Position numbers and translations under genes: made by a program. Below are positions 1 to 64,000 of a DNA stretch of 64,000 nucleotides, one piece after another. Below the pieces are notes generated by a model that made no database searches, was not told the DNA's origin, and worked only from the letters and a program-made list of their open reading frames with translations. The DNA lies in assembly GCA_016432545.1 (NCBI GenBank), contig CP066694.1, positions 1,240,001-1,304,000 on the forward strand. The letters run 5' to 3'. The DNA is from an archaeon (GTDB taxonomy: Archaea; Thermoproteota; Nitrososphaeria; Nitrososphaerales; Gagatemarchaeaceae). Position 1 is the first letter of the stretch. Each line of letters opens with the position of its first letter.

Positions 1-1
1 G

Positions 2-2311
2 AGGTTCAACGACATCCCGAGCGTGGGCGTAAGCGGCAAGCACGGCACCTCCTTCGTCATGATGGGGCAGACAGCCCTCGACAACAAGGAGGGCTACTGG
101 AAGGACAGGTGCATCGACCTCGACTTCGAGCTTCTCACCAAGCGCCTTGGAGTCAGCCCCGAGGAGCTTACATTCAACGAGGAGGTCTGGGTCGGGTACG
201 GTGCCTTCGGCTACTCCCTCGAGTACTTCGCGCGGGGCGCCGAGCTGGGCAACGCGGTCTTCACGGCCTTCGAGGGCGAGCCCAGTCACTACTCAGAAAT
301 GAAGGAGCGCGTCGTCGACATGGGGGCCGGCCTCGACCGGTGGGTCTGGGCCTCGCAGGGCGCCCCCAACATCTACGAGGCGAACTACGGGTCTCTCATC
401 CAGAAGATGAAGGACCTCTGCAAGGTCGAAGTGGACCGCAGGCTCTTCATGAAGTACTCCAAGCTCGCCGGGACGATGAACGTGGACGAGTTCGGCCCAC
501 TAGGAGAACAGCGCCGCCTGATCGCCAAGAAGCTCGAAGTCGACTCGAAGCGCCTCGAGGAGAGCCTGGCCCCGGTCGAGGCAATCTACTCCATCGCAGA
601 CCACGCCCAGACCCTCCTCTTCGGGATCGCAGACGGCATGCTCCCGAGCAACTCCGGCGGGGGCTACAACCTCAGGATACTCTACAGGCGGGCCTCGAAC
701 TTCATCAACCACTTCAGGTTCCCCCTCACGCTCTCCGAGGTCGTCAACTGGCAGATTGAGGAGCTCAAGGCCATGTACCCGGAGCTGGCTGAACACAGGG
801 ACGACGTGGCCCAGGTCCTGAAGGTCGAGGAAGGCCGTCACGCGTCGACCACAGAGCGCGTCTCGAAGATAGTCTCCTCCGTCAGCGGTGCCGGAGGCCC
901 GGTCTCCACCGAGCAGCTCATCAAGCTCTACGACTCCGACGGCGTCACCCCCGAGCAGCTGATGGACGCCGGCGCCAAGGTGGAGATGCCGGAGGACTTC
1001 TACGAAAAAGTCCAGGCCAGGCACGTCACCCGCAAGGTCGACGAGCCCAAGGCCCAGCTCGACGTCGGCTCACTGCCAGCAACGAAGCTCCTCTACTACG
1101 GCGAGAAGGACGACTTCGAGTTCAGCGCCAAAGTCCTCAAGGTCCTCCCCCGCGGCAGGGTCGTCCTCGACCGGACCTTCTTCTACCCGCGGGGAGGCGG
1201 CCAAGAGCCCGACCGGGGGACCATCGGGACCGCGAAGGTCGTCGACGTGGAGAAGTACGGAGAGGTCGTGATCCACTCCCTAGGGGGCCCCGCCCCCAAG
1301 GCGGGCGCGAAGGTCACCTGCAAGGTGGAGGTGAGGAGGAGGACGCGGATCACCCAGATCCACACAGCCACCCACATCCTCAACGGCTCATCGAGGCAGG
1401 TCTTGGGGCCCTGGGTCTGGCAGCACTCTGCCTTCAAGGAGGAGGACTACGGGCGCCTCGACATCACCCACTTCTCCCACCTGACCCCCAAGGAGGTCCA
1501 GGCGATCGAGGACCTCGCCAACGAGGTCGTCCGCAAGAACCTGACGATCAAGAACACGTTCATGCCCAGGCAGGTAGCTGAACAGAAGTACGGCTTCAGG
1601 CTCTACCAGGGGGGAGTCGTCCCGGGCAAGAGCATCAGGGTCGTAGACATCGGGGGCTGGGACATCGAGGCATGCGGCGGCACGCACACCAGGACCACGG
1701 GCGCGGTCGGGTTCATCAAGGTCACCAAGGTCGAGCGGATCCAGGACGGGGTCGAGCGTCTCGAGTTCGTAGCCGGCGAGGCGGCCATCGAGTACATGCA
1801 TCGGCTCGACGTCGAGATGGACGAGCTTTCTGACATCCTCGGGACGCAGAGGGTCAACCTCCCCAAGGTCGCCCGCACCGTCCTGCAGGACCTCGACCAG
1901 GCCCGGGCCCGCGAGAAGGCCCTGGGGGAGGCTGTCGTCGACCTCTCGTCCTCCGAGGTCTCCCGCTCGGCCAAACCGATCCGCTCGGCAAAGCTTTACG
2001 TCGCGGTCCGCCCACCCATGGGCGAGGACCAGATTATTGCTCAGGGCCAGAAGAGCGTCGAAGCCGAACCGTCTCTGATCTACGTCAGCATCTTCCCCTC
2101 TGGCAACTCGGGCCGCGTAGTCTGCTTCGTAGGAGCCGCAGCCAGGCAGGCCGGATACTCTGCAGGGGACGTGATCAAGAAGCTCGCTTCGTCCTTGGGC
2201 GGGTCGGGCGGAGGCTCGCCATCCTTCGCGCAGGGCGGAGGGCCGAAGTCAGACAAGATTGAGGAGGCTGCGCGCCTCGCCGAGACGATCTTCCAGGCAC
2301 AAACGAGCTGA
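2..2311 (+). CDS. alaS: Alanyl-tRNA synthetase, archaeal type (5' end outside window)
   Basis: Charges tRNA-Ala and hydrolyses mischarged Ser/Gly-tRNA-Ala. The reading frame is open to the window edge and codes RFNDIPS before the first GTG at 23, matching the interior of the catalytic core, so the gene starts upstream and roughly the first 130-150 residues are missing. The editing domain is visible: HTATH near position 1366 and CGGTH near 1672 supply the zinc-binding His/Cys set, and GGWDIEACGGTHT is the AlaX-like signature. The C-terminal region ends in a Gly/Ser-rich tail (GGSGGGSPSFAQGGG), typical of AlaRS. The stop lies 4 nt before the leuS start, so the two synthetases are probably cotranscribed. 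Confidence 0.97.
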   Translation, partial: RFNDIPSVGVSGKHGTSFVMMGQTALDNKEGYWKDRCIDLDFELLTKRLGVSPEELTFNEEVWVGYGAFGYSLEYFARGAELGNAVFTAFEGEPSHYSEMKERVVDMGAGLDRWVWASQGAPNIYEANYGSLIQKMKDLCKVEVDRRLFMKYSKLAGTMNVDEFGPLGEQRRLIAKKLEVDSKRLEESLAPVEAIYSIADHAQTLLFGIADGMLPSNSGGGYNLRILYRRASNFINHFRFPLTLSEVVNWQIEELKAMYPELAEHRDDVAQVLKVEEGRHASTTERVSKIVSSVSGAGGPVSTEQLIKLYDSDGVTPEQLMDAGAKVEMPEDFYEKVQARHVTRKVDEPKAQLDVGSLPATKLLYYGEKDDFEFSAKVLKVLPRGRVVLDRTFFYPRGGGQEPDRGTIGTAKVVDVEKYGEVVIHSLGGPAPKAGAKVTCKVEVRRRTRITQIHTATHILNGSSRQVLGPWVWQHSAFKEEDYGRLDITHFSHLTPKEVQAIEDLANEVVRKNLTIKNTFMPRQVAEQKYGFRLYQGGVVPGKSIRVVDIGGWDIEACGGTHTRTTGAVGFIKVTKVERIQDGVERLEFVAGEAAIEYMHRLDVEMDELSDILGTQRVNLPKVARTVLQDLDQARAREKALGEAVVDLSSSEVSRSAKPIRSAKLYVAVRPPMGEDQIIAQGQKSVEAEPSLIYVSIFPSGNSGRVVCFVGAAARQAGYSAGDVIKKLASSLGGSGGGSPSFAQGGGPKSDKIEEAARLAETIFQAQTS

Positions 2312-2315
2312 GCCG

Positions 2316-5147
2316 ATGGCGAACAAAGAAAAGTACTGGCTCAAGGTCTGGGCCGACCGCCGCGCCTTCGAGCCGGACCCGCTCCCCGGCAAGAAGAAGA
2401 TGTTCGTCACTGTCCCATACCCCTACATGAATGCCCCCGTCCACATCGGGACGGCCTTCACCTCTGCCCGGGCCGAATTCTACGCCCGCTTCCGGCGCCT
2501 ACAAGGGTACAACGTCCTCTTCCCCTGGGCCTGGCACTGGACGGGCAAGACCATAGTGGGAATGAGCTACCGGCTCAAGCAGGGCGACGAAGCGGTCCGC
2601 CGCGCCTTCGTCGAGATCGACGGCGTCCCCCCGAGCGAAGTGGAGAAGTTCGTCGACCCCGAGTACCTCGCCTCCTACTACACCAAGGTCAGCCGTCAGG
2701 TGATGAAGGACACCGGCTTCTCGATAGACTGGCGCCGCGAGTTCAGGACCGTCGACCCCACCTACCGGAGGTTCGTGGAATGGCAGTACCTGAGGCTCCG
2801 CGAGCTCGGATACGTCGTCCAGGGCACGCATCCGGTCGTCTGGTGCCCCTTCGACAAGAGCCCGACCGGGGACCACGACCGCATGGAAGGGGAGGGCGTC
2901 TCTCCCGAGGAGTTCAGCCTAATCAAGTTCCACCTCGGCGAGTTCGCCTTCGTGGCTGCCACCGTCCGCCCCGAGACTATCTACGGCGCGACCAACCTCT
3001 GGGTCAACCCCGACGCCGAGTACAGCGAGGCGCGCGTGGACGGCGAGCTCTGGATAGTCTCCTCCTCCGCCCTCTCGAGGCTCTCCGAGCAGAAGCACGA
3101 CGTCACGCCCGTCCGCTCCTTCAGAGGCCAGGACTTGGTCGGGAGATACGCGATGGCCCCCCTGACCGGCAAGTCGCTACCGATACTCCCGGGGAAGTTC
3201 GTCGACGAGACCGTGGCCACAGGCGTAGTGTACAGCGTCCCGGCGCACGCCCCGTTCGACTACATGGCCCTCCAAGACATCAAGCAGGGTCGCGTCCCTG
3301 TCGGCAGGCAGGTCAAGGAAGTCGCCGACAAGATGGAGCCCCTCTCCATAATCAACGTCCAGGGTTACTCCCGCTTCCCTGCAGAGGACGCAGTCAAGAA
3401 GTCGGGAGCCGCGGACTCGACTGACCCGCGACTTGAGGCTGCGACCGAGGAGGTCTACGGGGCCGAGTTCCACAGGGGAGTCATGGCCCAGTCCTCGGGC
3501 CCTCTGGCGGGCTTGGCTGTGGCCGAAGCGAAGGCAAAGGCAGTCGAGCTGATCACCAAGACAGGACGTTTGGGCAAGATGCTCGAGCTCCCCCAGAGGG
3601 TCGTCTGCCGCTGCGGGAACCGGTGCTTCGTCAAGATCCTCGAGAATCAGTGGTTCCTGAACTACTCCAACCCCGAATGGAAGGCGAAGGCCAGGCTGGC
3701 CGTCGAGAAGGCATCGGTCTTCCCCGAGGAGGCCAGGCAGTGGTTCTACTCCACGATCGACTGGCTTGACGACAGGCCCTGCGCCCGCCGCTCTGGCATG
3801 GGGACCAAGCTGCCCTGGGACAAGGAGTGGATAGTGGACACTCTGGGAGATTCGACAATTTACATGGCGTACTACACGCTCAGCAAGTTCGTCAACCAAG
3901 AGAAGCTCGCCCCCGAGCAGATGACCCCCGAAGTCTTGGACTACGTCTTCTTCGGCAAGGGCAACCCGGCCAACCTGGCAAAGGGCGTCAAGACGACCGA
4001 GAAGCGCCTGCGCGACCTCCGCGCCGAGTTCACCTACTGGTACCCGGTCGACCTGCGGAACTCTGCCAAGGAGCTGATTCCCAACCACCTCACATTCTAC
4101 GCCTTCCACCACGCGGCCCTCTTCCCGGAGAAGCAGTGGCCCAAGGGCTTCGGAATCAACGGCATGATCCAGATCGAGGGGAAGAAGATGAGCAAGACCA
4201 AGGGCAACTTCGTGACCTGGAAGGGTGCCCTTGAGAAGTACGGAGCGGACGGCCTGAGGCTCGCCCTCGCCCTCATAGCAGACGGGATGGACGACGCTGA
4301 CTGGAGGGACAGGGCGGCGGAGGACGCGAAATTCAAGGTCGAGTCCGTCATCCCATTCGTGAAGAAGTCGCTCAAGGCCTCCTCCCGACGGGAGAAGAAC
4401 TCGATCGACGCCTGGCTCGTCTCGACCGTACACCGGCGGATCGTTGCGGTCACCGAAGCCATGGAAGTGATGAAAATCAGGCGCGCCTCCGCGGCCACCT
4501 TCCAGGAGATGTGGAACGACATCAGGTACTACCTCCATCGTTCGGGCGACCCGAGGCGCCAGACGCTCGAGGCGGTCTTCGTGGCCTGGCTGAGGATGAT
4601 GTCTCCCTTCACACCATTCATGGCTGAGGACCTCAACCACGAGCTGGGCGGCAAGGGCCTCGCGAGCCAGGCCGACTGGCCCTCGACCAAGGACTTCCCG
4701 CTCGACGAAGAGGCCGAGCTTGCGGAGGCCCTCCTGCAGAAGGTCATGGAGGACGCGAGGAACGTGATGAAGCTCATCAAAGGACCGCGCAAGGTACTGA
4801 ACGTGTACGTCGCGTCAGACGAGGCCCGTCGCTACTTCGCCGAGCTCGCGGGCGCCAAGGCCAGAAAGGAGAACGTCGGGTCCGTCGTCAAGAAGTACGC
4901 TTCCCTCAAGATCTCCCCAGACCGGGTCTTCAAGCTCTCCTTCGAGCTGGGCGAAGACCTCGTGGGCAAGCTCCTGGGCATGAAGGACTTCGACGAGTTC
5001 GCCGCCCTCTCCGAAGCTCAGGAGTTCATGGGCCGCGAATTGGGAATCAAGGTCAATGTGCAGAAGGCCGGCTCCAAGGGCCTGAGCGACCCCGCCAACA
5101 AGGCAAAGGGCGCGCTGCCCATCAAGCCTGCGCTGCTGCTCGAGTAA
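2316..5147 (+). CDS. leuS: Leucyl-tRNA synthetase, archaeal type
   Basis: Class Ia synthetase attaching leucine to tRNA-Leu. The start is the ATG at 2316 (MANKEKYWLKVW); an in-frame start at 2259 would overlap alaS and adds a non-conserved leader. The HIGH signature is HIGT at residues 43-46, followed by the archaeal LeuRS/IleRS pattern FPWAWHWTGKTIVG. KMSKT near residue 625 is the KMSKS loop. A long CP1 editing insertion lies between them, with a VPAHAPFDY-type motif, and the C-terminal half is the anticodon-binding helical bundle. The 943 aa length fits archaeal LeuRS. It sits 4 nt after alaS. Confidence 0.97.
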   Translation: MANKEKYWLKVWADRRAFEPDPLPGKKKMFVTVPYPYMNAPVHIGTAFTSARAEFYARFRRLQGYNVLFPWAWHWTGKTIVGMSYRLKQGDEAVRRAFVEIDGVPPSEVEKFVDPEYLASYYTKVSRQVMKDTGFSIDWRREFRTVDPTYRRFVEWQYLRLRELGYVVQGTHPVVWCPFDKSPTGDHDRMEGEGVSPEEFSLIKFHLGEFAFVAATVRPETIYGATNLWVNPDAEYSEARVDGELWIVSSSALSRLSEQKHDVTPVRSFRGQDLVGRYAMAPLTGKSLPILPGKFVDETVATGVVYSVPAHAPFDYMALQDIKQGRVPVGRQVKEVADKMEPLSIINVQGYSRFPAEDAVKKSGAADSTDPRLEAATEEVYGAEFHRGVMAQSSGPLAGLAVAEAKAKAVELITKTGRLGKMLELPQRVVCRCGNRCFVKILENQWFLNYSNPEWKAKARLAVEKASVFPEEARQWFYSTIDWLDDRPCARRSGMGTKLPWDKEWIVDTLGDSTIYMAYYTLSKFVNQEKLAPEQMTPEVLDYVFFGKGNPANLAKGVKTTEKRLRDLRAEFTYWYPVDLRNSAKELIPNHLTFYAFHHAALFPEKQWPKGFGINGMIQIEGKKMSKTKGNFVTWKGALEKYGADGLRLALALIADGMDDADWRDRAAEDAKFKVESVIPFVKKSLKASSRREKNSIDAWLVSTVHRRIVAVTEAMEVMKIRRASAATFQEMWNDIRYYLHRSGDPRRQTLEAVFVAWLRMMSPFTPFMAEDLNHELGGKGLASQADWPSTKDFPLDEEAELAEALLQKVMEDARNVMKLIKGPRKVLNVYVASDEARRYFAELAGAKARKENVGSVVKKYASLKISPDRVFKLSFELGEDLVGKLLGMKDFDEFAALSEAQEFMGRELGIKVNVQKAGSKGLSDPANKAKGALPIKPALLLE

Positions 5148-5173
5148 TCAAGAGGAGGGGCCGGGCCGGTGGC

Positions 5174-5332
5174 CTAGCCGCCGATCCGGAAGAGCCTGGT
5201 CCCGCAGACCCCGCATCTGCCGGTCGTTGCCTTCCGGCCGTTCTTCATGGTGATGGGCTGGGGCTCCACGATTTCGCGCGTCGTGCGGCACTTTACGCAG
5301 TACGCGCTCTTCACCTGAGTCTGGTACGACAT
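5174..5332 (-). CDS. DUF5679-type small zinc-ribbon protein
   Basis: Encodes 52 aa beginning MSYQTQVKSAYCVKCRTTRE and ending CGVCGTRLFRIGG. Two CxxC knuckles (residues 12-15 and 40-43) make one zinc ribbon. The pattern of CVKCR, MKNGR and CGTRLFRIG is the hallmark of the archaeal DUF5679 family, whose role is unknown. The start is supported by a TATA-like TTTAAA at 5358-5363, about 28 nt upstream of the ATG, implying a leaderless transcript. It is convergent with leuS. Confidence 0.88.
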   Translation of the reverse strand: MSYQTQVKSAYCVKCRTTREIVEPQPITMKNGRKATTGRCGVCGTRLFRIGG

Positions 5333-5355
5333 AACCCTTCAATACCCGATTCGCT

Positions 5356-5364
5356 CTTTAAACC
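5356..5364 (-). promoter_or_regulatory. TATA-like box of the DUF5679 gene
   Basis: GTTTAAAG read on the minus strand lies about 28 nt before the ATG at 5332, the spacing expected for a leaderless archaeal transcript. Confidence 0.6.
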
Positions 5365-5416
5365 ACCACTTTCGAACGCGCAAAAAGTGACCCGCTCTCA
5401 AGTCGCTCCCTCAGGG

Positions 5417-5425
5417 TTCAAATAA
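5417..5425 (+). promoter_or_regulatory. TATA-like box of the ferritin-VIT1 gene
   Basis: TTCAAATAA is centred about 30 nt before the ATG at 5452, consistent with leaderless transcription. Confidence 0.5.
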
Positions 5426-5451
5426 GCCCCGAGAGCCGCAAAATCCAGACG

Positions 5452-6348
5452 ATGCCCGCAGAAGTCTCCTCCCTCCCTTCCGTCGCCAAGAAGCGCATGT
5501 CGGACGAATACACTGACTCCATCCTCTACGAGAGGCTCTCTCGCACCGTCTCCAAGGAGAGCCCCTTCTCCGAGGCTCTGAGACAGCTCTCCGCGACCGA
5601 GCACAGGCATTACGAGTTCTGGAAGAGATACGCCCCCGGAGAGGAGCCCACAGTCGCGCGTGCGAAGCTGTACTGGGTCCTCTTCCTCAGGAGGCTCTTC
5701 GGCCTCACCTTCGCCTCCAGGTATCTCGACCGGCACGAATCGAACGTGATCAACGATTACAAGGGGATGAGCCAGATGATACCCCCCGAAGACCGGGCCT
5801 CCTTCGAGGAAATGGTCGCCGACGAGCAAGACCACGAGAAGGCCTTCGAGCTCAAGATCGAGAGCTCCGCGATCCAGTACATTTCCTTCGTGGTCCTCGG
5901 CCTCGCGGACGCCCTGGTGGAGATAACCGGGATCCACGCCGGGTCTCTCGGGATCTACAACAGGACAGAGTACGCAGGGCTCGCCGGGGTCGTAGCCGGG
6001 GCGGCGGCCTCGCTCGCGATGGCCTCAGCCGCCTTCGCGCAGGCGAAGCAGGGCTTCAAAGGGTCGGCCAGGCTCAGCGCCATATACACCGGGGTCTCCT
6101 ACTTCATCACCGCGATCATCCTCGCCACCCCGTACTTCCTGACCCCGAGCATGATCTACGCCCTGTCGTCGTCGATGGTGTTGGCCGTAATCATCGTCAC
6201 ACTGATCACGTACTACAGCACTGTCATATCCGGGAAGCCATTTCTCAGGGACTTCCTGGAGATCGTCGTGATAATGCTCGCCGTCACCGTCGTCCTCTAC
6301 TTCTTCGGCTCTTTCATCGGGGTCAGCACCGGCATCAGGATAAGCTGA
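5452..6348 (+). CDS. Ferritin-like domain fused to VIT1/CCC1 iron transporter
   Basis: Predicted 298 aa membrane iron/manganese handling protein. The N-terminal part (about residues 1-140) is helical and ferritin/rubrerythrin-like, with paired E-x-x-H elements (EHRHYEFW near residue 50, DEQDHEKAF near 124) that could bind a di-iron centre. From about residue 145 it becomes a five-helix membrane domain of the VIT1/CCC1 type (IQYISFVVLGLADALVEITG, then hydrophobic spans to the C-terminus). Family knowledge suggests export of Fe2+/Mn2+ across the membrane, with the ferritin domain oxidising or sensing iron. It stands alone between convergent genes. Confidence 0.85.
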   Translation: MPAEVSSLPSVAKKRMSDEYTDSILYERLSRTVSKESPFSEALRQLSATEHRHYEFWKRYAPGEEPTVARAKLYWVLFLRRLFGLTFASRYLDRHESNVINDYKGMSQMIPPEDRASFEEMVADEQDHEKAFELKIESSAIQYISFVVLGLADALVEITGIHAGSLGIYNRTEYAGLAGVVAGAAASLAMASAAFAQAKQGFKGSARLSAIYTGVSYFITAIILATPYFLTPSMIYALSSSMVLAVIIVTLITYYSTVISGKPFLRDFLEIVVIMLAVTVVLYFFGSFIGVSTGIRIS

Positions 6349-6350
6349 CT

Positions 6351-6683
6351 CTAGACCTGGAAGAGGGTCTGGCCAAGGAAGACCAGAGGCTCGGCGACCT
6401 GCATCTCCTGTGCCTTGGGGAGGAACCTTGTGAAGTCAGGGTTGGTGTCGAATGCCTCGTGCTCGGACATACTCGGGACCTCCACGTGGAGTATGTAGTC
6501 TCGGACCCCCCGCTTCCCCTGGTTCCCGTCCTGGACAGGGGTCAAAGATGCCGACACGAACTTCCCTTCGGCCTTGAACCTCCGCCAAAGGGGCAGGACT
6601 TCCTTCTCAAAGAGACGTTCAAATTCTTCCGCCTTGTCCGCGTCGAAACTCAGGATTATCGCGTTTGTCTGGGTCATCGGCAT
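6351..6683 (-). CDS. Conserved small protein, possible dimeric alpha/beta-barrel fold
   Basis: A 110 aa soluble protein with no recognised catalytic motif. The alternation of strands and helices (NAIILSFDADKAEEFERLFE, then RDYILHVEVPSMSEHEAFD) resembles the dimeric alpha/beta barrels of the NIPSNAP or EthD/antibiotic-monooxygenase groups, but the match is only structural impression. The first two Met codons (6683 and 6677) are both possible starts. It ends 3 nt past the converging ferritin-VIT1 gene. Confidence 0.6.
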   Translation of the reverse strand: MPMTQTNAIILSFDADKAEEFERLFEKEVLPLWRRFKAEGKFVSASLTPVQDGNQGKRGVRDYILHVEVPSMSEHEAFDTNPDFTRFLPKAQEMQVAEPLVFLGQTLFQV

Positions 6684-6728
6684 CTCAGTATCCCTGCGGG
6701 CTAATCAGGCTTCTCCGCCCCGTCAAGC

Positions 6729-6738
6729 GATAAATAAC
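6729..6738 (+). promoter_or_regulatory. TATA-like box of the YVTN propeller gene
   Basis: GATAAATAA is centred about 31 nt before the ATG at 6764. Confidence 0.6.
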
Positions 6739-6763
6739 TCGCGCCTGCTATTCTAAGACCTTC

Positions 6764-8923
6764 ATGAAGGGGTTGAGAGAGCGGGGAGGGCAATCCTACC
6801 TTGTTGTGGCTGTCATGGTAATTCTCTTGCTTCCCTCCGTGTTCTCCCTCGCAACTATGGCCAAGTCGTGGGCCCCGAGGGTCGTGGCAACGGTCGACCT
6901 CGGAGGCAGGGCCATGTCGGTTGCCGTCGATTCCAGGGCGGGGCTCGTGTTCGCGACCAGTGCGCCGAACTCCATCGGCCCCGGCAACTCCTCAACCAAG
7001 CCACTCCTGGTGGAGGTGAACGCTTCGACGGGTGAGGTCCTGCGAACGCTCACAGTGGGCAACGGCAGCGGGCCCTTGGCTGTCGACCCCTTGGCAGGGA
7101 GGGTCTACGAGGTCAACCGAGGCCAGGGCTCGGTGTCCGTGATCGACGAGAGCACTTGGACGGTTGTCTCCACCATCAGCGTCGGGAACGACCCCGATGG
7201 GATAGCCGTCAATCCCGACCTCGGCATGGTCTACGTCTCGAACGGCGGGACCAACACTCTCTCGGTCATCAACGCCACGAAGGGCCGCGAGACAGCGCAG
7301 GTCGTAGTCGGGAACAACCCGTCCGGGATAGCGGTCGACCAGGTCAGCGGGACGGTCTACGTAGCAGGGTCACCAGACCTAATCGCAGTGATCAACGGCA
7401 CTTCGAACGTCCTGATTCGAACCATCACCCTCAACGACATGCCGTTCGCCTTGGGAGTGGACTCGAGCACGGGGACTATCTACGCCTCGCTGTACTTCTC
7501 CCGGTCGCTTCTCGTGGTCAATGGCTCGACCGACATCCCTCTGACCGAAGTCCAGGTCAACAGCTCGACCGACTTCTCCGGTGGAATCGCGGTAAACCCT
7601 GACACACATGATGTGTATCTCACCAATAGGGACTCTGACTCCGTCTCGATAATAGACGGGACGACCTTCACACTCAAGGGGACCGCCAGGGTCGGGCACT
7701 ACCCACAAGGGGTCGCCGTCGACCCTGCGACCGGGTTCGCTTACGTGGCCAACCTCTACTCCAACTCCCTTTCGATCGTCTCCAGCGGTCCTGGGCCGAC
7801 GGACACGTATGTCTCCTGCTCTCCTTCGCTCATCCGCCTCGGAGCCTCCTCCTCCTGCACGGTCGCTCTGTACGGCTCTTCGCCCACAGGGAATGTGTCA
7901 TGGACGGCTTCCGGAGAAGGAGGAGTCTCCTTCCCTTCAGGCACCTGCGCGCTCTCATTTTCGACCTGCACAGTGAGTCTCAATGGAACCAGAGCAGGCG
8001 AGGTCTTAGTTCGGGCCGAGTACGATGGAGACGGCTCCAACCCGGCCAGCTCAGGAAGCACCTCGATCACAGTCTCTGACCCGAGCAGGGTCTCCTCAGA
8101 CCTCGTCCAGCACGAATTCGTCATCCCCGCATCTCCCTCGAACCGCGTCGACCTGGTCCCCGACCACCCGATACAGCAAGGAGACCTCCTTGTGGTCGGC
8201 GCCGTCTTCGGCACGAACAACTCCGGGAGCATCAAAGACTCTTCCTCCAACAACTGGTCAGGCGAGACAAACCCGAATCCATACTCCTATCCAAACGACC
8301 CAACCCTGGGAACAGGAATCTGGTCAGCGAAAGCGGCCCTCGGGACCAACGATACGATCACCATCACCAGCGGCGGCTCGGTCGCGCTGGTCGAGTTCTT
8401 CGAACTTCGCGGAGCAAACTTCTCGAGCATAGGCCGATACGGCGGCGGGGGCACAGGCGGGCTCGTGGGACTTGGGTCGGTCAACTGTTCCAACGGCTGC
8501 CCCCAGCTACCCGGCGCGTTCATCTTTGTGATTGGAGGCTCCATCTCTGGGCCTGGGGCCTCGTGCTATCCCTTCGAAGGGATTCCTGGGGAGGGCTACC
8601 CGCCCCAAGGGCCGGGCTTCACGATTGAACCTTTCTGCGGCTCTCAGAGCCCCTCCACCGGCAACCGACTGTGGGTTGAGTACGGGCTAACCGACTATCC
8701 CGGCTTCTCTGTCGGGCTGGGGTTGACTCCCGCAGTCGAACAGTACAGCCTGGACCAGGTCCTCGTCGTCGGGATTTCTACTCCTTCAGTTTCAGCCCTC
8801 TCGGAGTCCGGGATCTCAGGTTCCCAGTCGATGGCCCAATCGTACGCTCTCCTAGCCGTGATCGCCTCGGTCGTCGCTGTCTTCCTCTTCACATCCACTA
8901 GGAAATCTCCGCCTCGGCCCTGA
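6764..8923 (+). CDS. Secreted YVTN-type beta-propeller protein with Ig-like domain and C-terminal anchor
   Basis: 719 aa cell-surface protein. It opens with a hydrophobic signal segment (SYLVVAVMVILLLPSVFSLA). Residues about 40-345 hold roughly seven repeats of about 42 aa with the YVTN pattern, for example GIAVNPDLGMVYVSNGGTNT and GVAVDPATGFAYVANLYSNS, forming a beta propeller. Next comes an Ig-like/Big-type domain with a cysteine pair, then a Gly/Ser-rich region, and a final membrane helix (SYALLAVIASVVAVFLF) followed by positive residues (TRKSPPRP). Ligand and function are unknown; surface binding or adhesion is a guess from the family. It has its own promoter. Confidence 0.85.
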   Translation: MKGLRERGGQSYLVVAVMVILLLPSVFSLATMAKSWAPRVVATVDLGGRAMSVAVDSRAGLVFATSAPNSIGPGNSSTKPLLVEVNASTGEVLRTLTVGNGSGPLAVDPLAGRVYEVNRGQGSVSVIDESTWTVVSTISVGNDPDGIAVNPDLGMVYVSNGGTNTLSVINATKGRETAQVVVGNNPSGIAVDQVSGTVYVAGSPDLIAVINGTSNVLIRTITLNDMPFALGVDSSTGTIYASLYFSRSLLVVNGSTDIPLTEVQVNSSTDFSGGIAVNPDTHDVYLTNRDSDSVSIIDGTTFTLKGTARVGHYPQGVAVDPATGFAYVANLYSNSLSIVSSGPGPTDTYVSCSPSLIRLGASSSCTVALYGSSPTGNVSWTASGEGGVSFPSGTCALSFSTCTVSLNGTRAGEVLVRAEYDGDGSNPASSGSTSITVSDPSRVSSDLVQHEFVIPASPSNRVDLVPDHPIQQGDLLVVGAVFGTNNSGSIKDSSSNNWSGETNPNPYSYPNDPTLGTGIWSAKAALGTNDTITITSGGSVALVEFFELRGANFSSIGRYGGGGTGGLVGLGSVNCSNGCPQLPGAFIFVIGGSISGPGASCYPFEGIPGEGYPPQGPGFTIEPFCGSQSPSTGNRLWVEYGLTDYPGFSVGLGLTPAVEQYSLDQVLVVGISTPSVSALSESGISGSQSMAQSYALLAVIASVVAVFLFTSTRKSPPRP

Positions 8924-8998
8924 AGAGTCGAGCCGCCTCTAGGTCCCTGCCCACTGGATCTTCCAAACACTTTTGAAACTCTCAGCGGCCCGCCCCAT

Positions 8999-9382
8999 AT
9001 GGACCGAGGCGGCAAGAGGATCTTCATCATAGACATCGACGGGACCGTCTGCACCCACGTCGGGAACGAGGAAGGCCCAGAGAAGATGCTCTCAGCAACG
9101 CCCTTCCCCGACTCCATTGCCGAGATCAACAAGCTCTACGACCAGGGCCACTTCATCTGTTTCTTCACCGCGAGGCTCGAAGAGCACCGGGCGCCCACTG
9201 AGAAGTGGCTCAGGCGCCACGGCCTGAGGTACCACCAGGTCATCTTCAACAAGCCGAGGAAGCTCCCCCCGTTCACCGAGTACCACTTCATCGACGACGC
9301 CCACGTACGGGCGACGACCTACAAGGGAAAGTTCACCCGACTGGTGAAGAAGAAGGTCGAGATCGAAGCCTTCGAGGAGTAG
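8999..9382 (+). CDS. HAD-superfamily phosphatase-like protein
   Basis: 127 aa soluble protein. IDIDGT at residues 11-16 is the HAD motif I with nucleophile and acid Asp residues; CFFTAR is motif II, a conserved Lys lies in FNKPRK, and FIDDAH is the acidic motif IV. There is no room for a cap domain, so this is a minimal, C0-type HAD, resembling small sugar- or nucleotide-phosphate phosphatases. The substrate cannot be read from the sequence. A T-rich segment near 8970-8978 lies about 25 nt before the ATG. Confidence 0.8.
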   Translation: MDRGGKRIFIIDIDGTVCTHVGNEEGPEKMLSATPFPDSIAEINKLYDQGHFICFFTARLEEHRAPTEKWLRRHGLRYHQVIFNKPRKLPPFTEYHFIDDAHVRATTYKGKFTRLVKKKVEIEAFEE

Positions 9383-9386
9383 CCCT

Positions 9387-11093
9387 TCAGGGGGTCGGGG
9401 GTGTCGAGGCGGGGGACTGCGTTCCCTCCAGGTCGGGAGCTGACCACATCACCAGGGCCCCTATGATCCTGAGGACCCCAGCCACGAGGAACAGGTACGC
9501 CCCTATCCCGAAGCCCCAGGTGACGGTCGTGAAGCCGACTACCGGAAAATTCTGGCCGGCAGACCCGCCCACCGGGTTGGCCGCAATCATCCCGACGAGC
9601 TGGGACGCCTGAGCGGGAACCGCTTGTCCCCCCAACAGTGAAGCAGCCAGGGGTACCAGACTTGGCAGGTAGCCCACGAACTCATAGATGAAGACCAGCG
9701 GCAGCAGTGACAAGACCGCGCTAATGATGAACTTCCTTCCGAGCCGCTTGCCGCTCTTGACCCCGACGACATCTAGCAGAAGGAGGCCTATCCCCACTGC
9801 GAAGAACACAGCGAACGGGAACTGCGCCGAGGCAAAGCTCGTGAGCCCTGACGATGAGTCCGCAGTGGGCCCGGTGAACAGGTTGACGCTCAAGCCTTTG
9901 ATTCCGTCGATGGACATCAGCTGGACCGGCGCCGAACCCGCAAGAGGCCCGCTCTGCGAGCTCGCGCTCATCGAATACCACGGCAAGAAGAGGGCTGCAG
10001 CTGTGGCTGCCATCCCGATGAGCCCGATCGCAAGACCTGCGCCTCCACGTCCTTTCAGGAACCTCTTGACCCTGAGCCCTCCCTTCCTCGAGAGCCTCAC
10101 GATTCCGAAGACCTTCCAGAGGCCCCTGACGCCCGCATAGGCCAGCCAGATCAAGACGAAGTTGGCTACGAACCAGGCAAGATAGAAGTAGGTAGAACCT
10201 ACAGAGAACGTCCTCCCGAGGTAGCTGTAGGGGGTCCCCCACCTGTCCCCGTTGTCGTTGAAGACCGGGCCTAGAGGGCCTGCCATGCCCGTCGCGATCT
10301 CTGTGTCAGTCCCGGTGTATCCCCACCTCCCCGGGAACGTGAGCCAGCTCTGGTCCAAGGGGGCCCCGACGCCCTCCTGAAGCATCACGAGGTGGAGGTC
10401 GGCAGGGCCTATCGTCCTGCCACCCGCGTTTACGACGTCGTTCTCGACTCCGATCTTGCCCTGGTACGACCTGAAGTAGTTGGCGTGCGAACCGAGGGCC
10501 ACGTACACCACAGGATGCCCGTCCTGGGTCTCCACGTCGCCCCACGCCGCATTCTCTCCCGCGAGGTGTTGCGAGTAAAGCGCTTGAGTCGGACTCCCGC
10601 TCGCATCTAGGAAGACCTCCACGACCTCAATGTCTGCCTGGTGGTCGTTGAGCTGCCCGTTGTTGTAAGAATAGAAGAGCCAGTACTGTATCACTGTCCC
10701 GGAGCCGTCGCTCGCCACGTGCACGTAGGAATAGTAACCTATCCCGCCCTCCTTGGAAGCGTAGTCGTCCGCGATCGCCTGCTGCGTCCCGAACTTGTTG
10801 CTCAGGAAGTAGTCGGGCGAATTGTAGGCCCCGAGCGTCGAAGCCGTCGGCGAAGGATTGATGACGATTGCTCCTCCTCCCGAGACCCTCTGCATCAGTT
10901 CGGAGCTTGAGATGACGTAGTCGACAGTGGTCGGGAAGAACTCCTCTCCAGAGGCGAAGTGAAGGACGGGGGCGTACTGAGCGACCAGCGTATCAGTGGT
11001 CGCCGCCCTGGAAGATTGCGCGTAGAACTGGAGACAGAGCAAAGCAAGGGAGATTGCGGCCATGGAGACGAGCCTGCTCCGAGCCCTGTGCAA
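9387..11093 (-). CDS. Vps62-like secreted domain fused to a C-terminal membrane bundle
   Basis: 568 aa protein. A signal segment (MAAISLALLCLQFYAQSSRA) is followed by a region with the Vps62/DUF946 pattern: QYAPVLHFASGEEFFPT near residue 39, YWLFYSYNNG near 136, a WGDVETQDGHPVVYVALGSH stretch near 187 and a His-rich DHQADIEVV. The C-terminal 240 residues hold about five membrane helices. In fungi and bacteria Vps62 domains are of unclear function. The TTG at 11093 is chosen because the TATA-like CTTAAATAA lies 27 nt upstream; the ATG at 11060 would leave a 33-nt leader. It runs convergent with the HAD gene, with a 4-nt gap. Confidence 0.78.
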   Translation of the reverse strand: MHRARSRLVSMAAISLALLCLQFYAQSSRAATTDTLVAQYAPVLHFASGEEFFPTTVDYVISSSELMQRVSGGGAIVINPSPTASTLGAYNSPDYFLSNKFGTQQAIADDYASKEGGIGYYSYVHVASDGSGTVIQYWLFYSYNNGQLNDHQADIEVVEVFLDASGSPTQALYSQHLAGENAAWGDVETQDGHPVVYVALGSHANYFRSYQGKIGVENDVVNAGGRTIGPADLHLVMLQEGVGAPLDQSWLTFPGRWGYTGTDTEIATGMAGPLGPVFNDNGDRWGTPYSYLGRTFSVGSTYFYLAWFVANFVLIWLAYAGVRGLWKVFGIVRLSRKGGLRVKRFLKGRGGAGLAIGLIGMAATAAALFLPWYSMSASSQSGPLAGSAPVQLMSIDGIKGLSVNLFTGPTADSSSGLTSFASAQFPFAVFFAVGIGLLLLDVVGVKSGKRLGRKFIISAVLSLLPLVFIYEFVGYLPSLVPLAASLLGGQAVPAQASQLVGMIAANPVGGSAGQNFPVVGFTTVTWGFGIGAYLFLVAGVLRIIGALVMWSAPDLEGTQSPASTPPTP

Positions 11094-11115
11094 CTGGTCC
11101 CGATTCCGCGGGCTT

Positions 11116-11125
11116 CGTTATTTAA
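11116..11125 (-). promoter_or_regulatory. TATA-like box of the Vps62-like gene
   Basis: GCTTAAATAAC on the minus strand is centred about 27 nt before the TTG at 11093 and decides that start. Confidence 0.6.
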
Positions 11126-11215
11126 GCCCACTCGGCTTTAGCCCCTCTACACTCATCCTTCGAATAGTCTGGGTCAGCGTCAGGCCTGGGCGTCTCTTCT
11201 TGGGAACTCAGGGCC

Positions 11216-11722
11216 CTACGAGGTCACCCAGAACCCGCTCCCGCTATGACTGCAGTCAATCATGGAGGGTGCACGCGGAATACTCTCGATCGGCCCTGCT
11301 TGATTGCACGCAAGCGGGTCGTACTCGTTCAGCAGCGTCTCGTGGAGGGTCATGTTGCCCGCTGCCGTGAATCCTTGGGCGGGAAGCGGGTCGCTGAATA
11401 TCAATGCGTAGGGGCCTACCTGCCCTGCAGTGAATGAAAACGAACCACCGCTGGTGTTCAGATTCTGAATCAAATACGATCCGTCTGGAGACTGAATCGA
11501 AAAGAGTACGCCGTTCGCATTGGCTGAGTAGGCACGAAAGACGATTGAGAAGTCAGTTCCTGAACGCAAGTCAAGGACCTGGACGTCGGCTTCCCCTCCG
11601 CTCGCGCTAAATCCTATGTTGTTCCCATAGTAGACTGTATGGAGCTTCGCTACCGCGAGCAAGGTCGCCATGCCCGTACCTACCAAAACAATGAGAAGAA
11701 CCACGGCTGGCCTATTGTTCAC
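11216..11722 (-). CDS. Small secreted or anchored protein of unknown function
   Basis: 168 aa starting at a GTG. The N-terminus is one hydrophobic helix (VVLLIVLVGTGMATLLAV); the rest is predicted outside the cell, rich in beta strands, Ser, Gly and Asn, with a GOLD-like middle (FSIQSPDGSYLIQNLNTSGG). Two cysteines near the C-terminus (LACN and IDCS) could form a disulphide. I do not recognise the family. A TATA-like CTTTTTATT at 11744-11752 lies about 26 nt upstream of the GTG, giving a leaderless transcript. Confidence 0.65.
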   Translation of the reverse strand: MNNRPAVVLLIVLVGTGMATLLAVAKLHTVYYGNNIGFSASGGEADVQVLDLRSGTDFSIVFRAYSANANGVLFSIQSPDGSYLIQNLNTSGGSFSFTAGQVGPYALIFSDPLPAQGFTAAGNMTLHETLLNEYDPLACNQAGPIESIPRAPSMIDCSHSGSGFWVTS

Positions 11723-11774
11723 CTGAGCAAGTTCCTCTCCGAGAATAAAAAGTGTGCGAGCGGTCTTGCTATAC

Positions 11775-11883
11775 CGGGCCCGGTGGGATTTGAACCCACG
11801 ACCTCTGCGAGCCTCAAGCTCTCTGCAGCTTAGAAGGTTCGGCTAGATGTTCTGCCGCGCTATCCATACTGTGCTACGGGCCC
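11775..11883 (-). tRNA. tRNA-Arg(UCU) with two non-canonical introns
   Basis: Acceptor strands GGGCCCG (11877-11883) and CGGGCCC (11776-11782) pair, with G73 at 11775 and no encoded CCA. The T arm is GTGGG-TTCAAAT-CCCAC. The gene is 109 nt, 34 more than a mature tRNA. Intron 1 is 14 nt (11838-11851): exon CGGC pairs with intron GCCG, flanked by 3-nt bulges AGA and AAC. Intron 2 is 20 nt (11803-11822): exon CTGC pairs with GCAG, flanked by AGA and AGG, with an internal GAGC/GCTC hairpin. Removing both gives anticodon arm GCAGC-CTTCTAA-GCTGC and variable loop AGGTC. Intron sites fall between positions 30/31 and 45/46 instead of the usual 37/38. The D stem has one A-C mismatch. Confidence 0.9.
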
Positions 11884-11928
11884 AGTAGGCGTCGCCCGCA
11901 GTTTCAAGATAAGCTTTCGCGGTCGAGC

Positions 11929-11948
11929 GCCTCTCTCATGAGAGAGGC
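11929..11948. repeat. Perfect 20-bp palindrome upstream of a phosphohexomutase gene
   Basis: GCCTCTCTCA is followed directly by its reverse complement TGAGAGAGGC, with no loop. It lies about 28 nt upstream of a weak TATA-like GGTTTTACC (11961-11969) and 45 nt upstream of the TTG start at 11993. A loopless palindrome suits a dimeric DNA-binding protein better than an RNA terminator. Confidence 0.6.
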
Positions 11949-11992
11949 CGACTTTCGGAAGGTTTTACCAAGCCTGAGCGGAGGCGGGGCCC

Positions 11993-13360
11993 TTGGCCGC
12001 GGCCCACCAGCGGCTCTTCGGGACCAACGGAGTTAGGTTCGTCCCGGGAGTCAGCCATGACCTCGACTTTGTGATCAACCTCTGCGAGGCCATAGGCACT
12101 TACTTCGGCGAGGGCGAAGTCCTCCTCGGAAGAGACGGGCGACTCTCGAGCCCCGCCCTCGTGGAGGCCGCTGCCTCTGGCCTCATGAGCTCCGGTCGCG
12201 ACATAGGCGAGGCAGGCCTGGTGCCGACGCCGGCCCTGCAGTATTCGGTCAAGGCGATGGGATACCGAGGAGGGGTCATGGTCACGGCTTCGCACAACCC
12301 CGCCCAGTACAACGGCGTGAAGGTCGCGGGCTCTGACGGGGTGGAGGTGCCCCGCCTCGACGAGCAGCGGATCGAGAAGATCTTCCATGACCGGTCCCAG
12401 ACCAAGGCTGACTGGAGGACGATCGGGACCGCAAGGAGCGAGCCCTCGGTAGTCAGGACCTATCTCAAAGGGATCACGTCCAAGGTAGACGTCAAGAAGA
12501 TCGCGGAGCGAAAGTTCACAGTAGTGATGGACGCAGGCAACGGCGCACAATCTTCCGCGGCCCCCCAACTGCTTGAGTCGCTGGGCTGCAAGCTGATCAC
12601 GCTCAATTCCATAGTTGACGGGGCCTTCCCCGGGAGAGGTCCCGAGCCCACCCCGGACTCGTTGAGGGACCTCTCCTACGCCGTGAAGTCCGCCGGAGCG
12701 GACCTTGGCGTCGCCTATGACGGCGATGGAGACCGGTCCATCTTCTGCGACGAGGGCGGAAGGGTCCTCTGGGGGGACCAGACGGGCTGCCTCCTCTCCG
12801 ACCACATCATGGAGAGGCACCCAGGCGCGACCGTCGTCACCTCGGTGGGCTCGACCCAAGGAATAGACATCGTCGCGAAGAAGCACAAAGCGAAGGTGAT
12901 CAGGACCCGCGTAGGCGCGGTGGACGTTGCAAGGACGATGCTCGAGAGAGGGGCCATCTTCGGGTTCGAGGAAAACGGAGGCTGCATCTACCTCCCCCAC
13001 ATCGCAGTCAGGGACGGAGGCATGGCCACGGCCCTGATGCTCGAGTGTCTCGCATCACGCGGCCTCGCCTTCTCAAGGGCCGTCTCCTACTCGGTCCCCA
13101 AGTTCCACCAGGCCAAGACCAAGGTCGAGGTGGACCGAAGCAACGTCGACAAGGTCATGAAGGCCGTAGAGCGGAACGCAAAGGGCGAGGTCGACAGGAC
13201 GGACGGCATCAAGCTCTGGCTCGACGATCGCTCATGGGTCCTGGTGAGGCCGAGCGGGACCGAGCCCATAGTCAGGGTCTTTGCGGAGGCCGAGACCCAG
13301 GAGCGCGCTGACCTCCTTCTGAAGCGATACGTCAAGGTAGTCAAGGCTTCCTCAGCCTAA
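11993..13360 (+). CDS. glmM: Phosphohexomutase, GlmM/ManB family
   Basis: 455 aa alpha-D-phosphohexomutase that moves phosphate between C1 and C6 of a hexose or hexosamine. TASHNP near residue 100 contains the phosphoserine, DGDGDR near 243 is the metal-binding loop, GFEENG near 323 is the sugar-binding loop, and RPSGTEPIVRVFAE near 420 binds the substrate phosphate. These are the four domains in the usual order. The archaeal homologues include phosphoglucosamine mutases, so GlmM is the likeliest role, feeding UDP-GlcNAc synthesis; phosphomannomutase remains possible. The start is a TTG; its last 9 nt overlap the convergent thiL. Confidence 0.88.
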   Translation: MAAAHQRLFGTNGVRFVPGVSHDLDFVINLCEAIGTYFGEGEVLLGRDGRLSSPALVEAAASGLMSSGRDIGEAGLVPTPALQYSVKAMGYRGGVMVTASHNPAQYNGVKVAGSDGVEVPRLDEQRIEKIFHDRSQTKADWRTIGTARSEPSVVRTYLKGITSKVDVKKIAERKFTVVMDAGNGAQSSAAPQLLESLGCKLITLNSIVDGAFPGRGPEPTPDSLRDLSYAVKSAGADLGVAYDGDGDRSIFCDEGGRVLWGDQTGCLLSDHIMERHPGATVVTSVGSTQGIDIVAKKHKAKVIRTRVGAVDVARTMLERGAIFGFEENGGCIYLPHIAVRDGGMATALMLECLASRGLAFSRAVSYSVPKFHQAKTKVEVDRSNVDKVMKAVERNAKGEVDRTDGIKLWLDDRSWVLVRPSGTEPIVRVFAEAETQERADLLLKRYVKVVKASSA

Positions 13361-14278
13361 GTGAGTCCAGCCGACGTCGGGGATCCGCCGCGGCCCTGCC
13401 CCGGACTTCAGGAAGACCCCTCTTGAACGCGTAACCTTCCCGATGACCACTAACTTCCCTCCGGCCCTACCTACCGACCTGACCGCTGCCCGGAGATGGC
13501 TCTGCGGGACGGTTCCCACCACGCAATACTCCTCTCCGCCCGCCAGGACCAAGTCCCTCCAATCCAGCCCGTTCTCCGACGCGAAGCCCTTGACGCCCGG
13601 CCCCACGGGGAGCGTTATGATCTCCAGACCCACACGGCTCGCCTTTGCCAGCTCGTGCAGGCTCCTTGCGAGGCCGTCGCTGGAGTCAATCCCTGAAGAG
13701 AGGCTCCTTGCCAGCGCTACCCCCACAGCTAGGCCTGGTGTGGGCCTAAGCACAGAGGAGACGGCCCTCTCACGAAGTCTTCCTTTCGATTTGGCCCCGG
13801 CCGTCAGTATCTTCAGACCGGCCGGCGGGTATCCAAAGAACCCCGACACCACCACCGCATCTCCGGGCTTGGCCCCAGACCTCCCGACTATCTTTCGCGC
13901 GAAACCGAACATGGCACAATCGATCACCAGTTCCTTGGCTTCGTTCGTGTCCCCGCCTACCATCCTTGCCCCCCACTCGCGCTCTGCGTCCCTGAACCCG
14001 GATGCCACCTCCCTGACCTTTGCCATGGAGGTCCCCCTCCTGACCCCTATCGAGCACATGAACGAGGAGGGCCTCACACCCTTCGCCGCAAAGTCGCTGA
14101 TGCACGCGGCCACCGCCTTCCGGGCCGCCTGTCTGTAGGTCATCCCTTTCGGGACGTCGGTCCCCTCCACGAGCATGTCTACCTTCACCACCAGCTTCCC
14201 CTTCCCTGCGGGCTCCCAAGCGACGTCGTCCCCGACTTCGGAGAACCCGCGAGGCCTCTTCCCTCCGCCACCGAGCAT
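13352..14278 (-). CDS. thiL: Thiamine-monophosphate kinase
   Basis: 308 aa enzyme of the AIR-synthase/PurM-ThiL fold, phosphorylating thiamine phosphate to thiamine diphosphate. Visible signatures are GDDVAW near residue 16 (metal/ATP), VDMLVEGTDV near 33, AACISDFAAKGVRPSSF (Asp and Lys of the ATP site), GGDTNEAKE near 103, SGIDSSDGLARSLHELA near 200 (ISDGL-type motif) and AGGEEYCVVG near 250. The ATG is the only start before the frame closes. It lies 31 nt after the upstream phosphohexomutase on the same strand, so they may share a transcript. Confidence 0.9.
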   Translation of the reverse strand: MLGGGGKRPRGFSEVGDDVAWEPAGKGKLVVKVDMLVEGTDVPKGMTYRQAARKAVAACISDFAAKGVRPSSFMCSIGVRRGTSMAKVREVASGFRDAEREWGARMVGGDTNEAKELVIDCAMFGFARKIVGRSGAKPGDAVVVSGFFGYPPAGLKILTAGAKSKGRLRERAVSSVLRPTPGLAVGVALARSLSSGIDSSDGLARSLHELAKASRVGLEIITLPVGPGVKGFASENGLDWRDLVLAGGEEYCVVGTVPQSHLRAAVRSVGRAGGKLVVIGKVTRSRGVFLKSGAGPRRIPDVGWTHLG

Positions 14279-14309
14279 CGCGTCGATGATCTCCTTCTCG
14301 TCGGGCGTG

Positions 14310-15608
14310 CTACCTGCTCAGCTCCCTCAGCTTGGAGGCAAAGGACTTTGCAATCTTTGCAGCCCCTTCTGCGGTCTCTGCCTCGGCCGAGACCCTAACC
14401 CTGTCCTCTGTTCCCGAACGGCGGACGAGGACCCAGGACCTCTTGGAGACAAAAACCTTCACACCGTCAGTCAGGTCATGTTCTCCGCTCTGATTGGCGA
14501 GCTTCGCTATCGCCTTCTGAGCCCTAGCCTTCGGAATCTCCAGCGCGATCCTCTCCTGATGGTACTCGGGGACCGAAGAGTAGGCCTTCGTCCCCTTTCC
14601 GCGTATGACCCTCATGATCACGAGGGCTGCGAGGAGCGAGTCCCTGCAATAGTTGAAGCCCCCATCTATCAGGCCCCCACTGCTTCCCTCGCCCCCGAAC
14701 CTCGAGCCCGTGCGCGCCATCAATCCGACTACGTTCGCCTCCCCCACCTTCGACCTGAAGACCTCCCCGCCAGCCCTCACGACCACGTCGTCAACAGCCT
14801 GTGTAGTGTCTACAGAGACCGCCACCTTCCTCTCCTTGCTTTCGCCGACCAGCGCCGAGAGCGCGAGGGTGAGCATGAAGTCCCCCGTCCTCTTCCGCCC
14901 CGTATTGTCCACTACCGCGAGCCTGTCCCCGTCGCAGTCGAAGCCCAAGCCGATGTCGCACCCTCTCTCCTTGACGAGCCTGCACAGCAGCGAAAGGTCG
15001 TCGGCCATAGGGTCTACCCTGCGGTTGAAGACTCCGGGCGAGTCGTTGATCGATAAGACACGACACCCAAGCCTCCTGAAGAGCTCGACAGCATGGGCGA
15101 CTGCCGCGCCTCCTCCGAGGTCCAAGGCCACGGTTGCGCCCTCGAGGCTCCCTGTCCCGAACCTGTCCACAAGGTCCCCGACATATGAAGACCGCGGCAA
15201 CGACCTGACCGAGCCAGGGGCCCTGCCCCAGGGGGCGCCGGCCTGACCGATTACCGACTCGAACTTCTCCTGCCCGATCCCCGATCCTCCCACTATGAAC
15301 TTCAGCCCGTTGAACTGCGGCTCGTTGTGCGAGGCGCTTACCATCACGGCCGGAAGCCTCCTTTTCCTGCTCTCCCTGAAGAGCGCCGGAGTGGAAACGA
15401 CCCCCAGGTCAAGGACCCTGCATCCGCGTGCCGCCAGCGCGCCGGCGACCGCCTTTCGGATGGCGGGCCCCGTGCTCCTCGTGTCCCTGGCAAGGAGCAC
15501 TTCGCTGTCCCCGTACCCTCCCCCGAAGTTTCCCGCGTACCGGGCAAAGTCTGCGAGGGTCAGGTCCTCGTTGAGTGTCCCCCGGATTCCGCTCAAAGAC
15601 GCGATCAA
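14310..15608 (-). CDS. Second phosphohexomutase (phosphomannomutase/phosphoglucomutase family)
   Basis: 432 aa. The phosphoserine loop is SASHNE near residue 92, the metal loop is DCDGDR near 224, the sugar-binding loop is GGEGSSGG near 308 and the C-terminal phosphate site is RRSGTEDRVRVSAEAE near 393. It starts with MIASLSGIRGTLNEDLT, the usual N-terminus of this family, at a TTG. Two paralogues in 4 kb probably divide hexosamine and hexose substrates; which does which is not readable here. It is divergent from the zincin-like gene and shares its intergenic region. Confidence 0.87.
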   Translation of the reverse strand: MIASLSGIRGTLNEDLTLADFARYAGNFGGGYGDSEVLLARDTRSTGPAIRKAVAGALAARGCRVLDLGVVSTPALFRESRKRRLPAVMVSASHNEPQFNGLKFIVGGSGIGQEKFESVIGQAGAPWGRAPGSVRSLPRSSYVGDLVDRFGTGSLEGATVALDLGGGAAVAHAVELFRRLGCRVLSINDSPGVFNRRVDPMADDLSLLCRLVKERGCDIGLGFDCDGDRLAVVDNTGRKRTGDFMLTLALSALVGESKERKVAVSVDTTQAVDDVVVRAGGEVFRSKVGEANVVGLMARTGSRFGGEGSSGGLIDGGFNYCRDSLLAALVIMRVIRGKGTKAYSSVPEYHQERIALEIPKARAQKAIAKLANQSGEHDLTDGVKVFVSKRSWVLVRRSGTEDRVRVSAEAETAEGAAKIAKSFASKLRELSR

Positions 15609-15643
15609 GGTCCCAATTCTCTATTGTGAGGCAAAGGGCAACA

Positions 15644-15655
15644 TAGAGTTAAGAA
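15644..15655 (+). promoter_or_regulatory. TATA-like box of the zincin-like gene
   Basis: AGTTAAGAATTA is centred about 25 nt before the TTG at 15674. It overlaps the alternative TTG at 15659 so closely that the latter is unlikely. Confidence 0.5.
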
Positions 15656-15673
15656 TTATTGAGCTTCGGTCTT

Positions 15674-16201
15674 TTGACAACCGAGAGCGATCTTCAGACA
15701 GAATTGCGAGTCAAGGCCTTTCGCGTCCGCAGAAGCGCTACCATCGGCGAGTACAAGCTCTCAGAGATCTTCACCGGGCTAGATTCTTCGTCATCCCTCC
15801 TCAAGGTCTTCGGGAGCAAGGTGCAGATGGCGAAGATCCTGAAGCACCTCAAGCTCCGTGTCGAGCTGCACGACTCGGGCCTCTGGCTCGACAGGGACAC
15901 AGGCACAATCTGCATCGGCTCCAAGCACCTAACCTCTGCGAAGAACGACTTCCTCTACCTCGACGTCATCCACGTCCTCGTCCACGTCCGCCAGTTCCTG
16001 GAGGGCAAGGAGCTCTACGACCAGGCATTCGAGTATGTCGAGAGGCCAACAGAGCTCGAAGCTTACAGGTACACGGTCGCCGAGGCCCGGCGAGTCGGGA
16101 TGGACGAGGACGAGATCCTGAAGTACCTCCGGATGGACGCTGCGGACGACTCGGAGCTGGGGAAGCTCATCGAGCGGATCGGAGTCCGGTCGCGCCGCTG
16201 A
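15674..16201 (+). CDS. Conserved archaeal protein resembling an inactive zincin metallopeptidase
   Basis: About 175 aa. The C-terminal half reads FLYLDVIHVLVHVRQFLEGK, then YVERPTELEAYRYTVAEARR. This has the layout of a gluzincin-type peptidase (HExxH followed by a Glu-bearing helix), but the catalytic Glu of HExxH is Val (HVLVH). The N-terminal half (KLSEIFTGLDSSSSLLKVFG) is not recognised. The predicted role is therefore binding rather than cleavage, by inference. Start TTG 15674 is chosen by TATA spacing; TTG 15659 would add five residues. Confidence 0.7.
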   Translation: MTTESDLQTELRVKAFRVRRSATIGEYKLSEIFTGLDSSSSLLKVFGSKVQMAKILKHLKLRVELHDSGLWLDRDTGTICIGSKHLTSAKNDFLYLDVIHVLVHVRQFLEGKELYDQAFEYVERPTELEAYRYTVAEARRVGMDEDEILKYLRMDAADDSELGKLIERIGVRSRR

Positions 16202-16224
16202 ATACCTGCGTTTCCCTCTGAAAA

Positions 16225-17556
16225 CTAGCCCGACAGCTTCTTGGAAGGGATGCCCGGCCTGACAAGAGACCTCAGGTCGAGCATGGCGTCAATCTCGACT
16301 TTGGTGTAGCCAAGGGAACCGAGGGCCTTCCTGATGGGGACCCCTTTCGCAAGGCGCTTTCCAAGTACAGCTGCCTTGTCGTACCCTATCTTGGGCGATA
16401 TGACTGTGATGAGCGCCGGGCTGCTCTCCGCGTACTTCCTCGCCTTCGCTTTCATGGGGACTACATGGTCCACGACGAGGGACGCGACCTTTCGCAGGGC
16501 CTCCGAGAGCAGCTTCGCCTGCAGCACGATGTTGTATCCCATCAGCGGGACGCCCATGGAGAGTTCGAACTCCCCGAGGGAGGCTGCCATCGTGTTCGCC
16601 CCGTCAAGGCCCACCACCTCCGCACAGGCCAGCAGCGCGCTCTCGAGAGTGACAGGGTTGGTCTTTCCCGGCATTATGCTGCTCCCCGCCACCTCCTCCT
16701 GCGTGGTGATGTCTATCTCGCCCAGCCCGGTGAGCGGACCCGAGAACATGAGCCTCATGTCCTGGCAGAGCCTGTAGAGGTCGATGCTCACCGTCCTCAT
16801 CGCACCGCTCACGGAGAGCACATCAGTGAGGAGCCTGGTCGGCCTGAACTTGTTCTTCGCGCTCTTGAATCTGAGCCCCGACTCGGTCGAGAGCTCCTTG
16901 GCCACCATCCCCCCGAACCTCGGGTCGGCGTTGAGTCCAGTCCCCACCGCAGTCCCGCCGATCGGCAGCTCGAGGACAAAGCCCAGCGCCTTCTTCGACA
17001 GGTCGGCGTCGAGCTCGAACTCCTCTGCGTAGGCCCCGAACTCCTGCCCCATTGTGACTGGCAACGCGTCCCTCAGGTGAGTCCTCCCGGACTTGTACAC
17101 CGAGCCGGTCTTCCTCGACAGCGCCCGGAGACTCCTGGCCATCATCACTATCGCAGGCAGGAGGTCCCGAGTAACCACCACCGCAGCGGCGACCCTGGCC
17201 GCCGTCGGCCCGACGTCGTTGGACGACTGGCTCATGTTGACCTGGTCGTTCGGATGGACTTTCTTCCCCAGCTCCGCGGAGGCGAGCTCGGCGACCAGCT
17301 CGTTCGCGTTCATGTTCAACCCGGTCCCAGACCCTGTCTGATAGACGTCCACGGACATCATGGCATCGTGCTTTCCCTTCATTACCTCCCGGGCCTTGGC
17401 TTGGATCGCCTTGCCAGTCGGTGCGTCGAGAAGGCCGAGCTGGACGTTGGCCTTGGCCGCCGAGAGCTTAACGGCCCCGACAGCCCAGATGACCTCCCTT
17501 GGAAATCGCGTACCAGTATTCAGGAAGACTCTCTTGGAGCCCTCCACGTACTTCAT
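16225..17556 (-). CDS. fumC: Fumarase class II (fumarase/aspartase family)
   Basis: 443 aa enzyme interconverting fumarate and malate in the citric acid cycle. Family signatures are TGSGTGLNMNANEL near residue 70, SQSSNDVGPTA near 107, GRTHLRDALPVTMGQEF near 157 and the signature loop AGSSIMPGKTNPVTLES near 288 with catalytic Ser. GKTNP replaces the usual GKVNP, a small change. Aspartate ammonia-lyase is the main alternative, but GRTHLxDA..TxGQEF and GGTAVGTGLN fit fumarase better. A TATA-like GGCTTAAGAAC (17577-17587) lies about 26 nt upstream of the ATG. Confidence 0.86.
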   Translation of the reverse strand: MKYVEGSKRVFLNTGTRFPREVIWAVGAVKLSAAKANVQLGLLDAPTGKAIQAKAREVMKGKHDAMMSVDVYQTGSGTGLNMNANELVAELASAELGKKVHPNDQVNMSQSSNDVGPTAARVAAAVVVTRDLLPAIVMMARSLRALSRKTGSVYKSGRTHLRDALPVTMGQEFGAYAEEFELDADLSKKALGFVLELPIGGTAVGTGLNADPRFGGMVAKELSTESGLRFKSAKNKFRPTRLLTDVLSVSGAMRTVSIDLYRLCQDMRLMFSGPLTGLGEIDITTQEEVAGSSIMPGKTNPVTLESALLACAEVVGLDGANTMAASLGEFELSMGVPLMGYNIVLQAKLLSEALRKVASLVVDHVVPMKAKARKYAESSPALITVISPKIGYDKAAVLGKRLAKGVPIRKALGSLGYTKVEIDAMLDLRSLVRPGIPSKKLSG

Positions 17557-17557
17557 A

Positions 17558-17587
17558 GAACGAAGCGAACGCTGTTCGTTCTTAAGC
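17558..17587 (-). promoter_or_regulatory. fumC promoter with overlapping inverted repeat
   Basis: The TATA-like CTTAAG element sits at about 17579-17586. Between it and the ATG, GAACGAA (17558-17564) and TTCGTTC (17575-17581) form an inverted repeat with a 10-nt spacer. It covers the expected transcription start, as an operator would. Confidence 0.4.
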
Positions 17588-17619
17588 CTGCCCCTGTGAC
17601 TCGAAGGAATCGCTCGAGC

Positions 17620-18879
17620 CTATCTGAGTTCGCTCTTCCAGGACTCCGGCACCCTCGTCGTAAAGTCGACCTTGCTCGCGCCGAGGGACTCTGCCAGAGA
17701 GTCCACAGCCCCACGGACCCGGGCGGCTGTCTTGCGGTCCCTCGGCGCTCCCTCTTCTGCGTGGACGGCCTTGACGATGAGCCTGCCCGCCTCCCTGTCG
17801 AAGTATGGGTCGACCCTTCCGATCAGGCGGTCGCCGTCGAGGATGGGGAGGACGTAGTAGCCATGCTTCCGCTGCGACGCCGGAGTGTAGATCTCGACTC
17901 TGTACTCGAACCCGAACAGGGAGCTCGTCCTCGCTCTGTCGCAGATCAGGTTGTCGAACGGTGAGAGGAGAGTCGTCTTAGGCCTCCACTTCCCTGCCTC
18001 GATGTCGTCCAGCCTCTTCAGGTCATCAGCGTGGACATAGTAAGAGCCTTCTTCCGAGCCTGAGCCCTCCAGGAGAACTCTCCTGATCTTGTACTCTGAC
18101 TCCAGCTTTCGCAGGGTCGCATCGACGTCGCGATACCTTCGACGAAGGAAGTGCAACTTGATGTGCGCCTTCGTGGCTACTCCCAGCGCCTTGACCGCAC
18201 GCTGGACTGCCCTGAGCTGGACCTCCTCTTCTGACAGGTCTTCCCTGGAGACCCACTTCGGAAGGAACTCGCTCGCGAGTCCCCAGACCTTCTGCCCACC
18301 TTCCCGACCCACGACCATCACCTCTCCCCTGAACTGCAAGAAGTGCAGCATCCGAGAGACATCGCTGCCCGAGCTCCACGCTGTGGCCGCATGCCTTGGT
18401 CCGGCGTTCTCGAACCGCCTCGAGAGGCGGGGGCCCTTCGCTCTGAGCTCACCCAGGACGTAGCTCCTCAACTTTGCATTCCTGGAGACCCAAGCTCTGA
18501 CCCTCGAGCGATACGACTGTGGGAACGGTGCCGATTCCAGGAACCCCTCCATCATCGAATGGTACAGGGGGTAGTCCTCAGTGAGGACGATCGACGCTTC
18601 GTGGGCCCAGTACTCGAAGAGCTTCCTCTCCTTCCACAGTAGGTCGTCAAGCTCGGGCAGGGGGAACCTTCCCAGCCTGCTCCAGAGTACGATCTGATGG
18701 CTGGGCGCGACCACCTTGATGGGGTCTATCTGCAGGCAGCCAAGGTCACGGACAACGTCGAGGATTTTCTTGGAGTCGACCTGGGCCGCAGCCTCGTCGG
18801 AGAGGTGCTGCTTCGCAACGGCAAGCCTCCTCGCCGTAGTAGTGGAGATTCTTCTTTCCGCGCCCCTGGGCAAGGGCAT
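17620..18879 (-). CDS. YcaQ/AlkZ-family DNA glycosylase (winged-helix)
   Basis: 419 aa. It has the layout of the HTH_42/YcaQ family, which unhooks DNA interstrand crosslinks or removes bulky alkyl adducts: STTTARRLAVAKQHL near residue 12, DLGCLQIDPIKVVAPSHQIV near 49 (the QxD/QxQ catalytic motif region), LFEYWAHEASIV near 88, and the C-terminal LLSPFDNLICDRAR and RLIGRVDPYFDREAGRLIV near 355. Here the catalytic motif reads QID, as in many YcaQ members. It is monocistronic and divergent from nothing obvious; a TATA-like CGTTAACTC lies about 24 nt upstream of the ATG. Confidence 0.85.
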   Translation of the reverse strand: MPLPRGAERRISTTTARRLAVAKQHLSDEAAAQVDSKKILDVVRDLGCLQIDPIKVVAPSHQIVLWSRLGRFPLPELDDLLWKERKLFEYWAHEASIVLTEDYPLYHSMMEGFLESAPFPQSYRSRVRAWVSRNAKLRSYVLGELRAKGPRLSRRFENAGPRHAATAWSSGSDVSRMLHFLQFRGEVMVVGREGGQKVWGLASEFLPKWVSREDLSEEEVQLRAVQRAVKALGVATKAHIKLHFLRRRYRDVDATLRKLESEYKIRRVLLEGSGSEEGSYYVHADDLKRLDDIEAGKWRPKTTLLSPFDNLICDRARTSSLFGFEYRVEIYTPASQRKHGYYVLPILDGDRLIGRVDPYFDREAGRLIVKAVHAEEGAPRDRKTAARVRGAVDSLAESLGASKVDFTTRVPESWKSELR

Positions 18880-18920
18880 CCGCGTCCCTGAGAGACTGAG
18901 TTAACGCTGCCGCTGGAAGG

Positions 18921-19268
18921 TTAGTGTCCGCCGCAGCCGCATGCTTCTGCGTGGACATTCGGGTTCTCGATCTTGAACCCTGTCCTCTGCAGGGTTTCGA
19001 TGAAGTCGATCTTCGACCCTCTGATCATGTCCGCATCCGCCTTGCCAGCCATGACCCTCAGGCCCCCGACCTCCTCGACCACGTCGGACTGTCCAGGCTT
19101 TTGCTCAAGGCTCAGCGCATATCTGAAGCCTCCGCTACAGGCGCACCCTCCGCCCTGGTAGACCTCGATCTTGAGGTATGATTCGGTCGCGTTCTCCGCG
19201 GCCAAAACCTCTCCGAGCTTTTGCCTGGCGGTAGGCGTGAACAGTACCAACGGTTGCAATTCTTGCAT
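18921..19268 (-). CDS. A-type iron-sulfur carrier protein (IscA/SufA/HesB family)
   Basis: 115 aa scaffold or carrier that delivers Fe-S clusters. FTPTARQKLGEVLAAE opens the fold, the first Cys lies in GGGCACSGG near residue 43, IDFIETLQRTGFKIENPN is the conserved beta region and CGCGG near the end supplies the other two cluster ligands. The extra Cys in CAC is unusual next to the more common GCxG. A TATA-like AATTAAATAC lies 31 nt upstream of the ATG, so the transcript is likely leaderless. The protein would serve enzymes such as the Rieske oxygenase nearby, by inference only. Confidence 0.92.
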   Translation of the reverse strand: MQELQPLVLFTPTARQKLGEVLAAENATESYLKIEVYQGGGCACSGGFRYALSLEQKPGQSDVVEEVGGLRVMAGKADADMIRGSKIDFIETLQRTGFKIENPNVHAEACGCGGH

Positions 19269-19293
19269 TTCTAAGTAGACAGGCGGCGCCGTT

Positions 19294-19304
19294 TGTATTT
19301 AATT
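19294..19304 (-). promoter_or_regulatory. TATA-like box of the IscA-type gene
   Basis: AATTAAATAC on the minus strand is centred about 31 nt before the ATG at 19268; a strong match to the archaeal consensus. Confidence 0.65.
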
Positions 19305-19360
19305 CTTGCTCCGTCAAGTTTCGTACAAGGACTTTCCACCGTGTCTCTCTCCCGAGGCCC

Positions 19361-19609
19361 TCATGGGTCTCGCCCCTTCGAAGCCCTGATGCCCCAAAGA
19401 AACAACAGGACCACCATGACCCCTCCAACCACCACGGACACGAGGGAGGTTGCAGCTCCCTGCGGGCCAGAACCGAACACGAAGGGGAAGGGTCCAATGA
19501 AAATCACTCCTCCCGTTGAGACATCGCCTCCCCAGAGGCCAGCTATGACCAGAATCAGACCGACGAAGATAGCAATGATCCCAGCCCGGAACAGCCTGTC
19601 CAAAGTCAC
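19361..19609 (-). CDS. TIGR00304/DUF131-like small membrane protein (second copy)
   Basis: 82 aa with two hydrophobic spans flanking the signature GVIFIGPFPFVFGSG. It starts at a GTG that overlaps the stop of the preceding gene (GTGA), so the two are translationally coupled. The neighbouring protein has the same architecture (two spans around IMIGPIPIVFG), so this is a tandem duplication. Function is unknown. The longer open frame upstream of 19609 is antisense to the zinc-ribbon gene and not used. Confidence 0.75.
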   Translation of the reverse strand: MTLDRLFRAGIIAIFVGLILVIAGLWGGDVSTGGVIFIGPFPFVFGSGPQGAATSLVSVVVGGVMVVLLFLWGIRASKGRDP

Positions 19610-19827
19610 ACCGCGTATGACAGCAGACTTACGACGATCAAGACAAGCGCCAGAAGGATCGCGATGCTCACCCACGTGGCATCCGTCCCGAAGACTATCG
19701 GAATCGGGCCTATCATGATCAGTCCAGCCCCCTTGACGTCCGTCTTCCTCCCTGACCTGAACATTGAAGCGAGAACAAGCGCAAACCCCGCGACCATCGC
19801 CAAAACTCCCAACGAGACAAGGTCCAA
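19606..19827 (-). CDS. TIGR00304/DUF131-like small membrane protein (first copy)
   Basis: 73 aa: MDLVSLGVLAMVAGFALVL, a basic loop, then LIMIGPIPIVFGTDATW and a second span. The TTG at 19827 is preferred to the TTG at 19839 because a TATA-like GATTTATC (19851-19858) lies 27 nt upstream. It is followed by its paralogue with a 4-nt overlap. The family is archaeal and uncharacterised; the GPIPIVFG turn probably sits at the membrane face. Confidence 0.75.
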   Translation of the reverse strand: MDLVSLGVLAMVAGFALVLASMFRSGRKTDVKGAGLIMIGPIPIVFGTDATWVSIAILLALVLIVVSLLSYAV

Positions 19828-19861
19828 TCGCTCGATCAAATCGTTTTCTCGATAAATCCTT

Positions 19862-20059
19862 TTGGCGAGGCCTCAGTTCCCGTCGGACGATTTGTCCGAC
19901 TACAGGTGGTGCGAGAGGTGCATGATGAGGACGGAACACGAGGCGATAGTGGACACTCGCGACTACAATCCCAGAGGTAGGGGGACGTACAAGTGCAAGA
20001 GGTGTGGACGGGTCAAGTCGATGCGCCACCTGCGCCCCAGTTCTGAGATTGGGTACTAG
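19862..20059 (+). CDS. Small zinc-ribbon protein
   Basis: 65 aa with two CxxC knuckles, WCERCMMRTEH near residue 16 and YKCKRCGRVKS near 43, separated by about 28 residues, forming one zinc ribbon. It is basic at the C-terminus and might contact nucleic acid. The start could be the TTG at 19862 or the TTG at 19892; both keep the cysteines. It diverges from the TIGR00304 pair and may share the TATA-like element at 19851-19858. Confidence 0.65.
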   Translation: MARPQFPSDDLSDYRWCERCMMRTEHEAIVDTRDYNPRGRGTYKCKRCGRVKSMRHLRPSSEIGY

Positions 20060-20102
20060 GTTTCACAATACCACGGTTATTACCACATCCGTGCTAATGC
20101 AC

Positions 20103-20113
20103 CGTTAAATATC
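20103..20113 (+). promoter_or_regulatory. TATA-like box of the permease operon
   Basis: CGTTAAATATC is centred 26 nt before the TTG at 20134, selecting that start over the ATG at 20161. Confidence 0.6.
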
Positions 20114-20133
20114 CTGGAAAATTTGCACACTCA

Positions 20134-21720
20134 TTGGACGATTCTAAGCAGGCCCAGCCTATGCCCGCCAAGGTCTTCGTGAGGGAGAGCACAGGTCTGG
20201 TCAAGAACGTCGGATTCTTCGACAGCATCGCGATGAACATGAGCAACATGTCCGTCGGCGCCCTCCTCGGCGTCATCGGCATAGCGGGACTCTTCCCCAT
20301 GCTCATCTCAGGCCAGAGCATGGTCGGCCTCAACCTCGTCGTCCTTTCCGTGATTGCTTTCGCCCTCTCCATCCCTCAGATCATAGTCTACACGATCATG
20401 TCGCAGCGATACCCGCGCAGCGGCGGCGACTACGTCTACGTCTCGAGGGTCTTCGGAGGCCCAATTGGGAGCGTCCTCTCCTTCATGGGCTACACCATGG
20501 AGACGACCGCGTACCTGGCGCTGATAGTCCTCTCGACAGTATTCGCGATAGGCTCGGTCGCCTTGTTCTTCGTCTTCGACCCGCTCTACCTCGGACTGGC
20601 CGTCCCTCAGGGCGCGGGACCTTCGAACTCGACCAACCAGTTCCTCGTCGGCGCAATCGTCTTCGGGCTCCTGATTCTGGTCAACATAGTGAGGCCAAAG
20701 GCAGGCTTCAAGCTGGTTTCAGCGCTCACGATCTTCGGATTCGTTGCTCTTTTCGTGGCGATGGCAGTTCTTCTCGCCGCGGGCAACGCCGGCGTCGTCA
20801 GCTATGTCAACGGCCTCCAGCTCGGGAATGGTCTTGACTATGCTCACATCCAGGCTTCCGGCTCAAACGTGTTCTTCAACTGGGGTCCGAACATCTTCCT
20901 TCTCCCACTCATGGCCGCCTTCGTATACCCATGGCTCAACGCCTCGCCAGCAGTCGCCGGTGAGATCAAGGGCAGGCGCGCCTTGAAGTGGAACGTCCCA
21001 ATCTCCTCTCTGCTCGTCTTCGTCTTCCTGACCAGCAGTTTGGGAGTGATGTACTACGTGGCCGGGCAGGCGTTCACGAACGCGGCGTATTCTACTCCCG
21101 CCCTGATCTTCGACCACTCTTTCAACTTCTGGACCCTTGCGATGGGCGTCTCCGGGAATCAATTCGTCGCAGCGATAATCGGCCTCGGCTGGATCCTCTC
21201 GAACCTCAGCGTCCTGGCATACGGAATAATCGTCATCTCCAGATACCTCCTCGCCCAGTCCTTCGACAGGTTCCTCCCTTCGAGGATCTCGAACGTGAGC
21301 TCCAGGTTCGGCTCGCCGATTACGGCCCACCTGGTCGACCTAATACTGACCATCGGGCTGGTCGGAATGGCGGCCTTCTACTACATCGGGGGCGCAGACG
21401 CCCTCTTCGGTGCGATACTAGCGTCAATGATCTACTTCATCTTCGTGGGCATCGCCGCCGCGGTCCACGGATCCCGCAAAGAGGTGGGCCTGACCAAGTG
21501 GCTCCTCATGCTTGCCGGAGTCGCGAATGTCTTCATCTTCGGGTTCCTTGCATGGGAGTTCCTGGCATATCCCGACGTCTGGGCGCTGCACGACCTGACC
21601 TACTACTTCATCATCGCCTCGGTGGTCGCTGGCGCGGTGATCTACGGGCTCTCCTGGTGGTACAACAAGAAGCGCGGAATCGACATATCCCTGGCGTACA
21701 AGGAACTGCCGCCAGAGTAG
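20134..21720 (+). CDS. APC-superfamily amino acid/amine permease
   Basis: 528 aa transporter with about twelve membrane helices. The N-terminal signature GLVKNVGFFDSIAMNMSNMS with the unwound helix GIAGLFP, and PRSGGDYVYVSRVFGGPIG in helix 3, are typical of the amino acid-polyamine-organocation superfamily. The C-terminus after the last helix is short (KKRGIDISLAYKELPPE). The substrate cannot be told from sequence. The following Rieske oxygenase starts 2 nt after the stop, so the imported compound may be the oxygenase substrate, for example a methylated amine or betaine (inference). Confidence 0.9.
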   Translation: MDDSKQAQPMPAKVFVRESTGLVKNVGFFDSIAMNMSNMSVGALLGVIGIAGLFPMLISGQSMVGLNLVVLSVIAFALSIPQIIVYTIMSQRYPRSGGDYVYVSRVFGGPIGSVLSFMGYTMETTAYLALIVLSTVFAIGSVALFFVFDPLYLGLAVPQGAGPSNSTNQFLVGAIVFGLLILVNIVRPKAGFKLVSALTIFGFVALFVAMAVLLAAGNAGVVSYVNGLQLGNGLDYAHIQASGSNVFFNWGPNIFLLPLMAAFVYPWLNASPAVAGEIKGRRALKWNVPISSLLVFVFLTSSLGVMYYVAGQAFTNAAYSTPALIFDHSFNFWTLAMGVSGNQFVAAIIGLGWILSNLSVLAYGIIVISRYLLAQSFDRFLPSRISNVSSRFGSPITAHLVDLILTIGLVGMAAFYYIGGADALFGAILASMIYFIFVGIAAAVHGSRKEVGLTKWLLMLAGVANVFIFGFLAWEFLAYPDVWALHDLTYYFIIASVVAGAVIYGLSWWYNKKRGIDISLAYKELPPE

Positions 21721-21722
21721 CG

Positions 21723-22709
21723 ATGAGCCGGCAAGAGCACACCACAGACCCAATCCTCTACAACGACTGGCACATCATCGCGCGCTCCTCCGAGCTCCCG
21801 GAGTCTTACATCCGCCCCTCGAGGCTCCTCGGAGAAGACCTGATCGCTTGGAGATTCGGAGGCGAAGCGAGGGTCTGGCAGGACCTGTGCGCTCACAGAG
21901 GCACGCGGCTTTCTTTGGGGAAGCTTCGGGAAGGGACACTCACTTGCGCGTACCACGGATGGACCTACGACAGCGATGGCCAGTGCATCAAGTTCCCCTC
22001 GCATCCGGAGCAGAAGCCGCCCCCGACGGCCCACGTCAGGACCTACCAGACCACCGAGAAGTACGACAGTGTCTGGGCGTCCCTCGGCGAACCGATCAGG
22101 GAGGTACCCGAGTTTGAAGAGTGGGACGACCCCTCCTTCCGCAAAGTCCTCTGCGGGCCCTACAGGTACGCTGCAAGCGCCGCCCGGGCCGTGGAGAACT
22201 TCCTCGACGTGGCCCACTTCCCCTTCGTCCACCGTGGCCTCCTCGGCGACGAGGCCCACGCAGAGATCAACGACTACGAAGTGGAGACCGACGAAGCCGG
22301 CATCGAGGCCAGGAACGTAGTGGTATGGCAGCCAGACCCAGACGGGACCGGGAAGGGGAAGACTGTCAACTACACGTACCGGGTCCAAAGGCCATTCACC
22401 GCCTACTTCATGAAGACGACAGACGAAGGAAGGTTCGCGATCCAGCTCAACGTCACGCCGATGGACGAGTCCAACTGCGTAGGGTGGATGTGCCTCGCCC
22501 TGGACTACTCCCCAGAGACCCCCGACTCGGAGCTAAGGGCCTATCAGGACAAGATCACCGGCCAGGACGTACCAATCGTCGAGTCGCAGCGCCCCGAGCG
22601 CCTTCCCCTCGACCTCCAGTCGGAGCTCCACCTCCGCTCTGACCGTATCGCAGTCGCATACCGCAAGTGGCTCTCGGACCTCGGGCTCTCCTACGGGACG
22701 CTAGGCTGA
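21723..22709 (+). CDS. Rieske non-heme iron oxygenase, alpha subunit
   Basis: 328 aa oxygenase component. The Rieske 2Fe-2S site is CAHRGTRL near residue 57 and CAYHGWTYD near 77. The mononuclear iron site is ENFLDVAHFPFVHRG near residue 160 (Asn/Asp-x2-Asp-x2-His-x4-His). The size and the compact C-terminal domain resemble VanA-type demethylating monooxygenases. Electrons must come from a reductase not in this window. It follows the permease by 2 nt. The last 19 nt overlap the 3' end of the convergent membrane-protein gene. Confidence 0.92.
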   Translation: MSRQEHTTDPILYNDWHIIARSSELPESYIRPSRLLGEDLIAWRFGGEARVWQDLCAHRGTRLSLGKLREGTLTCAYHGWTYDSDGQCIKFPSHPEQKPPPTAHVRTYQTTEKYDSVWASLGEPIREVPEFEEWDDPSFRKVLCGPYRYAASAARAVENFLDVAHFPFVHRGLLGDEAHAEINDYEVETDEAGIEARNVVVWQPDPDGTGKGKTVNYTYRVQRPFTAYFMKTTDEGRFAIQLNVTPMDESNCVGWMCLALDYSPETPDSELRAYQDKITGQDVPIVESQRPERLPLDLQSELHLRSDRIAVAYRKWLSDLGLSYGTLG

Positions 22710-23563
22710 AGCGGCCTGACGACGACGCACCCCTCGGAGAAGACCTTCCCAAGGCTCCTGGAAATCAGATACGGCGTCCCCGCGAGGACCGGAAGACTCA
22801 GCGCGATGAAGAACCCCTGATAGTAGGTGAGCGCAGCAGCGAAGGCTACGGCGCCCGAGCCCCAGACGAAGTTCGCGAAGAAGAGGCCTGCGCAAGTAGG
22901 GCATCCGGTGAAGAGAGCCACGGCCGCACCGAGCCCTCCAACCCAGCCCCTCCCCGCGCTCCTCGCCCTGTTGTCAAAGGCGAAGGAAGCCATCGCGAAG
23001 TTCAGGCCGACCAGGGCCGAGACTCCCACCAGCAACAGGACCGTCAGGGGGACCAGGAGCAGTCCCAGATGGTTGACGATGTAAACCGTAACGACCGGCA
23101 TCAGCAGGGGCGCGCCGCAACAGGACGCGATTTGAACCGATGGGATTGCCGCGCCGTAATAGCTCGCAAAGTCAATCCCAGGCTGGTAGACCACCACGCT
23201 CGTCACCACGGCATAGAAGACTCCGTACGCGAGGGCCGAGGCCAGGAACCCAATCTTGTACCTCCTCAGTGAGAAGACGTAGGGGATGAGCCACCCAGGA
23301 GACAGGGGGACCGTCCCCTCCCTCGTGGCGACGGCGACCCTCGACCTGAGTACCCTCCTCACGTCCAGCAGAAAGACCGCCACCGCGGCAGCCAGCACTA
23401 AGAGGTAGGCCTCGCCGAAAAAGGCAAGCTGTTGTGAACGCTCCTGGGTGAGGATCTGCGCAGTGGCCTCCTCAGCGCCATACACAACCGTCGCGAAGAG
23501 GACTGCAGCCAAGGCTCCCATCGAGCGGAAGAAGCTCGCAGGAAACTGGACCTCATCTCTCAA
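22691..23563 (-). CDS. Multi-pass membrane protein with paired cysteine motifs
   Basis: 290 aa, six to seven predicted membrane helices. Two cysteine clusters stand out: SCCGAPLLMP near residue 148 and GCPTCAG near 218, each at the start of a membrane span. Such positions could bind copper or haem-type metals or form a redox pair, but no known family was recognised with certainty. The start is a TTG; a TATA-like CCTTTAACG is centred about 34 nt upstream. Function unknown. Confidence 0.7.
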   Translation of the reverse strand: MRDEVQFPASFFRSMGALAAVLFATVVYGAEEATAQILTQERSQQLAFFGEAYLLVLAAAVAVFLLDVRRVLRSRVAVATREGTVPLSPGWLIPYVFSLRRYKIGFLASALAYGVFYAVVTSVVVYQPGIDFASYYGAAIPSVQIASCCGAPLLMPVVTVYIVNHLGLLLVPLTVLLLVGVSALVGLNFAMASFAFDNRARSAGRGWVGGLGAAVALFTGCPTCAGLFFANFVWGSGAVAFAAALTYYQGFFIALSLPVLAGTPYLISRSLGKVFSEGCVVVRPLQPSVP

Positions 23564-23646
23564 AAGAATCCTTGGCGAACGTCGTCCGTTCTTCGTTAAA
23601 GGTTTCTGGGAAACCCTATCTAATCACAACGAGGCCCCGGTCCTCC

Positions 23647-24261
23647 TTGGAGTTCGAAGAGGCCGTCAGGAAGAGGAGGATGGTCAGGCACTTTGCAAAG
23701 AGAGAAGTCTCTCTGAGAGTCATCCAAAGAATCCTCGACTTGGCCCAGCACGCCCCCAGCGCGGGGTTCAGCCAAGGAAGTGCGTACGTGTTGGTGCAAG
23801 ATCCAGCCGCCAAGAGGAAGCTGGCTCGCATCCAAGGAGAACAGAACTACACGTCCGGAGGCTTCCACCCGTGGATCTCCGAAGCTCCCGTGGACATAGT
23901 GGCGTGCGTCAGCGAGAAGCTCTATCACGACAGATACCAGGAGCCGGACAAGCTCCAGGACGGCAAGGAGATCGAATGGCCGACCCCCTACTGGTTCTTC
24001 GACATCGGCGCAGGATGCATGATCATCCTCCTTGCCGCCGTCGACTCTGGCCTCTCTGCCGCTTTCTCCGGAGCTGTCTATCCATCCAAGGTGAAGCGCC
24101 TTCTCGGAATCCCGAGCCACTTCCACCCGGTCGGGGTGATCTCGATCGGATACCCGGCCAAGGACAAGAGGTCGCCCTCACTGTTGAGGGGAAGGCGGGA
24201 CAAGACCGAGGTGATTCATTACGAGAAGTGGGCAGTCTCCTCTTCAAAGGCATTGAATTAG
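23647..24261 (+). CDS. Nitroreductase-family flavoprotein
   Basis: About 204 aa FMN-dependent oxidoreductase. LEFEEAVRKRRMVRHF at the N-terminus is the usual phosphate-binding start (RxSxRxF type), QHAPSAGFSQG near residue 45 and GAGCMIILLAAVDSGLSAAF near 150 complete the flavin fold, and IPSHFHPVGVISIGYP near 185 is the C-terminal pattern. It resembles the F420/FMN nitroreductases found widely in archaea; the substrate is unknown. The TTG at 23647 is chosen because it matches the family N-terminus; an open frame upstream to 23572 adds a non-conserved stretch. Confidence 0.85.
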   Translation: MEFEEAVRKRRMVRHFAKREVSLRVIQRILDLAQHAPSAGFSQGSAYVLVQDPAAKRKLARIQGEQNYTSGGFHPWISEAPVDIVACVSEKLYHDRYQEPDKLQDGKEIEWPTPYWFFDIGAGCMIILLAAVDSGLSAAFSGAVYPSKVKRLLGIPSHFHPVGVISIGYPAKDKRSPSLLRGRRDKTEVIHYEKWAVSSSKALN

Positions 24262-24262
24262 A

Positions 24263-24351
24263 AGCCAGCGCCGCGATTTGGACGCGGGACCCCTTGCTTA
24301 CGAGGCAATCGAGCCCGATTGGAGTGCTCTACCAGGCTGAGCTACGCTGGC
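24263..24351 (-). tRNA. tRNA-Thr(CGU) with an intron in the anticodon stem
   Basis: Acceptor strands GCCAGCG (24345-24351) and CGCTGGC (24264-24270) pair, U73 at 24263 is the threonine discriminator, and the T arm is CCGCG-TCCAAAT-CGCGG. The gene is 89 nt, 15 more than mature. The intron (24309-24323) starts TCCAATCGG and ends GCTCGA. Exon GAGC (D-stem 3' strand) pairs with intron GCTC, with 3-nt bulges ACT and GAT cut after their second base, a standard BHB. Removal gives stem CTTGC/GCAAG and loop CTCGTAA, anticodon CGU. The site is between positions 27 and 28. No CCA is encoded. Confidence 0.92.
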
Positions 24352-24435
24352 CTAATCTCGCCCAATCTGGCTGGGCGTTAAAGCGTTATGACCACAAAGG
24401 GTTTTTAGAATTCACGCGGGCGGCTCGAAACAAGT

Positions 24436-24523
24436 GCGGGGGTCGCCCAGCCTGGTCAACGGCGTGGGACTGAGGCTCCCATCCCTTAGGGGTTCGAGGG
24501 TTCGAATCCCTCCCCCCGCACCA
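24436..24523 (+). tRNA. tRNA-Leu(GAG), CCA encoded
   Basis: Acceptor GCGGGGG pairs with CCCCCGC, A73, and CCA is encoded at 24521-24523. The anticodon arm is TGGGA-CTGAGGC-TCCCA with anticodon GAG. A long variable arm (type II) follows and the T arm is GAGGG-TTCGAAT-CCCTC. There is no intron. It diverges from tRNA-Thr by 85 nt. Confidence 0.95.
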
Positions 24524-24609
24524 CCAATTCCATTGATTGGATCAGCCTAGCACCGTATCTCGCGATGACATCTTGGCCAGGTCCCTGTACGAGGAGACGA
24601 TGTCTTGGC

Positions 24610-25803
24610 CTAGAGCTGTGGTCCGCCTATCCCGTAGGGCGAGGAGCCACCGACGATGTTCCCCGAGCACCTGACGTGGAGATACCTGTTGTTGGTCCCC
24701 CCGCTGAGCGTCCCCGCAGTGTCATCGAAGTATCCGAAGCCCCCGTTGTTCCTCGACACGTCCCTCCCAAGGGAGTTGCCCCCTGAGGAAGAGATGTAGA
24801 ACCCGCTCCCTTTGTTCGCGAGAGCGGTGTTCCTCGTGAGGGCGTTGCCGAACGATCCGTCGACGACCTGGAAACCTGAAGCGCTGTTGTTGCTGGCGAG
24901 GTTCCCGTGAAGCCTGTTGCTCCAAGCGTAGTCCAGGAGGAACCCGTTGAGGTTGTTGGTTGCAGTGTTGCCCTTCAGTTTGTTGTTGGTGGAGGAGTAA
25001 GCCAGCCGATACCCGTCCCCGGCGTTGCCACTCGCCAAATTCCCCGTCATTACGCTCCAGGAGGAGGTGTAGAGAGCGAATCCCACCCCGTTCCCGCTCG
25101 CCGTGTTCCCGGCGATCGTGCTCTCCAGGGAGTCGTAGACCCCATAGCCCGCATCGATATTGGAGCTGGCCGTGTTGGAGGTGATCTTGTTGTTGTCCGA
25201 GCTGTAGACGTCGAACCCCTCTTGGTTGCCAGTCGCCTCGTCGGATGCAATCACATTCCCCGGCGAGCCAGAAAGGTAGAAGCCATACCCCAGATTGTAC
25301 TTCGCCTTGTCCGAAACGACCCTGTTCCCGGTCGACTGATACAGGCCGAACCCGTCGTTGGCATTCCCGATCGCCTTGTCCTTGGTCAGGGAATTCCCAG
25401 ACGCTCCATAGAGCGCGAACCCGTCTCCCACGCTGAATCTGACGGTGTTGTTTGTCAATGCGCCGCCTGTGGTCAGATGGAAATAGATCCCCTGTCCGAA
25501 TCCGTTGACATAGCAATTCTGGATTGTGACCTTGCCGAACTTACCCACGCTGACCCCGTACCCAGACCCGGAGCCGCTGATGGTGTGCTGGTTACAGTCC
25601 AGAACGACGTTGCCGGCCCCGATCACCAGGCCGTCCCCAGGGCACGGGCCCAGGTTCCCGCTCAGGAAGGTCGACTCGGTGATCACGTCCCCGCACAACG
25701 GGTCCGCGGCCGCGCGCATGGGGACAACGAGCAGGAGTGAACCCGCAACCAGCAACATGAGAACGAGCGCACCCTTCGACCTCCGGGCACCTCCGAGGCT
25801 CAA
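24610..25803 (-). CDS. Secreted right-handed beta-helix (PbH1/NosD-like) protein
   Basis: 397 aa. A signal segment (ALVLMLLVAGSLLLVVPMRA) leads to a repeat body of about 23-24 residues per coil, such as ATGNQEGFDVYSSDNNKITS and ASGNAGDGYRLAYSSTNNKL, the PbH1 pattern of parallel beta helices. The N-terminal CGDVITESTFLSGNLGPCPGDGL with two Cys, and a third in LDCNQHTI, matches its paralogue at 44892-46490. Probably an exported carbohydrate-binding or surface protein. The TTG at 25803 is supported by a TATA-like GGCTAAATAAA about 31 nt upstream. Confidence 0.82.
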   Translation of the reverse strand: MSLGGARRSKGALVLMLLVAGSLLLVVPMRAAADPLCGDVITESTFLSGNLGPCPGDGLVIGAGNVVLDCNQHTISGSGSGYGVSVGKFGKVTIQNCYVNGFGQGIYFHLTTGGALTNNTVRFSVGDGFALYGASGNSLTKDKAIGNANDGFGLYQSTGNRVVSDKAKYNLGYGFYLSGSPGNVIASDEATGNQEGFDVYSSDNNKITSNTASSNIDAGYGVYDSLESTIAGNTASGNGVGFALYTSSWSVMTGNLASGNAGDGYRLAYSSTNNKLKGNTATNNLNGFLLDYAWSNRLHGNLASNNSASGFQVVDGSFGNALTRNTALANKGSGFYISSSGGNSLGRDVSRNNGGFGYFDDTAGTLSGGTNNRYLHVRCSGNIVGGSSPYGIGGPQL

Positions 25804-25828
25804 TGAGATTGCGCCCAGCCCTGTTCCG

Positions 25829-25838
25829 GTTTATTTAG
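25829..25838 (-). promoter_or_regulatory. TATA-like box of the beta-helix gene
   Basis: CTAAATAAAC on the minus strand is centred about 31 nt before the TTG at 25803. Confidence 0.6.
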
Positions 25839-25886
25839 CCTTGCAAGCACTTTGGGGTCCCGGCTGTCACTCGCGAAGATGAGAGC

Positions 25887-26483
25887 CTAGAAGATGTCTT
25901 CGTCCCGCAGAACGTTACAGTACCCGCTGACGAACTTGCTCACCTCTCCCGTCTCCGGGTCGTAGCTGTGCCTCTTGGTGGGCCCGATGTCCCTTCCGTA
26001 GACATGGATGCTGTAGGCGTGGCCCGGGAACGGATTGTCCACCCTGTGTATTCCGGCCTCGCCCAGGACGGTCACGTTCCCCTTCTCGTTGTCCTTCTCG
26101 CTGACCAGCTCGAGGCTCGCCCTGCCAGGCACCTTCCCGTCGTCCATCCGCCTGAAGAGCGCCTCCCTCTCCTTTCCTTCGTACACCCCCACCATCGCCC
26201 ATGTCAGATGGTCGTGAATCGGCGTCGTCTGGCCAGGCGTCCAGACACCTCCTATGATAGAGAAGGACTTGTCCTGCGGCAGGTGGAGGAGGTTCATTGC
26301 GAACCTGTCCTTCCTAGGAAGGAAAGCAGCCGCGGGTATCGAGCCTTCACCCTGGACCAGCCTTTGCAGCAGCGGCTTCAGGCGCCCAAGGGCCCCTGCG
26401 CCGCCGGCCAGCTCCCTCTCGGCGTCAGCGGCGAAGTCCTTCAAGCCATAGGGGGGAGCCACTCTAGTCTTCCCCCACCCCAC
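25887..26483 (-). CDS. Cysteine dioxygenase-type cupin (thiol dioxygenase)
   Basis: 198 aa cupin. WTPGQTTPIHDHLTWAMVGV near residue 83 carries two iron-binding histidines (HDH), and GIHRVDNPFPGHAYSIHVYG near 144 supplies the third His and the strand pattern of the CDO/3-mercaptopropionate dioxygenase family, which adds O2 to a thiol sulphur. The substrate thiol cannot be told. The start is a GTG, either 26483 (overlapping the upstream gene by 20 nt) or 26462; the shorter form keeps everything conserved. It follows the GT-C-like gene on the same strand. Confidence 0.82.
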   Translation of the reverse strand: MGWGKTRVAPPYGLKDFAADAERELAGGAGALGRLKPLLQRLVQGEGSIPAAAFLPRKDRFAMNLLHLPQDKSFSIIGGVWTPGQTTPIHDHLTWAMVGVYEGKEREALFRRMDDGKVPGRASLELVSEKDNEKGNVTVLGEAGIHRVDNPFPGHAYSIHVYGRDIGPTKRHSYDPETGEVSKFVSGYCNVLRDEDIF

Positions 26484-27552
26484 GCCTGACCGACTTCAGG
26501 ATTCCGCCGCCGCCCCTGCCCATCGCGGTCATCCTCCTCTTGACCCTCGGCGAGCCGAAGTAGAGCAGGATCAGGAAGAACGGCAGTTCAGTGTAGGAAA
26601 CGAAGAAGTCGTTCGACAAGACGAAGACCGAGAACAAGAGGTAAAGGCCCGAGTAGAGGGCAACGCGTGTGCTCCCCCTTGCCTTGTAGAGAAAGACCGG
26701 GAGGATCGAGCCGACGAGCGCGAGCCTCGCATAGAGCGGGAGGGAGAAGTTCAGCGACGAAAGCAGGAACGCATTGAGCGCCAGGTTGACGTAGTATCCC
26801 AGCGGCCCGAAGTAGCTCACCACCGCGACCGTCGGTCGGACGAACTGGAACATCAGCGTGTCAAACACGAAAGCGGATGGGTTTGCAAAGAAGTACGGGG
26901 CAATTATCGCAGCCGCGACCCCCACGATGACGAGGGGCTCCTTCCAGCGCCCCTCTCTAAGGTAGTACAGCGCCACGAACGGGAAGATGAACCAGCTGAA
27001 CTGGATTGAGGCCAGCGCAACCCCGAAGAAAGACGCTCCCACGAGGCCCTTGCCCCTCCTCTCCATCGCGAAGAAGAGAGCAATGAAGAGCATGGCTACG
27101 ACCGTGTTGTTCAGAAACACCGTCGAGAGCAGGATCGTGAACGGGAAGAGCAGGTACGCAGACGAAGCAAGAAGCGAGCGCTTGTACCCCGACCAGACCA
27201 GGCACGCGCCGATGACCGTATCCGCCAGTATGAGGCCGAGCCTCACATCGCCCGCGAGATAGAACGGGACGAAGAAGATCGCGGTGAACGGGAGGTAGGT
27301 GAAGACATTCGACGCCCCCGGGGTGGAGAGGATCCCGAGCGGCAGGCCCCCGTAGAAGTGCCCGTAGGGACTGACCCCCTGCACTATCGCCCTCGCGGCC
27401 TCCGTGTCATAATAGTAGACGTCGGTGAGGGGCCTGACTAGCAGCAACACCATCGACCTGAGCGCGGCGCCAACCGAGAGCAGGCCTATCGCGACCCTGT
27501 TCCTCCGCGCGAACTCAGAGATGCGAGACAAGGCCCGAGCTGGGTTCCTCAT
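26464..27552 (-). CDS. GT-C-fold-like polytopic membrane protein (putative mannosyltransferase)
   Basis: 362 aa, about nine membrane helices. PLTDVYYYDTEAARAIVQG near residue 41 has the acidic loop and SPYGHFYGGLP the following turn seen in GT-C glycosyltransferases that use polyprenyl-phosphate sugars. The C-terminal tail is basic and glycine-rich (RGGGGILKSVRRG). A second protein of this kind is at 31550-32980. A TATA-like GATTAAAATAAC lies 26 nt upstream of the ATG, inside the end of the regulator gene. Confidence 0.72.
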   Translation of the reverse strand: MRNPARALSRISEFARRNRVAIGLLSVGAALRSMVLLLVRPLTDVYYYDTEAARAIVQGVSPYGHFYGGLPLGILSTPGASNVFTYLPFTAIFFVPFYLAGDVRLGLILADTVIGACLVWSGYKRSLLASSAYLLFPFTILLSTVFLNNTVVAMLFIALFFAMERRGKGLVGASFFGVALASIQFSWFIFPFVALYYLREGRWKEPLVIVGVAAAIIAPYFFANPSAFVFDTLMFQFVRPTVAVVSYFGPLGYYVNLALNAFLLSSLNFSLPLYARLALVGSILPVFLYKARGSTRVALYSGLYLLFSVFVLSNDFFVSYTELPFFLILLYFGSPRVKRRMTAMGRGGGGILKSVRRGVGED

Positions 27553-27571
27553 GCCACCGGAAGACAGCCCG

Positions 27572-27583
27572 TGTTATTTTAAT
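27572..27583 (-). promoter_or_regulatory. TATA-like box of the GT-C-like gene
   Basis: ATTAAAATAAC on the minus strand is centred 26 nt before the ATG at 27552 and overlaps the last codons of the preceding regulator gene. Confidence 0.55.
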
Positions 27584-27911
27584 CGGTGCCGGGCGCGCCT
27601 GATGGCCGTCTCTTCACGAACTTCAGAGATGAGGCTATCTCCCTGAACGTCTCGATGCCCGCCTGCATCCTAGGAGTAAGGAAGTACATCGCGCCGTACT
27701 TCTCCCCCTGCGCCTCGACCAAGGAATTCGCCTTGAGGACGCCGACGTGGTGCATTATCGTCCTGTAGTCGACCCCGAGCCTCTCTGAGAGCTGGTTCAT
27801 GTTGAGCGGCCTCTGGCTGAGCTCATCGAGGATCCTCGCCCTGTTCTCTCCTCCCCTGGCTCCTCCCAGGACGAACCACAGCACGCGGCGAAGCTCCTGG
27901 TCCTCTGGCAA
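27579..27911 (-). CDS. ArsR-like winged-helix regulator
   Basis: About 110 aa. RARILDELSQRPLNMNQLSE then VDYRTIMHHVGVLKANSLVE is a winged helix-turn-helix with the recognition helix in the second segment; EKYGAMYFLTPRMQAGIETF is the wing and last helix. TTG 27911 is preferred over GTG 27929 because a TATA-like CCTAATAATC (27934-27943) lies 27 nt upstream. It is divergent from the glycosyltransferase cassette starting at 28009, sharing a 97-nt control region, and so may regulate it (inference). Confidence 0.78.
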   Translation of the reverse strand: MPEDQELRRVLWFVLGGARGGENRARILDELSQRPLNMNQLSERLGVDYRTIMHHVGVLKANSLVEAQGEKYGAMYFLTPRMQAGIETFREIASSLKFVKRRPSGAPGTD

Positions 27912-27933
27912 GGCAATCCCTCCTTCCACCTCG

Positions 27934-27984
27934 GATTATTAGGTCGAGGCCCGATTGTGAGAACATTCTGAAATACGCTTATAG
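27934..27984. promoter_or_regulatory. Divergent promoter region between regulator and glycan cassette
   Basis: The minus-strand CCTAATAATC (27934-27943) serves the regulator, and the plus-strand GCTTATAG (27977-27984) lies 29 nt before the TTG at 28009. CGCTTATAGCG around the second box is a near-palindrome, so the regulator might bind there. Confidence 0.45.
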
Positions 27985-28008
27985 CGAATCAGAGTCATAT
28001 TCAGTGCC

Positions 28009-28290
28009 TTGACGATGCTCCTGTCCCTCGCGATACTCCTCTACGCCGTCAACGCAGCCCTCTTCGCCGCCCTCGCCTATGTCTACGGGAGGACAGCCTT
28101 CTCGACGAAGGCCCGGTACTCTGTCGGACTCTTCATCTTCTCCCTCCTGCTCCTCATCCACAGCGCCGGGACAGCCGCTGCGTACTTCTTCCTCTCACAG
28201 TACTTCCTCGAAGAGGCGGTCCCGTACATGTCAGTCATGGGCTCCATCGAACTCGTCGGAGTGCTCGCGCTACTGAGGATCACCCTATGA
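28009..28290 (+). CDS. Small three-helix membrane protein
   Basis: 93 aa made of three hydrophobic spans with short loops: LLSLAILLYAVNAALFAALA, VGLFIFSLLLLIHSAGTAAA and SVMGSIELVGVLALLRI. No family is recognised. It opens a three-gene cassette with 4-nt ATGA overlaps (28287, 29216), so it is translationally coupled to the glycosyltransferase behind it. The TTG at 28009 is 29 nt from the TATA-like box; the ATG at 28015 is the alternative start. Confidence 0.7.
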   Translation: MTMLLSLAILLYAVNAALFAALAYVYGRTAFSTKARYSVGLFIFSLLLLIHSAGTAAAYFFLSQYFLEEAVPYMSVMGSIELVGVLALLRITL

Positions 28291-29219
28291 CTTCGGGGCA
28301 CGCCGGCGGCCCCATCACTGACTTCTCAATCGGAATCTGCGCGACCGGCACTGCGCCCAACACCCCGACACTGGTCACCGCCTATCTCTCCGAATCCGAC
28401 CGTGAGGGACTTCCCCTCCGGAGGCTAGTCGTCGCTCTGAGCGAATGTCCTCCTTCGCTCCTCCACGCAGTAAAGGCAATCCAGAAACGAGACGGGCGCG
28501 TCGAGATAATCCAAGAGTCCAGACGGTCCGGAAAGGCTGTCGCGATCAACCGCATAATGGACATCGCAGAAGGCCACCTCCTCGTCCTCTCCAACTCCGA
28601 CGCTCATCCCGGCCCTGGTTCCCTGACGAAGCTTGTCACCGAAGCGGCTTCCGACAGTTCGATCGGGACCCTCGCGGCCGTTCCCAGGGTCCTCGGAGGC
28701 AGGGGCGTCGCGTCTTCTCTTGCAGGTCTGATGTGGGCGGCGCACAACGTCAGCTCGAGCGCACTCAACCACATGAGCATCTCCAACCACACCTGCGACG
28801 AGCTCTTCGTCGTGCGCCTGGCGAGCGTTGATGCCCTCCCGCCCGATACGGTCAACGACGGGGCCTTCCTGGCGGCCACAGCTAGGAGGAAAGGCTACTC
28901 GGTCAAGGTCCTCGAAACGGCTACGGTCGGCGTGGAAGTCCCTCGGCGGGTGACCGACCTGATCGCACAGCGGAGGCGGATCCTCTTCGGGCACGCCCAG
29001 GTCTGGAAGTCTTCGGGCCGAGCTCCGTTGACGGTCGAGTCGTTGATGCTGGTCCGCCTGCGCCTAGGGCTCAGCCTCCTCGTCCGTACCTTGGCGAGGA
29101 ATCCCAGATTCCTGCTCGTCCTCCCAGTGGCGGTCGTCACCGAGCTGCTGGCCCTCGTGCTCTCGATATCGGACTCCGGCGCCAACTCCAAGCACGCGGT
29201 CTGGAAGAGAACGCAATGA
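28287..29219 (+). CDS. Glycosyltransferase family 2-like protein
   Basis: 310 aa with a GT-A fold: FSIGICATGTAPNTPTLVTAYL opens the nucleotide-binding strand, RRSGKAVAINRIMDIAEG near residue 80 and LLVLSNSDAHP near 98 hold the DxD-like loop (here NSDAH), and TVNDGAFLAATARRKG near 195 resembles the acceptor region (D-G in place of the usual E-D). The C-terminus has one or two membrane helices. The altered motifs suggest a divergent donor sugar. ATGA overlap couples it to its neighbours. Confidence 0.78.
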   Translation: MTSGHAGGPITDFSIGICATGTAPNTPTLVTAYLSESDREGLPLRRLVVALSECPPSLLHAVKAIQKRDGRVEIIQESRRSGKAVAINRIMDIAEGHLLVLSNSDAHPGPGSLTKLVTEAASDSSIGTLAAVPRVLGGRGVASSLAGLMWAAHNVSSSALNHMSISNHTCDELFVVRLASVDALPPDTVNDGAFLAATARRKGYSVKVLETATVGVEVPRRVTDLIAQRRRILFGHAQVWKSSGRAPLTVESLMLVRLRLGLSLLVRTLARNPRFLLVLPVAVVTELLALVLSISDSGANSKHAVWKRTQ

Positions 29220-30133
29220 AGCTCTCCGACTCGACCGCCGAGCGGATCTCCCTGATCTGTGAAGCTGCCGTCAGGCAGGGCTCTCTTGTGCCGGTCCGCG
29301 AGGTCCTCGAGCTCCTCCCAGAGGAAGCGACTGCGGACGAACTTGCGCAAGCGATCAGCGCTTCACCTCTCAGTTCGCTGATGGAGCTCAAGGAGGGATA
29401 CCTCGCCCCCCTCTCGTGGTCCGACTCGAGGACGCTTGACGAAGCCGGAAACAGAAGGGCCGCGCTCGAAAATCTAAGGCACGCCCGTCGCTTCGAGCGA
29501 TCCCTCCACAACACGCCATTCAGAGTGGTCGCGGTAAGCGGCTCGACCTCCTACGGGTCAGCCTCGCGGTCCAAGGACCTCGACCTCTTCTGCATCGCGA
29601 AGTCGGGGAGGATGTGGTCTACCCTTGCCAAGGGGCTCCTCATCGCGAGGGCCTACCGCCTCCTGCACCGCGACTCGCCCAGCCTGTGCTTCAGCTGCGT
29701 CATGGACGAGTCATACGCCGACTCCGTCTTCTCGCTACGGGAGGATCCCCTATTCGCAAGAGATGCCCTGCGTGCAGAGGTGCTTCGCGGAGCCACGGAG
29801 TACGAGGGCCTCCTTGGGAAGGCACGCTGGATCGCAGAATTCTATCCCCTTGCCTATGCCAAACGCATGAAGGCCGGGCCAACCCCTCCAGGCGGGGTTC
29901 GTTCAAGCGGCGGCCCCCCGCTTGTCGAGGCTGTGGCGCGCCTGTTCCTCTCAAGGTTCATCTTCACGAAGTCCAAGTTCCTCAACCGGAGGATCTCGCG
30001 GGAGGGCAGAGAGGGTGACGGGTTCGGCGTCAAGAGCGGCTCCGGGCACCTAATCTATGAGTCAGACCGATACAGGGAGCTCAGGGGAGAGTACATCGCC
30101 GCCATTGCCCCCGCAAGAGCTCCTGCTCAATAG
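29216..30133 (+). CDS. Nucleotidyltransferase-fold protein
   Basis: 305 aa. VVAVSGSTSYGSASRSKDLDLFCIAKSG near residue 103 is the GS-x-DxD pattern of the pol-beta-like nucleotidyltransferase superfamily (the AspAsp pair in KDLDLF). The N-terminal 90 residues are helical, possibly a small winged-helix or helical sensor, and the C-terminal region is basic. Its place in a sugar-polymer cassette suggests activation of a sugar or transfer of a nucleotide to a protein, but the partner is unknown. It overlaps the upstream gene by 4 nt (ATGA). Confidence 0.75.
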   Translation: MKLSDSTAERISLICEAAVRQGSLVPVREVLELLPEEATADELAQAISASPLSSLMELKEGYLAPLSWSDSRTLDEAGNRRAALENLRHARRFERSLHNTPFRVVAVSGSTSYGSASRSKDLDLFCIAKSGRMWSTLAKGLLIARAYRLLHRDSPSLCFSCVMDESYADSVFSLREDPLFARDALRAEVLRGATEYEGLLGKARWIAEFYPLAYAKRMKAGPTPPGGVRSSGGPPLVEAVARLFLSRFIFTKSKFLNRRISREGREGDGFGVKSGSGHLIYESDRYRELRGEYIAAIAPARAPAQ

Positions 30134-30172
30134 CGAGGAGATTAGACGCTGACCGAGTCACTCATCCAGACG

Positions 30173-31720
30173 ATGCCTATGATACTCCTGGGCGCTTCGC
30201 TCGCCCTCAGCGTCGCCTTCTTCGTCTACGGCCTCAACACGCTCCACCTTACCTTCAGAGCGGGCCGCTACCGGCCGGCCCACCCAGCCAGACTCTCGAC
30301 AAAGCCCGATGTCGCGATCCATCTCCCGGTCTACAACGAGCTGTACGTGGTCCAGAGGCTTCTGACCGCCTGCGCGGGAGTCGCCGCCAGCTACGGACCG
30401 GACAAGGTCAAGGTGTACGTCATTGACGACTCGACAGACGAGACGAGCGCCAAGATCGACGAGGTCGTGAGGGATCACTCGTCGAAAGGCATCTCGTTCG
30501 AGGTGATCAGGCGAGGGAGTCGCGAGGGCTTCAAGGCAGGAGCGCTGGAGGCAGCCCTCAAGATCACAGAGGAGAAGTACGTGGCAGTCTTCGACGCCGA
30601 CTTCGTCCCGCCTCCCGACTTCCTCGAAGAGCCGGTCGCGGTCCTCGAGGGCGACCCAGCGGTCGGCTTTGTCCAAGCGAGATGGGGACACCTGGACAGG
30701 AACTTCAACTCCGTGACCGAGTCGATCGCGATCGGAGTCGATGCCCACTTCCTCCTCGAACAGCAGGGAAGGAACGCGAGCGGGTACCTGATGAACTTCA
30801 ACGGGAGCGCCGGTGTGATAAGGTCGGAGGCCATCCGCATGTGCGGCGGGTGGAGCCCCGACACCCTCGCCGAGGACCTTGACCTGAGCTACAGGATGCA
30901 GCTTGCCGGCTACAGGGGGGTCTACCTCAGAGACCTCGAGGTGCCGGCAGAGCTCCCTCCGACGATAGCGAGCCTGAAGAGGCAGCAGGGCAGGTGGGCG
31001 AGGGGATCTCTGCAGACGGCGACCAAGCTCCTGGGGCCCATCCGGAGGTCCGAGAAGCTCACCCGGACGCAAAAATTCCAGGCCGGCGTCCACCTGACCT
31101 ATTACCTGGTCCACCCGCTGATGGTCGCCTCTTTCCTTCTGGCCGTCGCAGCCGTCTTCCTGAACATCAACGTGATCAGCTATGCCGTCAGCATCTCAAT
31201 ACCCAACATCTCGGGCGGCTCAGGGTCCGTCGGAACCGCACTGATGACCATCAGCGTCATCCCCTGGGTCGTCTTCTCAGTGCTCGTGGGCGCCTCCACC
31301 CTGGCCGTTCTCTTCTACTGCGTCCAGGCGGTCCGCTACCAGAGGCTCGGGCTCTTGGGCAAGGTCCGGAGGGTCGCCCTTCTCGTGGTCTTGGGGTACG
31401 GGATCAGCATCAGCAATTCAGTCTACGCACTGAAGGGGATATTCTCACGGAAGAGGGGAACCTTCCTCAGGACGCCGAAGTATGCGGTGGTCCACGCCGG
31501 AGAAGAGTGGCGGGGAAAGAAGTATCAGATTCCGGTGAATTCGGCGGCCCTATTGGAGGCAGGAGCGGTAGGAATCGCCCTGGCCTCGTTGGCCTCGGCT
31601 CTGAGGAATGGAAACCTTGGCATCCTCCCCATCCTCCTCGTGTACCTGACCGGGTATTCGTTTGTCCTGTACCTCAGCCTTCGCCAGACCCCCGGAGCCA
31701 GGGCCCGCCTCGACCGCTGA
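30173..31720 (+). CDS. Processive family-2 glycosyltransferase, cellulose-synthase-like
   Basis: 515 aa membrane glycosyltransferase. One N-terminal membrane helix precedes a cytosolic GT-A domain with HLPVYNELYVVQRLL (residue 49), VIDDSTDETSA (83), AVFDADFVPP (DxD, 139), TLAEDLDLSYRMQ (ED acceptor motif, 236) and RQQGRWARGS (QxxRW, 274). These five motifs define processive polymerases. Further helices follow, and the C-terminus ends in two more spans. It probably makes an extracellular glucan or polysaccharide. Its last 171 nt overlap the opposite gene. Confidence 0.92.
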   Translation: MPMILLGASLALSVAFFVYGLNTLHLTFRAGRYRPAHPARLSTKPDVAIHLPVYNELYVVQRLLTACAGVAASYGPDKVKVYVIDDSTDETSAKIDEVVRDHSSKGISFEVIRRGSREGFKAGALEAALKITEEKYVAVFDADFVPPPDFLEEPVAVLEGDPAVGFVQARWGHLDRNFNSVTESIAIGVDAHFLLEQQGRNASGYLMNFNGSAGVIRSEAIRMCGGWSPDTLAEDLDLSYRMQLAGYRGVYLRDLEVPAELPPTIASLKRQQGRWARGSLQTATKLLGPIRRSEKLTRTQKFQAGVHLTYYLVHPLMVASFLLAVAAVFLNINVISYAVSISIPNISGGSGSVGTALMTISVIPWVVFSVLVGASTLAVLFYCVQAVRYQRLGLLGKVRRVALLVVLGYGISISNSVYALKGIFSRKRGTFLRTPKYAVVHAGEEWRGKKYQIPVNSAALLEAGAVGIALASLASALRNGNLGILPILLVYLTGYSFVLYLSLRQTPGARARLDR

Positions 31721-32980
31721 GCTGCTGGCCTTCTCCCCCTGTAACTCCTTGTAGACGACTCTCAGGTACATCAGACAGCAGAAGGTGAACGCCACTGCAG
31801 ATGCGACCATCACCCCGTATCGAAGATATCCAAGTGCGCCCGCCCCGAGGGCTCTGTCAAGGCCTTCGGCGCCGCTCCACACCGGGGCCAGGAACCGTAC
31901 AAGGTACGTGTTGTCTGAGAACAAAAAGACCGTCGCTGAAATCCACATCCCCCTGAAGGCGCTCCTCCCTACCCCAAGGACGCGTCCGCTCAAGAGCCCG
32001 AAGGCTATGAGGTAGACCACATACTCCTCGGGGAGGCTGAGCCGCGTGAGGAAGAAGACCAGGGTCACGAGCTCCAGTGTCAGGACGGCACGTCTGGGGG
32101 TCAACCCCCGCGAGGATGCGCCCCGAAGCGCGGCGTAGTATGCGAGCACGACCGCAGGAATCCAGAGGTAACCGAAGGCTCCCAAGAGAGGGAACGCGGA
32201 CGCGGGTATGCCGTAGTACGAGTTGAGGACGAAGAGGACGACCGCGTAATTGACGCTGTTTGAGACCCTGTTCAGGGTGAAGGACTCGACCTTGAACAGC
32301 GAAAAGAAGGACCAGTTGGTGTAGTAGAGGTACGGGAGCACGGCAATGGCCGCGGCGGCCCCTCCGGCAAACATGAGATACCCGACCCTTGTCCGAGCCG
32401 AACCCTCGCCCCAGGCCAGCGCTGGCAGGAATATCACCGGGACCAGCTTCAAGACAATAGCGACTCCTTGGCTGAGCGGCCCGAGGAGCCTCCGGCCAGA
32501 GATCAGGATGGCGAACAGTACAAACATCAGCACGAGCTGGTCGAACATCCCCCAGAGGGCGGAGATCACAATAACGAAGGGCGAGACCATCCAAAACGCA
32601 AACGCCCCTTCCCCTTCCGCGGCCCTCCCCCATTGCCTGAGGAGCCTCATGAGCAGGTATCCTGCCCCGATGTCGGGAAGGATCGTCTCCTGCTTGAGGA
32701 GGAAGTAGTAAAGAAACCTGCTGTCAACCGCGGTGGCCCTGTAGAGCTCGTAGACCGCCCCCTGCATCAGGGCCCAGACCGGAGGATACGCGATCGTCGG
32801 GAGGACCCCAAACCCATAGGTGCTCAGGTCCGGCACGGGGAGCGTGCTCCCGTAGGGGTCAAGCCCCTGCGCAACGTAGTACCCCAGCCTCACCCAGAGC
32901 TCAAAGTCGAGGTGCCCCGTCCAGAACGAGAGCCCCTCCCTTATCGACAGGCCAACAAGCAGCGCAGTGGTCACTCTCAT
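31550..32980 (-). CDS. GT-C-fold-like polytopic membrane protein with an extended C-terminal tail
   Basis: 476 aa with about ten membrane helices. FWTGHLDFELWVRLGYYVAQ near residue 20 (acidic first-loop residues) and DPYGSTLPVPD near 40 resemble the GT-C glycosyltransferase acceptor-site loops, and it is similar in layout to the protein at 26464. The last helix ends near residue 415; the remaining 57 residues (QGEKASSSAVEAGPGSGG...) are low-complexity and lie entirely antisense to the processive GT2 C-terminus. The first Met is at 32980. Confidence 0.7.
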   Translation of the reverse strand: MRVTTALLVGLSIREGLSFWTGHLDFELWVRLGYYVAQGLDPYGSTLPVPDLSTYGFGVLPTIAYPPVWALMQGAVYELYRATAVDSRFLYYFLLKQETILPDIGAGYLLMRLLRQWGRAAEGEGAFAFWMVSPFVIVISALWGMFDQLVLMFVLFAILISGRRLLGPLSQGVAIVLKLVPVIFLPALAWGEGSARTRVGYLMFAGGAAAAIAVLPYLYYTNWSFFSLFKVESFTLNRVSNSVNYAVVLFVLNSYYGIPASAFPLLGAFGYLWIPAVVLAYYAALRGASSRGLTPRRAVLTLELVTLVFFLTRLSLPEEYVVYLIAFGLLSGRVLGVGRSAFRGMWISATVFLFSDNTYLVRFLAPVWSGAEGLDRALGAGALGYLRYGVMVASAVAFTFCCLMYLRVVYKELQGEKASSSAVEAGPGSGGLAKAEVQDKRIPGQVHEEDGEDAKVSIPQSRGQRGQGDSYRSCLQ

Positions 32981-33037
32981 CGGAAGGATCTGTGTTTGCG
33001 CTCACGTGGAGTTAAGCCCGCCGTCGCGCCCGTCAAC

Positions 33038-33047
33038 CCTTAATTTC
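33038..33047 (+). promoter_or_regulatory. TATA-like box of the reductase-methyltransferase fusion
   Basis: CCTTAATTTC is centred about 31 nt before the TTG at 33074. Confidence 0.45.
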
Positions 33048-33073
33048 TGGGCAGGAAGTCGGCGCGAATCGCG

Positions 33074-34234
33074 TTGTCCGACCCTGGGAGTCTCCTCCGC
33101 CTCCAGACCGTCGGCCGTAAGAGCGGAAGGCCCCACAGTGTCCTCCTGAGGTATGTCACCTACGACGGAAGAATCGTCGTCTTCCCCCAGAAGGGCTCGT
33201 CTCAGGATTGGGTGAAGAACCTGTCAGAGGGACCGGCAGTGGTCGTCCACGCCAACGGGAAAGCCATAGAGGGGGTTGCTTCTGTAAAGGAGTCTAGGGG
33301 TCTGGACGATCCGAGGTACTCGGTCTTCACCCGCAAGTATGGGACAAAGGTGGTGCGTGACAGGTACTGGGGCCAGACCACGTACATCGAGATTGAGCCG
33401 AGGTCTGAGAGCCCAGTCGACCTCGACGAGCTCGTCTACGGGGACCTCGAGGCGGCCTTCGACGGAGTCGCGGAGAACTACGACCACCACATCCTCGACA
33501 ACCCGATGAATCTGTGGCTCAGGAACCGTTCAGTCGATGTCATGACGCGGGTCTTCAGGCCCGGTGAGACCATCCTCGAAATCGGATGCGGAACTGGCAC
33601 TGAAACCCTCGTCCTCGCCCGCAAGGGAATCAAAGTCATAGCCTCAGACATCTCGTCCAAGATGCTCGAGGTCCTCGCCAGGAAAGCAAGCGCAGCGGGC
33701 CTCGGCGGCTCGATAGTCCCCGTACACTCCCGACCCTACGAGCTGAATGAGAAGCTGGCTCTGCTAGGCTACCATCAGGTCGACGGTGTCTACTCAACGT
33801 ACGGGGCAGTCAACACGGAGCCGAGACTCGCCGAAATGTTCTCGACCGTCCAGAAGCTGCTGCGCCCCGGAGGAAAACTCGTGCTCGGCGTCTGGAACCG
33901 ATACTGCCTGTACGAAATCCTCGGATACTCACTCAAGCTGCGCCCGTCGATGGCCATCGCTAGGTTCAGGAATCCCGTCCCTGTCGGGAAGTCGAGGTTC
34001 TGCATCGCTTCGAACGCCTATTCGGTCTCGGGTGTGTCCGACGTGCTCGGGGCTTACGAACTGGAGGAGGTCATCGGAGTGGGGATACTCCTCCCTCCCT
34101 CGAACCTCCTCAGGTACTTGCCGCCGGGCAGGCTCCTCGGCCTCTTCAAGAGGGCCGACGCGGCCCTCCAGGCCTACTTCCCTTGGAACAGGCTGGGCGA
34201 CCACTTTATCGGAGTGTACTCGCTGCGTGCGTGA
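33074..34234 (+). CDS. F420-dependent reductase-like domain fused to a SAM methyltransferase
   Basis: 386 aa. Residues 1-110 resemble the DUF385/Ddn-type split-barrel (TVGRKSGRPHSVLLRYVTYD, then GSSQDWVKNLSEGPAVVVHA and a TYIEIEP end), a family that binds deazaflavin F420. From about 130 a class I methyltransferase follows: AENYDHHILDNP, ETILEIGCGTGTETL (motif I), VIASDISSKML and GGKLVLGVWNRY. Each half is recognisable, but I know of no characterised protein with this pair. The substrate may be a lipid or quinone (inference). The next gene starts 8 nt before its stop. Confidence 0.83.
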   Translation: MSDPGSLLRLQTVGRKSGRPHSVLLRYVTYDGRIVVFPQKGSSQDWVKNLSEGPAVVVHANGKAIEGVASVKESRGLDDPRYSVFTRKYGTKVVRDRYWGQTTYIEIEPRSESPVDLDELVYGDLEAAFDGVAENYDHHILDNPMNLWLRNRSVDVMTRVFRPGETILEIGCGTGTETLVLARKGIKVIASDISSKMLEVLARKASAAGLGGSIVPVHSRPYELNEKLALLGYHQVDGVYSTYGAVNTEPRLAEMFSTVQKLLRPGGKLVLGVWNRYCLYEILGYSLKLRPSMAIARFRNPVPVGKSRFCIASNAYSVSGVSDVLGAYELEEVIGVGILLPPSNLLRYLPPGRLLGLFKRADAALQAYFPWNRLGDHFIGVYSLRA

Positions 34235-34961
34235 CCTCACAATTTTCGTGTGCACTTACAACTCAGCCTTGACCCTTGAGAAGTGTCTGACGAGCGTAAC
34301 CAATTGCGAACCCGACTCCAAGGTTGTTGTGATTGACCACGATAGCACCGACTCTACGACCGTCATAGCCGAGAGGTTCGGGGCCGAGGTCCATCGGGAG
34401 AATGTGGGCCTCGGATACGCCAGGCAGCTGGCCCTCGAATTGGCGGAGTCACGTTACTTTGCGTTCGTCGACGGCGATGAAGAAGTGACGAACCCGCTCT
34501 TCTTCAGGTGCGCTGCAAAGAGGCTCGAAGCCTCAGTAGTAGGAGCTGTGGTCGGGATGGCCGAGGGCCACAGATTCACCTACGGACTTCCCATGGGAAT
34601 GACCGTCTTCAGGTCCGAAGACTTCCGGGGTAAGGTCATACCTCCAGGGATTGACGCGAGGGAGGAGTACTTCGTCCAGCGGAGGCTTAGGAGCCTCGGA
34701 CTTCGAACAGTATTCCTCTCGGACGCTAAGGTCCACCGGTCCCAGTACAGGAAGTTCAAGCCCGAGTGGGAAGGGGCAAACACCCGCCTCGCCTGCGGGC
34801 TCAGTCTGCGCCAGCTCCTCTTCGCCCTGAAGGTCACCCTCCTCCTGAGCCTCAACAGCAGGAGCTTCAGGAACATGGCCTACGTCCCTGTCTTCTACCT
34901 GAGGTTCCTCAGGGGGTTCGCCAAGCCCCAGCCGTGGAGGAGGCTGAGGCTCGCACTTTGA
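34227..34961 (+). CDS. Glycosyltransferase family 2 protein
   Basis: 244 aa starting at GTG 34227. DLTIFVCTYNSALTLEKCL opens the GT-A fold, VVVIDHDSTDST near residue 35 is the nucleotide loop, and FAFVDGDEEVT near 74 is the DxD metal motif. FVQRRLRSLGLRTVFLSDAK is the conserved C-terminal acceptor-side region. It overlaps the upstream fusion by 8 nt and is followed, 4 nt overlapping, by a small gene. Family 2 sugars are not predictable. Confidence 0.87.
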   Translation: MRDLTIFVCTYNSALTLEKCLTSVTNCEPDSKVVVIDHDSTDSTTVIAERFGAEVHRENVGLGYARQLALELAESRYFAFVDGDEEVTNPLFFRCAAKRLEASVVGAVVGMAEGHRFTYGLPMGMTVFRSEDFRGKVIPPGIDAREEYFVQRRLRSLGLRTVFLSDAKVHRSQYRKFKPEWEGANTRLACGLSLRQLLFALKVTLLLSLNSRSFRNMAYVPVFYLRFLRGFAKPQPWRRLRLAL

Positions 34962-35236
34962 AGCTCATCCAGGAACGGACCGCGCTGAAGTTGCTCGTTG
35001 AGAGGAACGGAGTGCTCCTGTCCGTTACCACCCAGAGACGCGCGTACTTCTTCTTCCTCTCCGCCGCTTTCGTCGGGGTTAAGGTCGCTCCGACCACTGA
35101 CCCTGACCTTGGGATTGTGGAGCTCTCCGACTACGACATCCTACTAATTCTCAGGAACTGGAAGAGGCTCTCGAGGGTCAAGGTCCGACGTGAGGCGACT
35201 CGAGGAAAGTACCGAGCCCAAGTCGCAGATGACTAG
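34958..35236 (+). CDS. Small protein of unknown function at the end of the GT2 cluster
   Basis: 92 aa starting at a TTG that overlaps the previous stop (TTGA). It begins MKLIQERTALKLLVERNGVL and ends with a basic tail (RLSRVKVRREATRGKYRAQV). The middle, YDILLILRNWKRLSRV, looks like one amphipathic helix. No domain recognised. Its stop shares CTAG with the stop of the convergent phosphatase gene. Confidence 0.5.
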   Translation: MKLIQERTALKLLVERNGVLLSVTTQRRAYFFFLSAAFVGVKVAPTTDPDLGIVELSDYDILLILRNWKRLSRVKVRREATRGKYRAQVADD

Positions 35237-35718
35237 GGGCAGAACCTGCGGACGGCCTCTTCTTGAGACCCTTCGATGAACTCGGGCTTGATCTTTCTTA
35301 ACTCTCTGATCGCCTCGTCCGCGCCGACCTTGCCGGCGTCAACCAGGTAGGCAGCCAGGGCGCACCCGGTCCGCCCCTGCCCAGCCAGGCAGTGCACGAG
35401 AATCATCTTCCCCGACCCGAGTCCGCTTTCGATGCTCTTCGCCGCTTGCTCCAAGCTCTCTTCGCTTGGAGGTTCATGGTCCTTCATCGGCACGTGCTCA
35501 AACGAGATACCAAACCCCTCTTTCAGCTCGTCAGGCAGCGGTTTCTCGGTGAGGGTGAGGATGACGCCGACCCCTTTTTTTCGGAGCCATTCAATCTGAC
35601 TTCTGGAGGCGGGGTAACCAGAGGCCGCGAGCCTTCCCTTCTCGATCCAGACAAACCCAGTCGGCTCTTCGGAGACCTTCGCCCTGAGTCTTCTGAGGAA
35701 GAGTCCACCTGTACCCAT
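35233..35718 (-). CDS. Dual-specificity-type protein phosphatase
   Basis: 161 aa. MILVHCLAGQGRTGCALAAY near residue 106 is the HCxxGxxRTG signature loop with catalytic Cys; the general acid Asp is in MKDHEPPSEE near 77. The FVWIEKGRLAASGYPASRSQ segment near 22 is the substrate recognition region of the DUSP23/Cdc14-like atypical phosphatases. The target (protein or lipid phosphate) is not known. A minus-strand TATA-like CCTAAGATT lies 30 nt upstream of the ATG. Confidence 0.88.
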   Translation of the reverse strand: MGTGGLFLRRLRAKVSEEPTGFVWIEKGRLAASGYPASRSQIEWLRKKGVGVILTLTEKPLPDELKEGFGISFEHVPMKDHEPPSEESLEQAAKSIESGLGSGKMILVHCLAGQGRTGCALAAYLVDAGKVGADEAIRELRKIKPEFIEGSQEEAVRRFCP

Positions 35719-35759
35719 GGAGTTGCACCTGGCCGGAGGATGAGGAAATCTTAGGTCTT

Positions 35760-36053
35760 TCAGGCTTCTATAACGTCTAGTTTTCCGTACTTGCCCACAT
35801 TCAGACGCAACTCTCCCCTGAAGCTGTTCGTGTAGCCGTTGGTCACCTTCACCTTCGACCCCTGCTTGACCATGTCAATCTGATCGTCCCACAACGAGAG
35901 CTTGATCTGGCCGCTCTCGTCTTTGAGCATGCAGTCCATCACCCTCGCCTCTCCCCCAGTCCTCAGGTTGACTGTGCGCGGCTCAGCCATCTCGGCAATC
36001 TCGCCTTCGGCATCTACCCTTCGCATCCCATCGCGTAAGTCTCGGACGTTCAT
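35760..36053 (-). CDS. OB-fold single-stranded nucleic-acid-binding protein
   Basis: 97 aa. MNVRDLRDGMRRVDAEGEIA, RVMDCMLKDESGQIKLSLWD and VKVTNGYTNSFRGELRLNVG are the beta strands of an RPA/SSB-like OB fold of the archaeal tRNA_anti/nucleic-acid-binding family. ATG 36053 is preferred over the TTG/ATG at 36089 because a TATA-like GTTAAATAC (36079-36087) lies 30 nt upstream and would be inside a longer gene. The protein probably coats ssDNA, but a role in another nucleic acid complex is possible. Confidence 0.82.
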   Translation of the reverse strand: MNVRDLRDGMRRVDAEGEIAEMAEPRTVNLRTGGEARVMDCMLKDESGQIKLSLWDDQIDMVKQGSKVKVTNGYTNSFRGELRLNVGKYGKLDVIEA

Positions 36054-36078
36054 GCGAGTCGCTGGTCGACCGAAGGCT

Positions 36079-36087
36079 GTATTTAAC
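36079..36087 (-). promoter_or_regulatory. TATA-like box of the OB-fold gene
   Basis: GTTAAATAC on the minus strand is centred 30 nt before the ATG at 36053 and decides the start. Confidence 0.6.
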
Positions 36088-36115
36088 ATTGAAGCGCTTC
36101 GAGCGAGGTCAGAAA

Positions 36116-36125
36116 CCGTTTAATC
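36116..36125 (+). promoter_or_regulatory. TATA-like box of the GT4 gene
   Basis: CGTTTAATC is centred 29 nt before the TTG at 36150. Confidence 0.5.
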
Positions 36126-36149
36126 AGAAAGTGCTGGCTCGGCCCCCGC

Positions 36150-37184
36150 TTGGTTCCGAGCTTGGCTGATGATGGGCTCCTCGTCATAGTCCTTGTGGTC
36201 CCGCTCTTCGCCGTTCTGTTCCTCATGCCCTCGTACCTGAGGGCCCTGGCGCGCAGAGGCAGGGTTGTCGACGACGTCCACAAGTCGCGCCCGACGAAGG
36301 TTCCCAACCCGGTAGGGCCTCTCCTCTTCATCGGCGCCGTCGGCGGCGAGGCCGCGGCCTACGTGGCCTTCGGGTCCCTCGTGCCGGTCGCGGTTCTCGG
36401 GTGTGCCGCCATCGCCTTCGCCGTGGGCTTCGCCGACGACCTGTACGTCCTCGGGGCCAGGACCAAACCGCTCCTCCTGCTACTCGCATCGCTCCCCCTG
36501 GTGGCGCTCGTGATGCTCCAGCCGGACCTCTACCAGTCGAGCCTCAGCTTCCCGGTCATCGGCGCGACCAGCGAGCACTTCACGATCTACACAGCCCTCG
36601 TGGTGCTCTCCTTCCCGGTGGTCGCGAACGCGTTCAACATGATGGACTCTTTCAACGGCCAGGTCTCTGGATTCACCCTAATCGTCTCGGTCGCCCTCGC
36701 TTTCGGGGTGGCCCTGAAGACCGCAGTCACCCCGGAATTCTCCATCGTCCACCTCGCGGCGGCCCTCCCTCTGGTCGCGGTGTCGGGGGCTTTCCTGGTC
36801 TTCAACCGATACCCCTCGAGAGGGTTCGACGGAGACAGCGGAAGCCTCATGTTCGGGGCGATGTTCGCTGCCCTCGCGGTGACTGGAGGGGTCGAGATCG
36901 CTGCAATCGTAGCCATAATGCCAGCTATTCTGAACTCATTCTACATCCTCTCAAGCGTCCGCGGCCTTGTGGAGCGGCGGAAGATGCCCTCCAGGCCCAC
37001 CTACATCGGCGGAGACGGGCGCCTCTACGCGTCGATGGAGCCCAATGCCCCGACGACCCTCGTCCGCATGCTGCTCTTCGACGGCCCCATGACCGAACGA
37101 GAGCTGGTGGGCGCCATACTCACGCTGACCGTTGTCGCATGCTTATTGGCAGGCCTCACTTCTTTGATGACGTGGGTCTTCTGA
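36150..37184 (+). CDS. Polyprenyl-phosphate GlcNAc-1-phosphate transferase (GT4/MraY-AglH type)
   Basis: 344 aa, about ten membrane helices. VDDVHKSRPTKVPNPVGPLL near residue 40 carries the conserved Asp-Asp, GFADDLYVLGARTK near 93 the DDxxG/K motif, and ANAFNMMDSFNGQ near 163 the NxxNxxDG-like catalytic loop. The enzyme starts N-glycan or lipid-linked oligosaccharide synthesis by loading a sugar-1-phosphate on dolichyl phosphate. Start TTG 36150, leaderless by TATA spacing. The next small membrane gene begins 2 nt later. Confidence 0.9.
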   Translation: MVPSLADDGLLVIVLVVPLFAVLFLMPSYLRALARRGRVVDDVHKSRPTKVPNPVGPLLFIGAVGGEAAAYVAFGSLVPVAVLGCAAIAFAVGFADDLYVLGARTKPLLLLLASLPLVALVMLQPDLYQSSLSFPVIGATSEHFTIYTALVVLSFPVVANAFNMMDSFNGQVSGFTLIVSVALAFGVALKTAVTPEFSIVHLAAALPLVAVSGAFLVFNRYPSRGFDGDSGSLMFGAMFAALAVTGGVEIAAIVAIMPAILNSFYILSSVRGLVERRKMPSRPTYIGGDGRLYASMEPNAPTTLVRMLLFDGPMTERELVGAILTLTVVACLLAGLTSLMTWVF

Positions 37185-37185
37185 G

Positions 37186-37440
37186 ATGAGGCTGGCACCT
37201 CTGGTGGGGATCATGTCGATCGCCTGGCTCCTCATGATCGGGGAGGTCTACGTCTTCTTCTACGTGATCCTGGAGTTCGCGCCGCCCATCCACGAGACTG
37301 GGAGCCTGACCCTCCTCGCGCTCTTGAAGGTCGCCGCGACACTGGCCCTTGGAGGGCTGTGGTTCGTCGTCATGTCCGCTGTTTCGAGGTTCTACGCTTC
37401 GTCCCGGGTCAGGGCCCGGACTCCCACGCCTTCATCTTAG
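37186..37440 (+). CDS. Small two-helix membrane protein downstream of the GT4 enzyme
   Basis: 84 aa with two membrane spans (APLVGIMSIAWLLMIGEVYV and LALLKVAATLALGGLWFVVM) and a basic tail. It starts 2 nt after the GT4 stop and is almost surely cotranscribed; a role as a GT4 partner is plausible by context. No known domain. Its 3' end overlaps the opposite acyltransferase gene by 32 nt. Confidence 0.65.
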   Translation: MRLAPLVGIMSIAWLLMIGEVYVFFYVILEFAPPIHETGSLTLLALLKVAATLALGGLWFVVMSAVSRFYASSRVRARTPTPSS

Positions 37441-37891
37441 AGTCGAACTCCTTCCTCGTGTATCGCACCCTCGCAGGGACGCCCATCACGACCTTCCCAG
37501 GGGGAACGTCTTTGGTGACCACTGCGCCCATCGCGACCACTGCCCTCTTGCCGACCGTCACGCCTGCCTTGATGACCGCCCTCGCCCCAATCACCGCCCC
37601 ATCCTCAATCGTCACGCCGATCATCCTCTTGCTGGGCGGATACGGGTCGTTGGTAAGGACGGCCGCCGGCCCGATGAAGACGTTCCTGCCTATCCTGCTC
37701 ATCGGTGGGATGTACACCATCCCCTCGATCCTGCATCCGCTGCCTATCCACACGTCGTAGTCCACGTGCGCTAGCGAGCCGATCCTGACGTCGTCTCCGA
37801 TGCGCGTCTTGGATCCAACGTAGGCGTAATTCCAGATCCTGACGTTCTTCCCTATCTTCGCGTCCGGGGCTACGAAGTTGACTGGCTTCAT
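37409..37891 (-). CDS. Hexapeptide-repeat N-acetyltransferase (WbpD/WlbB-like)
   Basis: 160 aa left-handed beta helix: many [LIV]-G-x4 hexapeptides such as APDAKIGKNVRIWNYAYVG, GSKTRIGDDVRIG and RIGRNVFIG, a proline-Asn turn (TNDPYPPSKRM) and GAVVTKDVPPGKVVMGVPAR near the C-terminus. WbpD homologues acetylate UDP-2-acetamido-3-amino-3-deoxy-glucuronic acid to the diacetamido sugar. It lies 2 nt after a Gfo/Idh/MocA oxidoreductase, so this is probably a nucleotide-sugar modification pair. Confidence 0.85.
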   Translation of the reverse strand: MKPVNFVAPDAKIGKNVRIWNYAYVGSKTRIGDDVRIGSLAHVDYDVWIGSGCRIEGMVYIPPMSRIGRNVFIGPAAVLTNDPYPPSKRMIGVTIEDGAVIGARAVIKAGVTVGKRAVVAMGAVVTKDVPPGKVVMGVPARVRYTRKEFDSKMKAWESGP

Positions 37892-37892
37892 A

Positions 37893-38831
37893 TCAGCTCA
37901 GGTAGATTGGCGCCCCGGATGAACTTGACGCAAGAACCGCCTCGGCAATCCTGGTCGTCTTCAGCCCGTCCTGAGGAGTCACCAGGGGCTGCCTCTTCTC
38001 CGAAAGAGCTGCCACGAACTCCTTCATCTCCAGCATCAGAGGCTCCTGGAAGGGCCTGGTCGGCACGGTCGTCGAGGTCCCTTCATGGATCTCGGTCTTC
38101 TGGGTGACAAAGTCCACGTCGATGACCCCGCCCGAGAAGACGGCGGTAAGCGTCCTGACCCGGTTGGGCGTGATCCAGTTGGTGACGAGGAACGCCGTCT
38201 TCTGGCCCGAGAACCCCAGCAGCACCGTGGCGAAGTCCTCGTGCTCGAGAGGAGCGTACAGGACACCCACCCTGGCGTAAACCGTCTTCGGGTCTTCGCC
38301 GAAGAGCCAGCACGCTGTGTCGATGTCGTGCACCGACGCATCCTTGACTATCCCGACGTCGCCGATGTTCTCTCCCCTCCTATTCTCCCTGTGGAACTCC
38401 AGGAGGATGAGTTCCCCCAGCTTCTCGCCTGAAATGGTCTTCTTGAGCTCGGTGATTGGAGGGTTGAACCTCTCGATGAAGCCGACCGTGACAGTCCTCT
38501 TGGCGCTCTTCGCCAGGTCGATCAGCTTCTCGCCGTCCTGAGCCGTCGTGGTCATCGGCTTCTCCACGAAGGTGTTCAGCCCGGCCTGGAGGGCCTTGGA
38601 CGCGATCGCAAAGTGCGTCGAGGCCGGAGTGCAGATGGTGACCGCGTCGAGCTTCTCTTTCTTGAACATCTCGTCGACTGAAGTGTACGCCGGGACCCTG
38701 AACGTCTTCGCGAAGTGGTCCGCCCTCGCCTGGTCGAGGTCGCAGATTGCCCCCAGGCACCCCAGCTCGTTGAAGACCCTGACGTGGTTTTTCCCCCACC
38801 CTCCGGTCCCTATGACCCCCACCCTGGGCAT
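37893..38831 (-). CDS. Gfo/Idh/MocA-family sugar oxidoreductase (WbpB-like)
   Basis: 312 aa. RVGVIGTGGWGKNHVRVFN at the N-terminus is the Rossmann NAD(P) site, TFVEKPMTTT near residue 87 has the EKP motif, and GIVKDASVHDIDTACWLFGE near 165 the catalytic DxxxHD-type set. The WbpB/UDP-GlcNAc 3-dehydrogenase group does this reaction before the acetyltransferase. Met 38831 is preferred over TTG 38858 and ATG 38849, since the TATA-like CCTATATTGG (38862-38871) would otherwise sit on the start. It leads the two-gene operon. Confidence 0.87.
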   Translation of the reverse strand: MPRVGVIGTGGWGKNHVRVFNELGCLGAICDLDQARADHFAKTFRVPAYTSVDEMFKKEKLDAVTICTPASTHFAIASKALQAGLNTFVEKPMTTTAQDGEKLIDLAKSAKRTVTVGFIERFNPPITELKKTISGEKLGELILLEFHRENRRGENIGDVGIVKDASVHDIDTACWLFGEDPKTVYARVGVLYAPLEHEDFATVLLGFSGQKTAFLVTNWITPNRVRTLTAVFSGGVIDVDFVTQKTEIHEGTSTTVPTRPFQEPLMLEMKEFVAALSEKRQPLVTPQDGLKTTRIAEAVLASSSSGAPIYLS

Positions 38832-38874
38832 CGGATGGCGTGGCGACATCGTAGCCAATATAGGGTTATGCGCC

Positions 38875-40005
38875 TTATTCTCTGCCCAGGCCGGCGGTGG
38901 CTGAGACCACCGTCACTTCCGTATTCCTCTGGCCCTTCCTCGAATGCTTGACCGCCTCTTGATCCTCCTTCGAGCAGACTATCAGCACGTTGTGCTTCAG
39001 AGGGTCCAGGACGTCTGACCCCGCCTTGAACTTCGCAGCCGAGACGATCTCCACGTCGGTGACATAGTCCCTCAGTCTCTGCTGAATCCCATCCGCGACC
39101 TGCAGCCTCTCGCCCCTCATCTCGTAGGTGTCCAGAGACCACAGCAAGGTGATCTTCGTCCTGCTCGCCTTCAGCTGTTTCTCCTTGAGGACCTCCCTGG
39201 CCTCGTCTACCACATACCTGACATAGTTGTCGAAGCTCTTGAGGGCGGCGCCGGCCAGGTACGAAATGGACTCGCCCGTATCCTCGCTCGCCTGTATCGC
39301 CTTCAGCTCGTAGAGATACTTTGAGAACTCATCGATGTACAACTCGGAACCCTTACTGATCGAGACCCTCGCCTCCCTGGCCCTCCTGGCCAGCTCTATC
39401 TCGGTCACGGACCCCACTGCTTTGGCAAGCACCGTGGCAGAATACTCCAGCTCCGCGGAAAAGATGTTCTGCGAAGTCCCCACGAACCCCAGAGCGTGCA
39501 GGAGGCCCTTCTCTCCCGTCCCAGCTTGAGCCACTACCGCGGGCTCAGCCTCCCTCGGCCCGAGGGGCATGTACGCGTAGGTGAGAGTCCCCCCGACCCG
39601 GAGCCCAGTCTGCTTCTCGACCATCATGATGTTCTCGGAGTTGCCTCCCGGGCCGGTCGGGAGGCAGTTGACCAGCGTGACGCCCTCGGAGAGATATCGC
39701 GAGAGGTCCCTCAGCTTCGTCCCGCCCTCGATGAGGCTCTCCTCGGCCGGCCTCCTCAGTTTGGGCACGAAGAAGACAACTTGGGCCTCTTCGAGGACCC
39801 GCCCGAGGGGCTTCAGGTCAAGGAACCGCTCCTCGCCCATCAGGTCCATGAGGACTGGATTCTTCTTCAGGAACTGAGCGTCCAGGTCTGAAGCCATCTG
39901 CAGTGACTCGTCGATGATGGTGACCTGGGCCTTGTCGGCCACCTCGGCCGCGAGCTTGTATCCTTCGCTTGTCAGTCCGTAGATCGCGACCTTGGTCCTT
40001 GACAA
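38875..40005 (-). CDS. Degenerate nucleotide-sugar dehydrogenase-like protein
   Basis: 376 aa. The Rossmann start (KVAIYGLTSEGYKLAAEVAD), the linker pattern NCLPTGPGGNSENIMMVEKQ, and the C-terminal TLLWSLDTYEMRGERLQVADG segment follow the three-domain layout of UDP-glucose/UDP-ManNAc dehydrogenases. The catalytic Cys usually seen in GxCLPKD is missing: the matching stretch reads AGAALKSFDNYVRYV. So it may bind a sugar nucleotide without oxidising it, or do a different reaction. Start TTG 40005 is 30 nt from an ACGTAATTACGT box. Two nucleotide-sugar genes follow it on the same strand. Confidence 0.62.
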   Translation of the reverse strand: MSRTKVAIYGLTSEGYKLAAEVADKAQVTIIDESLQMASDLDAQFLKKNPVLMDLMGEERFLDLKPLGRVLEEAQVVFFVPKLRRPAEESLIEGGTKLRDLSRYLSEGVTLVNCLPTGPGGNSENIMMVEKQTGLRVGGTLTYAYMPLGPREAEPAVVAQAGTGEKGLLHALGFVGTSQNIFSAELEYSATVLAKAVGSVTEIELARRAREARVSISKGSELYIDEFSKYLYELKAIQASEDTGESISYLAGAALKSFDNYVRYVVDEAREVLKEKQLKASRTKITLLWSLDTYEMRGERLQVADGIQQRLRDYVTDVEIVSAAKFKAGSDVLDPLKHNVLIVCSKEDQEAVKHSRKGQRNTEVTVVSATAGLGRE

Positions 40006-40029
40006 AGAGTGAGAGACGGCCCCGGAGTC

Positions 40030-40041
40030 CACGTAATTACG
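40030..40041 (-). promoter_or_regulatory. Palindromic TATA-like element of the dehydrogenase-like gene
   Basis: ACGTAATTACGT (40031-40042 region) is a perfect 12-nt palindrome centred about 30 nt before the TTG at 40005. Confidence 0.5.
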
Positions 40042-40084
40042 TTTTGGGCTCTTGAGAAATCGGCGGCTATCATCAATCGAGATT

Positions 40085-40096
40085 GGTTAAATAATT
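40085..40096 (+). promoter_or_regulatory. TATA-like box of the DUF354 gene
   Basis: GGTTAAATAATT is a close match to the archaeal TATA consensus, about 40 nt before the TTG at 40131, leaving a leader of about 14 nt. Confidence 0.55.
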
Positions 40097-40130
40097 CCGA
40101 GCGCGCCGGAAGCAGCGCCCCGGTCTCTCA

Positions 40131-41192
40131 TTGCCAACAGCACGCATATGGTTCGACATCCTGACGCCGAAGCAGATTCTCTTCTTCGGCCCTCTGGTGA
40201 AATCGCTCAGGAAAGAAGAATGCGACGTCCTCGTCACCTCCCGGGCCTACAGAGAGCTCGAACCCCTAGCGGAGATGGCAGGACTGAAGTTGACCTTCGT
40301 AGGCGAGAGAGGAGGAAAGGGCAAGGAGGCCCAGCTGGTCGCCTCGACTGAAAGGCAGAGCCTGATTATCCCGATCGCCAGGGACTTCGACCCTCAGGTC
40401 GCTGTGTCTGTCGCGTCCGGGGTCTGCGCCAGGGTCGCCTTCGGGCTCGGGGCAAAGCACATCGCAGTGAACGACTCGCCGCACTCAGAAATCGCTGGCA
40501 GGCTCTCGCTCCCGCTTAGCCATCACCTGCTTTGCCCCTGGGTCATCCCCAAGTCGGCTTGGGGGATCTACGGCCTCGCTCCGCGCCAAGTCTCGACTTA
40601 CAGAGCGCTCGACCCCGCAGCATGGCTGAAGAGGCCCGCCCTAGGTGGGCCAGTCCCAAAGCTGAAATCGGGGAAGAAGACGATCACCATCAGGGCTCCA
40701 GAATCGGATGCACCATACTTGGCGAAGGCAGACTCTAGCTTCATGCGCAAGGTCTTGGGGGCAATCGCGAAAGGTTTCGCGGCTCACAACCTCGTCGTCC
40801 TCGGACGGTATGACCAACAGGTCCTGCAGCTTCAGAAGGAGTTTGGCGAGACTTTCATCGTGCCAGACGGGCCCATCGATGGAGCCTCCCTGTTGAAAAA
40901 GTCAGACGCCTTCGTCGGCATGGGCGGCACTATGAACGCGGAGGCTGCCCTTCTCGGAGTTCCTACCGTGTCTGCGTTCCAGGGCTCGCTGTACACAGAC
41001 AGGTATCTGTTGTCGGAAGGCATTCTGAGTAGGGCCGGCACTCCTGCCTCTATCGTCAAGACCCTCGGAAGAATCCTCCGGGACGACTTCAAGGCCGCGC
41101 AGGAGAGGAAGGCGATGAAAATCCTGGATTGGATGGAGGACCCTGTTGCTGTCCTGCAGAGTTTCATCCTCAAAGCCGCCATGCAAGCCTAA
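40131..41192 (+). CDS. DUF354-family protein, GT-B/WecB-like fold
   Basis: 353 aa. IWFDILTPKQILFFGPLVKS near residue 6 and NDSPHSEIAGRLSLPLSHHL near 117 are typical of DUF354 proteins, which share the GT-B fold of UDP-GlcNAc 2-epimerases and are common in archaeal glycan loci. VGMGGTMNAEAALLGVPTVS near 263 is the glycine-rich donor loop. Function is unproven. It begins at a TTG. Confidence 0.87.
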   Translation: MPTARIWFDILTPKQILFFGPLVKSLRKEECDVLVTSRAYRELEPLAEMAGLKLTFVGERGGKGKEAQLVASTERQSLIIPIARDFDPQVAVSVASGVCARVAFGLGAKHIAVNDSPHSEIAGRLSLPLSHHLLCPWVIPKSAWGIYGLAPRQVSTYRALDPAAWLKRPALGGPVPKLKSGKKTITIRAPESDAPYLAKADSSFMRKVLGAIAKGFAAHNLVVLGRYDQQVLQLQKEFGETFIVPDGPIDGASLLKKSDAFVGMGGTMNAEAALLGVPTVSAFQGSLYTDRYLLSEGILSRAGTPASIVKTLGRILRDDFKAAQERKAMKILDWMEDPVAVLQSFILKAAMQA

Positions 41193-41220
41193 ATTACCAT
41201 CGGCAAGGCAACTCGAAGCA

Positions 41221-41297
41221 GAGCCCGGTGGTGTAGCGGCCAAGCATACTGGCCTTTGGAGCCGGTGACCCTGGTTCGAATCCAGGCCGGGCTACCA
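41221..41297 (+). tRNA. tRNA-Gln(UUG), CCA encoded, integration site
   Basis: Acceptor AGCCCGG/CCGGGCT, D stem GTGT/GCAT, anticodon arm CTGGC-CTTTGGA-GCCGG with anticodon UUG, T arm CCTGG-TTCGAAT-CCAGG, A73 at 41294 and CCA encoded. There is no intron. The 16 bases ending this gene (41282-41297) recur at 42452-42467 with one mismatch, marking it as the attachment site of an integrated element. Confidence 0.95.
41282..41297. repeat. Direct repeat, attL (tRNA-Gln 3' end)
   Basis: CCAGGCCGGGCTAC (14 nt) is identical to 42452-42465, and the next two bases are CA here and TA there. The repeat includes the T-arm and acceptor strands, the usual tyrosine-integrase target in archaeal tRNA genes. Confidence 0.75.
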
Positions 41298-41307
41298 CCC
41301 CTGCGCA

Positions 41308-41631
41308 TTGATTTCCGAGCCCGACTCCAGCGTTGATTCCCGCATCATATTATATGGCGTGGTCAAGGCGGGAAGGAAGAGGTTCTATGATGACATGGAC
41401 GAAATCGAGTCCCACCAGACGGTCAAGGTCTGGCTCGCTGGAATCAAGGAGGGTCCCAGCAGGAGGGCGGCCCGATACACCTCCGCCAGGTACCACCGAT
41501 GGAGGGTCTCCAGAGGGCTGCAATCGAACCCTGACGACCTGATAGAAGAGTGCCATAACGGCAACAATCGGACTCTAGTGTCCGAGGTTCGGGTTTGGAG
41601 ACATTGCGATTCACGCTTAATACGGCGATGA
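41308..41631 (+). pseudogene. Tyrosine-integrase N-terminal fragment
   Basis: 107 aa open frame beginning at TTG 41308, 10 nt beyond the tRNA. The stretch TVKVWLAGIKEGPSRRAARYT then NPDDLIEECHNGNNRTLVSE resembles the SAM-like core-binding domain of archaeal integrases (pattern VRRWYENL.EGS..TA..Y). The frame stops at 41629 and no catalytic R...HxxR...Y domain is found in the next kilobase, so it is cut off. It sits next to attL. The match is by eye and modest. Confidence 0.5.
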
Positions 41632-41647
41632 ACTCGAGCAGCGCAAC

Positions 41648-42247
41648 TTGGGCTTCTGTCCAAGCTGTGGCAAGGAGAAATCACTGCAGGCCATGTACTG
41701 TACCAATTGCGGGCACCACTTTGAGCAACCGCAGCCTCTCGCGGCTGTCCAACCGAGTTTGAAGAAGTCGCATCGGAAGAGGAATGCCCTGCTTGGAGTC
41801 ATCTTCACAGTGGCATTTCTGATTTCCATTGCGACTGCCATCAACTCGCCCATTTCGAATGCAAACTCCACCTCGTCCGCCACGCAACCAAAGGCTCCCA
41901 TCAGCCCTTGCGTGTTCTCAAGCAAGTCGTTTGGGGTCTCAACTGATGGGAGCCACAGCCTTCAGGGCTGTTTGACTTCAGGGAGTCACGGAAGCTGGGG
42001 ATTCGCTCTGACTTGCAGCTCATGCTTCCCCACGCTTAGAGGAACAGTCAGTTCGTCAAACCCTGTCGAAGTAGAGATACTTGCAGGAGGAGCTCTTGGC
42101 GGCATCCTCTACAGCAAGAACGACACCACTTCTGCCAGTTTTGCGGACATAGCACTGTATCCATCAACAGGATATGCCGTATACATCAAGAACCTGAGCG
42201 GAGAGAACAATTCAATATCAATTTCCCTTCAGATAAGTGGCTCCTAG
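41648..42247 (+). CDS. Zinc-ribbon, single-helix membrane protein (element cargo)
   Basis: 199 aa. A cytosolic zinc ribbon (FCPSCGKEKSLQAMYCTNCG, two CxxC knuckles) is followed by a membrane helix (LLGVIFTVAFLISIATAI) and a Ser/Thr-rich extracellular part with several Cys (SCFPT, LTCSSC). The start is a TTG about 29 nt after a TATA-like GCTTAATAC. Lower GC and odd codon use compared with its neighbours fit transfer. No function is known. Confidence 0.75.
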   Translation: MGFCPSCGKEKSLQAMYCTNCGHHFEQPQPLAAVQPSLKKSHRKRNALLGVIFTVAFLISIATAINSPISNANSTSSATQPKAPISPCVFSSKSFGVSTDGSHSLQGCLTSGSHGSWGFALTCSSCFPTLRGTVSSSNPVEVEILAGGALGGILYSKNDTTSASFADIALYPSTGYAVYIKNLSGENNSISISLQISGS

Positions 42248-42451
42248 TGGAAGATTGAGGTCCTCGCTGTGGGTCGTTTAGATAGCGAGGAGTGGTGGGA
42301 AAGTAGCTGCTCGACTCGGAAGTCAAAGAAGCCCAGATACATCCAGGACGTTCAGCTTGGACTCATGAAGCACCTAAGGTACAATGCCAGGCGACCGCTT
42401 CGGGGCGTGTCTTACCCGCCTTGCGTGGAAATCAATCCGACGCATATTTAC

Positions 42452-42467
42452 CCAGGCCGGGCTACTA
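42452..42467. repeat. Direct repeat, attR
   Basis: CCAGGCCGGGCTAC followed by TA repeats the end of tRNA-Gln with 15 of 16 matches. It lies in a non-coding stretch 19 nt before the stop of the next gene. Confidence 0.75.
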
Positions 42468-42485
42468 AATCTCCTTTGCTCCATC

Positions 42486-43310
42486 CTAAACGAATCTCAC
42501 TCCCAGGACTGGCATTACGGCTATCCCGACATAGAGGAGTGCCAAGCATCCTAGGAGAGTCTTCTCAATCCTCGCCCCCGTCGCGACGCTTACACCAGCC
42601 CCAAGTATCCCAAGGCTCAGGGCCTGGAAGGCGACAAGGACAAGGGTAATGGACCTAGATTCAACCAACAGTGCAGGCCACGCCCTCTGAAAGAGCCAGT
42701 AGATGACGGAAAACCCTGCCAGAGGAACAAGAGCTGCGGAGATTGATACGACTAGGGGCGAGACCCTGGCCCTACACTTGAAGACAATCGACCCAAAGTA
42801 CAACGAGGCAAAGAGCACCGCGACAGTCACCAGAAACCACTCGATGGAGTCCGCCGAATCTTGTGCAATTGAGACAGAGAGGATTGTGATCTTCGTGCCT
42901 GTCAATGCCACTCCAACTGCGACGGCGAGAGAGAAAATCAGCGAGCCGAAGATTGAACGCACCAGGGTCGAAGAAGCACTTTCAATCGCCGCCCTCGGCA
43001 GGAGAATCCCTGCCACGACCTCCCTGAGCCTGCTCCCTTTCGACCCTGAGAAGGACCTGGGTTCATTGACCGGCCAGGAATACACCTCCTTACCCAAACC
43101 CGTAAGCGAGTATCTGCGTTCGTTGTCGCGAACAACCAGGCCTTCCAACACGTCGAGATGATGGTACAGTGCTCCCGTGCTGGTCCCTATCGCAGAGGAG
43201 AGCTCCTTCCATGTAAGCGGGCCCGAGGCGCCAAGGGTCTGAATGATCTTCCTTCGGAGAGGATGCTCGAGGACTCTGCTTACCTCCTTAGCTCTGTCTC
43301 CCCGCCCCAT
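42486..43310 (-). CDS. Winged-helix regulator fused to a membrane domain
   Basis: 274 aa. EVSRVLEHPLRRKIIQTLGA then AIGTSTGALYHHLDVLEGLV is an ArsR/MarR-type winged helix within the first 75 residues. The rest is about five to six membrane helices (SIFGSLIFSLAVAVGVALTG, ITLVLVAFQALSLGILGAGV). This one-component form couples a membrane sensor to DNA binding. Met 43310 is chosen because a TATA-like GTTTTTAAC (43332-43340) lies 26 nt upstream; an ATG at 43361 is the alternative. It lies just outside attR. Confidence 0.82.
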   Translation of the reverse strand: MGRGDRAKEVSRVLEHPLRRKIIQTLGASGPLTWKELSSAIGTSTGALYHHLDVLEGLVVRDNERRYSLTGLGKEVYSWPVNEPRSFSGSKGSRLREVVAGILLPRAAIESASSTLVRSIFGSLIFSLAVAVGVALTGTKITILSVSIAQDSADSIEWFLVTVAVLFASLYFGSIVFKCRARVSPLVVSISAALVPLAGFSVIYWLFQRAWPALLVESRSITLVLVAFQALSLGILGAGVSVATGARIEKTLLGCLALLYVGIAVMPVLGVRFV

Positions 43311-43331
43311 AGGCGTTCCCCGAACCCTGGA

Positions 43332-43341
43332 GTTAAAAACA
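43332..43341 (-). promoter_or_regulatory. TATA-like box of the membrane regulator gene
   Basis: GTTTTTAACT on the minus strand is centred about 26 nt before the ATG at 43310. Confidence 0.5.
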
Positions 43342-43516
43342 CGAGATTGGAATTGGGACACTAGCTGCGACTCGGCGACTCGGGGCGGTCGGCAGCTTGA
43401 GAGAAGTCCGGTGATTTCGGGGCACTTCGAGCCACAGGATTGAAAGTTCCACAGTATTCCAATTCCTGGAAGCCAACGGCTAAAGCCTCTCTAGTCTACG
43501 CATACCCAGGAAACAG

Positions 43517-44770
43517 TTGAAAACGCAATCCGAAAGCAAGAAAATCGCAGCGATTTCGATTCTGCTAATCCTAATGTTCGGTGCAGCCACAGCCGTCTTC
43601 GCAAAGTCAAGCCAAGCGCAGGGGAAAGGAGCAATCTCGATCCAAGGAGCAGGTGCGACCCTTCTTTCAGTCGCCACTGGGACCTCAGATACGAACTCAA
43701 CCGGGGATCATCAAGGACAGGACCAAAACGAGACTCAGCCCTCCGACTCCGCTGGGGACAACGAGACTGACGTCGGTTCAGGAGTAGAGAACGACACCTC
43801 GGGCCTTCAGGACGACCAGAACCTCAACGGGACCAACGAACTTCACTTCGCCCTAGTCCCTGTCAACTCGAGCGTGTCTGGGCACGGAGACTCAGGTCTG
43901 GAGTTCGAAGGGCTTGACCTCAGCGCCGACGCAGAAGTCGAGGGTGCACGGACGAACGCCACCTACACCTTCGTCTTGACAATCAACGGGACCACCCACT
44001 CGCTGGGGACTCTCGTCACCAACCAACAGGGCGAAGGGGAGATAGAGGCGGAGCTGGGACTACCCTCTCCTGGAGTGTACTCTTTCTCAGTCTCTCTGAA
44101 ACTCGGCTCTCTCCCTGACCTGACGGGCTCCCCCTCGGTCCAGACCGCTACCTTGGGCAATTCGTCATCTTCGGAAGACCACCAAGGGGATCAGGGCGGA
44201 GACAACCAGCAAGGCGACAGCGTCGCAGCCATACAGTTGGGCCAATTTGGCCAAGGCCAGCTCAGCCAGGCACAGGCCTCGAACCAGATTCCAGGGTACA
44301 TCACCTTCGACGGTTCGTCCGCGCAGGTCACTGTCAACGACCCGCGGTTCAGCCTGTCCGCAGGCACCTACCAAGGAAGCGGAATCTCGATAAGCATCAG
44401 CGGCTCGAACGTCGTCGGGTCGAGGGTGCTCCTCGTCGGCCTTCCTAGCAGCCTGGGAGGTTCGTCCCAACGCCTTCTAGTCACGTTCGACGGAACCCGG
44501 GTCACCAAGGCGTCATCTCTCTCAGAAGTGCTAGAGTCTACCTCCTCTGACCAGCCGACGTACCTAGTCGCGAACACCGCCGCTGGACTCGCCCTTCTGA
44601 TCTCGATACCTCACTTCTCCACCCACACCATCAGCATTCTTCCCATTACAGCAGCCTTGGGAGGCATCCTGACCCTGAACGGGCTCACGATGTTCCTCTC
44701 AATGTCCGCCATCGGCGTCGCAATATTCGCTGCCTATACACGGAGGAGAGTCTATTCGCCTCTGGCGTAG
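43517..44770 (+). CDS. Acidic, Ser/Thr-rich secreted protein with C-terminal anchor
   Basis: 417 aa starting at a TTG. A signal segment (IAAISILLILMFGAATAVFA) is followed by a Gln/Asp/Asn-rich region with many Asn-X-Ser/Thr sites (NST, NET, NGT, NSS, NAT), then two beta-rich domains (FVLTINGTTHSLGTLVTNQQ; SLSAGTYQGSGISISISGSN) and a final membrane helix (LTMFLSMSAIGVAIFAAYTR) with a basic stop. It looks like a surface-layer or pilin-associated glycoprotein, but no family was identified. Confidence 0.7.
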   Translation: MKTQSESKKIAAISILLILMFGAATAVFAKSSQAQGKGAISIQGAGATLLSVATGTSDTNSTGDHQGQDQNETQPSDSAGDNETDVGSGVENDTSGLQDDQNLNGTNELHFALVPVNSSVSGHGDSGLEFEGLDLSADAEVEGARTNATYTFVLTINGTTHSLGTLVTNQQGEGEIEAELGLPSPGVYSFSVSLKLGSLPDLTGSPSVQTATLGNSSSSEDHQGDQGGDNQQGDSVAAIQLGQFGQGQLSQAQASNQIPGYITFDGSSAQVTVNDPRFSLSAGTYQGSGISISISGSNVVGSRVLLVGLPSSLGGSSQRLLVTFDGTRVTKASSLSEVLESTSSDQPTYLVANTAAGLALLISIPHFSTHTISILPITAALGGILTLNGLTMFLSMSAIGVAIFAAYTRRRVYSPLA

Positions 44771-44786
44771 AACTCTCCTCGCCTCC

Positions 44787-44802
44787 CATTTTTTCTTGTT
44801 TC
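44787..44802 (+). terminator. T-rich archaeal terminator candidate
   Basis: ATTTTTTCTTGTTT begins about 20 nt after the stop of the acidic secreted-protein gene. A run of T without a hairpin is the common archaeal terminator. Confidence 0.5.
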
Positions 44803-44891
44803 CAAGGCTCTGAGAGCATGCCGAGCCAGACTCAACTGCCAGACGATCTTCGCAGTGGCCGTTGCAACTCGCCCCCAAGTCGGGGAGACGA

Positions 44892-46490
44892 ATGAAGGGT
44901 CTCTCACCTGCCGTCGCAGCTCTGGCTCTAATCTCGATGATGCTCACCCCCTCGATTGGGGTGGTTGCCACCTCCTCCCCCACCTGCGGCTCGACAATCT
45001 CTGGATCTGTCACCCTTAGCGCGGACATCGGCCCTTGCTCTGGTGACGGCCTGTTGGTCGGGGCAGACGGGAGTTCTCTCAATTGCGCGGGCCACGCAAT
45101 ACGCGGGACGGGAGTAAACACGGGGATCAGTGTCGCCGGGAGGGACTCCGTCGCAGTCACGAAGTGCAAGGTCATCGGTTTCGCTGTCGGCTACCTGGTC
45201 TCGGCATCGTCGAACGTCCTCGTCGCAAAGAGCGGGGCAACGGGGAACGGACGTGACGGATTCGTGTTCGACTCATCATCCAATCTGAAGGTCACATCAG
45301 ATCAAGCACTCCTTAACGGCTGGTCGGGATTCCACTTCAGCTCTTCTTCGCTGGCGACCCTGAAGGGCGACTCGGCCAAGAACAACTCCGCGTCCGGCTT
45401 CAATCTCCAGTCTACTTCTTCGAGCAAGCTCCTTTCCAACACGGCTAAGTTCAACAAGGACTCCGGGTTCTGGCTTCGGCTCTCGACCTCCAACACACTT
45501 AGGTCCGACCAGGCCCTTGCGAACGGCTACGCGGGCTTCCGATTCGAGAACTCTTCTTCGAGCCTCCTGAAAGGGAGCAAGTCGATGCAGAACGCACTTC
45601 AGGGGTTCTACTTCTACGCCTCGACGGGCAATAGTGTGCTCGGCAACACTGCCCTTAGAAACGGAGGCGGGGGGTTCTACGAGACCACGGGGTCGAACTC
45701 CAATACGCTCGTGGGGAACAGCGCAGTGCACGACGGGTCCATCGGATTCTTCGTGGACTCCTCTGCTTCGAATACTCTGCGGAGCAACACTGCCAACTTC
45801 AACACCTTCTACGGATTCGCACTCCACGGCGTCAAGAACACCGTCGTCTCGGCAAACAAGGCGACGAGCAATGCCCACGATGGGTTCTTCCTCGATGGGG
45901 GGTCATCGAATCAGCTGACCTCCAATAAGGCTATCACGAACGGTTATGCCGGATTCCTGCTGCACGACTCCTCGAGCAACACACTCAGCACAAACAGCGC
46001 GTCGAAGAACTCTCTCGTTGGCTACTACCTGACCGGTTCTTCGAATCTGAACGCGCTAAATGTCAATCTCGCACTTTCCAACGGCGACGTGGGCTTCTTC
46101 ATCAGCTCTGCCTCTAACAACCTAACTGGAAACAGGGCCAATCTGAACGAGGACGATGGTTTTGTGGTGTGGAGTACGACGTCGAACTTCCTCAAAGGAA
46201 ACACAGCCGGCTACAACAAGCATGACGGATACGTGGTCCACAGCTCTACGCTAATCACGCTTGCGTCCAACGTCGCCCTCCGGAACTCTGACACCGGCTT
46301 TTTCCTCGACAGCTCCAGCGCGAACACCATCAGCTCAAACGCCTCTGACCTGAACCACTTCTGGGGTTACTTTGACAACAGCGCCGGCCAGGGCACCGCG
46401 GGGACGGCAAACACCTATTCTCAGAACGAGGGCAGTGGCAACGGAGTCGCAGGATCGGCTCCTCACGGTCTTTGCTCGCCGCAGTCATAG
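44892..46490 (+). CDS. Secreted right-handed beta-helix (PbH1/NosD-like) protein, larger paralogue
   Basis: 532 aa from ATG 44892 (signal segment KGLSPAVAALALISMMLTPS; an upstream TTG at 44862 would put extra residues before it). The mature region starts with a CGSTISGSVTLSADIGPCSG motif like the paralogue at 24610-25803, then has about 18 coils of 23-24 residues with phrases such as NGRDGFVFDSSSNLKVTSDQ and SNAHDGFFLDGGSSNQLTSN. Repeat units are diverged rather than identical. Probably an exported carbohydrate-active or adhesive surface protein. Operon partners: none. Confidence 0.85.
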   Translation: MKGLSPAVAALALISMMLTPSIGVVATSSPTCGSTISGSVTLSADIGPCSGDGLLVGADGSSLNCAGHAIRGTGVNTGISVAGRDSVAVTKCKVIGFAVGYLVSASSNVLVAKSGATGNGRDGFVFDSSSNLKVTSDQALLNGWSGFHFSSSSLATLKGDSAKNNSASGFNLQSTSSSKLLSNTAKFNKDSGFWLRLSTSNTLRSDQALANGYAGFRFENSSSSLLKGSKSMQNALQGFYFYASTGNSVLGNTALRNGGGGFYETTGSNSNTLVGNSAVHDGSIGFFVDSSASNTLRSNTANFNTFYGFALHGVKNTVVSANKATSNAHDGFFLDGGSSNQLTSNKAITNGYAGFLLHDSSSNTLSTNSASKNSLVGYYLTGSSNLNALNVNLALSNGDVGFFISSASNNLTGNRANLNEDDGFVVWSTTSNFLKGNTAGYNKHDGYVVHSSTLITLASNVALRNSDTGFFLDSSSANTISSNASDLNHFWGYFDNSAGQGTAGTANTYSQNEGSGNGVAGSAPHGLCSPQS

Positions 46491-46619
46491 ACTGTCGCGG
46501 GTATCTTCTGACCATTTTAGAGCATGAATGGATATATACGGTAAGAGTCCCCGAACGACCTGCGAGAAGCTTGACCGAAGTTGGTACACGGGGCGCCGCG
46601 TATTCCTGGCCTCTGTACG

Positions 46620-46641
46620 GCTATAGTTGGTAGAACCAACT
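46620..46641 (+). promoter_or_regulatory. Aromatic operon promoter with inverted repeat
   Basis: A TATA-like GCTATAG (46619-46625) is followed by the inverted repeat AGTTGG-TAGAA-CCAACT (46625-46641, 6-bp arms). The expected start of transcription is near 46650, just past the repeat, so a repressor bound there would block it. A second, stronger AT run (ATATATAC, 46532-46539) lies further upstream. Confidence 0.45.
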
Positions 46642-46660
46642 CCAGCATTCTCGCGATTCT

Positions 46661-46666
46661 GGAGGG
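46661..46666 (+). promoter_or_regulatory. Ribosome binding site of aspartate kinase gene
   Basis: GGAGGG lies about 10 nt before TTG 46676. This deciding element favours TTG over the ATG at 46672, whose frame closes after five codons. Confidence 0.6.
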
Positions 46667-46675
46667 ATTTCATGC

Positions 46676-47899
46676 TTGAACAAGACTGACTTGCAGGACA
46701 CGGTCGTCGTGAAGTTCGGGGGCTCCGTCCTCGAGGACGAGCGCTCGATAGGCCAAGCGGCCGCCCTGATCAGGGACGCTATGTCCCAGGGCAAGGGCGT
46801 GGTTGTAGTGGTCTCAGCGATGAAGGGTGTCACCGACAACCTCCTCAGCCTCTCCAAGGGCGTCAACCCCAACATGGATCCCTCCCTCCTCGACGAGCTG
46901 CTCTCCTCCGGCGAGAAGACCAGCGCACGCCTGGTCGCAGCAGCCCTCTCCTCCCACGGCCTGAAGCCGGTCGTCGTTGACCCCGACAGCCCCCTGTGGC
47001 CGGTAATTACTGACGACCGGCACCAGGACGCCAACCCTCTCCTAGAAGCGACCAGGGAGAACGTCCGCACGGGCCTCCTTCCCTCGATTCTGAAAGGCGA
47101 GGTCCCTGTAGTGTGCGGCTTCCTCGGAAGGACGCAGAAGGGGAAGATCACGACGCTCGGACGCGGAGGGAGCGACACCACTGCGGTCCTCATCGGGAAC
47201 TGCCTCGGCTCCAAAGAAGTGATACTCATCAAAGACGTAGAGGGTGTCTACACGAGCGACCCGGCCCGCGTGAAGAATCCGCACCTCATCGAGAGCCTGA
47301 ACGGCGAGGAGGCCGAGATGCTCGCGGCGGGCGGAGCGAAGTTCCTCCATCTGAAGGCTCTGCGCTATCAGCCTCCGGGGCTGAAGATCCGCGTCACCAG
47401 CCTGGGTCGGCCAGAGTCGGGCACCGTGATCGAGGGCGACATCCCGGACATCGGGGTCGAGGTCTCGAGAACAGGAGTCTCGATGGTCACGATCGTGGGG
47501 ATCGACACGGCGAGCCTTGACTCCCTCACGGCGATCGCCAGGGCCATCCGCAACGGAGAGACTTCCATCCACGCGCTTTCGCTCGAGTCTTCTTCGGCAA
47601 TCTTCTACGTATCAGGCGACCAGGGAGTCCTAGACAGAGTGCACCAGGTGCTAATAGACGGCCGCCTGGGGAAAGCGGTCTCGTCCTTTGACGGCCTCGC
47701 GATGGTCTCCATCAGGGGCAAGGCTCTCGAGACCCAACCCGGCGTCATCCAAAGGATCACCCAGCCTCTTGCCAGGGCGAGCATGAACCTCTACGGCATA
47801 GTGACCATACAGTCTTCGATCAGGGTCTTCGTCTCCGCGGACCAGGCCCACAAGGCGGCCCGACTGATCAAGGAAGCGATGCTGGTGGACGAGCAATGA
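46676..47899 (+). CDS. lysC: Aspartate kinase
   Basis: 407 aa, phosphorylates aspartate. VVVKFGGSVLEDERSIGQAA at the N-terminus binds ATP phosphates (KFGGS), TTLGRGGSDTTAVLIG near residue 160 is the substrate site, and KDVEGVYTSDP near 186 the nucleotide site. The C-terminal 130 residues contain ACT-like domains (MVTIVGIDTAS, MVSIRGKAL), which are usually allosteric sites. It opens the aromatic operon; aspartate semialdehyde made by its product is needed by the ADH synthase three genes later. Confidence 0.95.
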   Translation: MNKTDLQDTVVVKFGGSVLEDERSIGQAAALIRDAMSQGKGVVVVVSAMKGVTDNLLSLSKGVNPNMDPSLLDELLSSGEKTSARLVAAALSSHGLKPVVVDPDSPLWPVITDDRHQDANPLLEATRENVRTGLLPSILKGEVPVVCGFLGRTQKGKITTLGRGGSDTTAVLIGNCLGSKEVILIKDVEGVYTSDPARVKNPHLIESLNGEEAEMLAAGGAKFLHLKALRYQPPGLKIRVTSLGRPESGTVIEGDIPDIGVEVSRTGVSMVTIVGIDTASLDSLTAIARAIRNGETSIHALSLESSSAIFYVSGDQGVLDRVHQVLIDGRLGKAVSSFDGLAMVSIRGKALETQPGVIQRITQPLARASMNLYGIVTIQSSIRVFVSADQAHKAARLIKEAMLVDEQ

Positions 47900-48960
47900 G
47901 GGAACTGAAGGCCGCCCTTCTGGGCGCGACGGGGGCGGTGGGCCAGAGGTACGTCTCGATGCTCGGCGACCATCCCTACATCAAACTCGAGCGGCTGATG
48001 GGCGGGGAGTCGGCGGGCAAGCGATACTCCGACGCCACGCGCTGGCTCCTCCCCACTGACCTGCCGGCCGAGTTCGCTTCAAAGAGAGTTCTCCCAGCGA
48101 GCCCGAAGAACGCCTCTGGTTGCGAACTGGTCTTCTCGGCTCTGCCTTCCGAGGCGGCTTCAGCCATCGAGCCTGCCTTCGCAAAGGCTGGGTTCCAAGT
48201 TGTCAGCGAAGCCTCGGCGCACCGGATGGACGCCGATGTTCCCCTCATAGTCCCCGAGGTCAATCCCGACCACTTGTCCCTGGTCGAAACCCAGAGGCGA
48301 CGGCGGCGCTGGCCCGGGTCGCTCGCGACGACTCCCAACTGCACCGTCACCGGGCTCGCAATGGTCCTCAAGCCTCTCGGAGACCGCTTCACGCTCAGGA
48401 AAGCCATAGTCACTTCTATGCAGGCGATCTCAGGAGCCGGCTTCCCCGGAGTGCCGTCTCTCCTGATTACGGAGAACGTCATACCTTACATCAAGGACGA
48501 AGAGGACAAAGTCGAGGCTGAGTCGCGCAAGATCCTGGGGGCGGCGAGCAAAGGGTCCATCAGCCCGTCCGGCCTGGAGATGGCGATTTCGTGCAACCGG
48601 GTCCCGGTCGTCGACGGCCATCTCGAGACGCTCTACGCTGAGTTCGAGGAGCCGGTCAGCCCCTCCGAGGCGACGAAGGCCCTGAGCTCCTTCAAGGGGG
48701 TCCCGCAGGAGCTCCGCCTCCCCACCGCCCCCGACCGCCCGATAATCGTAAGGCAGGAGCACGACCGTCCCCAACCGAGGCTCGACAGGCTAGCCGGAAG
48801 CGTCCCGGGGATGAGCGTGGTCGTAGGGCGTATCCGGAAGGGGATAGGAAGGAACTCCATCCAGCTGACCCTGCTTTCGCACAACACAATCCGGGGTGCG
48901 GCCGGAACGGCCATCCTCACATCGGAGCTGATGGCATCCAAGGGGTACCTGGGCCGATAG
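47896..48960 (+). CDS. asd: Aspartate-semialdehyde dehydrogenase
   Basis: 354 aa. KAALLGATGAVGQRYVSML is the NADP(H) loop, ATTPNCTVTGLAM near residue 150 contains the catalytic Cys, and QAISGAGFPGVPSL near 173 and IQLTLLSHNTIRGAAGTAIL near 320 are archaeal/fungal-type Asd signatures. The ATG overlaps the preceding stop (ATGA). It makes L-aspartate semialdehyde, which the next enzyme condenses to begin the archaeal DHQ route, besides serving Thr/Met/Lys. Confidence 0.95.
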   Translation: MRELKAALLGATGAVGQRYVSMLGDHPYIKLERLMGGESAGKRYSDATRWLLPTDLPAEFASKRVLPASPKNASGCELVFSALPSEAASAIEPAFAKAGFQVVSEASAHRMDADVPLIVPEVNPDHLSLVETQRRRRRWPGSLATTPNCTVTGLAMVLKPLGDRFTLRKAIVTSMQAISGAGFPGVPSLLITENVIPYIKDEEDKVEAESRKILGAASKGSISPSGLEMAISCNRVPVVDGHLETLYAEFEEPVSPSEATKALSSFKGVPQELRLPTAPDRPIIVRQEHDRPQPRLDRLAGSVPGMSVVVGRIRKGIGRNSIQLTLLSHNTIRGAAGTAILTSELMASKGYLGR

Positions 48961-48962
48961 CC

Positions 48963-49751
48963 ATGGTCACCGGAAAGGCGCTCAGGCTCTCTAGGACGAC
49001 CAGCAACGGCAGGATGCTGTGCATACCGATGGACCACTCACTCACGAACGGCCCGATACCAGGCCTGGAGTACCCGGACGAAGTAGTCAAAGCCGTGGCC
49101 CACGGCGGGGCGACCTCTGTCCTGGCCCACAAGGGCTTCCTCCGCTCGCTGAAAGAGCCTCCCCTGATAGGCACGATACTACACCTTTCCGCCAGTACGG
49201 GCATGGGCCCCACCCCGAATCGCAAGGTGATCGTCTCGTCAGTCCAGGAGGGGGTCAGGCTTGGTGCCGACGCGATATCCCTCCACATCAACATCGGCAA
49301 CGCCCATGAGCCAGAGATGCTCTCTCAGCTGGGCTCTGTCGCGGACGAGTGCGACTCGATGCAATTCCCCCTCATCGCCATGATGTACCCGAGAGGGGAG
49401 GCAGTCAAGGACCCCTCAGACCCCGAGGTGGTCGCTCACGTCGCAAGAGTAGGCGCCGAGGCTGGGGCTGACATCGTGAAGACAGTTTACACCGGCAGCG
49501 CGGAGTCCTTCAGGGAGGTGGTGAGAAAATGCCCCGTGCCGGTAGTGCTCGCAGGAGGCTCGAAGGTCGACTCGGACCAGGGCCTCCTCGAAATGGCTCA
49601 GGCTGCAATGACTGCCGGTGCCATGGGCGTCACCTTCGGGCGCAACGTCTTCCAACACAAGGACCCGGCAGGGATCGTCCGCGCGCTCCGACGTGTAGTC
49701 ATCGACCGTAGCTCAGTCGCAGAGGGGTTGGAGTCGCTGAAGCATGCCTGA
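48963..49751 (+). CDS. 2-amino-3,7-dideoxy-D-threo-hept-6-ulosonate (ADH) synthase
   Basis: 262 aa class I aldolase. CIPMDHSLTNGPIPGLEYP near residue 19 carries the catalytic Asp, MMYPRGE near 140 the Tyr and DIVKTVYTGS near 176 the Schiff-base Lys. It belongs to the MJ0400-like family, which condenses 6-deoxy-5-ketofructose-1-phosphate with aspartate semialdehyde. Neighbouring aspartate kinase, Asd and DHQ synthase II all confirm this role. It starts 2 nt after asd. Confidence 0.93.
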   Translation: MVTGKALRLSRTTSNGRMLCIPMDHSLTNGPIPGLEYPDEVVKAVAHGGATSVLAHKGFLRSLKEPPLIGTILHLSASTGMGPTPNRKVIVSSVQEGVRLGADAISLHINIGNAHEPEMLSQLGSVADECDSMQFPLIAMMYPRGEAVKDPSDPEVVAHVARVGAEAGADIVKTVYTGSAESFREVVRKCPVPVVLAGGSKVDSDQGLLEMAQAAMTAGAMGVTFGRNVFQHKDPAGIVRALRRVVIDRSSVAEGLESLKHA

Positions 49752-50760
49752 GCCCCACAAAGAAGTCGTCCTGAGGGTCGGTCCCGAAGGCCTTAGTGCC
49801 GAAACAGCAAGGCTCGCCCGTGAAGTCGGGGTGACACGTGTCATCTCGGAGCCCGGGGGGGCCGACTCGGATCGCCTCGGCGGCCTTGAGCTGGTAACCA
49901 TCTCGGAAGAGCCGGGCCCGGAGAATTCCAGTTGGATCGTAATTCGAGGCGCAGCAGACGTGGCCCGCGCGGTCGACGCCAGCGCGAGGCGACAGCCATT
50001 CGTGGTCGTCGAATGCGCCGACTGGACAGTGATTCCGCTCGAGAACCTGGTGGCCGAGTTCAGGAGGAGGGGCAAGAAGATCCTCGCGTACGCAGCCACA
50101 GCGCAGGACGTCGAGACCGCTTTCGGCGTCCTTGAGAAGGGAGTAGACGGTGTCGTGGTCCCCCCCGCGTTGCTAGGCTCCGCGAGGTCTCTCTCACGCG
50201 GCAGAAGCGGCGAAGTGGCGGTGGTGGCGGCCAAGGTGACTAGGGTCGTCGACGCAGGGCTCGGGGACCGCGCGTGCATCGACACGACCTCCGAGCTGGA
50301 GAACGGTCAGGGGTTGCTCGTGGGGAGCAGGGCGAACTTCTTCTTCCTTGTGCACGGAGAGACTATTCCCTCGCAATACATCCCCGCCCGGCCCTTCAGG
50401 GTCAACGCCGGAGCCCTTCACTCCTACGTACTCTCCCCCGACGGGAATACAAGGTACCTCTCCGAACTCGAGCCGCCGGACAGGGTTAGGATCGTAGACT
50501 CCCGAGGAGGCTGGCGAGAAGCCACCGTGGGCCGAGTCAAGATTGAGCGGAGGCCCTTGGTCCTCGTCGAGGCCGAGTCCGGCGGGGCGTCAGGAACGGT
50601 GATACTCCAGAAAGCAGAGACCATCCGACTGGTCCGGCCCGACGGGACTGCGGTCTCGGTGACCGACCTCAAGCCTGGCGAGTCCGTGCTCGCGCACACG
50701 GAGGCATCCGCGGGACGCCACTTCGGCGGTGAAGTTGACGAGCGCATCGTCGAGAAGTAA
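49744..50760 (+). CDS. 3-dehydroquinate synthase II
   Basis: 338 aa, the NAD-dependent MJ1249-type enzyme that oxidatively deaminates the ADH product and cyclises it to 3-dehydroquinate. ARRQPFVVVECADWTVIPLE near residue 80, GKKILAYAATAQDVETAFGV near 113, and GLLVGSRANFFFLVHGET near 196 are its conserved blocks, as is GALHSYVLSPDGNTRYLSEL near 226. It overlaps the end of the aldolase gene by 8 nt. With that gene, it replaces classical AroB and DAHP synthase. Confidence 0.94.
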   Translation: MPEPHKEVVLRVGPEGLSAETARLAREVGVTRVISEPGGADSDRLGGLELVTISEEPGPENSSWIVIRGAADVARAVDASARRQPFVVVECADWTVIPLENLVAEFRRRGKKILAYAATAQDVETAFGVLEKGVDGVVVPPALLGSARSLSRGRSGEVAVVAAKVTRVVDAGLGDRACIDTTSELENGQGLLVGSRANFFFLVHGETIPSQYIPARPFRVNAGALHSYVLSPDGNTRYLSELEPPDRVRIVDSRGGWREATVGRVKIERRPLVLVEAESGGASGTVILQKAETIRLVRPDGTAVSVTDLKPGESVLAHTEASAGRHFGGEVDERIVEK

Positions 50761-50779
50761 CTCGGGGGGTCGCCGGACG

Positions 50780-51442
50780 ATGCTCTGCACCTCGATCTCG
50801 GGACAGTCGATCGACGACCTGTCAAGTGGAGCGGGAGAAGCGCTTTCCATCGGTTCGGACCTCGTAGAGTTCAGGCTCGACACCCTTCGAGACCCTAGAC
50901 CCGGGAGCCTCGGCCAGCTGGCAACCTTCCTCGACCGCGCCGTCTTAACAGTCCGCCGCCCCGGAGAGGGAGGACGCTTCCCTGGCACGGAGTCAGAGAG
51001 GCTGACCCTCATTCGCGCGGCAATCGATCAGAAGCCTGCCTACCTGGACATCGAGCTCGAGACCCTCGAGTCTTACCCGGACCTCCTCTCCTCCCTTTCG
51101 TCAACAAGACTGATCGCCTCCTGGCACGACCTGGGCAGGACCCCTCCAGCCGGGGACCTGACGCGGGTTCTTCAGCGCGCGAGGAATTATCGAGGAGTGC
51201 CCAAGATAGTCACGACAGCTACTTCTCCGGCCGACAACCTCTCGGTCCTGTCTCTGTACAAGGGCTCGGGGGAGCCTCCTGCCGCTTTCTGCATGGGAGA
51301 ACTGGGGATCTTCTCCCGGGTTATGGCGATGAAGTACGGCTCGCCGATCTCGTATGTCTCCCTCCCGGGAAGGTCAGTCGCGCCCGGACAGCTGGACTTG
51401 AAGACGGCTCTTGAGCTGAGGAGGCGACTGTCCAACGCCTGA
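50780..51442 (+). CDS. aroD: 3-dehydroquinate dehydratase, type I
   Basis: 220 aa. EFRLDTLRD near residue 35 has the catalytic Glu pattern, ASWHDLGR near 115 the His, and KIVTTATSPADN near 150 the Schiff-base Lys. FCMGELGIFSRVMAMKYG near 178 is the C-terminal signature. ATG 50780 is preferred; the open frame to 50729 has no matching start codon near the fold. An AGGAGG (51419-51424) inside its end is well placed as a ribosome site for aroE. Confidence 0.93.
   Translation: MLCTSISGQSIDDLSSGAGEALSIGSDLVEFRLDTLRDPRPGSLGQLATFLDRAVLTVRRPGEGGRFPGTESERLTLIRAAIDQKPAYLDIELETLESYPDLLSSLSSTRLIASWHDLGRTPPAGDLTRVLQRARNYRGVPKIVTTATSPADNLSVLSLYKGSGEPPAAFCMGELGIFSRVMAMKYGSPISYVSLPGRSVAPGQLDLKTALELRRRLSNA
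51419..51424 (+). promoter_or_regulatory. Shine-Dalgarno-like AGGAGG ahead of aroE
   Basis: The motif lies inside aroD, 10 nt before the ACG at 51435 and 16 nt before the aroD TGA. No ATG, GTG or TTG in the aroE frame follows within usable distance until 51492. Confidence 0.5.
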
Positions 51443-52271
51443 CCGCTTTCTCCTCCTAGGGTCCGATGTCTCAGCCTCACCGAGCCCAGCGATGATGAAC
51501 GCGGCCTTCTCTGCGCTGAAGGCCGACTCGACCTACGAAGCGATGAACGTGGCTCATGACAAACTAGCCCCGACATTCGATCGCCTCAGGAGGGAGGGAG
51601 TGCGCGGACTGAACATCACGATGCCCTTCAAGACTGCAGTCCGCGACCTGCTGGACTCCTCCGACCCACGAGCCGAGCGAATCCGGGCAGTGAACACGGT
51701 CTCTAGAGAGGGCGGTGTCTACCGGGGGTACAATACAGACGTCGACGGCATCCTGGGCCCTCTCCGTGCCAGGGGGGTCTCGCGCATCCAGAGCGCGGCA
51801 GTCATAGGGGCTGGCGGGGCGGCCCGCGCTTTCTGCGCCGCCATGCAAGAGCTCAGATGCAACCGCCTGCTCGTCATAGCACGCGACCCGGTGCGAGCAG
51901 AGTCGCTCTCCCTCGAAATGACCCAGAGCTTTCCCTCGATGTCGATCTCCCCTGCCCGAATCGGAGGGAGGGTCGCTTCTGACTTCCAACTCCTGTTCAA
52001 TGCGTCGCCTGAAGGTTCGGAGGGAGTCCCGACGCCACAGGAGGTCCTCGACCTCGTCGGGCCAGACAAGATCGTCTTTGACGCCGTCTATTCGCCGTCG
52101 AGGACTGCGCTGATCGAGGCAGCCGAAGCCTCTGGCGCCACCGCGATCAGAGGAGAGGAGATGCTCCTGGACCAGGCAATACAGGCCCTTCGCATATGGA
52201 CCGGGCTCGAGCCTCCCCGCGAGGTCATGAGGCTGACCCTCTCGCGATTCCTGGAGGAGCCCCCTGCATGA
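51435..52271 (+). CDS. aroE: Shikimate dehydrogenase, start codon unclear
   Basis: About 278 aa. Conserved parts are SDVSASPSPAMMNAAF (shikimate-binding Ser-x-Ser), GLNITMPFK near residue 60 (catalytic Lys), YNTDVDG near 96 and GAGGAARAFCAA near 121 (NADP). The fold begins at about 51447 (FLLLGSDV), but the frame has no ATG, GTG or TTG before it; the first is ATG 51492, after the Ser motif. ACG 51435 with AGGAGG 10 nt upstream gives MPDRFLLLG, a natural N-terminus; a +1 slip at the aroD TGAC is the other way to express it. The open frame begins after a stop at 51417. Confidence 0.82.
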   Translation, partial: TPDRFLLLGSDVSASPSPAMMNAAFSALKADSTYEAMNVAHDKLAPTFDRLRREGVRGLNITMPFKTAVRDLLDSSDPRAERIRAVNTVSREGGVYRGYNTDVDGILGPLRARGVSRIQSAAVIGAGGAARAFCAAMQELRCNRLLVIARDPVRAESLSLEMTQSFPSMSISPARIGGRVASDFQLLFNASPEGSEGVPTPQEVLDLVGPDKIVFDAVYSPSRTALIEAAEASGATAIRGEEMLLDQAIQALRIWTGLEPPREVMRLTLSRFLEEPPA

Positions 52272-53140
52272 TCGGCTCGGCCACCTCCATGGGCGCCATC
52301 AGCGTGGTCAACGCGCTCGCCTCCGGCAAGGGCGCGACCGTTGCCGTCTCCCTCCCCACCTGGGTCAAGGTCGACATCAGACCCACCCCTGGCCCTTGGA
52401 GCGTCTCGGTAAATGGGAAGCCTGTCAACCCTGGCCTCGCCGAGGAGACCATCAGCAGGACACTCCTCTCGGAAGGAAAGGACTCGACAAAGCACTCAGG
52501 TAAAGTCGAAACCATCTCTCCCGTCCCTCGCGGCGTGGGCCTCAAGACGTCCTCTTCCTCCTCGGTCGCGATAGCCCTCGCCACGCTTTCAGCGCTTGGA
52601 CACAAGGAATTCGACCCGGAGGTGGTCCTGGGCCTAAGCGTGGAGTCGTCTCTGGCCGCCGCTGTGAGTGTCACCGGTGCCCTCGACGACGCCGCCTCCT
52701 GCCTCCTCGGAGGGACCAACTTCGCTGACAACGCTAGAAGGAAGCTGACCGGGGCGAAGAAGCTCGGGGCCCGCCACCCGGTCCTCATCCACGTCCCTCC
52801 CATCAGGACTCGCAGGGGGAGTGTGAACCTGGACCAGGTCAGAGTCTTCTCTGAGGCCGCGGACGAAATCCTCACGCTGGCGCAGAACGGTCAGCACTGG
52901 AACGCACTCACGCTCAACGGACTTCTCTACTCCTCAGTCTACCAGTACGACCCCGGGCCAGCGCTGTCAGCGATCGAGGCCGGAGCCCTCGGCGCGGGCC
53001 TATCCGGCACGGGCCCTGCAACAGCTGCGGTCTTCGAGCCGGACGCCGAGCTCGAGAGAGCGAAGAGGGCCTGGGACGCTGCTGGCGGATTCATCTTGGA
53101 GACGACCACCACGGACGAGGGAGCCAAGATTGGAGTCTAG
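52268..53140 (+). CDS. aroK: Shikimate kinase, archaeal GHMP type
   Basis: 290 aa. PRGVGLKTSSSSSVAIALA near residue 91 is the GHMP-kinase ATP loop, and GAGLSGTGPATAAVF near 242 the third GHMP motif. VTGALDDAASCLLGGTNF near 138 is the shikimate-site region. Unrelated in sequence to bacterial AroK, it does the same step, shikimate to shikimate-3-phosphate. ATGA overlap with aroE. Start ATG 52268 gives MIGSATSMGAISVVNA. Confidence 0.94.
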   Translation: MIGSATSMGAISVVNALASGKGATVAVSLPTWVKVDIRPTPGPWSVSVNGKPVNPGLAEETISRTLLSEGKDSTKHSGKVETISPVPRGVGLKTSSSSSVAIALATLSALGHKEFDPEVVLGLSVESSLAAAVSVTGALDDAASCLLGGTNFADNARRKLTGAKKLGARHPVLIHVPPIRTRRGSVNLDQVRVFSEAADEILTLAQNGQHWNALTLNGLLYSSVYQYDPGPALSAIEAGALGAGLSGTGPATAAVFEPDAELERAKRAWDAAGGFILETTTTDEGAKIGV

Positions 53141-54419
53141 CGTCCGCGTCTCCGCGGATGGGCACCTGGAAGGCACTGTGGCCGTCCCCCCGAGCAAGAG
53201 CTACACTCACCGCGCCGTGGTGATGGCGAGCCTTGCCGAAGGCCAGAGCAGGATCGCCGGGCCCCTCCTCTCCCGAGACACCAGGGCGACCATCGGCGCC
53301 TGCGCAGCGATGGGAGCAAGAATTCTCGACGAGGACAGCCTCCTAGAAATCACCGGGACGGCTCCCCGCTCACCCAAGGAGGTGGTCGACGTCGAGAACT
53401 CCGGCTCTACGTTGAGGTTCATGACCTCGGTTTTCTCCCTAGCCCCGGAAGGCTCGTCCACCCTGACTGGCGACGCCAGCATAAGGACCAGGCCCATGCA
53501 GCCCCTCCTCGATGCCCTTGGCGAGCTGGGCGTCGACGCCAGGTCCACCAGAGGGAACGGATGCGCCCCAATAGTCGTCCGAGGCGGCGGGATGAGAGGC
53601 GGCAGGGCCAACATGAGGGGCGACGTCTCCTCGCAGTTCGTCTCTTCGATCCTGATCTCGAGCCCGCTGGCCCGCAGCGACACGACCATCGAGGTCTCGA
53701 ACGCTGTCTCGAAGCCCTATCTCGAGGCGACCCTGCGCCTCTCGAGGCTATTCGGCGCCTCGATCGACAGGGACGGCTACTCCCGCTTCGCGATATCCGG
53801 AGGCCAGGCCTACAGACCGACGGACTTCCGCGTTCCAGGAGACTACTCTTCTGCGTCCTTCATCATGGCAGCCGTCGCAATCGCCGGGGGCAGGGTGGTC
53901 TTCACCGGCCTGGACGACTCGCTTCCCCAAGGCGACTCTGCGTTCGCGGGGATCCTGACCAGCCTAGGGGTTCGGGTGGCAAGGTCGAACGGCTCGGTGA
54001 CCGTCGAGGCGGACGGCAAGGCGATTGCCGGGGGGACCTTCGACCTCAGCAACACGCCCGACCTCCTCCCAGCGGTGTCTGTGTTGGCCCTAAGGGCGAG
54101 CTCTCCGATCGAAGTCACAGGGGTGGCGCACGCCCGGTTCAAGGAGACCGACCGAATCAGGGTCCTCTCGACCGAGCTCCGAAAGTCTGGGGTCAGGGTA
54201 GAGGAGAGGGACGACGGCGTGAAGATCGAGCCTTCTACATCGCTCAACAAGTGCGTCCTCGACGCCCACGACGACCACCGGATGTTCATGGCCTTCGCCC
54301 TGGCCTCTCTAGCCTCCGGAGGGCGTGTGGCGGTCCTCGGGGAGGATTCGCTCGACGTCTCCTACCCTCAGTTTTTGAACGACATGGAACGGATAGGCGC
54401 CGCGGTGGCACGGGAATGA
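53130..54419 (+). CDS. aroA: EPSP synthase (3-phosphoshikimate 1-carboxyvinyltransferase)
   Basis: 429 aa. PPSKSYTHRAVVMASLAEG near residue 20, ENSGSTLRFM near 90, SSQFVSSILISSPLA near 168, DYSSASFIMAA near 244, HARFKETDRIRVL near 335 and DAHDDHRMFMAFALA near 380 are all EPSP synthase signatures. The product goes to chorismate synthase. Start TTG 53130 overlaps the previous stop by 11 nt. Confidence 0.96.
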   Translation: MESSVRVSADGHLEGTVAVPPSKSYTHRAVVMASLAEGQSRIAGPLLSRDTRATIGACAAMGARILDEDSLLEITGTAPRSPKEVVDVENSGSTLRFMTSVFSLAPEGSSTLTGDASIRTRPMQPLLDALGELGVDARSTRGNGCAPIVVRGGGMRGGRANMRGDVSSQFVSSILISSPLARSDTTIEVSNAVSKPYLEATLRLSRLFGASIDRDGYSRFAISGGQAYRPTDFRVPGDYSSASFIMAAVAIAGGRVVFTGLDDSLPQGDSAFAGILTSLGVRVARSNGSVTVEADGKAIAGGTFDLSNTPDLLPAVSVLALRASSPIEVTGVAHARFKETDRIRVLSTELRKSGVRVEERDDGVKIEPSTSLNKCVLDAHDDHRMFMAFALASLASGGRVAVLGEDSLDVSYPQFLNDMERIGAAVARE

Positions 54420-55522
54420 GCGGCAACCTCGTCGGCGAGAGATTCATCCTCATGACCTTTGGCGAGAGTCACGGCAAGGTCGTGGGCGCCGTCTTGGACG
54501 GCTGCCCTGCCGGCCTGGCCCTGTCAGAGTCGGACATCCAAGCCGAGCTCGACCTCCGCAAGCCAGGCCAGTCGATAGTCACGACGACCCGCAGAGAGGA
54601 GGACAGGGTCGAGATAATGTCGGGAGTCTTCAACGGTATGACAACCGGCGCACCGATAATGATGATGATCAGGAACGAGGACAAGGACCCGAGGGCCTAC
54701 GAGGCGATTAAAGCCACGCCGCGCCCCGGCCACGCAGACTTCGTCGCGAGCAGAAAGTACGGAGGCTTCAACGACTACCGGGGAGGGGGCCGCTTCTCAG
54801 GAAGGATCACCGCCTCCTTCGTGATGGGCGGAGCAATCGCCAAGAAGCTTCTCAGGGAGGCCCTCGGAGTCGAAATCGTGGCGTACTCCCTCGAGATCGG
54901 CGGGGTGGTCGCGGAAGGGTTCGACTTCGAGCAGGCAAAGGCGAACCGGTACTCCAACGAGGTCAGGGCCCCCACGGCCAGCGCCGCTGAAGAGATGAAG
55001 CGGAAGATCATAGAAGTCAGAGGCAAGGGCAACAGCCTCGGAGGCGTCGTCGAGTGCGTCGCCACGAACCTCCCCGTGGGCCTCGGCGAGCCCGTCTTTG
55101 CATCACTCGACTCTGACCTTGCGAGGATAGTCCTCTCCATCCCTGCCGTCAAGGGAGTGGAGTTCGGGTCCGGCTTCTCATCTGCCCGCTCCACGGGCCT
55201 GGAAAACAATGACGAGTTCGCCTTCGAGGGTCAGAAGGTGGTCACAAGGTCCAACAACGCGGGCGGGATACTCGGGGGGCTCTCCAACGGGATGCCCCTT
55301 CTTTATCGCGTGGCCTTCAAGCCGGCGTCCTCGATCGCATCTAAACAGAGCACGGTCGACCTGACCTCCGGGAAGGAAGCAGAGCTCGTCGTCCCGGGGA
55401 GGCACGACCCGACCGTCGTCCCGAGGGCAGTCCCGGTCGTCGAAAGCGTGACAGCCCTGACCCTCGCGGACCACGCGATGAGGGCCGGGCTAATCCCCCC
55501 TGTAATCGGACGGAGCGGCTGA
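54416..55522 (+). CDS. aroC: Chorismate synthase
   Basis: 368 aa FMN-dependent enzyme. FGESHGKVVGAVLDGCPAG near residue 15, GHADFVASRKYGGFNDYRGG near 105, and GRFSGRITASFVMGGAIAKK near 125 form the active site, with RSNNAGGILGGLSNGMPL near 280. It makes chorismate, the branch point for TyrA and the trp genes. ATGA overlap with aroA. Confidence 0.96.
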   Translation: MSGNLVGERFILMTFGESHGKVVGAVLDGCPAGLALSESDIQAELDLRKPGQSIVTTTRREEDRVEIMSGVFNGMTTGAPIMMMIRNEDKDPRAYEAIKATPRPGHADFVASRKYGGFNDYRGGGRFSGRITASFVMGGAIAKKLLREALGVEIVAYSLEIGGVVAEGFDFEQAKANRYSNEVRAPTASAAEEMKRKIIEVRGKGNSLGGVVECVATNLPVGLGEPVFASLDSDLARIVLSIPAVKGVEFGSGFSSARSTGLENNDEFAFEGQKVVTRSNNAGGILGGLSNGMPLLYRVAFKPASSIASKQSTVDLTSGKEAELVVPGRHDPTVVPRAVPVVESVTALTLADHAMRAGLIPPVIGRSG

Positions 55523-55525
55523 GCG

Positions 55526-56908
55526 TTGGAGTCGCAGGGATCCATCTCCGAGCTCAGGACCCAGATCGCGGAGACCACGCGAGAGATCATCAAGCTGGCA
55601 GGACAGCGCAACAAGCTCGCCCGTAGGGTCGGGGCCCTAAAGTCAAGTCAGTCCCTTCCCGCGGAGGACGAGAGAGTGGAGGACGCGCTGCTCAAGCAAG
55701 TCCTCTCCGAGTGCGACCACTCCGGCCTGGAGAGGTCGGCGGGGCTCAGGATCTTCCGCGTCCTCCTCGAAGAGTCAAAGAAGACCCAGGGCCTCTCAGA
55801 CCTTCCCTCTCCGATGCTCAGGGCAGCCAAAGCGATGGCCCTCCAGAGCAAGGGCGTGAGGGTGATCAGGCTCGACGTAGGGGAGCCGGACTTCCGCCCT
55901 CCAAAGCGAGTCCTAGAAGCCTGCACCGAGGCCCTCTTGGGGTTCAAGACCCACTACACTGGTCCCCGCGGAATACCAGAACTCCTGACGGCAATCAGAG
56001 AATACGTCAAGAGAAAGCAGGGCACCCAGGTCGACCCCGACCAGGTGATGGCGACCCCGAGCGGGAGGTTCGCAGTTTACGCCGCCCTCGCCAGCACAGT
56101 CCACGAGGGGGAGAGCGCCATCGTTCTCGAGCCAAACTGGCCAGCCTACAGGGAAATCCTCAATCACCTCCACGCAAAGCCGATCACGATCCGCACTACG
56201 CTGGAGGGGAAGTGGGCCCCTTCCTTGGAGGAGATAGAAAGCGCGGTCCGTCCCAATACCAGGGCCCTCATCCTGAGCTTCCCCAACAACCCCACGGGGA
56301 AGATAATCGACCCGCGCCTCTACAAATCCATTATGCGGCTCGCCGACGAGAAGGACCTCACGGTCATCAGCGACGAGATCTACAACGAGTACTCTTATCG
56401 CAAGTGTCCCAGTGTCCTTGACTCTCCCCCGAGGAAGTTCGTCCTCACCGCATCCTTCTCCAAGACCTGGGCGATGACCGGGTTCCGAGTCGGATACGCA
56501 GTCTCCTCCAAGGAGACCATCTCCTCGATGGCCAAGGTCGCCTCCCTGACTGTGACCTCTGTGCCGGAGTTCATCCAGTACGGGGCAATCGAGGCGCTCA
56601 AGGCTGACCTTGAGGTCCGCAGGAACGTGAAGACAATTCGCTCAAGGATCGAGGCTGTCTCCGAAGCCCTCGCGGAGATCCCCTCCCTCGAGTTCACCAA
56701 GCCCGAAGGGGCGATGTACTTCTTCCCTCGTCTGAAGAGGTACAGAGGCGGCGGGGAGAGGTTCTGTGACGACCTGCTCGAGAAGGGCGTCAGCGTGACT
56801 CCGGGCACCTCGTTCGGCGACTACCACGACTTCTTCAGAATCTCCCTGGGGCAGCCGGAAGAGACAGTTCTCGAAGGCGTCTCTCGAATCGGGGGGCTCC
56901 TCGCTTGA
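55526..56908 (+). CDS. Chorismate mutase fused to a class I aminotransferase
   Basis: 460 aa. Residues 1-90 form an AroQ-type chorismate mutase (LRTQIAETTREIIKLAGQRN, then RRVGALKSSQ, with the usual Arg/Lys set). Residues 100-460 are a PLP aminotransferase: RLDVGEPDFRPPK, GPRGIPELL, FPNNPTGKII, SDEIYNEYSYRK and SFSKTWAMTGFRVGY with the PLP Lys. The likely reaction pair is chorismate to prephenate, then transamination of prephenate or hydroxyphenylpyruvate. Start TTG 55526, 3 nt after aroC. Confidence 0.9.
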   Translation: MESQGSISELRTQIAETTREIIKLAGQRNKLARRVGALKSSQSLPAEDERVEDALLKQVLSECDHSGLERSAGLRIFRVLLEESKKTQGLSDLPSPMLRAAKAMALQSKGVRVIRLDVGEPDFRPPKRVLEACTEALLGFKTHYTGPRGIPELLTAIREYVKRKQGTQVDPDQVMATPSGRFAVYAALASTVHEGESAIVLEPNWPAYREILNHLHAKPITIRTTLEGKWAPSLEEIESAVRPNTRALILSFPNNPTGKIIDPRLYKSIMRLADEKDLTVISDEIYNEYSYRKCPSVLDSPPRKFVLTASFSKTWAMTGFRVGYAVSSKETISSMAKVASLTVTSVPEFIQYGAIEALKADLEVRRNVKTIRSRIEAVSEALAEIPSLEFTKPEGAMYFFPRLKRYRGGGERFCDDLLEKGVSVTPGTSFGDYHDFFRISLGQPEETVLEGVSRIGGLLA

Positions 56909-57735
56909 AGGTCGCTGTCCTCGGCTCATCGGGCGCGATGGGCAGGTTCTTCGCATCGTACTTCGTCGCAAGGGGGGACGAAGTCGTAGGGTACGACCTG
57001 TCACCTCCCGACCATCCGGTCAAGGGTCTCACCCTGGCCCGCTCGACCAAGGAAGCGGCAGAGAGGGCCGACATCGTCCTCGTCGCCGTCCCGATGCCTA
57101 AGACGTTGGCCGTAGTCCGGCGCGTTTCGAGGCATCTTCGGAAGGGCTCTACGCTGATCGAGATCAGTTCGGTCAAAGGGAATTCCCTCAGGCCCCTGAG
57201 GCTCGCAGTATCCCTGACAGGCGCCCGCCTCCTCTCCATTCATCCTCTATTCGGCCCCGCAGCGCGGCGCGTCGGGATGAAGTTCTGCGTCATTGGCGGG
57301 CGGAGCGACATAGCTTCCGCGCGTAGGCTCTTCCCCCGGTCGGTGCTGATACCCATGAGCCAGCAGGGACACGACAGGGCGATGGCCTACGTCCTTTCGC
57401 TGGTCCAGCTGACCAACCTCGCCTTCCTCTCCACTATCGCAAAGGGGATGGGGCTCGAGCAATTCGGCCGCGCAGCCTCGCCCATCGCATCGGCCCAGCT
57501 GTCAGTCGCCAGAGCGACCCTCTCCCAGGATCCCTCGCTCTTCTCTTCCATCCAGACACTGAATCCCTACGCCCGCGAAACCCTCTCTTCGATGGTGGGA
57601 GAACTGACTAGGCTGCAGGGTCTCCTCGCCAAGAACGACTCGAAGGGCCTCCAGCGGAGCTACGAAGGCACTTCAAAGAGGCAGAGCCGTTCCGAGCTCC
57701 AAGGTTCGCTGCGGGCCGTCTATTCGCTGGTCTAG
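56905..57735 (+). CDS. tyrA: Prephenate/arogenate dehydrogenase
   Basis: 276 aa. VAVLGSSGAMGRFFASYFVA is the NAD loop, LIEISSVKGNSLRPLR near residue 93 and LSIHPLFGPAARRVGMKFC near 111 the TyrA signatures (Ser, His and Gly-Pro). It oxidises prephenate to 4-hydroxyphenylpyruvate or arogenate to tyrosine. No ACT domain follows. TTGA overlap with the fusion gene. Its TAG shares CTAG with the stop of trpA on the other strand. Confidence 0.88.
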   Translation: MKVAVLGSSGAMGRFFASYFVARGDEVVGYDLSPPDHPVKGLTLARSTKEAAERADIVLVAVPMPKTLAVVRRVSRHLRKGSTLIEISSVKGNSLRPLRLAVSLTGARLLSIHPLFGPAARRVGMKFCVIGGRSDIASARRLFPRSVLIPMSQQGHDRAMAYVLSLVQLTNLAFLSTIAKGMGLEQFGRAASPIASAQLSVARATLSQDPSLFSSIQTLNPYARETLSSMVGELTRLQGLLAKNDSKGLQRSYEGTSKRQSRSELQGSLRAVYSLV

Positions 57736-58523
57736 GCAGATGACATGGCTGCGTTCTTCATCGACCGGACGTAGGCTTGCACAGACCGCATCTCTCCATT
57801 CGAAGCCGCGATCCTATCCACTATGGCACTCCCTACAATAGCTGCGTCCGCCCCCGCCCCTATGACTGCTTTGACGTGTCCGGGCTTCGAGATCCCGAAC
57901 CCCACAGCAAGCGGCACCCTGCCTTCCGTCGTCTTCTTGGCGAGCCTGACCAGGTCCGAAGTCCGAGCCCCCAGCTCCTCTCTTGCTCCGGTCACCCCAA
58001 GGAGGGAGACGAGGTACAGAAATCCAGAGGTGTTGCGAACGATCTCCTTCATCCTCACCCCCGAAGTCGTCGGGGTCGCAAGGAGTATCGAGTCGATCCC
58101 TCTCCTGCGCGCGCTCCGCCCGAAGGCGCCCGCCTCCTCAAGTGGCAGGTCAGGCACGATGAGCCCGTCCACTCCGCTCTCTTTCGCCTCCTCGAGGAAC
58201 CTGGTCGGACCCTTGGACAGGATCGGGTTGAAGTAGGACATCAAGGCGATCGGCGAGTCGAATCTCTTCCTGACCCGGGCGACCAGCTCGAGCACGTCCC
58301 CTGGGGTCGTCCTGGCTCCGAGCGCCCTGACCGACGCAGCCTGGATGGACTTACCGTCTGCGATCGGGTCGGAGAACGGGACCCCCACCTCCAAGACGTC
58401 GGCACCGCCTCGAAGCACGGCCTCGATGGCTCGTTCGCTCCTTCCGAGGCCCGGGTCCCCGCCCATCACGTACGCGACGAGGCCTCCGGCCGAGCCCATG
58501 ATTGCCTCTGAAATCCTGCTCAA
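57732..58523 (-). CDS. trpA: Tryptophan synthase alpha chain
   Basis: 263 aa TIM barrel releasing indole from indole-3-glycerol phosphate. [34 protein letters not shown] with the catalytic Glu near residue 46, [15 protein letters not shown] near 118 with the Asp, and [14 protein letters not shown] near 171 are typical. It is the last trp gene. Start TTG overlaps the trpB stop (TTGA). Its last 4 nt overlap tyrA. Confidence 0.95.
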
Positions 58524-59692
58524 GCCGCCGTCCTCCCCCTGCTCCTGACCACCTCGACGTCTTTGTCGCCCCTCCCAGACAGGGTCACCACTAAGCTCCT
58601 CTCGCTGCCCATGGTCTTCGCGAGCTTCAGCGCGAAAGCTACCGCGTGGGCCGACTCCAGGGCGGGAAGGATCCCCTCGTCCCTCGAGAGTTGATGGAAC
58701 GCGCGGACTGCCTCCTCGTCAGAAGCATGCACGTACTCCACCAGGCCCGCATCCTTCAGATACGAGTGTTCGGGACCGACCCCGGGATAGTCGAGACCGG
58801 CAGCGACGCTGTGGGTCTCACCGATCTGTCCTTCGGGGTCCTGCAGAACGTACGTCATCATCCCATGGACGACCCCCGGCCTTCCATACGCGAGGGTGGC
58901 CGCGTTGTCCTTCGGTCCGGTCCCCCCTGCCTCCACCCCGTACAACTTCACCTCCTTCCTGCCCGCAAGGGGGTAGAAGGTCCCCATCGCATTGCTCCCT
59001 CCCCCCACGCATGCGACCGCCGCGTTGGGGAGCCCGCCCAGGGCGCTTTTCGACTGGGTCACGATCTCCTTTCCAATCACGCTCTGGAAGTCTCTGACCA
59101 TCATCGGGTAGGGATGAGGGCCGACGACTGACCCGATGAGATAGTACGTGTCCTGGATGTTTGCCACCCAGTCCCTCAGCGCCTCGTTTATCGCGTCCTT
59201 GAGGGTCTTCGTGCCTGCCTCCACGCTGTGGACCTCAGCGCCCAGGAGGTCCATCCTGACGACGTTGAGCTTCTGCCTACGGATGTCCTCAGCCCCCATG
59301 TAGACCTCGCACTTCAGCCCGAGGGCTGCGCAGGCCATCGCCGTCGCCACGCCATGCTGGCCGGCTCCGGTCTCAGCTATGACCCTCTTCTTGCCCATCT
59401 TCTTGGCGAGCAGGCCTTGACCGATGGTGTTGTTGATCTTGTGCGCTCCGCCGTGAAGCAGGTCCTCCCTCTTCAGGAAGATCCGGGCTCCCCTGCCTCT
59501 CTTCGTAAGGTTGGAGGCAAAGTAGAGCGGGGTCGGCCTCCCGGCATAGTCCCTCAGAAGAGCCCTGAGCTCGGACTTGAACCCCTTCTCCTTGCTCAGT
59601 CTCCTGTAGGCCTCCTCCAGCTCGATGACTGCCGGTACCAAAGTCTCCGGGATGTACTGTCCTCCGAACTTCCCGAACCTCCCCCTGGTCAT
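58520..59692 (-). CDS. trpB: Tryptophan synthase beta chain
   Basis: 390 aa PLP enzyme. [20 protein letters not shown] opens the trpB1-type fold, [20 protein letters not shown] near residue 78 holds the PLP Lys, [13 protein letters not shown] near 103 the catalytic site, and [13 protein letters not shown] near 230 the phosphate loop. It is the TrpB1 class, partner of TrpA. ATG 59692 overlaps the trpF stop (ATGA); the GTG at 59704 is the alternative. Confidence 0.96.
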
Positions 59693-60324
59693 GCCCCAGC
59701 CCACCTCGCCGCCGCCTCCACGAACGCCTCGATCTTCGCCACGTCCTTGATGCCTGGCGACGACTCCACGCCAGATGACGCATCGACCGCGAAGGGCGCG
59801 ACAGATGCGATTGCGTCGGCAACGTTCATCGGGTTGAGGCCTCCAGATAGGATGAACGGCATCGGCGCTAAGGTTTCTCTCAGCCTTCTGCAGGCAGCCC
59901 AGTCAGACGTCTTTCCTGTCCCCCCTTGCTTGCCGTCTACGAAGGTGTCGGAGAGGACCGCATCAAACTTGTCCAGCTCTTTCAAGCCGTTTTGGGGCCC
60001 TCCAATCAGATAGGGCCTGATCATCATCGCGTCGACCTGTCTCCTCAACTCACGGAAGTCGGGATGCTGTCCATAGAGCTGAATTGCGTCCAATCCCATC
60101 ATGCGGATGGCGTCAATGTCCTGGACGACCGCCTCGACAGTCGTGACCAGGACCCTGTCCACGAACGGCGGTACCCGGCGCATCAACCTCCCGGCTGAGG
60201 CGAAGGTGACGTTTCGAGGGGACTTGGGAAAGCCACTGATGAACCCGACCGCATCTGCTCCTGCGCGGACCGCCGCCGACACGTCCTCCTCCCTAGTGAG
60301 CCCGCAGATCTTGACCCTGACCAC
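59689..60324 (-). CDS. trpF: Phosphoribosylanthranilate isomerase
   Basis: 211 aa. [20 protein letters not shown] contains the catalytic Cys at residue 7, [12 protein letters not shown] near 80 and [15 protein letters not shown] near 160, with [20 protein letters not shown] at the end carrying the catalytic Asp and phosphate site. Start GTG 60324, 1 nt after the trpC stop. Confidence 0.93.
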
Positions 60325-60325
60325 T

Positions 60326-61111
60326 CTACAACACCGACAGCGTCCTCAGGGCCTCCTCCGGGTCTTGAGACCGCATCAGCGCAGACCCTACGAGGAAACC
60401 GTCTGCGCCGAGCCGCCTCAGCATGTCGACCTCGGCCCTCGTCCGGATCCCACTCTCGCAGATGACCGGCTTTCCGCTCAGTCCGAGGGACAAGAGCCGC
60501 CTCGAGACCTCCAGCGAGACCCGGAGCGTGTCCAGGTCCCTGTTGTTTATCCCGACTGCGTCCGCCTCTGTCTCGAAGGCTGCCCGGTATTCGTCCTCAC
60601 CGTGCGCCTCCACGACGACCTCCAGTCCATTATCATGTCCCGCGGACACGAGCTCCCGAAGCCTTTCCTTGCCCTGTGGGCCGGGGAACGCGGACGAAAT
60701 GAGCAGAATCGCGTCCGCACCCAGCCTCTGTGCGGCCTGGACCTGGACCTCGTCCAGGACGACGTCCTTCATCATCACGGGGATGCCTACTGCGGCCGCG
60801 GACTCCTCAAGATAATCGAGGCGCCCGTCGAAGTGGTCGGGCTCGGTCAGGACCGAGATGCCGGCAGCCCCTCCGCGCTCGTAGGCCTTCGCGATCGACC
60901 CCACCTCCACAGGCTTTCGCAGGACCCCCTCAGCCGGAGAAGTGAACTTCACCTCCGCCACCAGCGGCACCCTGCCCTCCTTCCTCAGGGCCGTCACGAG
61001 GCTCCTGCGGTCTCGCGTGCGCGTGCCCTCTACCGAGTAGTAGCCGCTCCTGACTCTCGCCAGGGCCGATTGGACAAGCTCCTCCAAGAATGTGCTAGGA
61101 GCTGGCTGCAT
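60326..61111 (-). CDS. trpC: Indole-3-glycerol-phosphate synthase
   Basis: 261 aa. LVAEVKFTSPAEG near residue 48 contains the catalytic Lys, YERGGAAGISVLTEPDHFDG near 75 the Glu/Asp set, PVMMKDVVLDEVQVQAA near 110 another Lys, and GINNRDLDTLRVSLEVS near 187 the Asn. The ATG at 61111 is preferred over TTG 61150; either overlaps trpD. No fused TrpF is present. Confidence 0.93.
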   Translation of the reverse strand: MQPAPSTFLEELVQSALARVRSGYYSVEGTRTRDRRSLVTALRKEGRVPLVAEVKFTSPAEGVLRKPVEVGSIAKAYERGGAAGISVLTEPDHFDGRLDYLEESAAAVGIPVMMKDVVLDEVQVQAAQRLGADAILLISSAFPGPQGKERLRELVSAGHDNGLEVVVEAHGEDEYRAAFETEADAVGINNRDLDTLRVSLEVSRRLLSLGLSGKPVICESGIRTRAEVDMLRRLGADGFLVGSALMRSQDPEEALRTLSVL

Positions 61112-62150
61112 AGACCTCGACCCTTGAGCTGTCCCCTCCGCTGGCTTCAACTAGCTGCCTCAACTTCTTGAGGGCCTCACCGCCCTCTAGTGAGGCCCGC
61201 GCAAGATCCATGGCGTCGCCCACGTCATCCGCAAGCCCTCCGACCACCAGCGCCGCCGCTGAGTTGACCAGGACCATCTTCTCAGTCGGCGAACCGCGCA
61301 TTCCGCCTCCCAGCACTTCGATCGCCACCCTCGCCCCGTCCTCGACGCTCTGGACCTCTCCGACCGGAACCTTGGTCTTCTGAATGCCAAAGTCTTGAGG
61401 AGACAAGGAGCCGACCTTGACCTCGCCGCCCCTGAGCCTCGCCACCGCCGTCTCGCCTTCGATTGAAATCTCGTCCATCCCCTCCAGCCCGTGCACCACC
61501 ATGGCTTCCTGGACCCCTGACCTTCCAAGAGCCTCTGCCACCTTCGCTACGAGCCCCGGGTCGTAGACCCCGACTACCTGGGCACTCGCGCCGGCGGGAT
61601 TCAGCAAGGGCCCCATCAGGTTGAAGATAGTCCTGACCCCCAGCTCCCTCCTCACGGGCCCCACTGCCTTCATCGCGGGGTGGAATGTGGGGGCAAACAT
61701 GAAACCGAGACCAATCTCCTCGATGCTCGCCTTGACCGCCTCCGGCTTCATGTCCAGGTTGAATCCCAAACGCTCCAGGAGGTCAGCGCTACCGCACTTG
61801 CTAGTCACGGACCTGTTGCCGTGTTTCGCAACGCTCGCCCCGGCCCCGGCTGCGACCACTGCGGAGAGCGTGCTCACGTTGAAGGTCTTGACCCTGTCCC
61901 CCCCCGTCCCGCAGGTGTCGACCAGCCTCCCACGCACCCTCGGCGAGATCCGGACGCTGTACTCCCTCAGAGTAGAAGCAAAGGCCGCGAGCTCCGCCGG
62001 AGTCTCTCCCTTCTGCCTCAGTGCCGCCAGGAAGGCCCCGACCTGTGCGGGCGTCGCCCTGGAGTCCGCAATCTCCCTCACGGTTTCCCCGACCTCTTCT
62101 GGCGAGAGGTCCCTTCCCTCGACGAGCTCTTCGATCGCCTGCTGGATCAA
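61095..62150 (-). CDS. trpD: Anthranilate phosphoribosyltransferase
   Basis: 351 aa. VDTCGTGGDRVKTFNVSTLS near residue 77 is the PRPP site, AKHGNRSVTSKCGSADLLER near 110 the anthranilate site, and FLFAPTFHPAMKAV-type residues (MFAPTFHPAMKAVGPVR) lie near 153. The chain starts at TTG 62150, which overlaps trpG (TTGA). It joins anthranilate to PRPP. Confidence 0.95.
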   Translation of the reverse strand: MIQQAIEELVEGRDLSPEEVGETVREIADSRATPAQVGAFLAALRQKGETPAELAAFASTLREYSVRISPRVRGRLVDTCGTGGDRVKTFNVSTLSAVVAAGAGASVAKHGNRSVTSKCGSADLLERLGFNLDMKPEAVKASIEEIGLGFMFAPTFHPAMKAVGPVRRELGVRTIFNLMGPLLNPAGASAQVVGVYDPGLVAKVAEALGRSGVQEAMVVHGLEGMDEISIEGETAVARLRGGEVKVGSLSPQDFGIQKTKVPVGEVQSVEDGARVAIEVLGGGMRGSPTEKMVLVNSAAALVVGGLADDVGDAMDLARASLEGGEALKKLRQLVEASGGDSSRVEVYAASS

Positions 62151-62737
62151 GCCTCCACCCCCTTCTCCAGGAAGTTCCTCACGATCTTCATCCCCTCCGG
62201 CGTCATCACCGATTCCGGATGGAACTGAAGGCCCTCTATCGGATACTTCGCATGCCTGATCCCCATTATCTCCGCGTCCTCCAACGAGAACGCCGTAATC
62301 TTCAGCTCGGACGGAAGCTCTTCCTTGCTGACGACCAGCGAATGGTATCTCGTCGCCTGCACCGGGTTGCCGACACCGGCCAGGACCCCCTTGCCGTCGT
62401 GCACAATCCTGCTGGTCTTGCCGTGCGTTACCCTGGTCGCTCGTCCTATCTTGGCCCCGAACGCGTAGCCGATCCCCTGGTGTCCCAGACAGACGCCCAG
62501 GGTCGGCACTTCCCTGCTTATCCCCCTGAGTATCTCGGTGCAGACTCCGAAGCTCCTCCCGTCCCCCGGGTGGCCGGGCCCCGGCGAGACGATGATCCTG
62601 TCCGGCCCCATCTCTTCGACCTCAGCCGCGGTCACTTTGTCGTTCCTCACTACGACAGGCTCGGCTCCGAGCGCTCCCACGTACTGGGCGAGGTTGTAGA
62701 CGAAGGAGTCGTAGTTGTCCAGGATCAGGACCTTCAA
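62147..62737 (-). CDS. trpG: Anthranilate synthase glutamine amidotransferase subunit
   Basis: 196 aa class I amidotransferase. ILDNYDSFVYNLAQY near residue 4, IIVSPGPGHPGDGRS near 47, LGVCLGHQGIGYAFG near 77 with the nucleophile Cys, and LQFHPESVMTPEGMK near 170 with the His-Glu pair. It supplies ammonia to TrpE. TTG start, TTGA overlap with trpE. Confidence 0.95.
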   Translation of the reverse strand: MKVLILDNYDSFVYNLAQYVGALGAEPVVVRNDKVTAAEVEEMGPDRIIVSPGPGHPGDGRSFGVCTEILRGISREVPTLGVCLGHQGIGYAFGAKIGRATRVTHGKTSRIVHDGKGVLAGVGNPVQATRYHSLVVSKEELPSELKITAFSLEDAEIMGIRHAKYPIEGLQFHPESVMTPEGMKIVRNFLEKGVEA

Positions 62738-64000
62738 GCAGACCTCTCCTCCGCGAGCTTCATCGCAGAAAGCAGGCCGCGGGCCTTCGCCTCAGACTCC
62801 CTCCACTCCGTGGCCGGCACCGAGTCAGCCACTATCCCCGCGCCTGCCTGGACCGAGGCCTTCGAGCCGTCCGCCACCAGCGTCCTGATCGTGATCGCAA
62901 AGTCCGCGTTCCCGTTGAACGAGAAGTATCCTACGGCCCCCGCGTATGGGCCCCTTCGCCTCCCCTCGAGCTCCTCGACGATCTCCATGGCTCGCACCTT
63001 GGGGGCGCCTGACACTGTCCCCGCAGGGAAGACCGCCCTCAGGGCGTCGTACGAGTCACAGCCGCTGCGGAGCTCCCCGACGACGTGGGTGACCATGTGC
63101 TGGACGTGGCTGTACTGCTCCACAGACATCAGCTCGGGGACCTTGACAGAACCGTACCTCGAGACCCTCCCAATGTCGTTCCTCGCGAGGTCGACGAGCA
63201 TCACGTGCTCCGCGACCTCCTTCGGGTCCTCCGCGAGCTCCTTCCTTAGCCGCGCGTTCTCGGCCTCGTCTTCGACCCTCGGCCTTGTACCGGCTATCGG
63301 ATAAGTCTCTATCCGGCCGTCCTCCACCCTCACGAGCATCTCGGGGCTTGACCCGACGATCCTCCTGTCCCCGAACTTCAGGAAGTACATGTATGGAGAC
63401 GGATTGACCTCGCTCAGCGCCTCGTAGAACCCCGTAAGGTCGCCCTCTACTTCCATGTCATGGCGCTTGGAGAGCACAACCTGGAAGATGTCCCCCGCCT
63501 CGATGTGCTCCTTCGCCTTTAGCACGTTCTCCTCGAAGCGCTCCTGAGGGACGTTTGCCTTCGGCTCCGAGGCCCTCGTAGGCGACCTGTTGTCCATGCC
63601 TTTGGCAGCGTCCAGGACCTCCTCCAACCTGCTCTTGCCCAGAGTGTAGTAGTACGCCTCTCTCCGCGCGTGGTCAAAGACCACCCCGTCCGTGTAGATG
63701 CCGAACTGCATGTCGGGGAGTCCCAGGTCGTCGACCGAACTGCGTGGAATCTCTTCCCAGTACCTGACAGAATCGTACGACGCATATCCCACCGCTCCCC
63801 CGATGAACCTGAAGAGCCCGCTGACCGAGTTCGGGCGCACCATCCTCTTCAACTCCTCGAGGGGGTCATCAACCTCGACCCTGTCCTTCGAGTTACCGCC
63901 CGGCCCCTCGAGCTCCATCCTCCCGTCCTTTGCCGTAGCAACGAAGTCTGGCTCGAACCCCAGGAAGGAGTACTCCGCGAGCCTGGACTTGCCCTTGGCC
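62734..64000 (-). CDS. trpE: Anthranilate synthase component I (5' end outside window)
   Basis: At least 422 aa are here. The frame is open to the window edge and reads AKGKSRLAEYSFLGFEPDF before the first Met at 63918, the TrpE N-terminal pattern (tryptophan-sensing region), so the gene begins beyond 64000. KAKEHIEAGDIFQVVLSKRH, IAGTRPRVEDE, ELAEDPKEVAEHVMLVDLAR and GTVSGAPKVRAMEIVEELEG are the chorismate-binding signatures. First gene of trpEGDCFBA; the promoter lies outside. Confidence 0.95.
   Translation of the reverse strand, partial: AKGKSRLAEYSFLGFEPDFVATAKDGRMELEGPGGNSKDRVEVDDPLEELKRMVRPNSVSGLFRFIGGAVGYASYDSVRYWEEIPRSSVDDLGLPDMQFGIYTDGVVFDHARREAYYYTLGKSRLEEVLDAAKGMDNRSPTRASEPKANVPQERFEENVLKAKEHIEAGDIFQVVLSKRHDMEVEGDLTGFYEALSEVNPSPYMYFLKFGDRRIVGSSPEMLVRVEDGRIETYPIAGTRPRVEDEAENARLRKELAEDPKEVAEHVMLVDLARNDIGRVSRYGSVKVPELMSVEQYSHVQHMVTHVVGELRSGCDSYDALRAVFPAGTVSGAPKVRAMEIVEELEGRRRGPYAGAVGYFSFNGNADFAITIRTLVADGSKASVQAGAGIVADSVPATEWRESEAKARGLLSAMKLAEERSA

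Follow-up and report, generated by a model that had tools for sequence, protein, structure and literature searches.

Two short introns in a tRNA-Arg(UCU) gene and variable tRNA intron sites in a group I.1c-like family of Nitrososphaerota

Anatomy of the tRNA-Arg(UCU) gene

The DNA stretch analyzed here (64,000 nt, hereafter the window) harbors on its minus strand a 109-nt pre-tRNA-Arg(UCU) gene (11775..11883) that scores 37.6 bits against Rfam RF00005. It is divergent from a phosphoglucomutase/phosphomannomutase gene (11993..13360, plus strand) that was assigned by Pfam and is conserved as a neighbor by synteny. ARAGORN run in bacterial mode made no call at 11775..11883. We parsed the gene with a solver that scores the cloverleaf left after removal of BHB introns and that is independent of the earlier reading. 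Its best solution (score, 23.95) consists, in the direction of transcription, of exon 1 (positions 1 to 30; 11852..11883, 32 nt), intron 1 at site 30/31 (11838..11851, 14 nt, AACATCTAGCCGAA), exon 2 (positions 31 to 45; 11823..11837, 15 nt, with the anticodon UCU at 11834-11832), intron 2 at site 45/46 (11803..11822, 20 nt, AGAGCTTGAGGCTCGCAGAG), and exon 3 (positions 46 to 73; 11775..11802, 28 nt). A split or permuted tRNA gene was rejected, since the three exons are contiguous and in order.

Both introns are flanked by a full Watson-Crick 4-bp exon-intron helix and two 3-nt bulges. The BHB of intron 1, CGGC-AG^A..GCCG-AA^C, is of the relaxed type without an inner helix, and that of intron 2, CTGC-AG^A..GCAG-AG^G, is accompanied by the intron's own GAGC/GCTC hairpin. 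Removing both yields a 75-nt tRNA with anticodon UCU and a variable loop of 5 nt, the same mature form that the first-pass annotation had proposed. That annotation had also stated that every stem is restored, which is correct for the acceptor, anticodon, and T stems, all perfect, and incorrect for the D stem (GCAC/GCGC), where an A12xC23 mismatch remains; relatives have G12. Upstream, by about 25 to 34 nt, we read a TATA-like box on the minus strand (AAAGCTTATC, 11908..11917), presumably the promoter of the gene, and many orthologues have kept such a box (AAAGCTTATG). A run of T residues downstream on the same strand (11747..11751) may act as terminator.

All five arginine tRNAs (CCG, GCG, UCG, CCU, and UCU) were detected in the genome. 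A second Arg(UCU) gene, which had been named beforehand as a finding that would speak against the two-intron reading, was not found at the DNA level in searches of the 1.50-Mb genome that included a pattern search. For both these reasons, the window gene is probably the only AGA reader of this genome, in which the codon is in use (9 AGA codons within five window ORFs). The low Rfam score and the D-stem mismatch might be taken to indicate a decayed pseudogene with chance insertions, AGA being read by another gene. We consider this hardly credible, given that no such other gene was found in the genome, that the same inserts are conserved at the same sites in orthologues with intact stems, and that the TATA-like box is conserved upstream.

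When the introns at 30/31 and 45/46 were shuffled, both 4-bp helices formed in 7.5e-5 of the trials. However, when the solver was free to choose the sites, 17 of 150 random two-insert controls reached the score of the real gene. The evidence from the window sequence alone is thus suggestive and only moderate, and the claim therefore rests on the comparison of orthologues. A solver requiring perfect 4-bp helices misparsed D-loop introns as well as a four-intron gene described below, and one mismatch at a helix end was then allowed.

Occupied and empty intron sites in orthologues

Orthologous loci were located through the neighboring phosphoglucomutase gene in 27 named MAG contigs and in 42 of 46 family genomes. 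This gave 32 distinct orthologous Arg(UCU) genes (29, plus L047 and L049, plus L079), with one to four introns in related species; in many of them, one or both inserts of the window gene are missing, with the gap falling precisely on the predicted junctions. Four sites were found, 15/16, 30/31, 37/38, and 45/46, each of them occupied in some orthologues and empty in others. Scoring presence or absence at these sites in that order for 31 rows, several of which represent near-identical genomes, we obtained seven patterns: 1001 (n = 14), 1101 (n = 5), 0010 (n = 4), 1111 (n = 3), 0101 (n = 3, including the window gene), 0001 (n = 1), and 1010 (n = 1). Site 30/31 is empty in the 14 orthologues with pattern 1001 and in others, and site 45/46 is empty in L038, L048, L053, L054, and L079, whose variable loop is 5 nt. 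We regard these empty sites as the decisive evidence for the two introns of the window gene (14 nt at 30/31 and 20 nt at 45/46), which had been drawn in the first-pass annotation and form the top parse of the solver.

The empty sites also bear on the nature of the second insert. Because it forms a hairpin of its own, and because a solution with one intron scores 21.3 against 23.95, one could imagine that only intron 1 is genuine and that the 45/46 insert is retained as a long (type II) variable arm in a 95-nt mature tRNA. We judge this extremely improbable: the five orthologues just named do without the insert and have a 5-nt variable loop, and nearly all of those having it preserve the BHB helix with exon bases 40 to 43. 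Indeed, when 19 distinct 45/46 introns are compared, pairing in the BHB helix and in the inner hairpin holds in 96.1% of cells, compared to 26 to 63% when the partner is slid. Covariation is modest, with one pair changed on both sides (C-G, U-A, G-C). Likewise, there is only a slight chance that the junctions are shifted by a single base or a few, or that removal of the 20-nt insert takes two steps; the solver does list two 10-nt excisions, at a score of 21.7, but the single 20-nt excision scores higher and its BHB is conserved.

As for intron 1, C25, which is needed for the 30/31 BHB, is kept in all genes with the 30/31 intron and is replaced by T25 in most genes without it, an association confounded by kinship. 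Gain and loss were judged on a phosphoglucomutase tree in which 10 inner branches are open and one row (L124) is in the wrong frame; because of this partial resolution and the frame error, we give no formal count of events. We propose that 15/16, 30/31, 37/38, and 45/46 represent a fast-changing set of insertion sites across this group I.1c-like family of Nitrososphaerota, with up to four introns per gene.

The tRNA-Arg(CCU) gene (L025/L168, in the region of G000:C1:1388785) has a 15/16 intron, ATCCATCCGGAGCGGAA, that closely resembles the 15/16 intron in the Arg(UCU) gene of relatives. The window Arg(UCU) gene does not have this intron, a distribution that could reflect sharing between paralogues, transfer, or loss.

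Splicing enzymes and proposed processing

As established for archaea, tRNA introns are released by EndA cleavage at both bulges, after which RtcB ligates the exon ends. The first-pass annotation had recommended a search for a heteromeric splicing endonuclease, and one is encoded: the window's genome contains two PF01974 genes, a number also seen in two other genomes of the family, G015 and G041. The alpha subunit of the host gives a match to EndA of Aeropyrum pernix (3p1z_B; E value, 5.8e-42) and keeps the catalytic His (Ala in 3ajv_B) and the catalytic Lys. The first two residues of this query were assumed, as its start codon is unsure; the match to 3p1z_B begins at residue 11. In the alignment to A. 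pernix, the alpha segment GYYGKPLGIPKPKD places a Lys at K44 of the crenarchaea-specific loop (CSL), a residue to which PMC6379350 attributes a broad specificity toward relaxed BHBs. The beta subunit is without the catalytic His. Two different PF01974 subunits, one of them catalytic and with the loop Lys, support the prediction of an (alpha-beta)2 EndA of broad specificity with a CSL. An RtcB ligase gene is present as well.

Taken together, it is very likely that the window harbors a functional single-copy tRNA-Arg(UCU) gene with two short BHB introns that are cut out by EndA, the exons being joined by RtcB, and that belong to the changing set of sites. In the precursor, intron 1 would pair with exon bases 25 to 28 and intron 2 with exon bases 40 to 43, so that the exon strands of the BHBs would include anticodon-stem bases 27-28 and 40-43. 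Because these bases would be tied up in the BHBs, the anticodon stem is expected to form only after excision of both introns, an order we infer from the pairing. Carrying a crenarchaea-type Lys in its loop, the (alpha-beta)2 EndA would cut both BHBs, and RtcB would join the exons into a 75-nt tRNA reading AGA. Expression of the gene would precede these steps and is likewise presumed.

tRNA introns in the host genome and its relatives

The host genome is one 1.50-Mb contig. The neighbors of the window proteins are Nitrososphaerota/Thaumarchaeota MAGs, mostly 61 to 75% identical, and the GC content of the window (58 to 64%) fits or slightly exceeds the 54 to 62% reported for the Gagatemarchaeaceae (group I.1c) (PMC10640624), the presumed family of the host. 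The host is a soil-type archaeon of the Nitrososphaerota (Thaumarchaeota group I.1c-like) and not a member of the Thermoproteales.

The solver parsed 32 tRNAs with 35 introns in this genome, 12 of the tRNAs having at least two. Hand parsing added five tRNAs with about six introns, and tRNA-His is intron free. The inventory, drawn up from searches, is incomplete, as Cys, Asp, Tyr, Ile-CAU, initiator Met, one Thr, and one Ser are unplaced. Some of the genes interrupted in the T arm (Gly GCC, Thr GGU, Thr UGU, and Phe) were parsed by hand, and Ser(CGA) was left without a parse. The genome thus has approximately one intron per tRNA, some exact sites being tentative, a density close to that reported for Thermoproteales (0.84) and higher than the mean of 0.21 across archaea (PMC8450103). 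Counted by eye, and including Leu and Ser tRNAs, which are long even without introns, full-length tRNA matches exceeded 80 nt in 28 of 30 cases in G015, of the same genus, and in 15 of the 41 matches in G054, which belongs to a different family.

Several individual genes were noted in this inventory. Three introns (D loop, 24/25, and 37/38) were parsed in tRNA-Lys(CUU) (L164, G000:C1:658300-658800), tRNA-Val(GAC) in L167 probably has three, and tRNA-Trp (L160, G000:C1:880000-880500) was parsed with two, a D-loop intron of 34 nt and a 37/38 intron of 65 nt. In the set formed by L020, L026, and L165, T-arm introns lie at 53/54 in Gly(GCC) (CTCG-GG^T..CGAG-AA^T) and at 59/60 in Thr(GGU) (TCCG-AA^C..CGGA-AG^T), and Thr(UGU) has introns at 37/38 and 59/60. 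Within the window, ARAGORN called a tRNA-Pro(CGG) at 24261-24352 that is without Rfam support and is probably false; a better candidate, with a 37-nt D-loop intron, lies at C1:1072778.

Three related MAG species, TA_8, TA_13, and TA_14 (L049, L047, and L050; again as L082, L083, and L081) harbor four introns in tRNA-Arg(UCU), of 16 nt at 15/16, 16 nt at 30/31, 15 nt at 37/38, and 18 to 20 nt at 45/46. The gene of 140 to 142 nt is reduced to 75 nt by splicing, and its third exon, CCTTCTA, is 7 nt long and holds the anticodon. Two of the four BHBs are mismatched in the terminal pair of the helix. For L050, the four-intron parse ties for best; for L081, which looks like the same gene, the top parse of the solver differs. 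The published archaeal maximum is three introns per tRNA gene (PMC8450103; PMC4033280; PMC3218864), and a literature search for four introns, covering only a minority of subscription papers, returned nothing relevant.

The first-pass annotation had described multi-intron archaeal tRNAs as known mainly from Thermoproteales. Among the closest known systems are the multi-intron tRNA genes of Pyrobaculum and Thermofilum in that order (Sugahara 2008 and Fujishima 2010, as cited in PMC8450103 and PMC4033280). In both systems, the introns are short, of the BHB type, and placed several to a gene at canonical as well as noncanonical sites; an (alpha-beta)2 EndA and strong variation between species are also shared. 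Unlike Thermoproteales, however, the host belongs to the Nitrososphaerota, and L047, L049, and L050 have four introns against a published maximum of three. In addition, noncanonical thaumarchaeal tRNA introns were already on record, with 107 in the set of the tRNAscan-SE 2.0 paper (PMC8450103) and with those of Cenarchaeum symbiosum (Hallam 2006, as cited in PMC3218864); they resemble the present ones in broad lineage, in their noncanonical BHBs, and in the heteromeric EndA. The window gene is therefore less unusual than first thought and adds another example to what has been published on multi-intron archaeal tRNAs and on thaumarchaeal noncanonical introns. A published account of the intron-rich tRNA set of this family, or of its tRNA-Arg(UCU), was not found in our literature search. 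In algae, nuclear tRNA genes that hold two or three introns also combine several introns per gene with noncanonical sites, for which Cyanidioschyzon merolae is named (PMC4090602); they differ in being eukaryotic nuclear genes with three introns at most.

The orthologues with four introns, together with the abundance of introns across the tRNA set, are of more interest than the window gene itself. It is likely that, apart from Thermoproteales, this group I.1c-like family has filled its tRNAs with introns, about one per tRNA here, up to four-intron genes with a 7-nt anticodon exon. If true, four introns in one archaeal tRNA gene would exceed the published maximum. In genomes of this kind, essential tRNAs escape tRNA finders run in bacterial mode, which calls for caution. 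The hot spot of tRNA intron accumulation would extend outside Thermoproteales, to a lineage of soil and acid habitats with dozens of sequenced species. As each of the four sites in Arg(UCU) is either empty or holds a single intron, this gene would make gain and loss testable species by species, and the link between intron gain or loss and the broad-specificity endonuclease loop would become testable across species.
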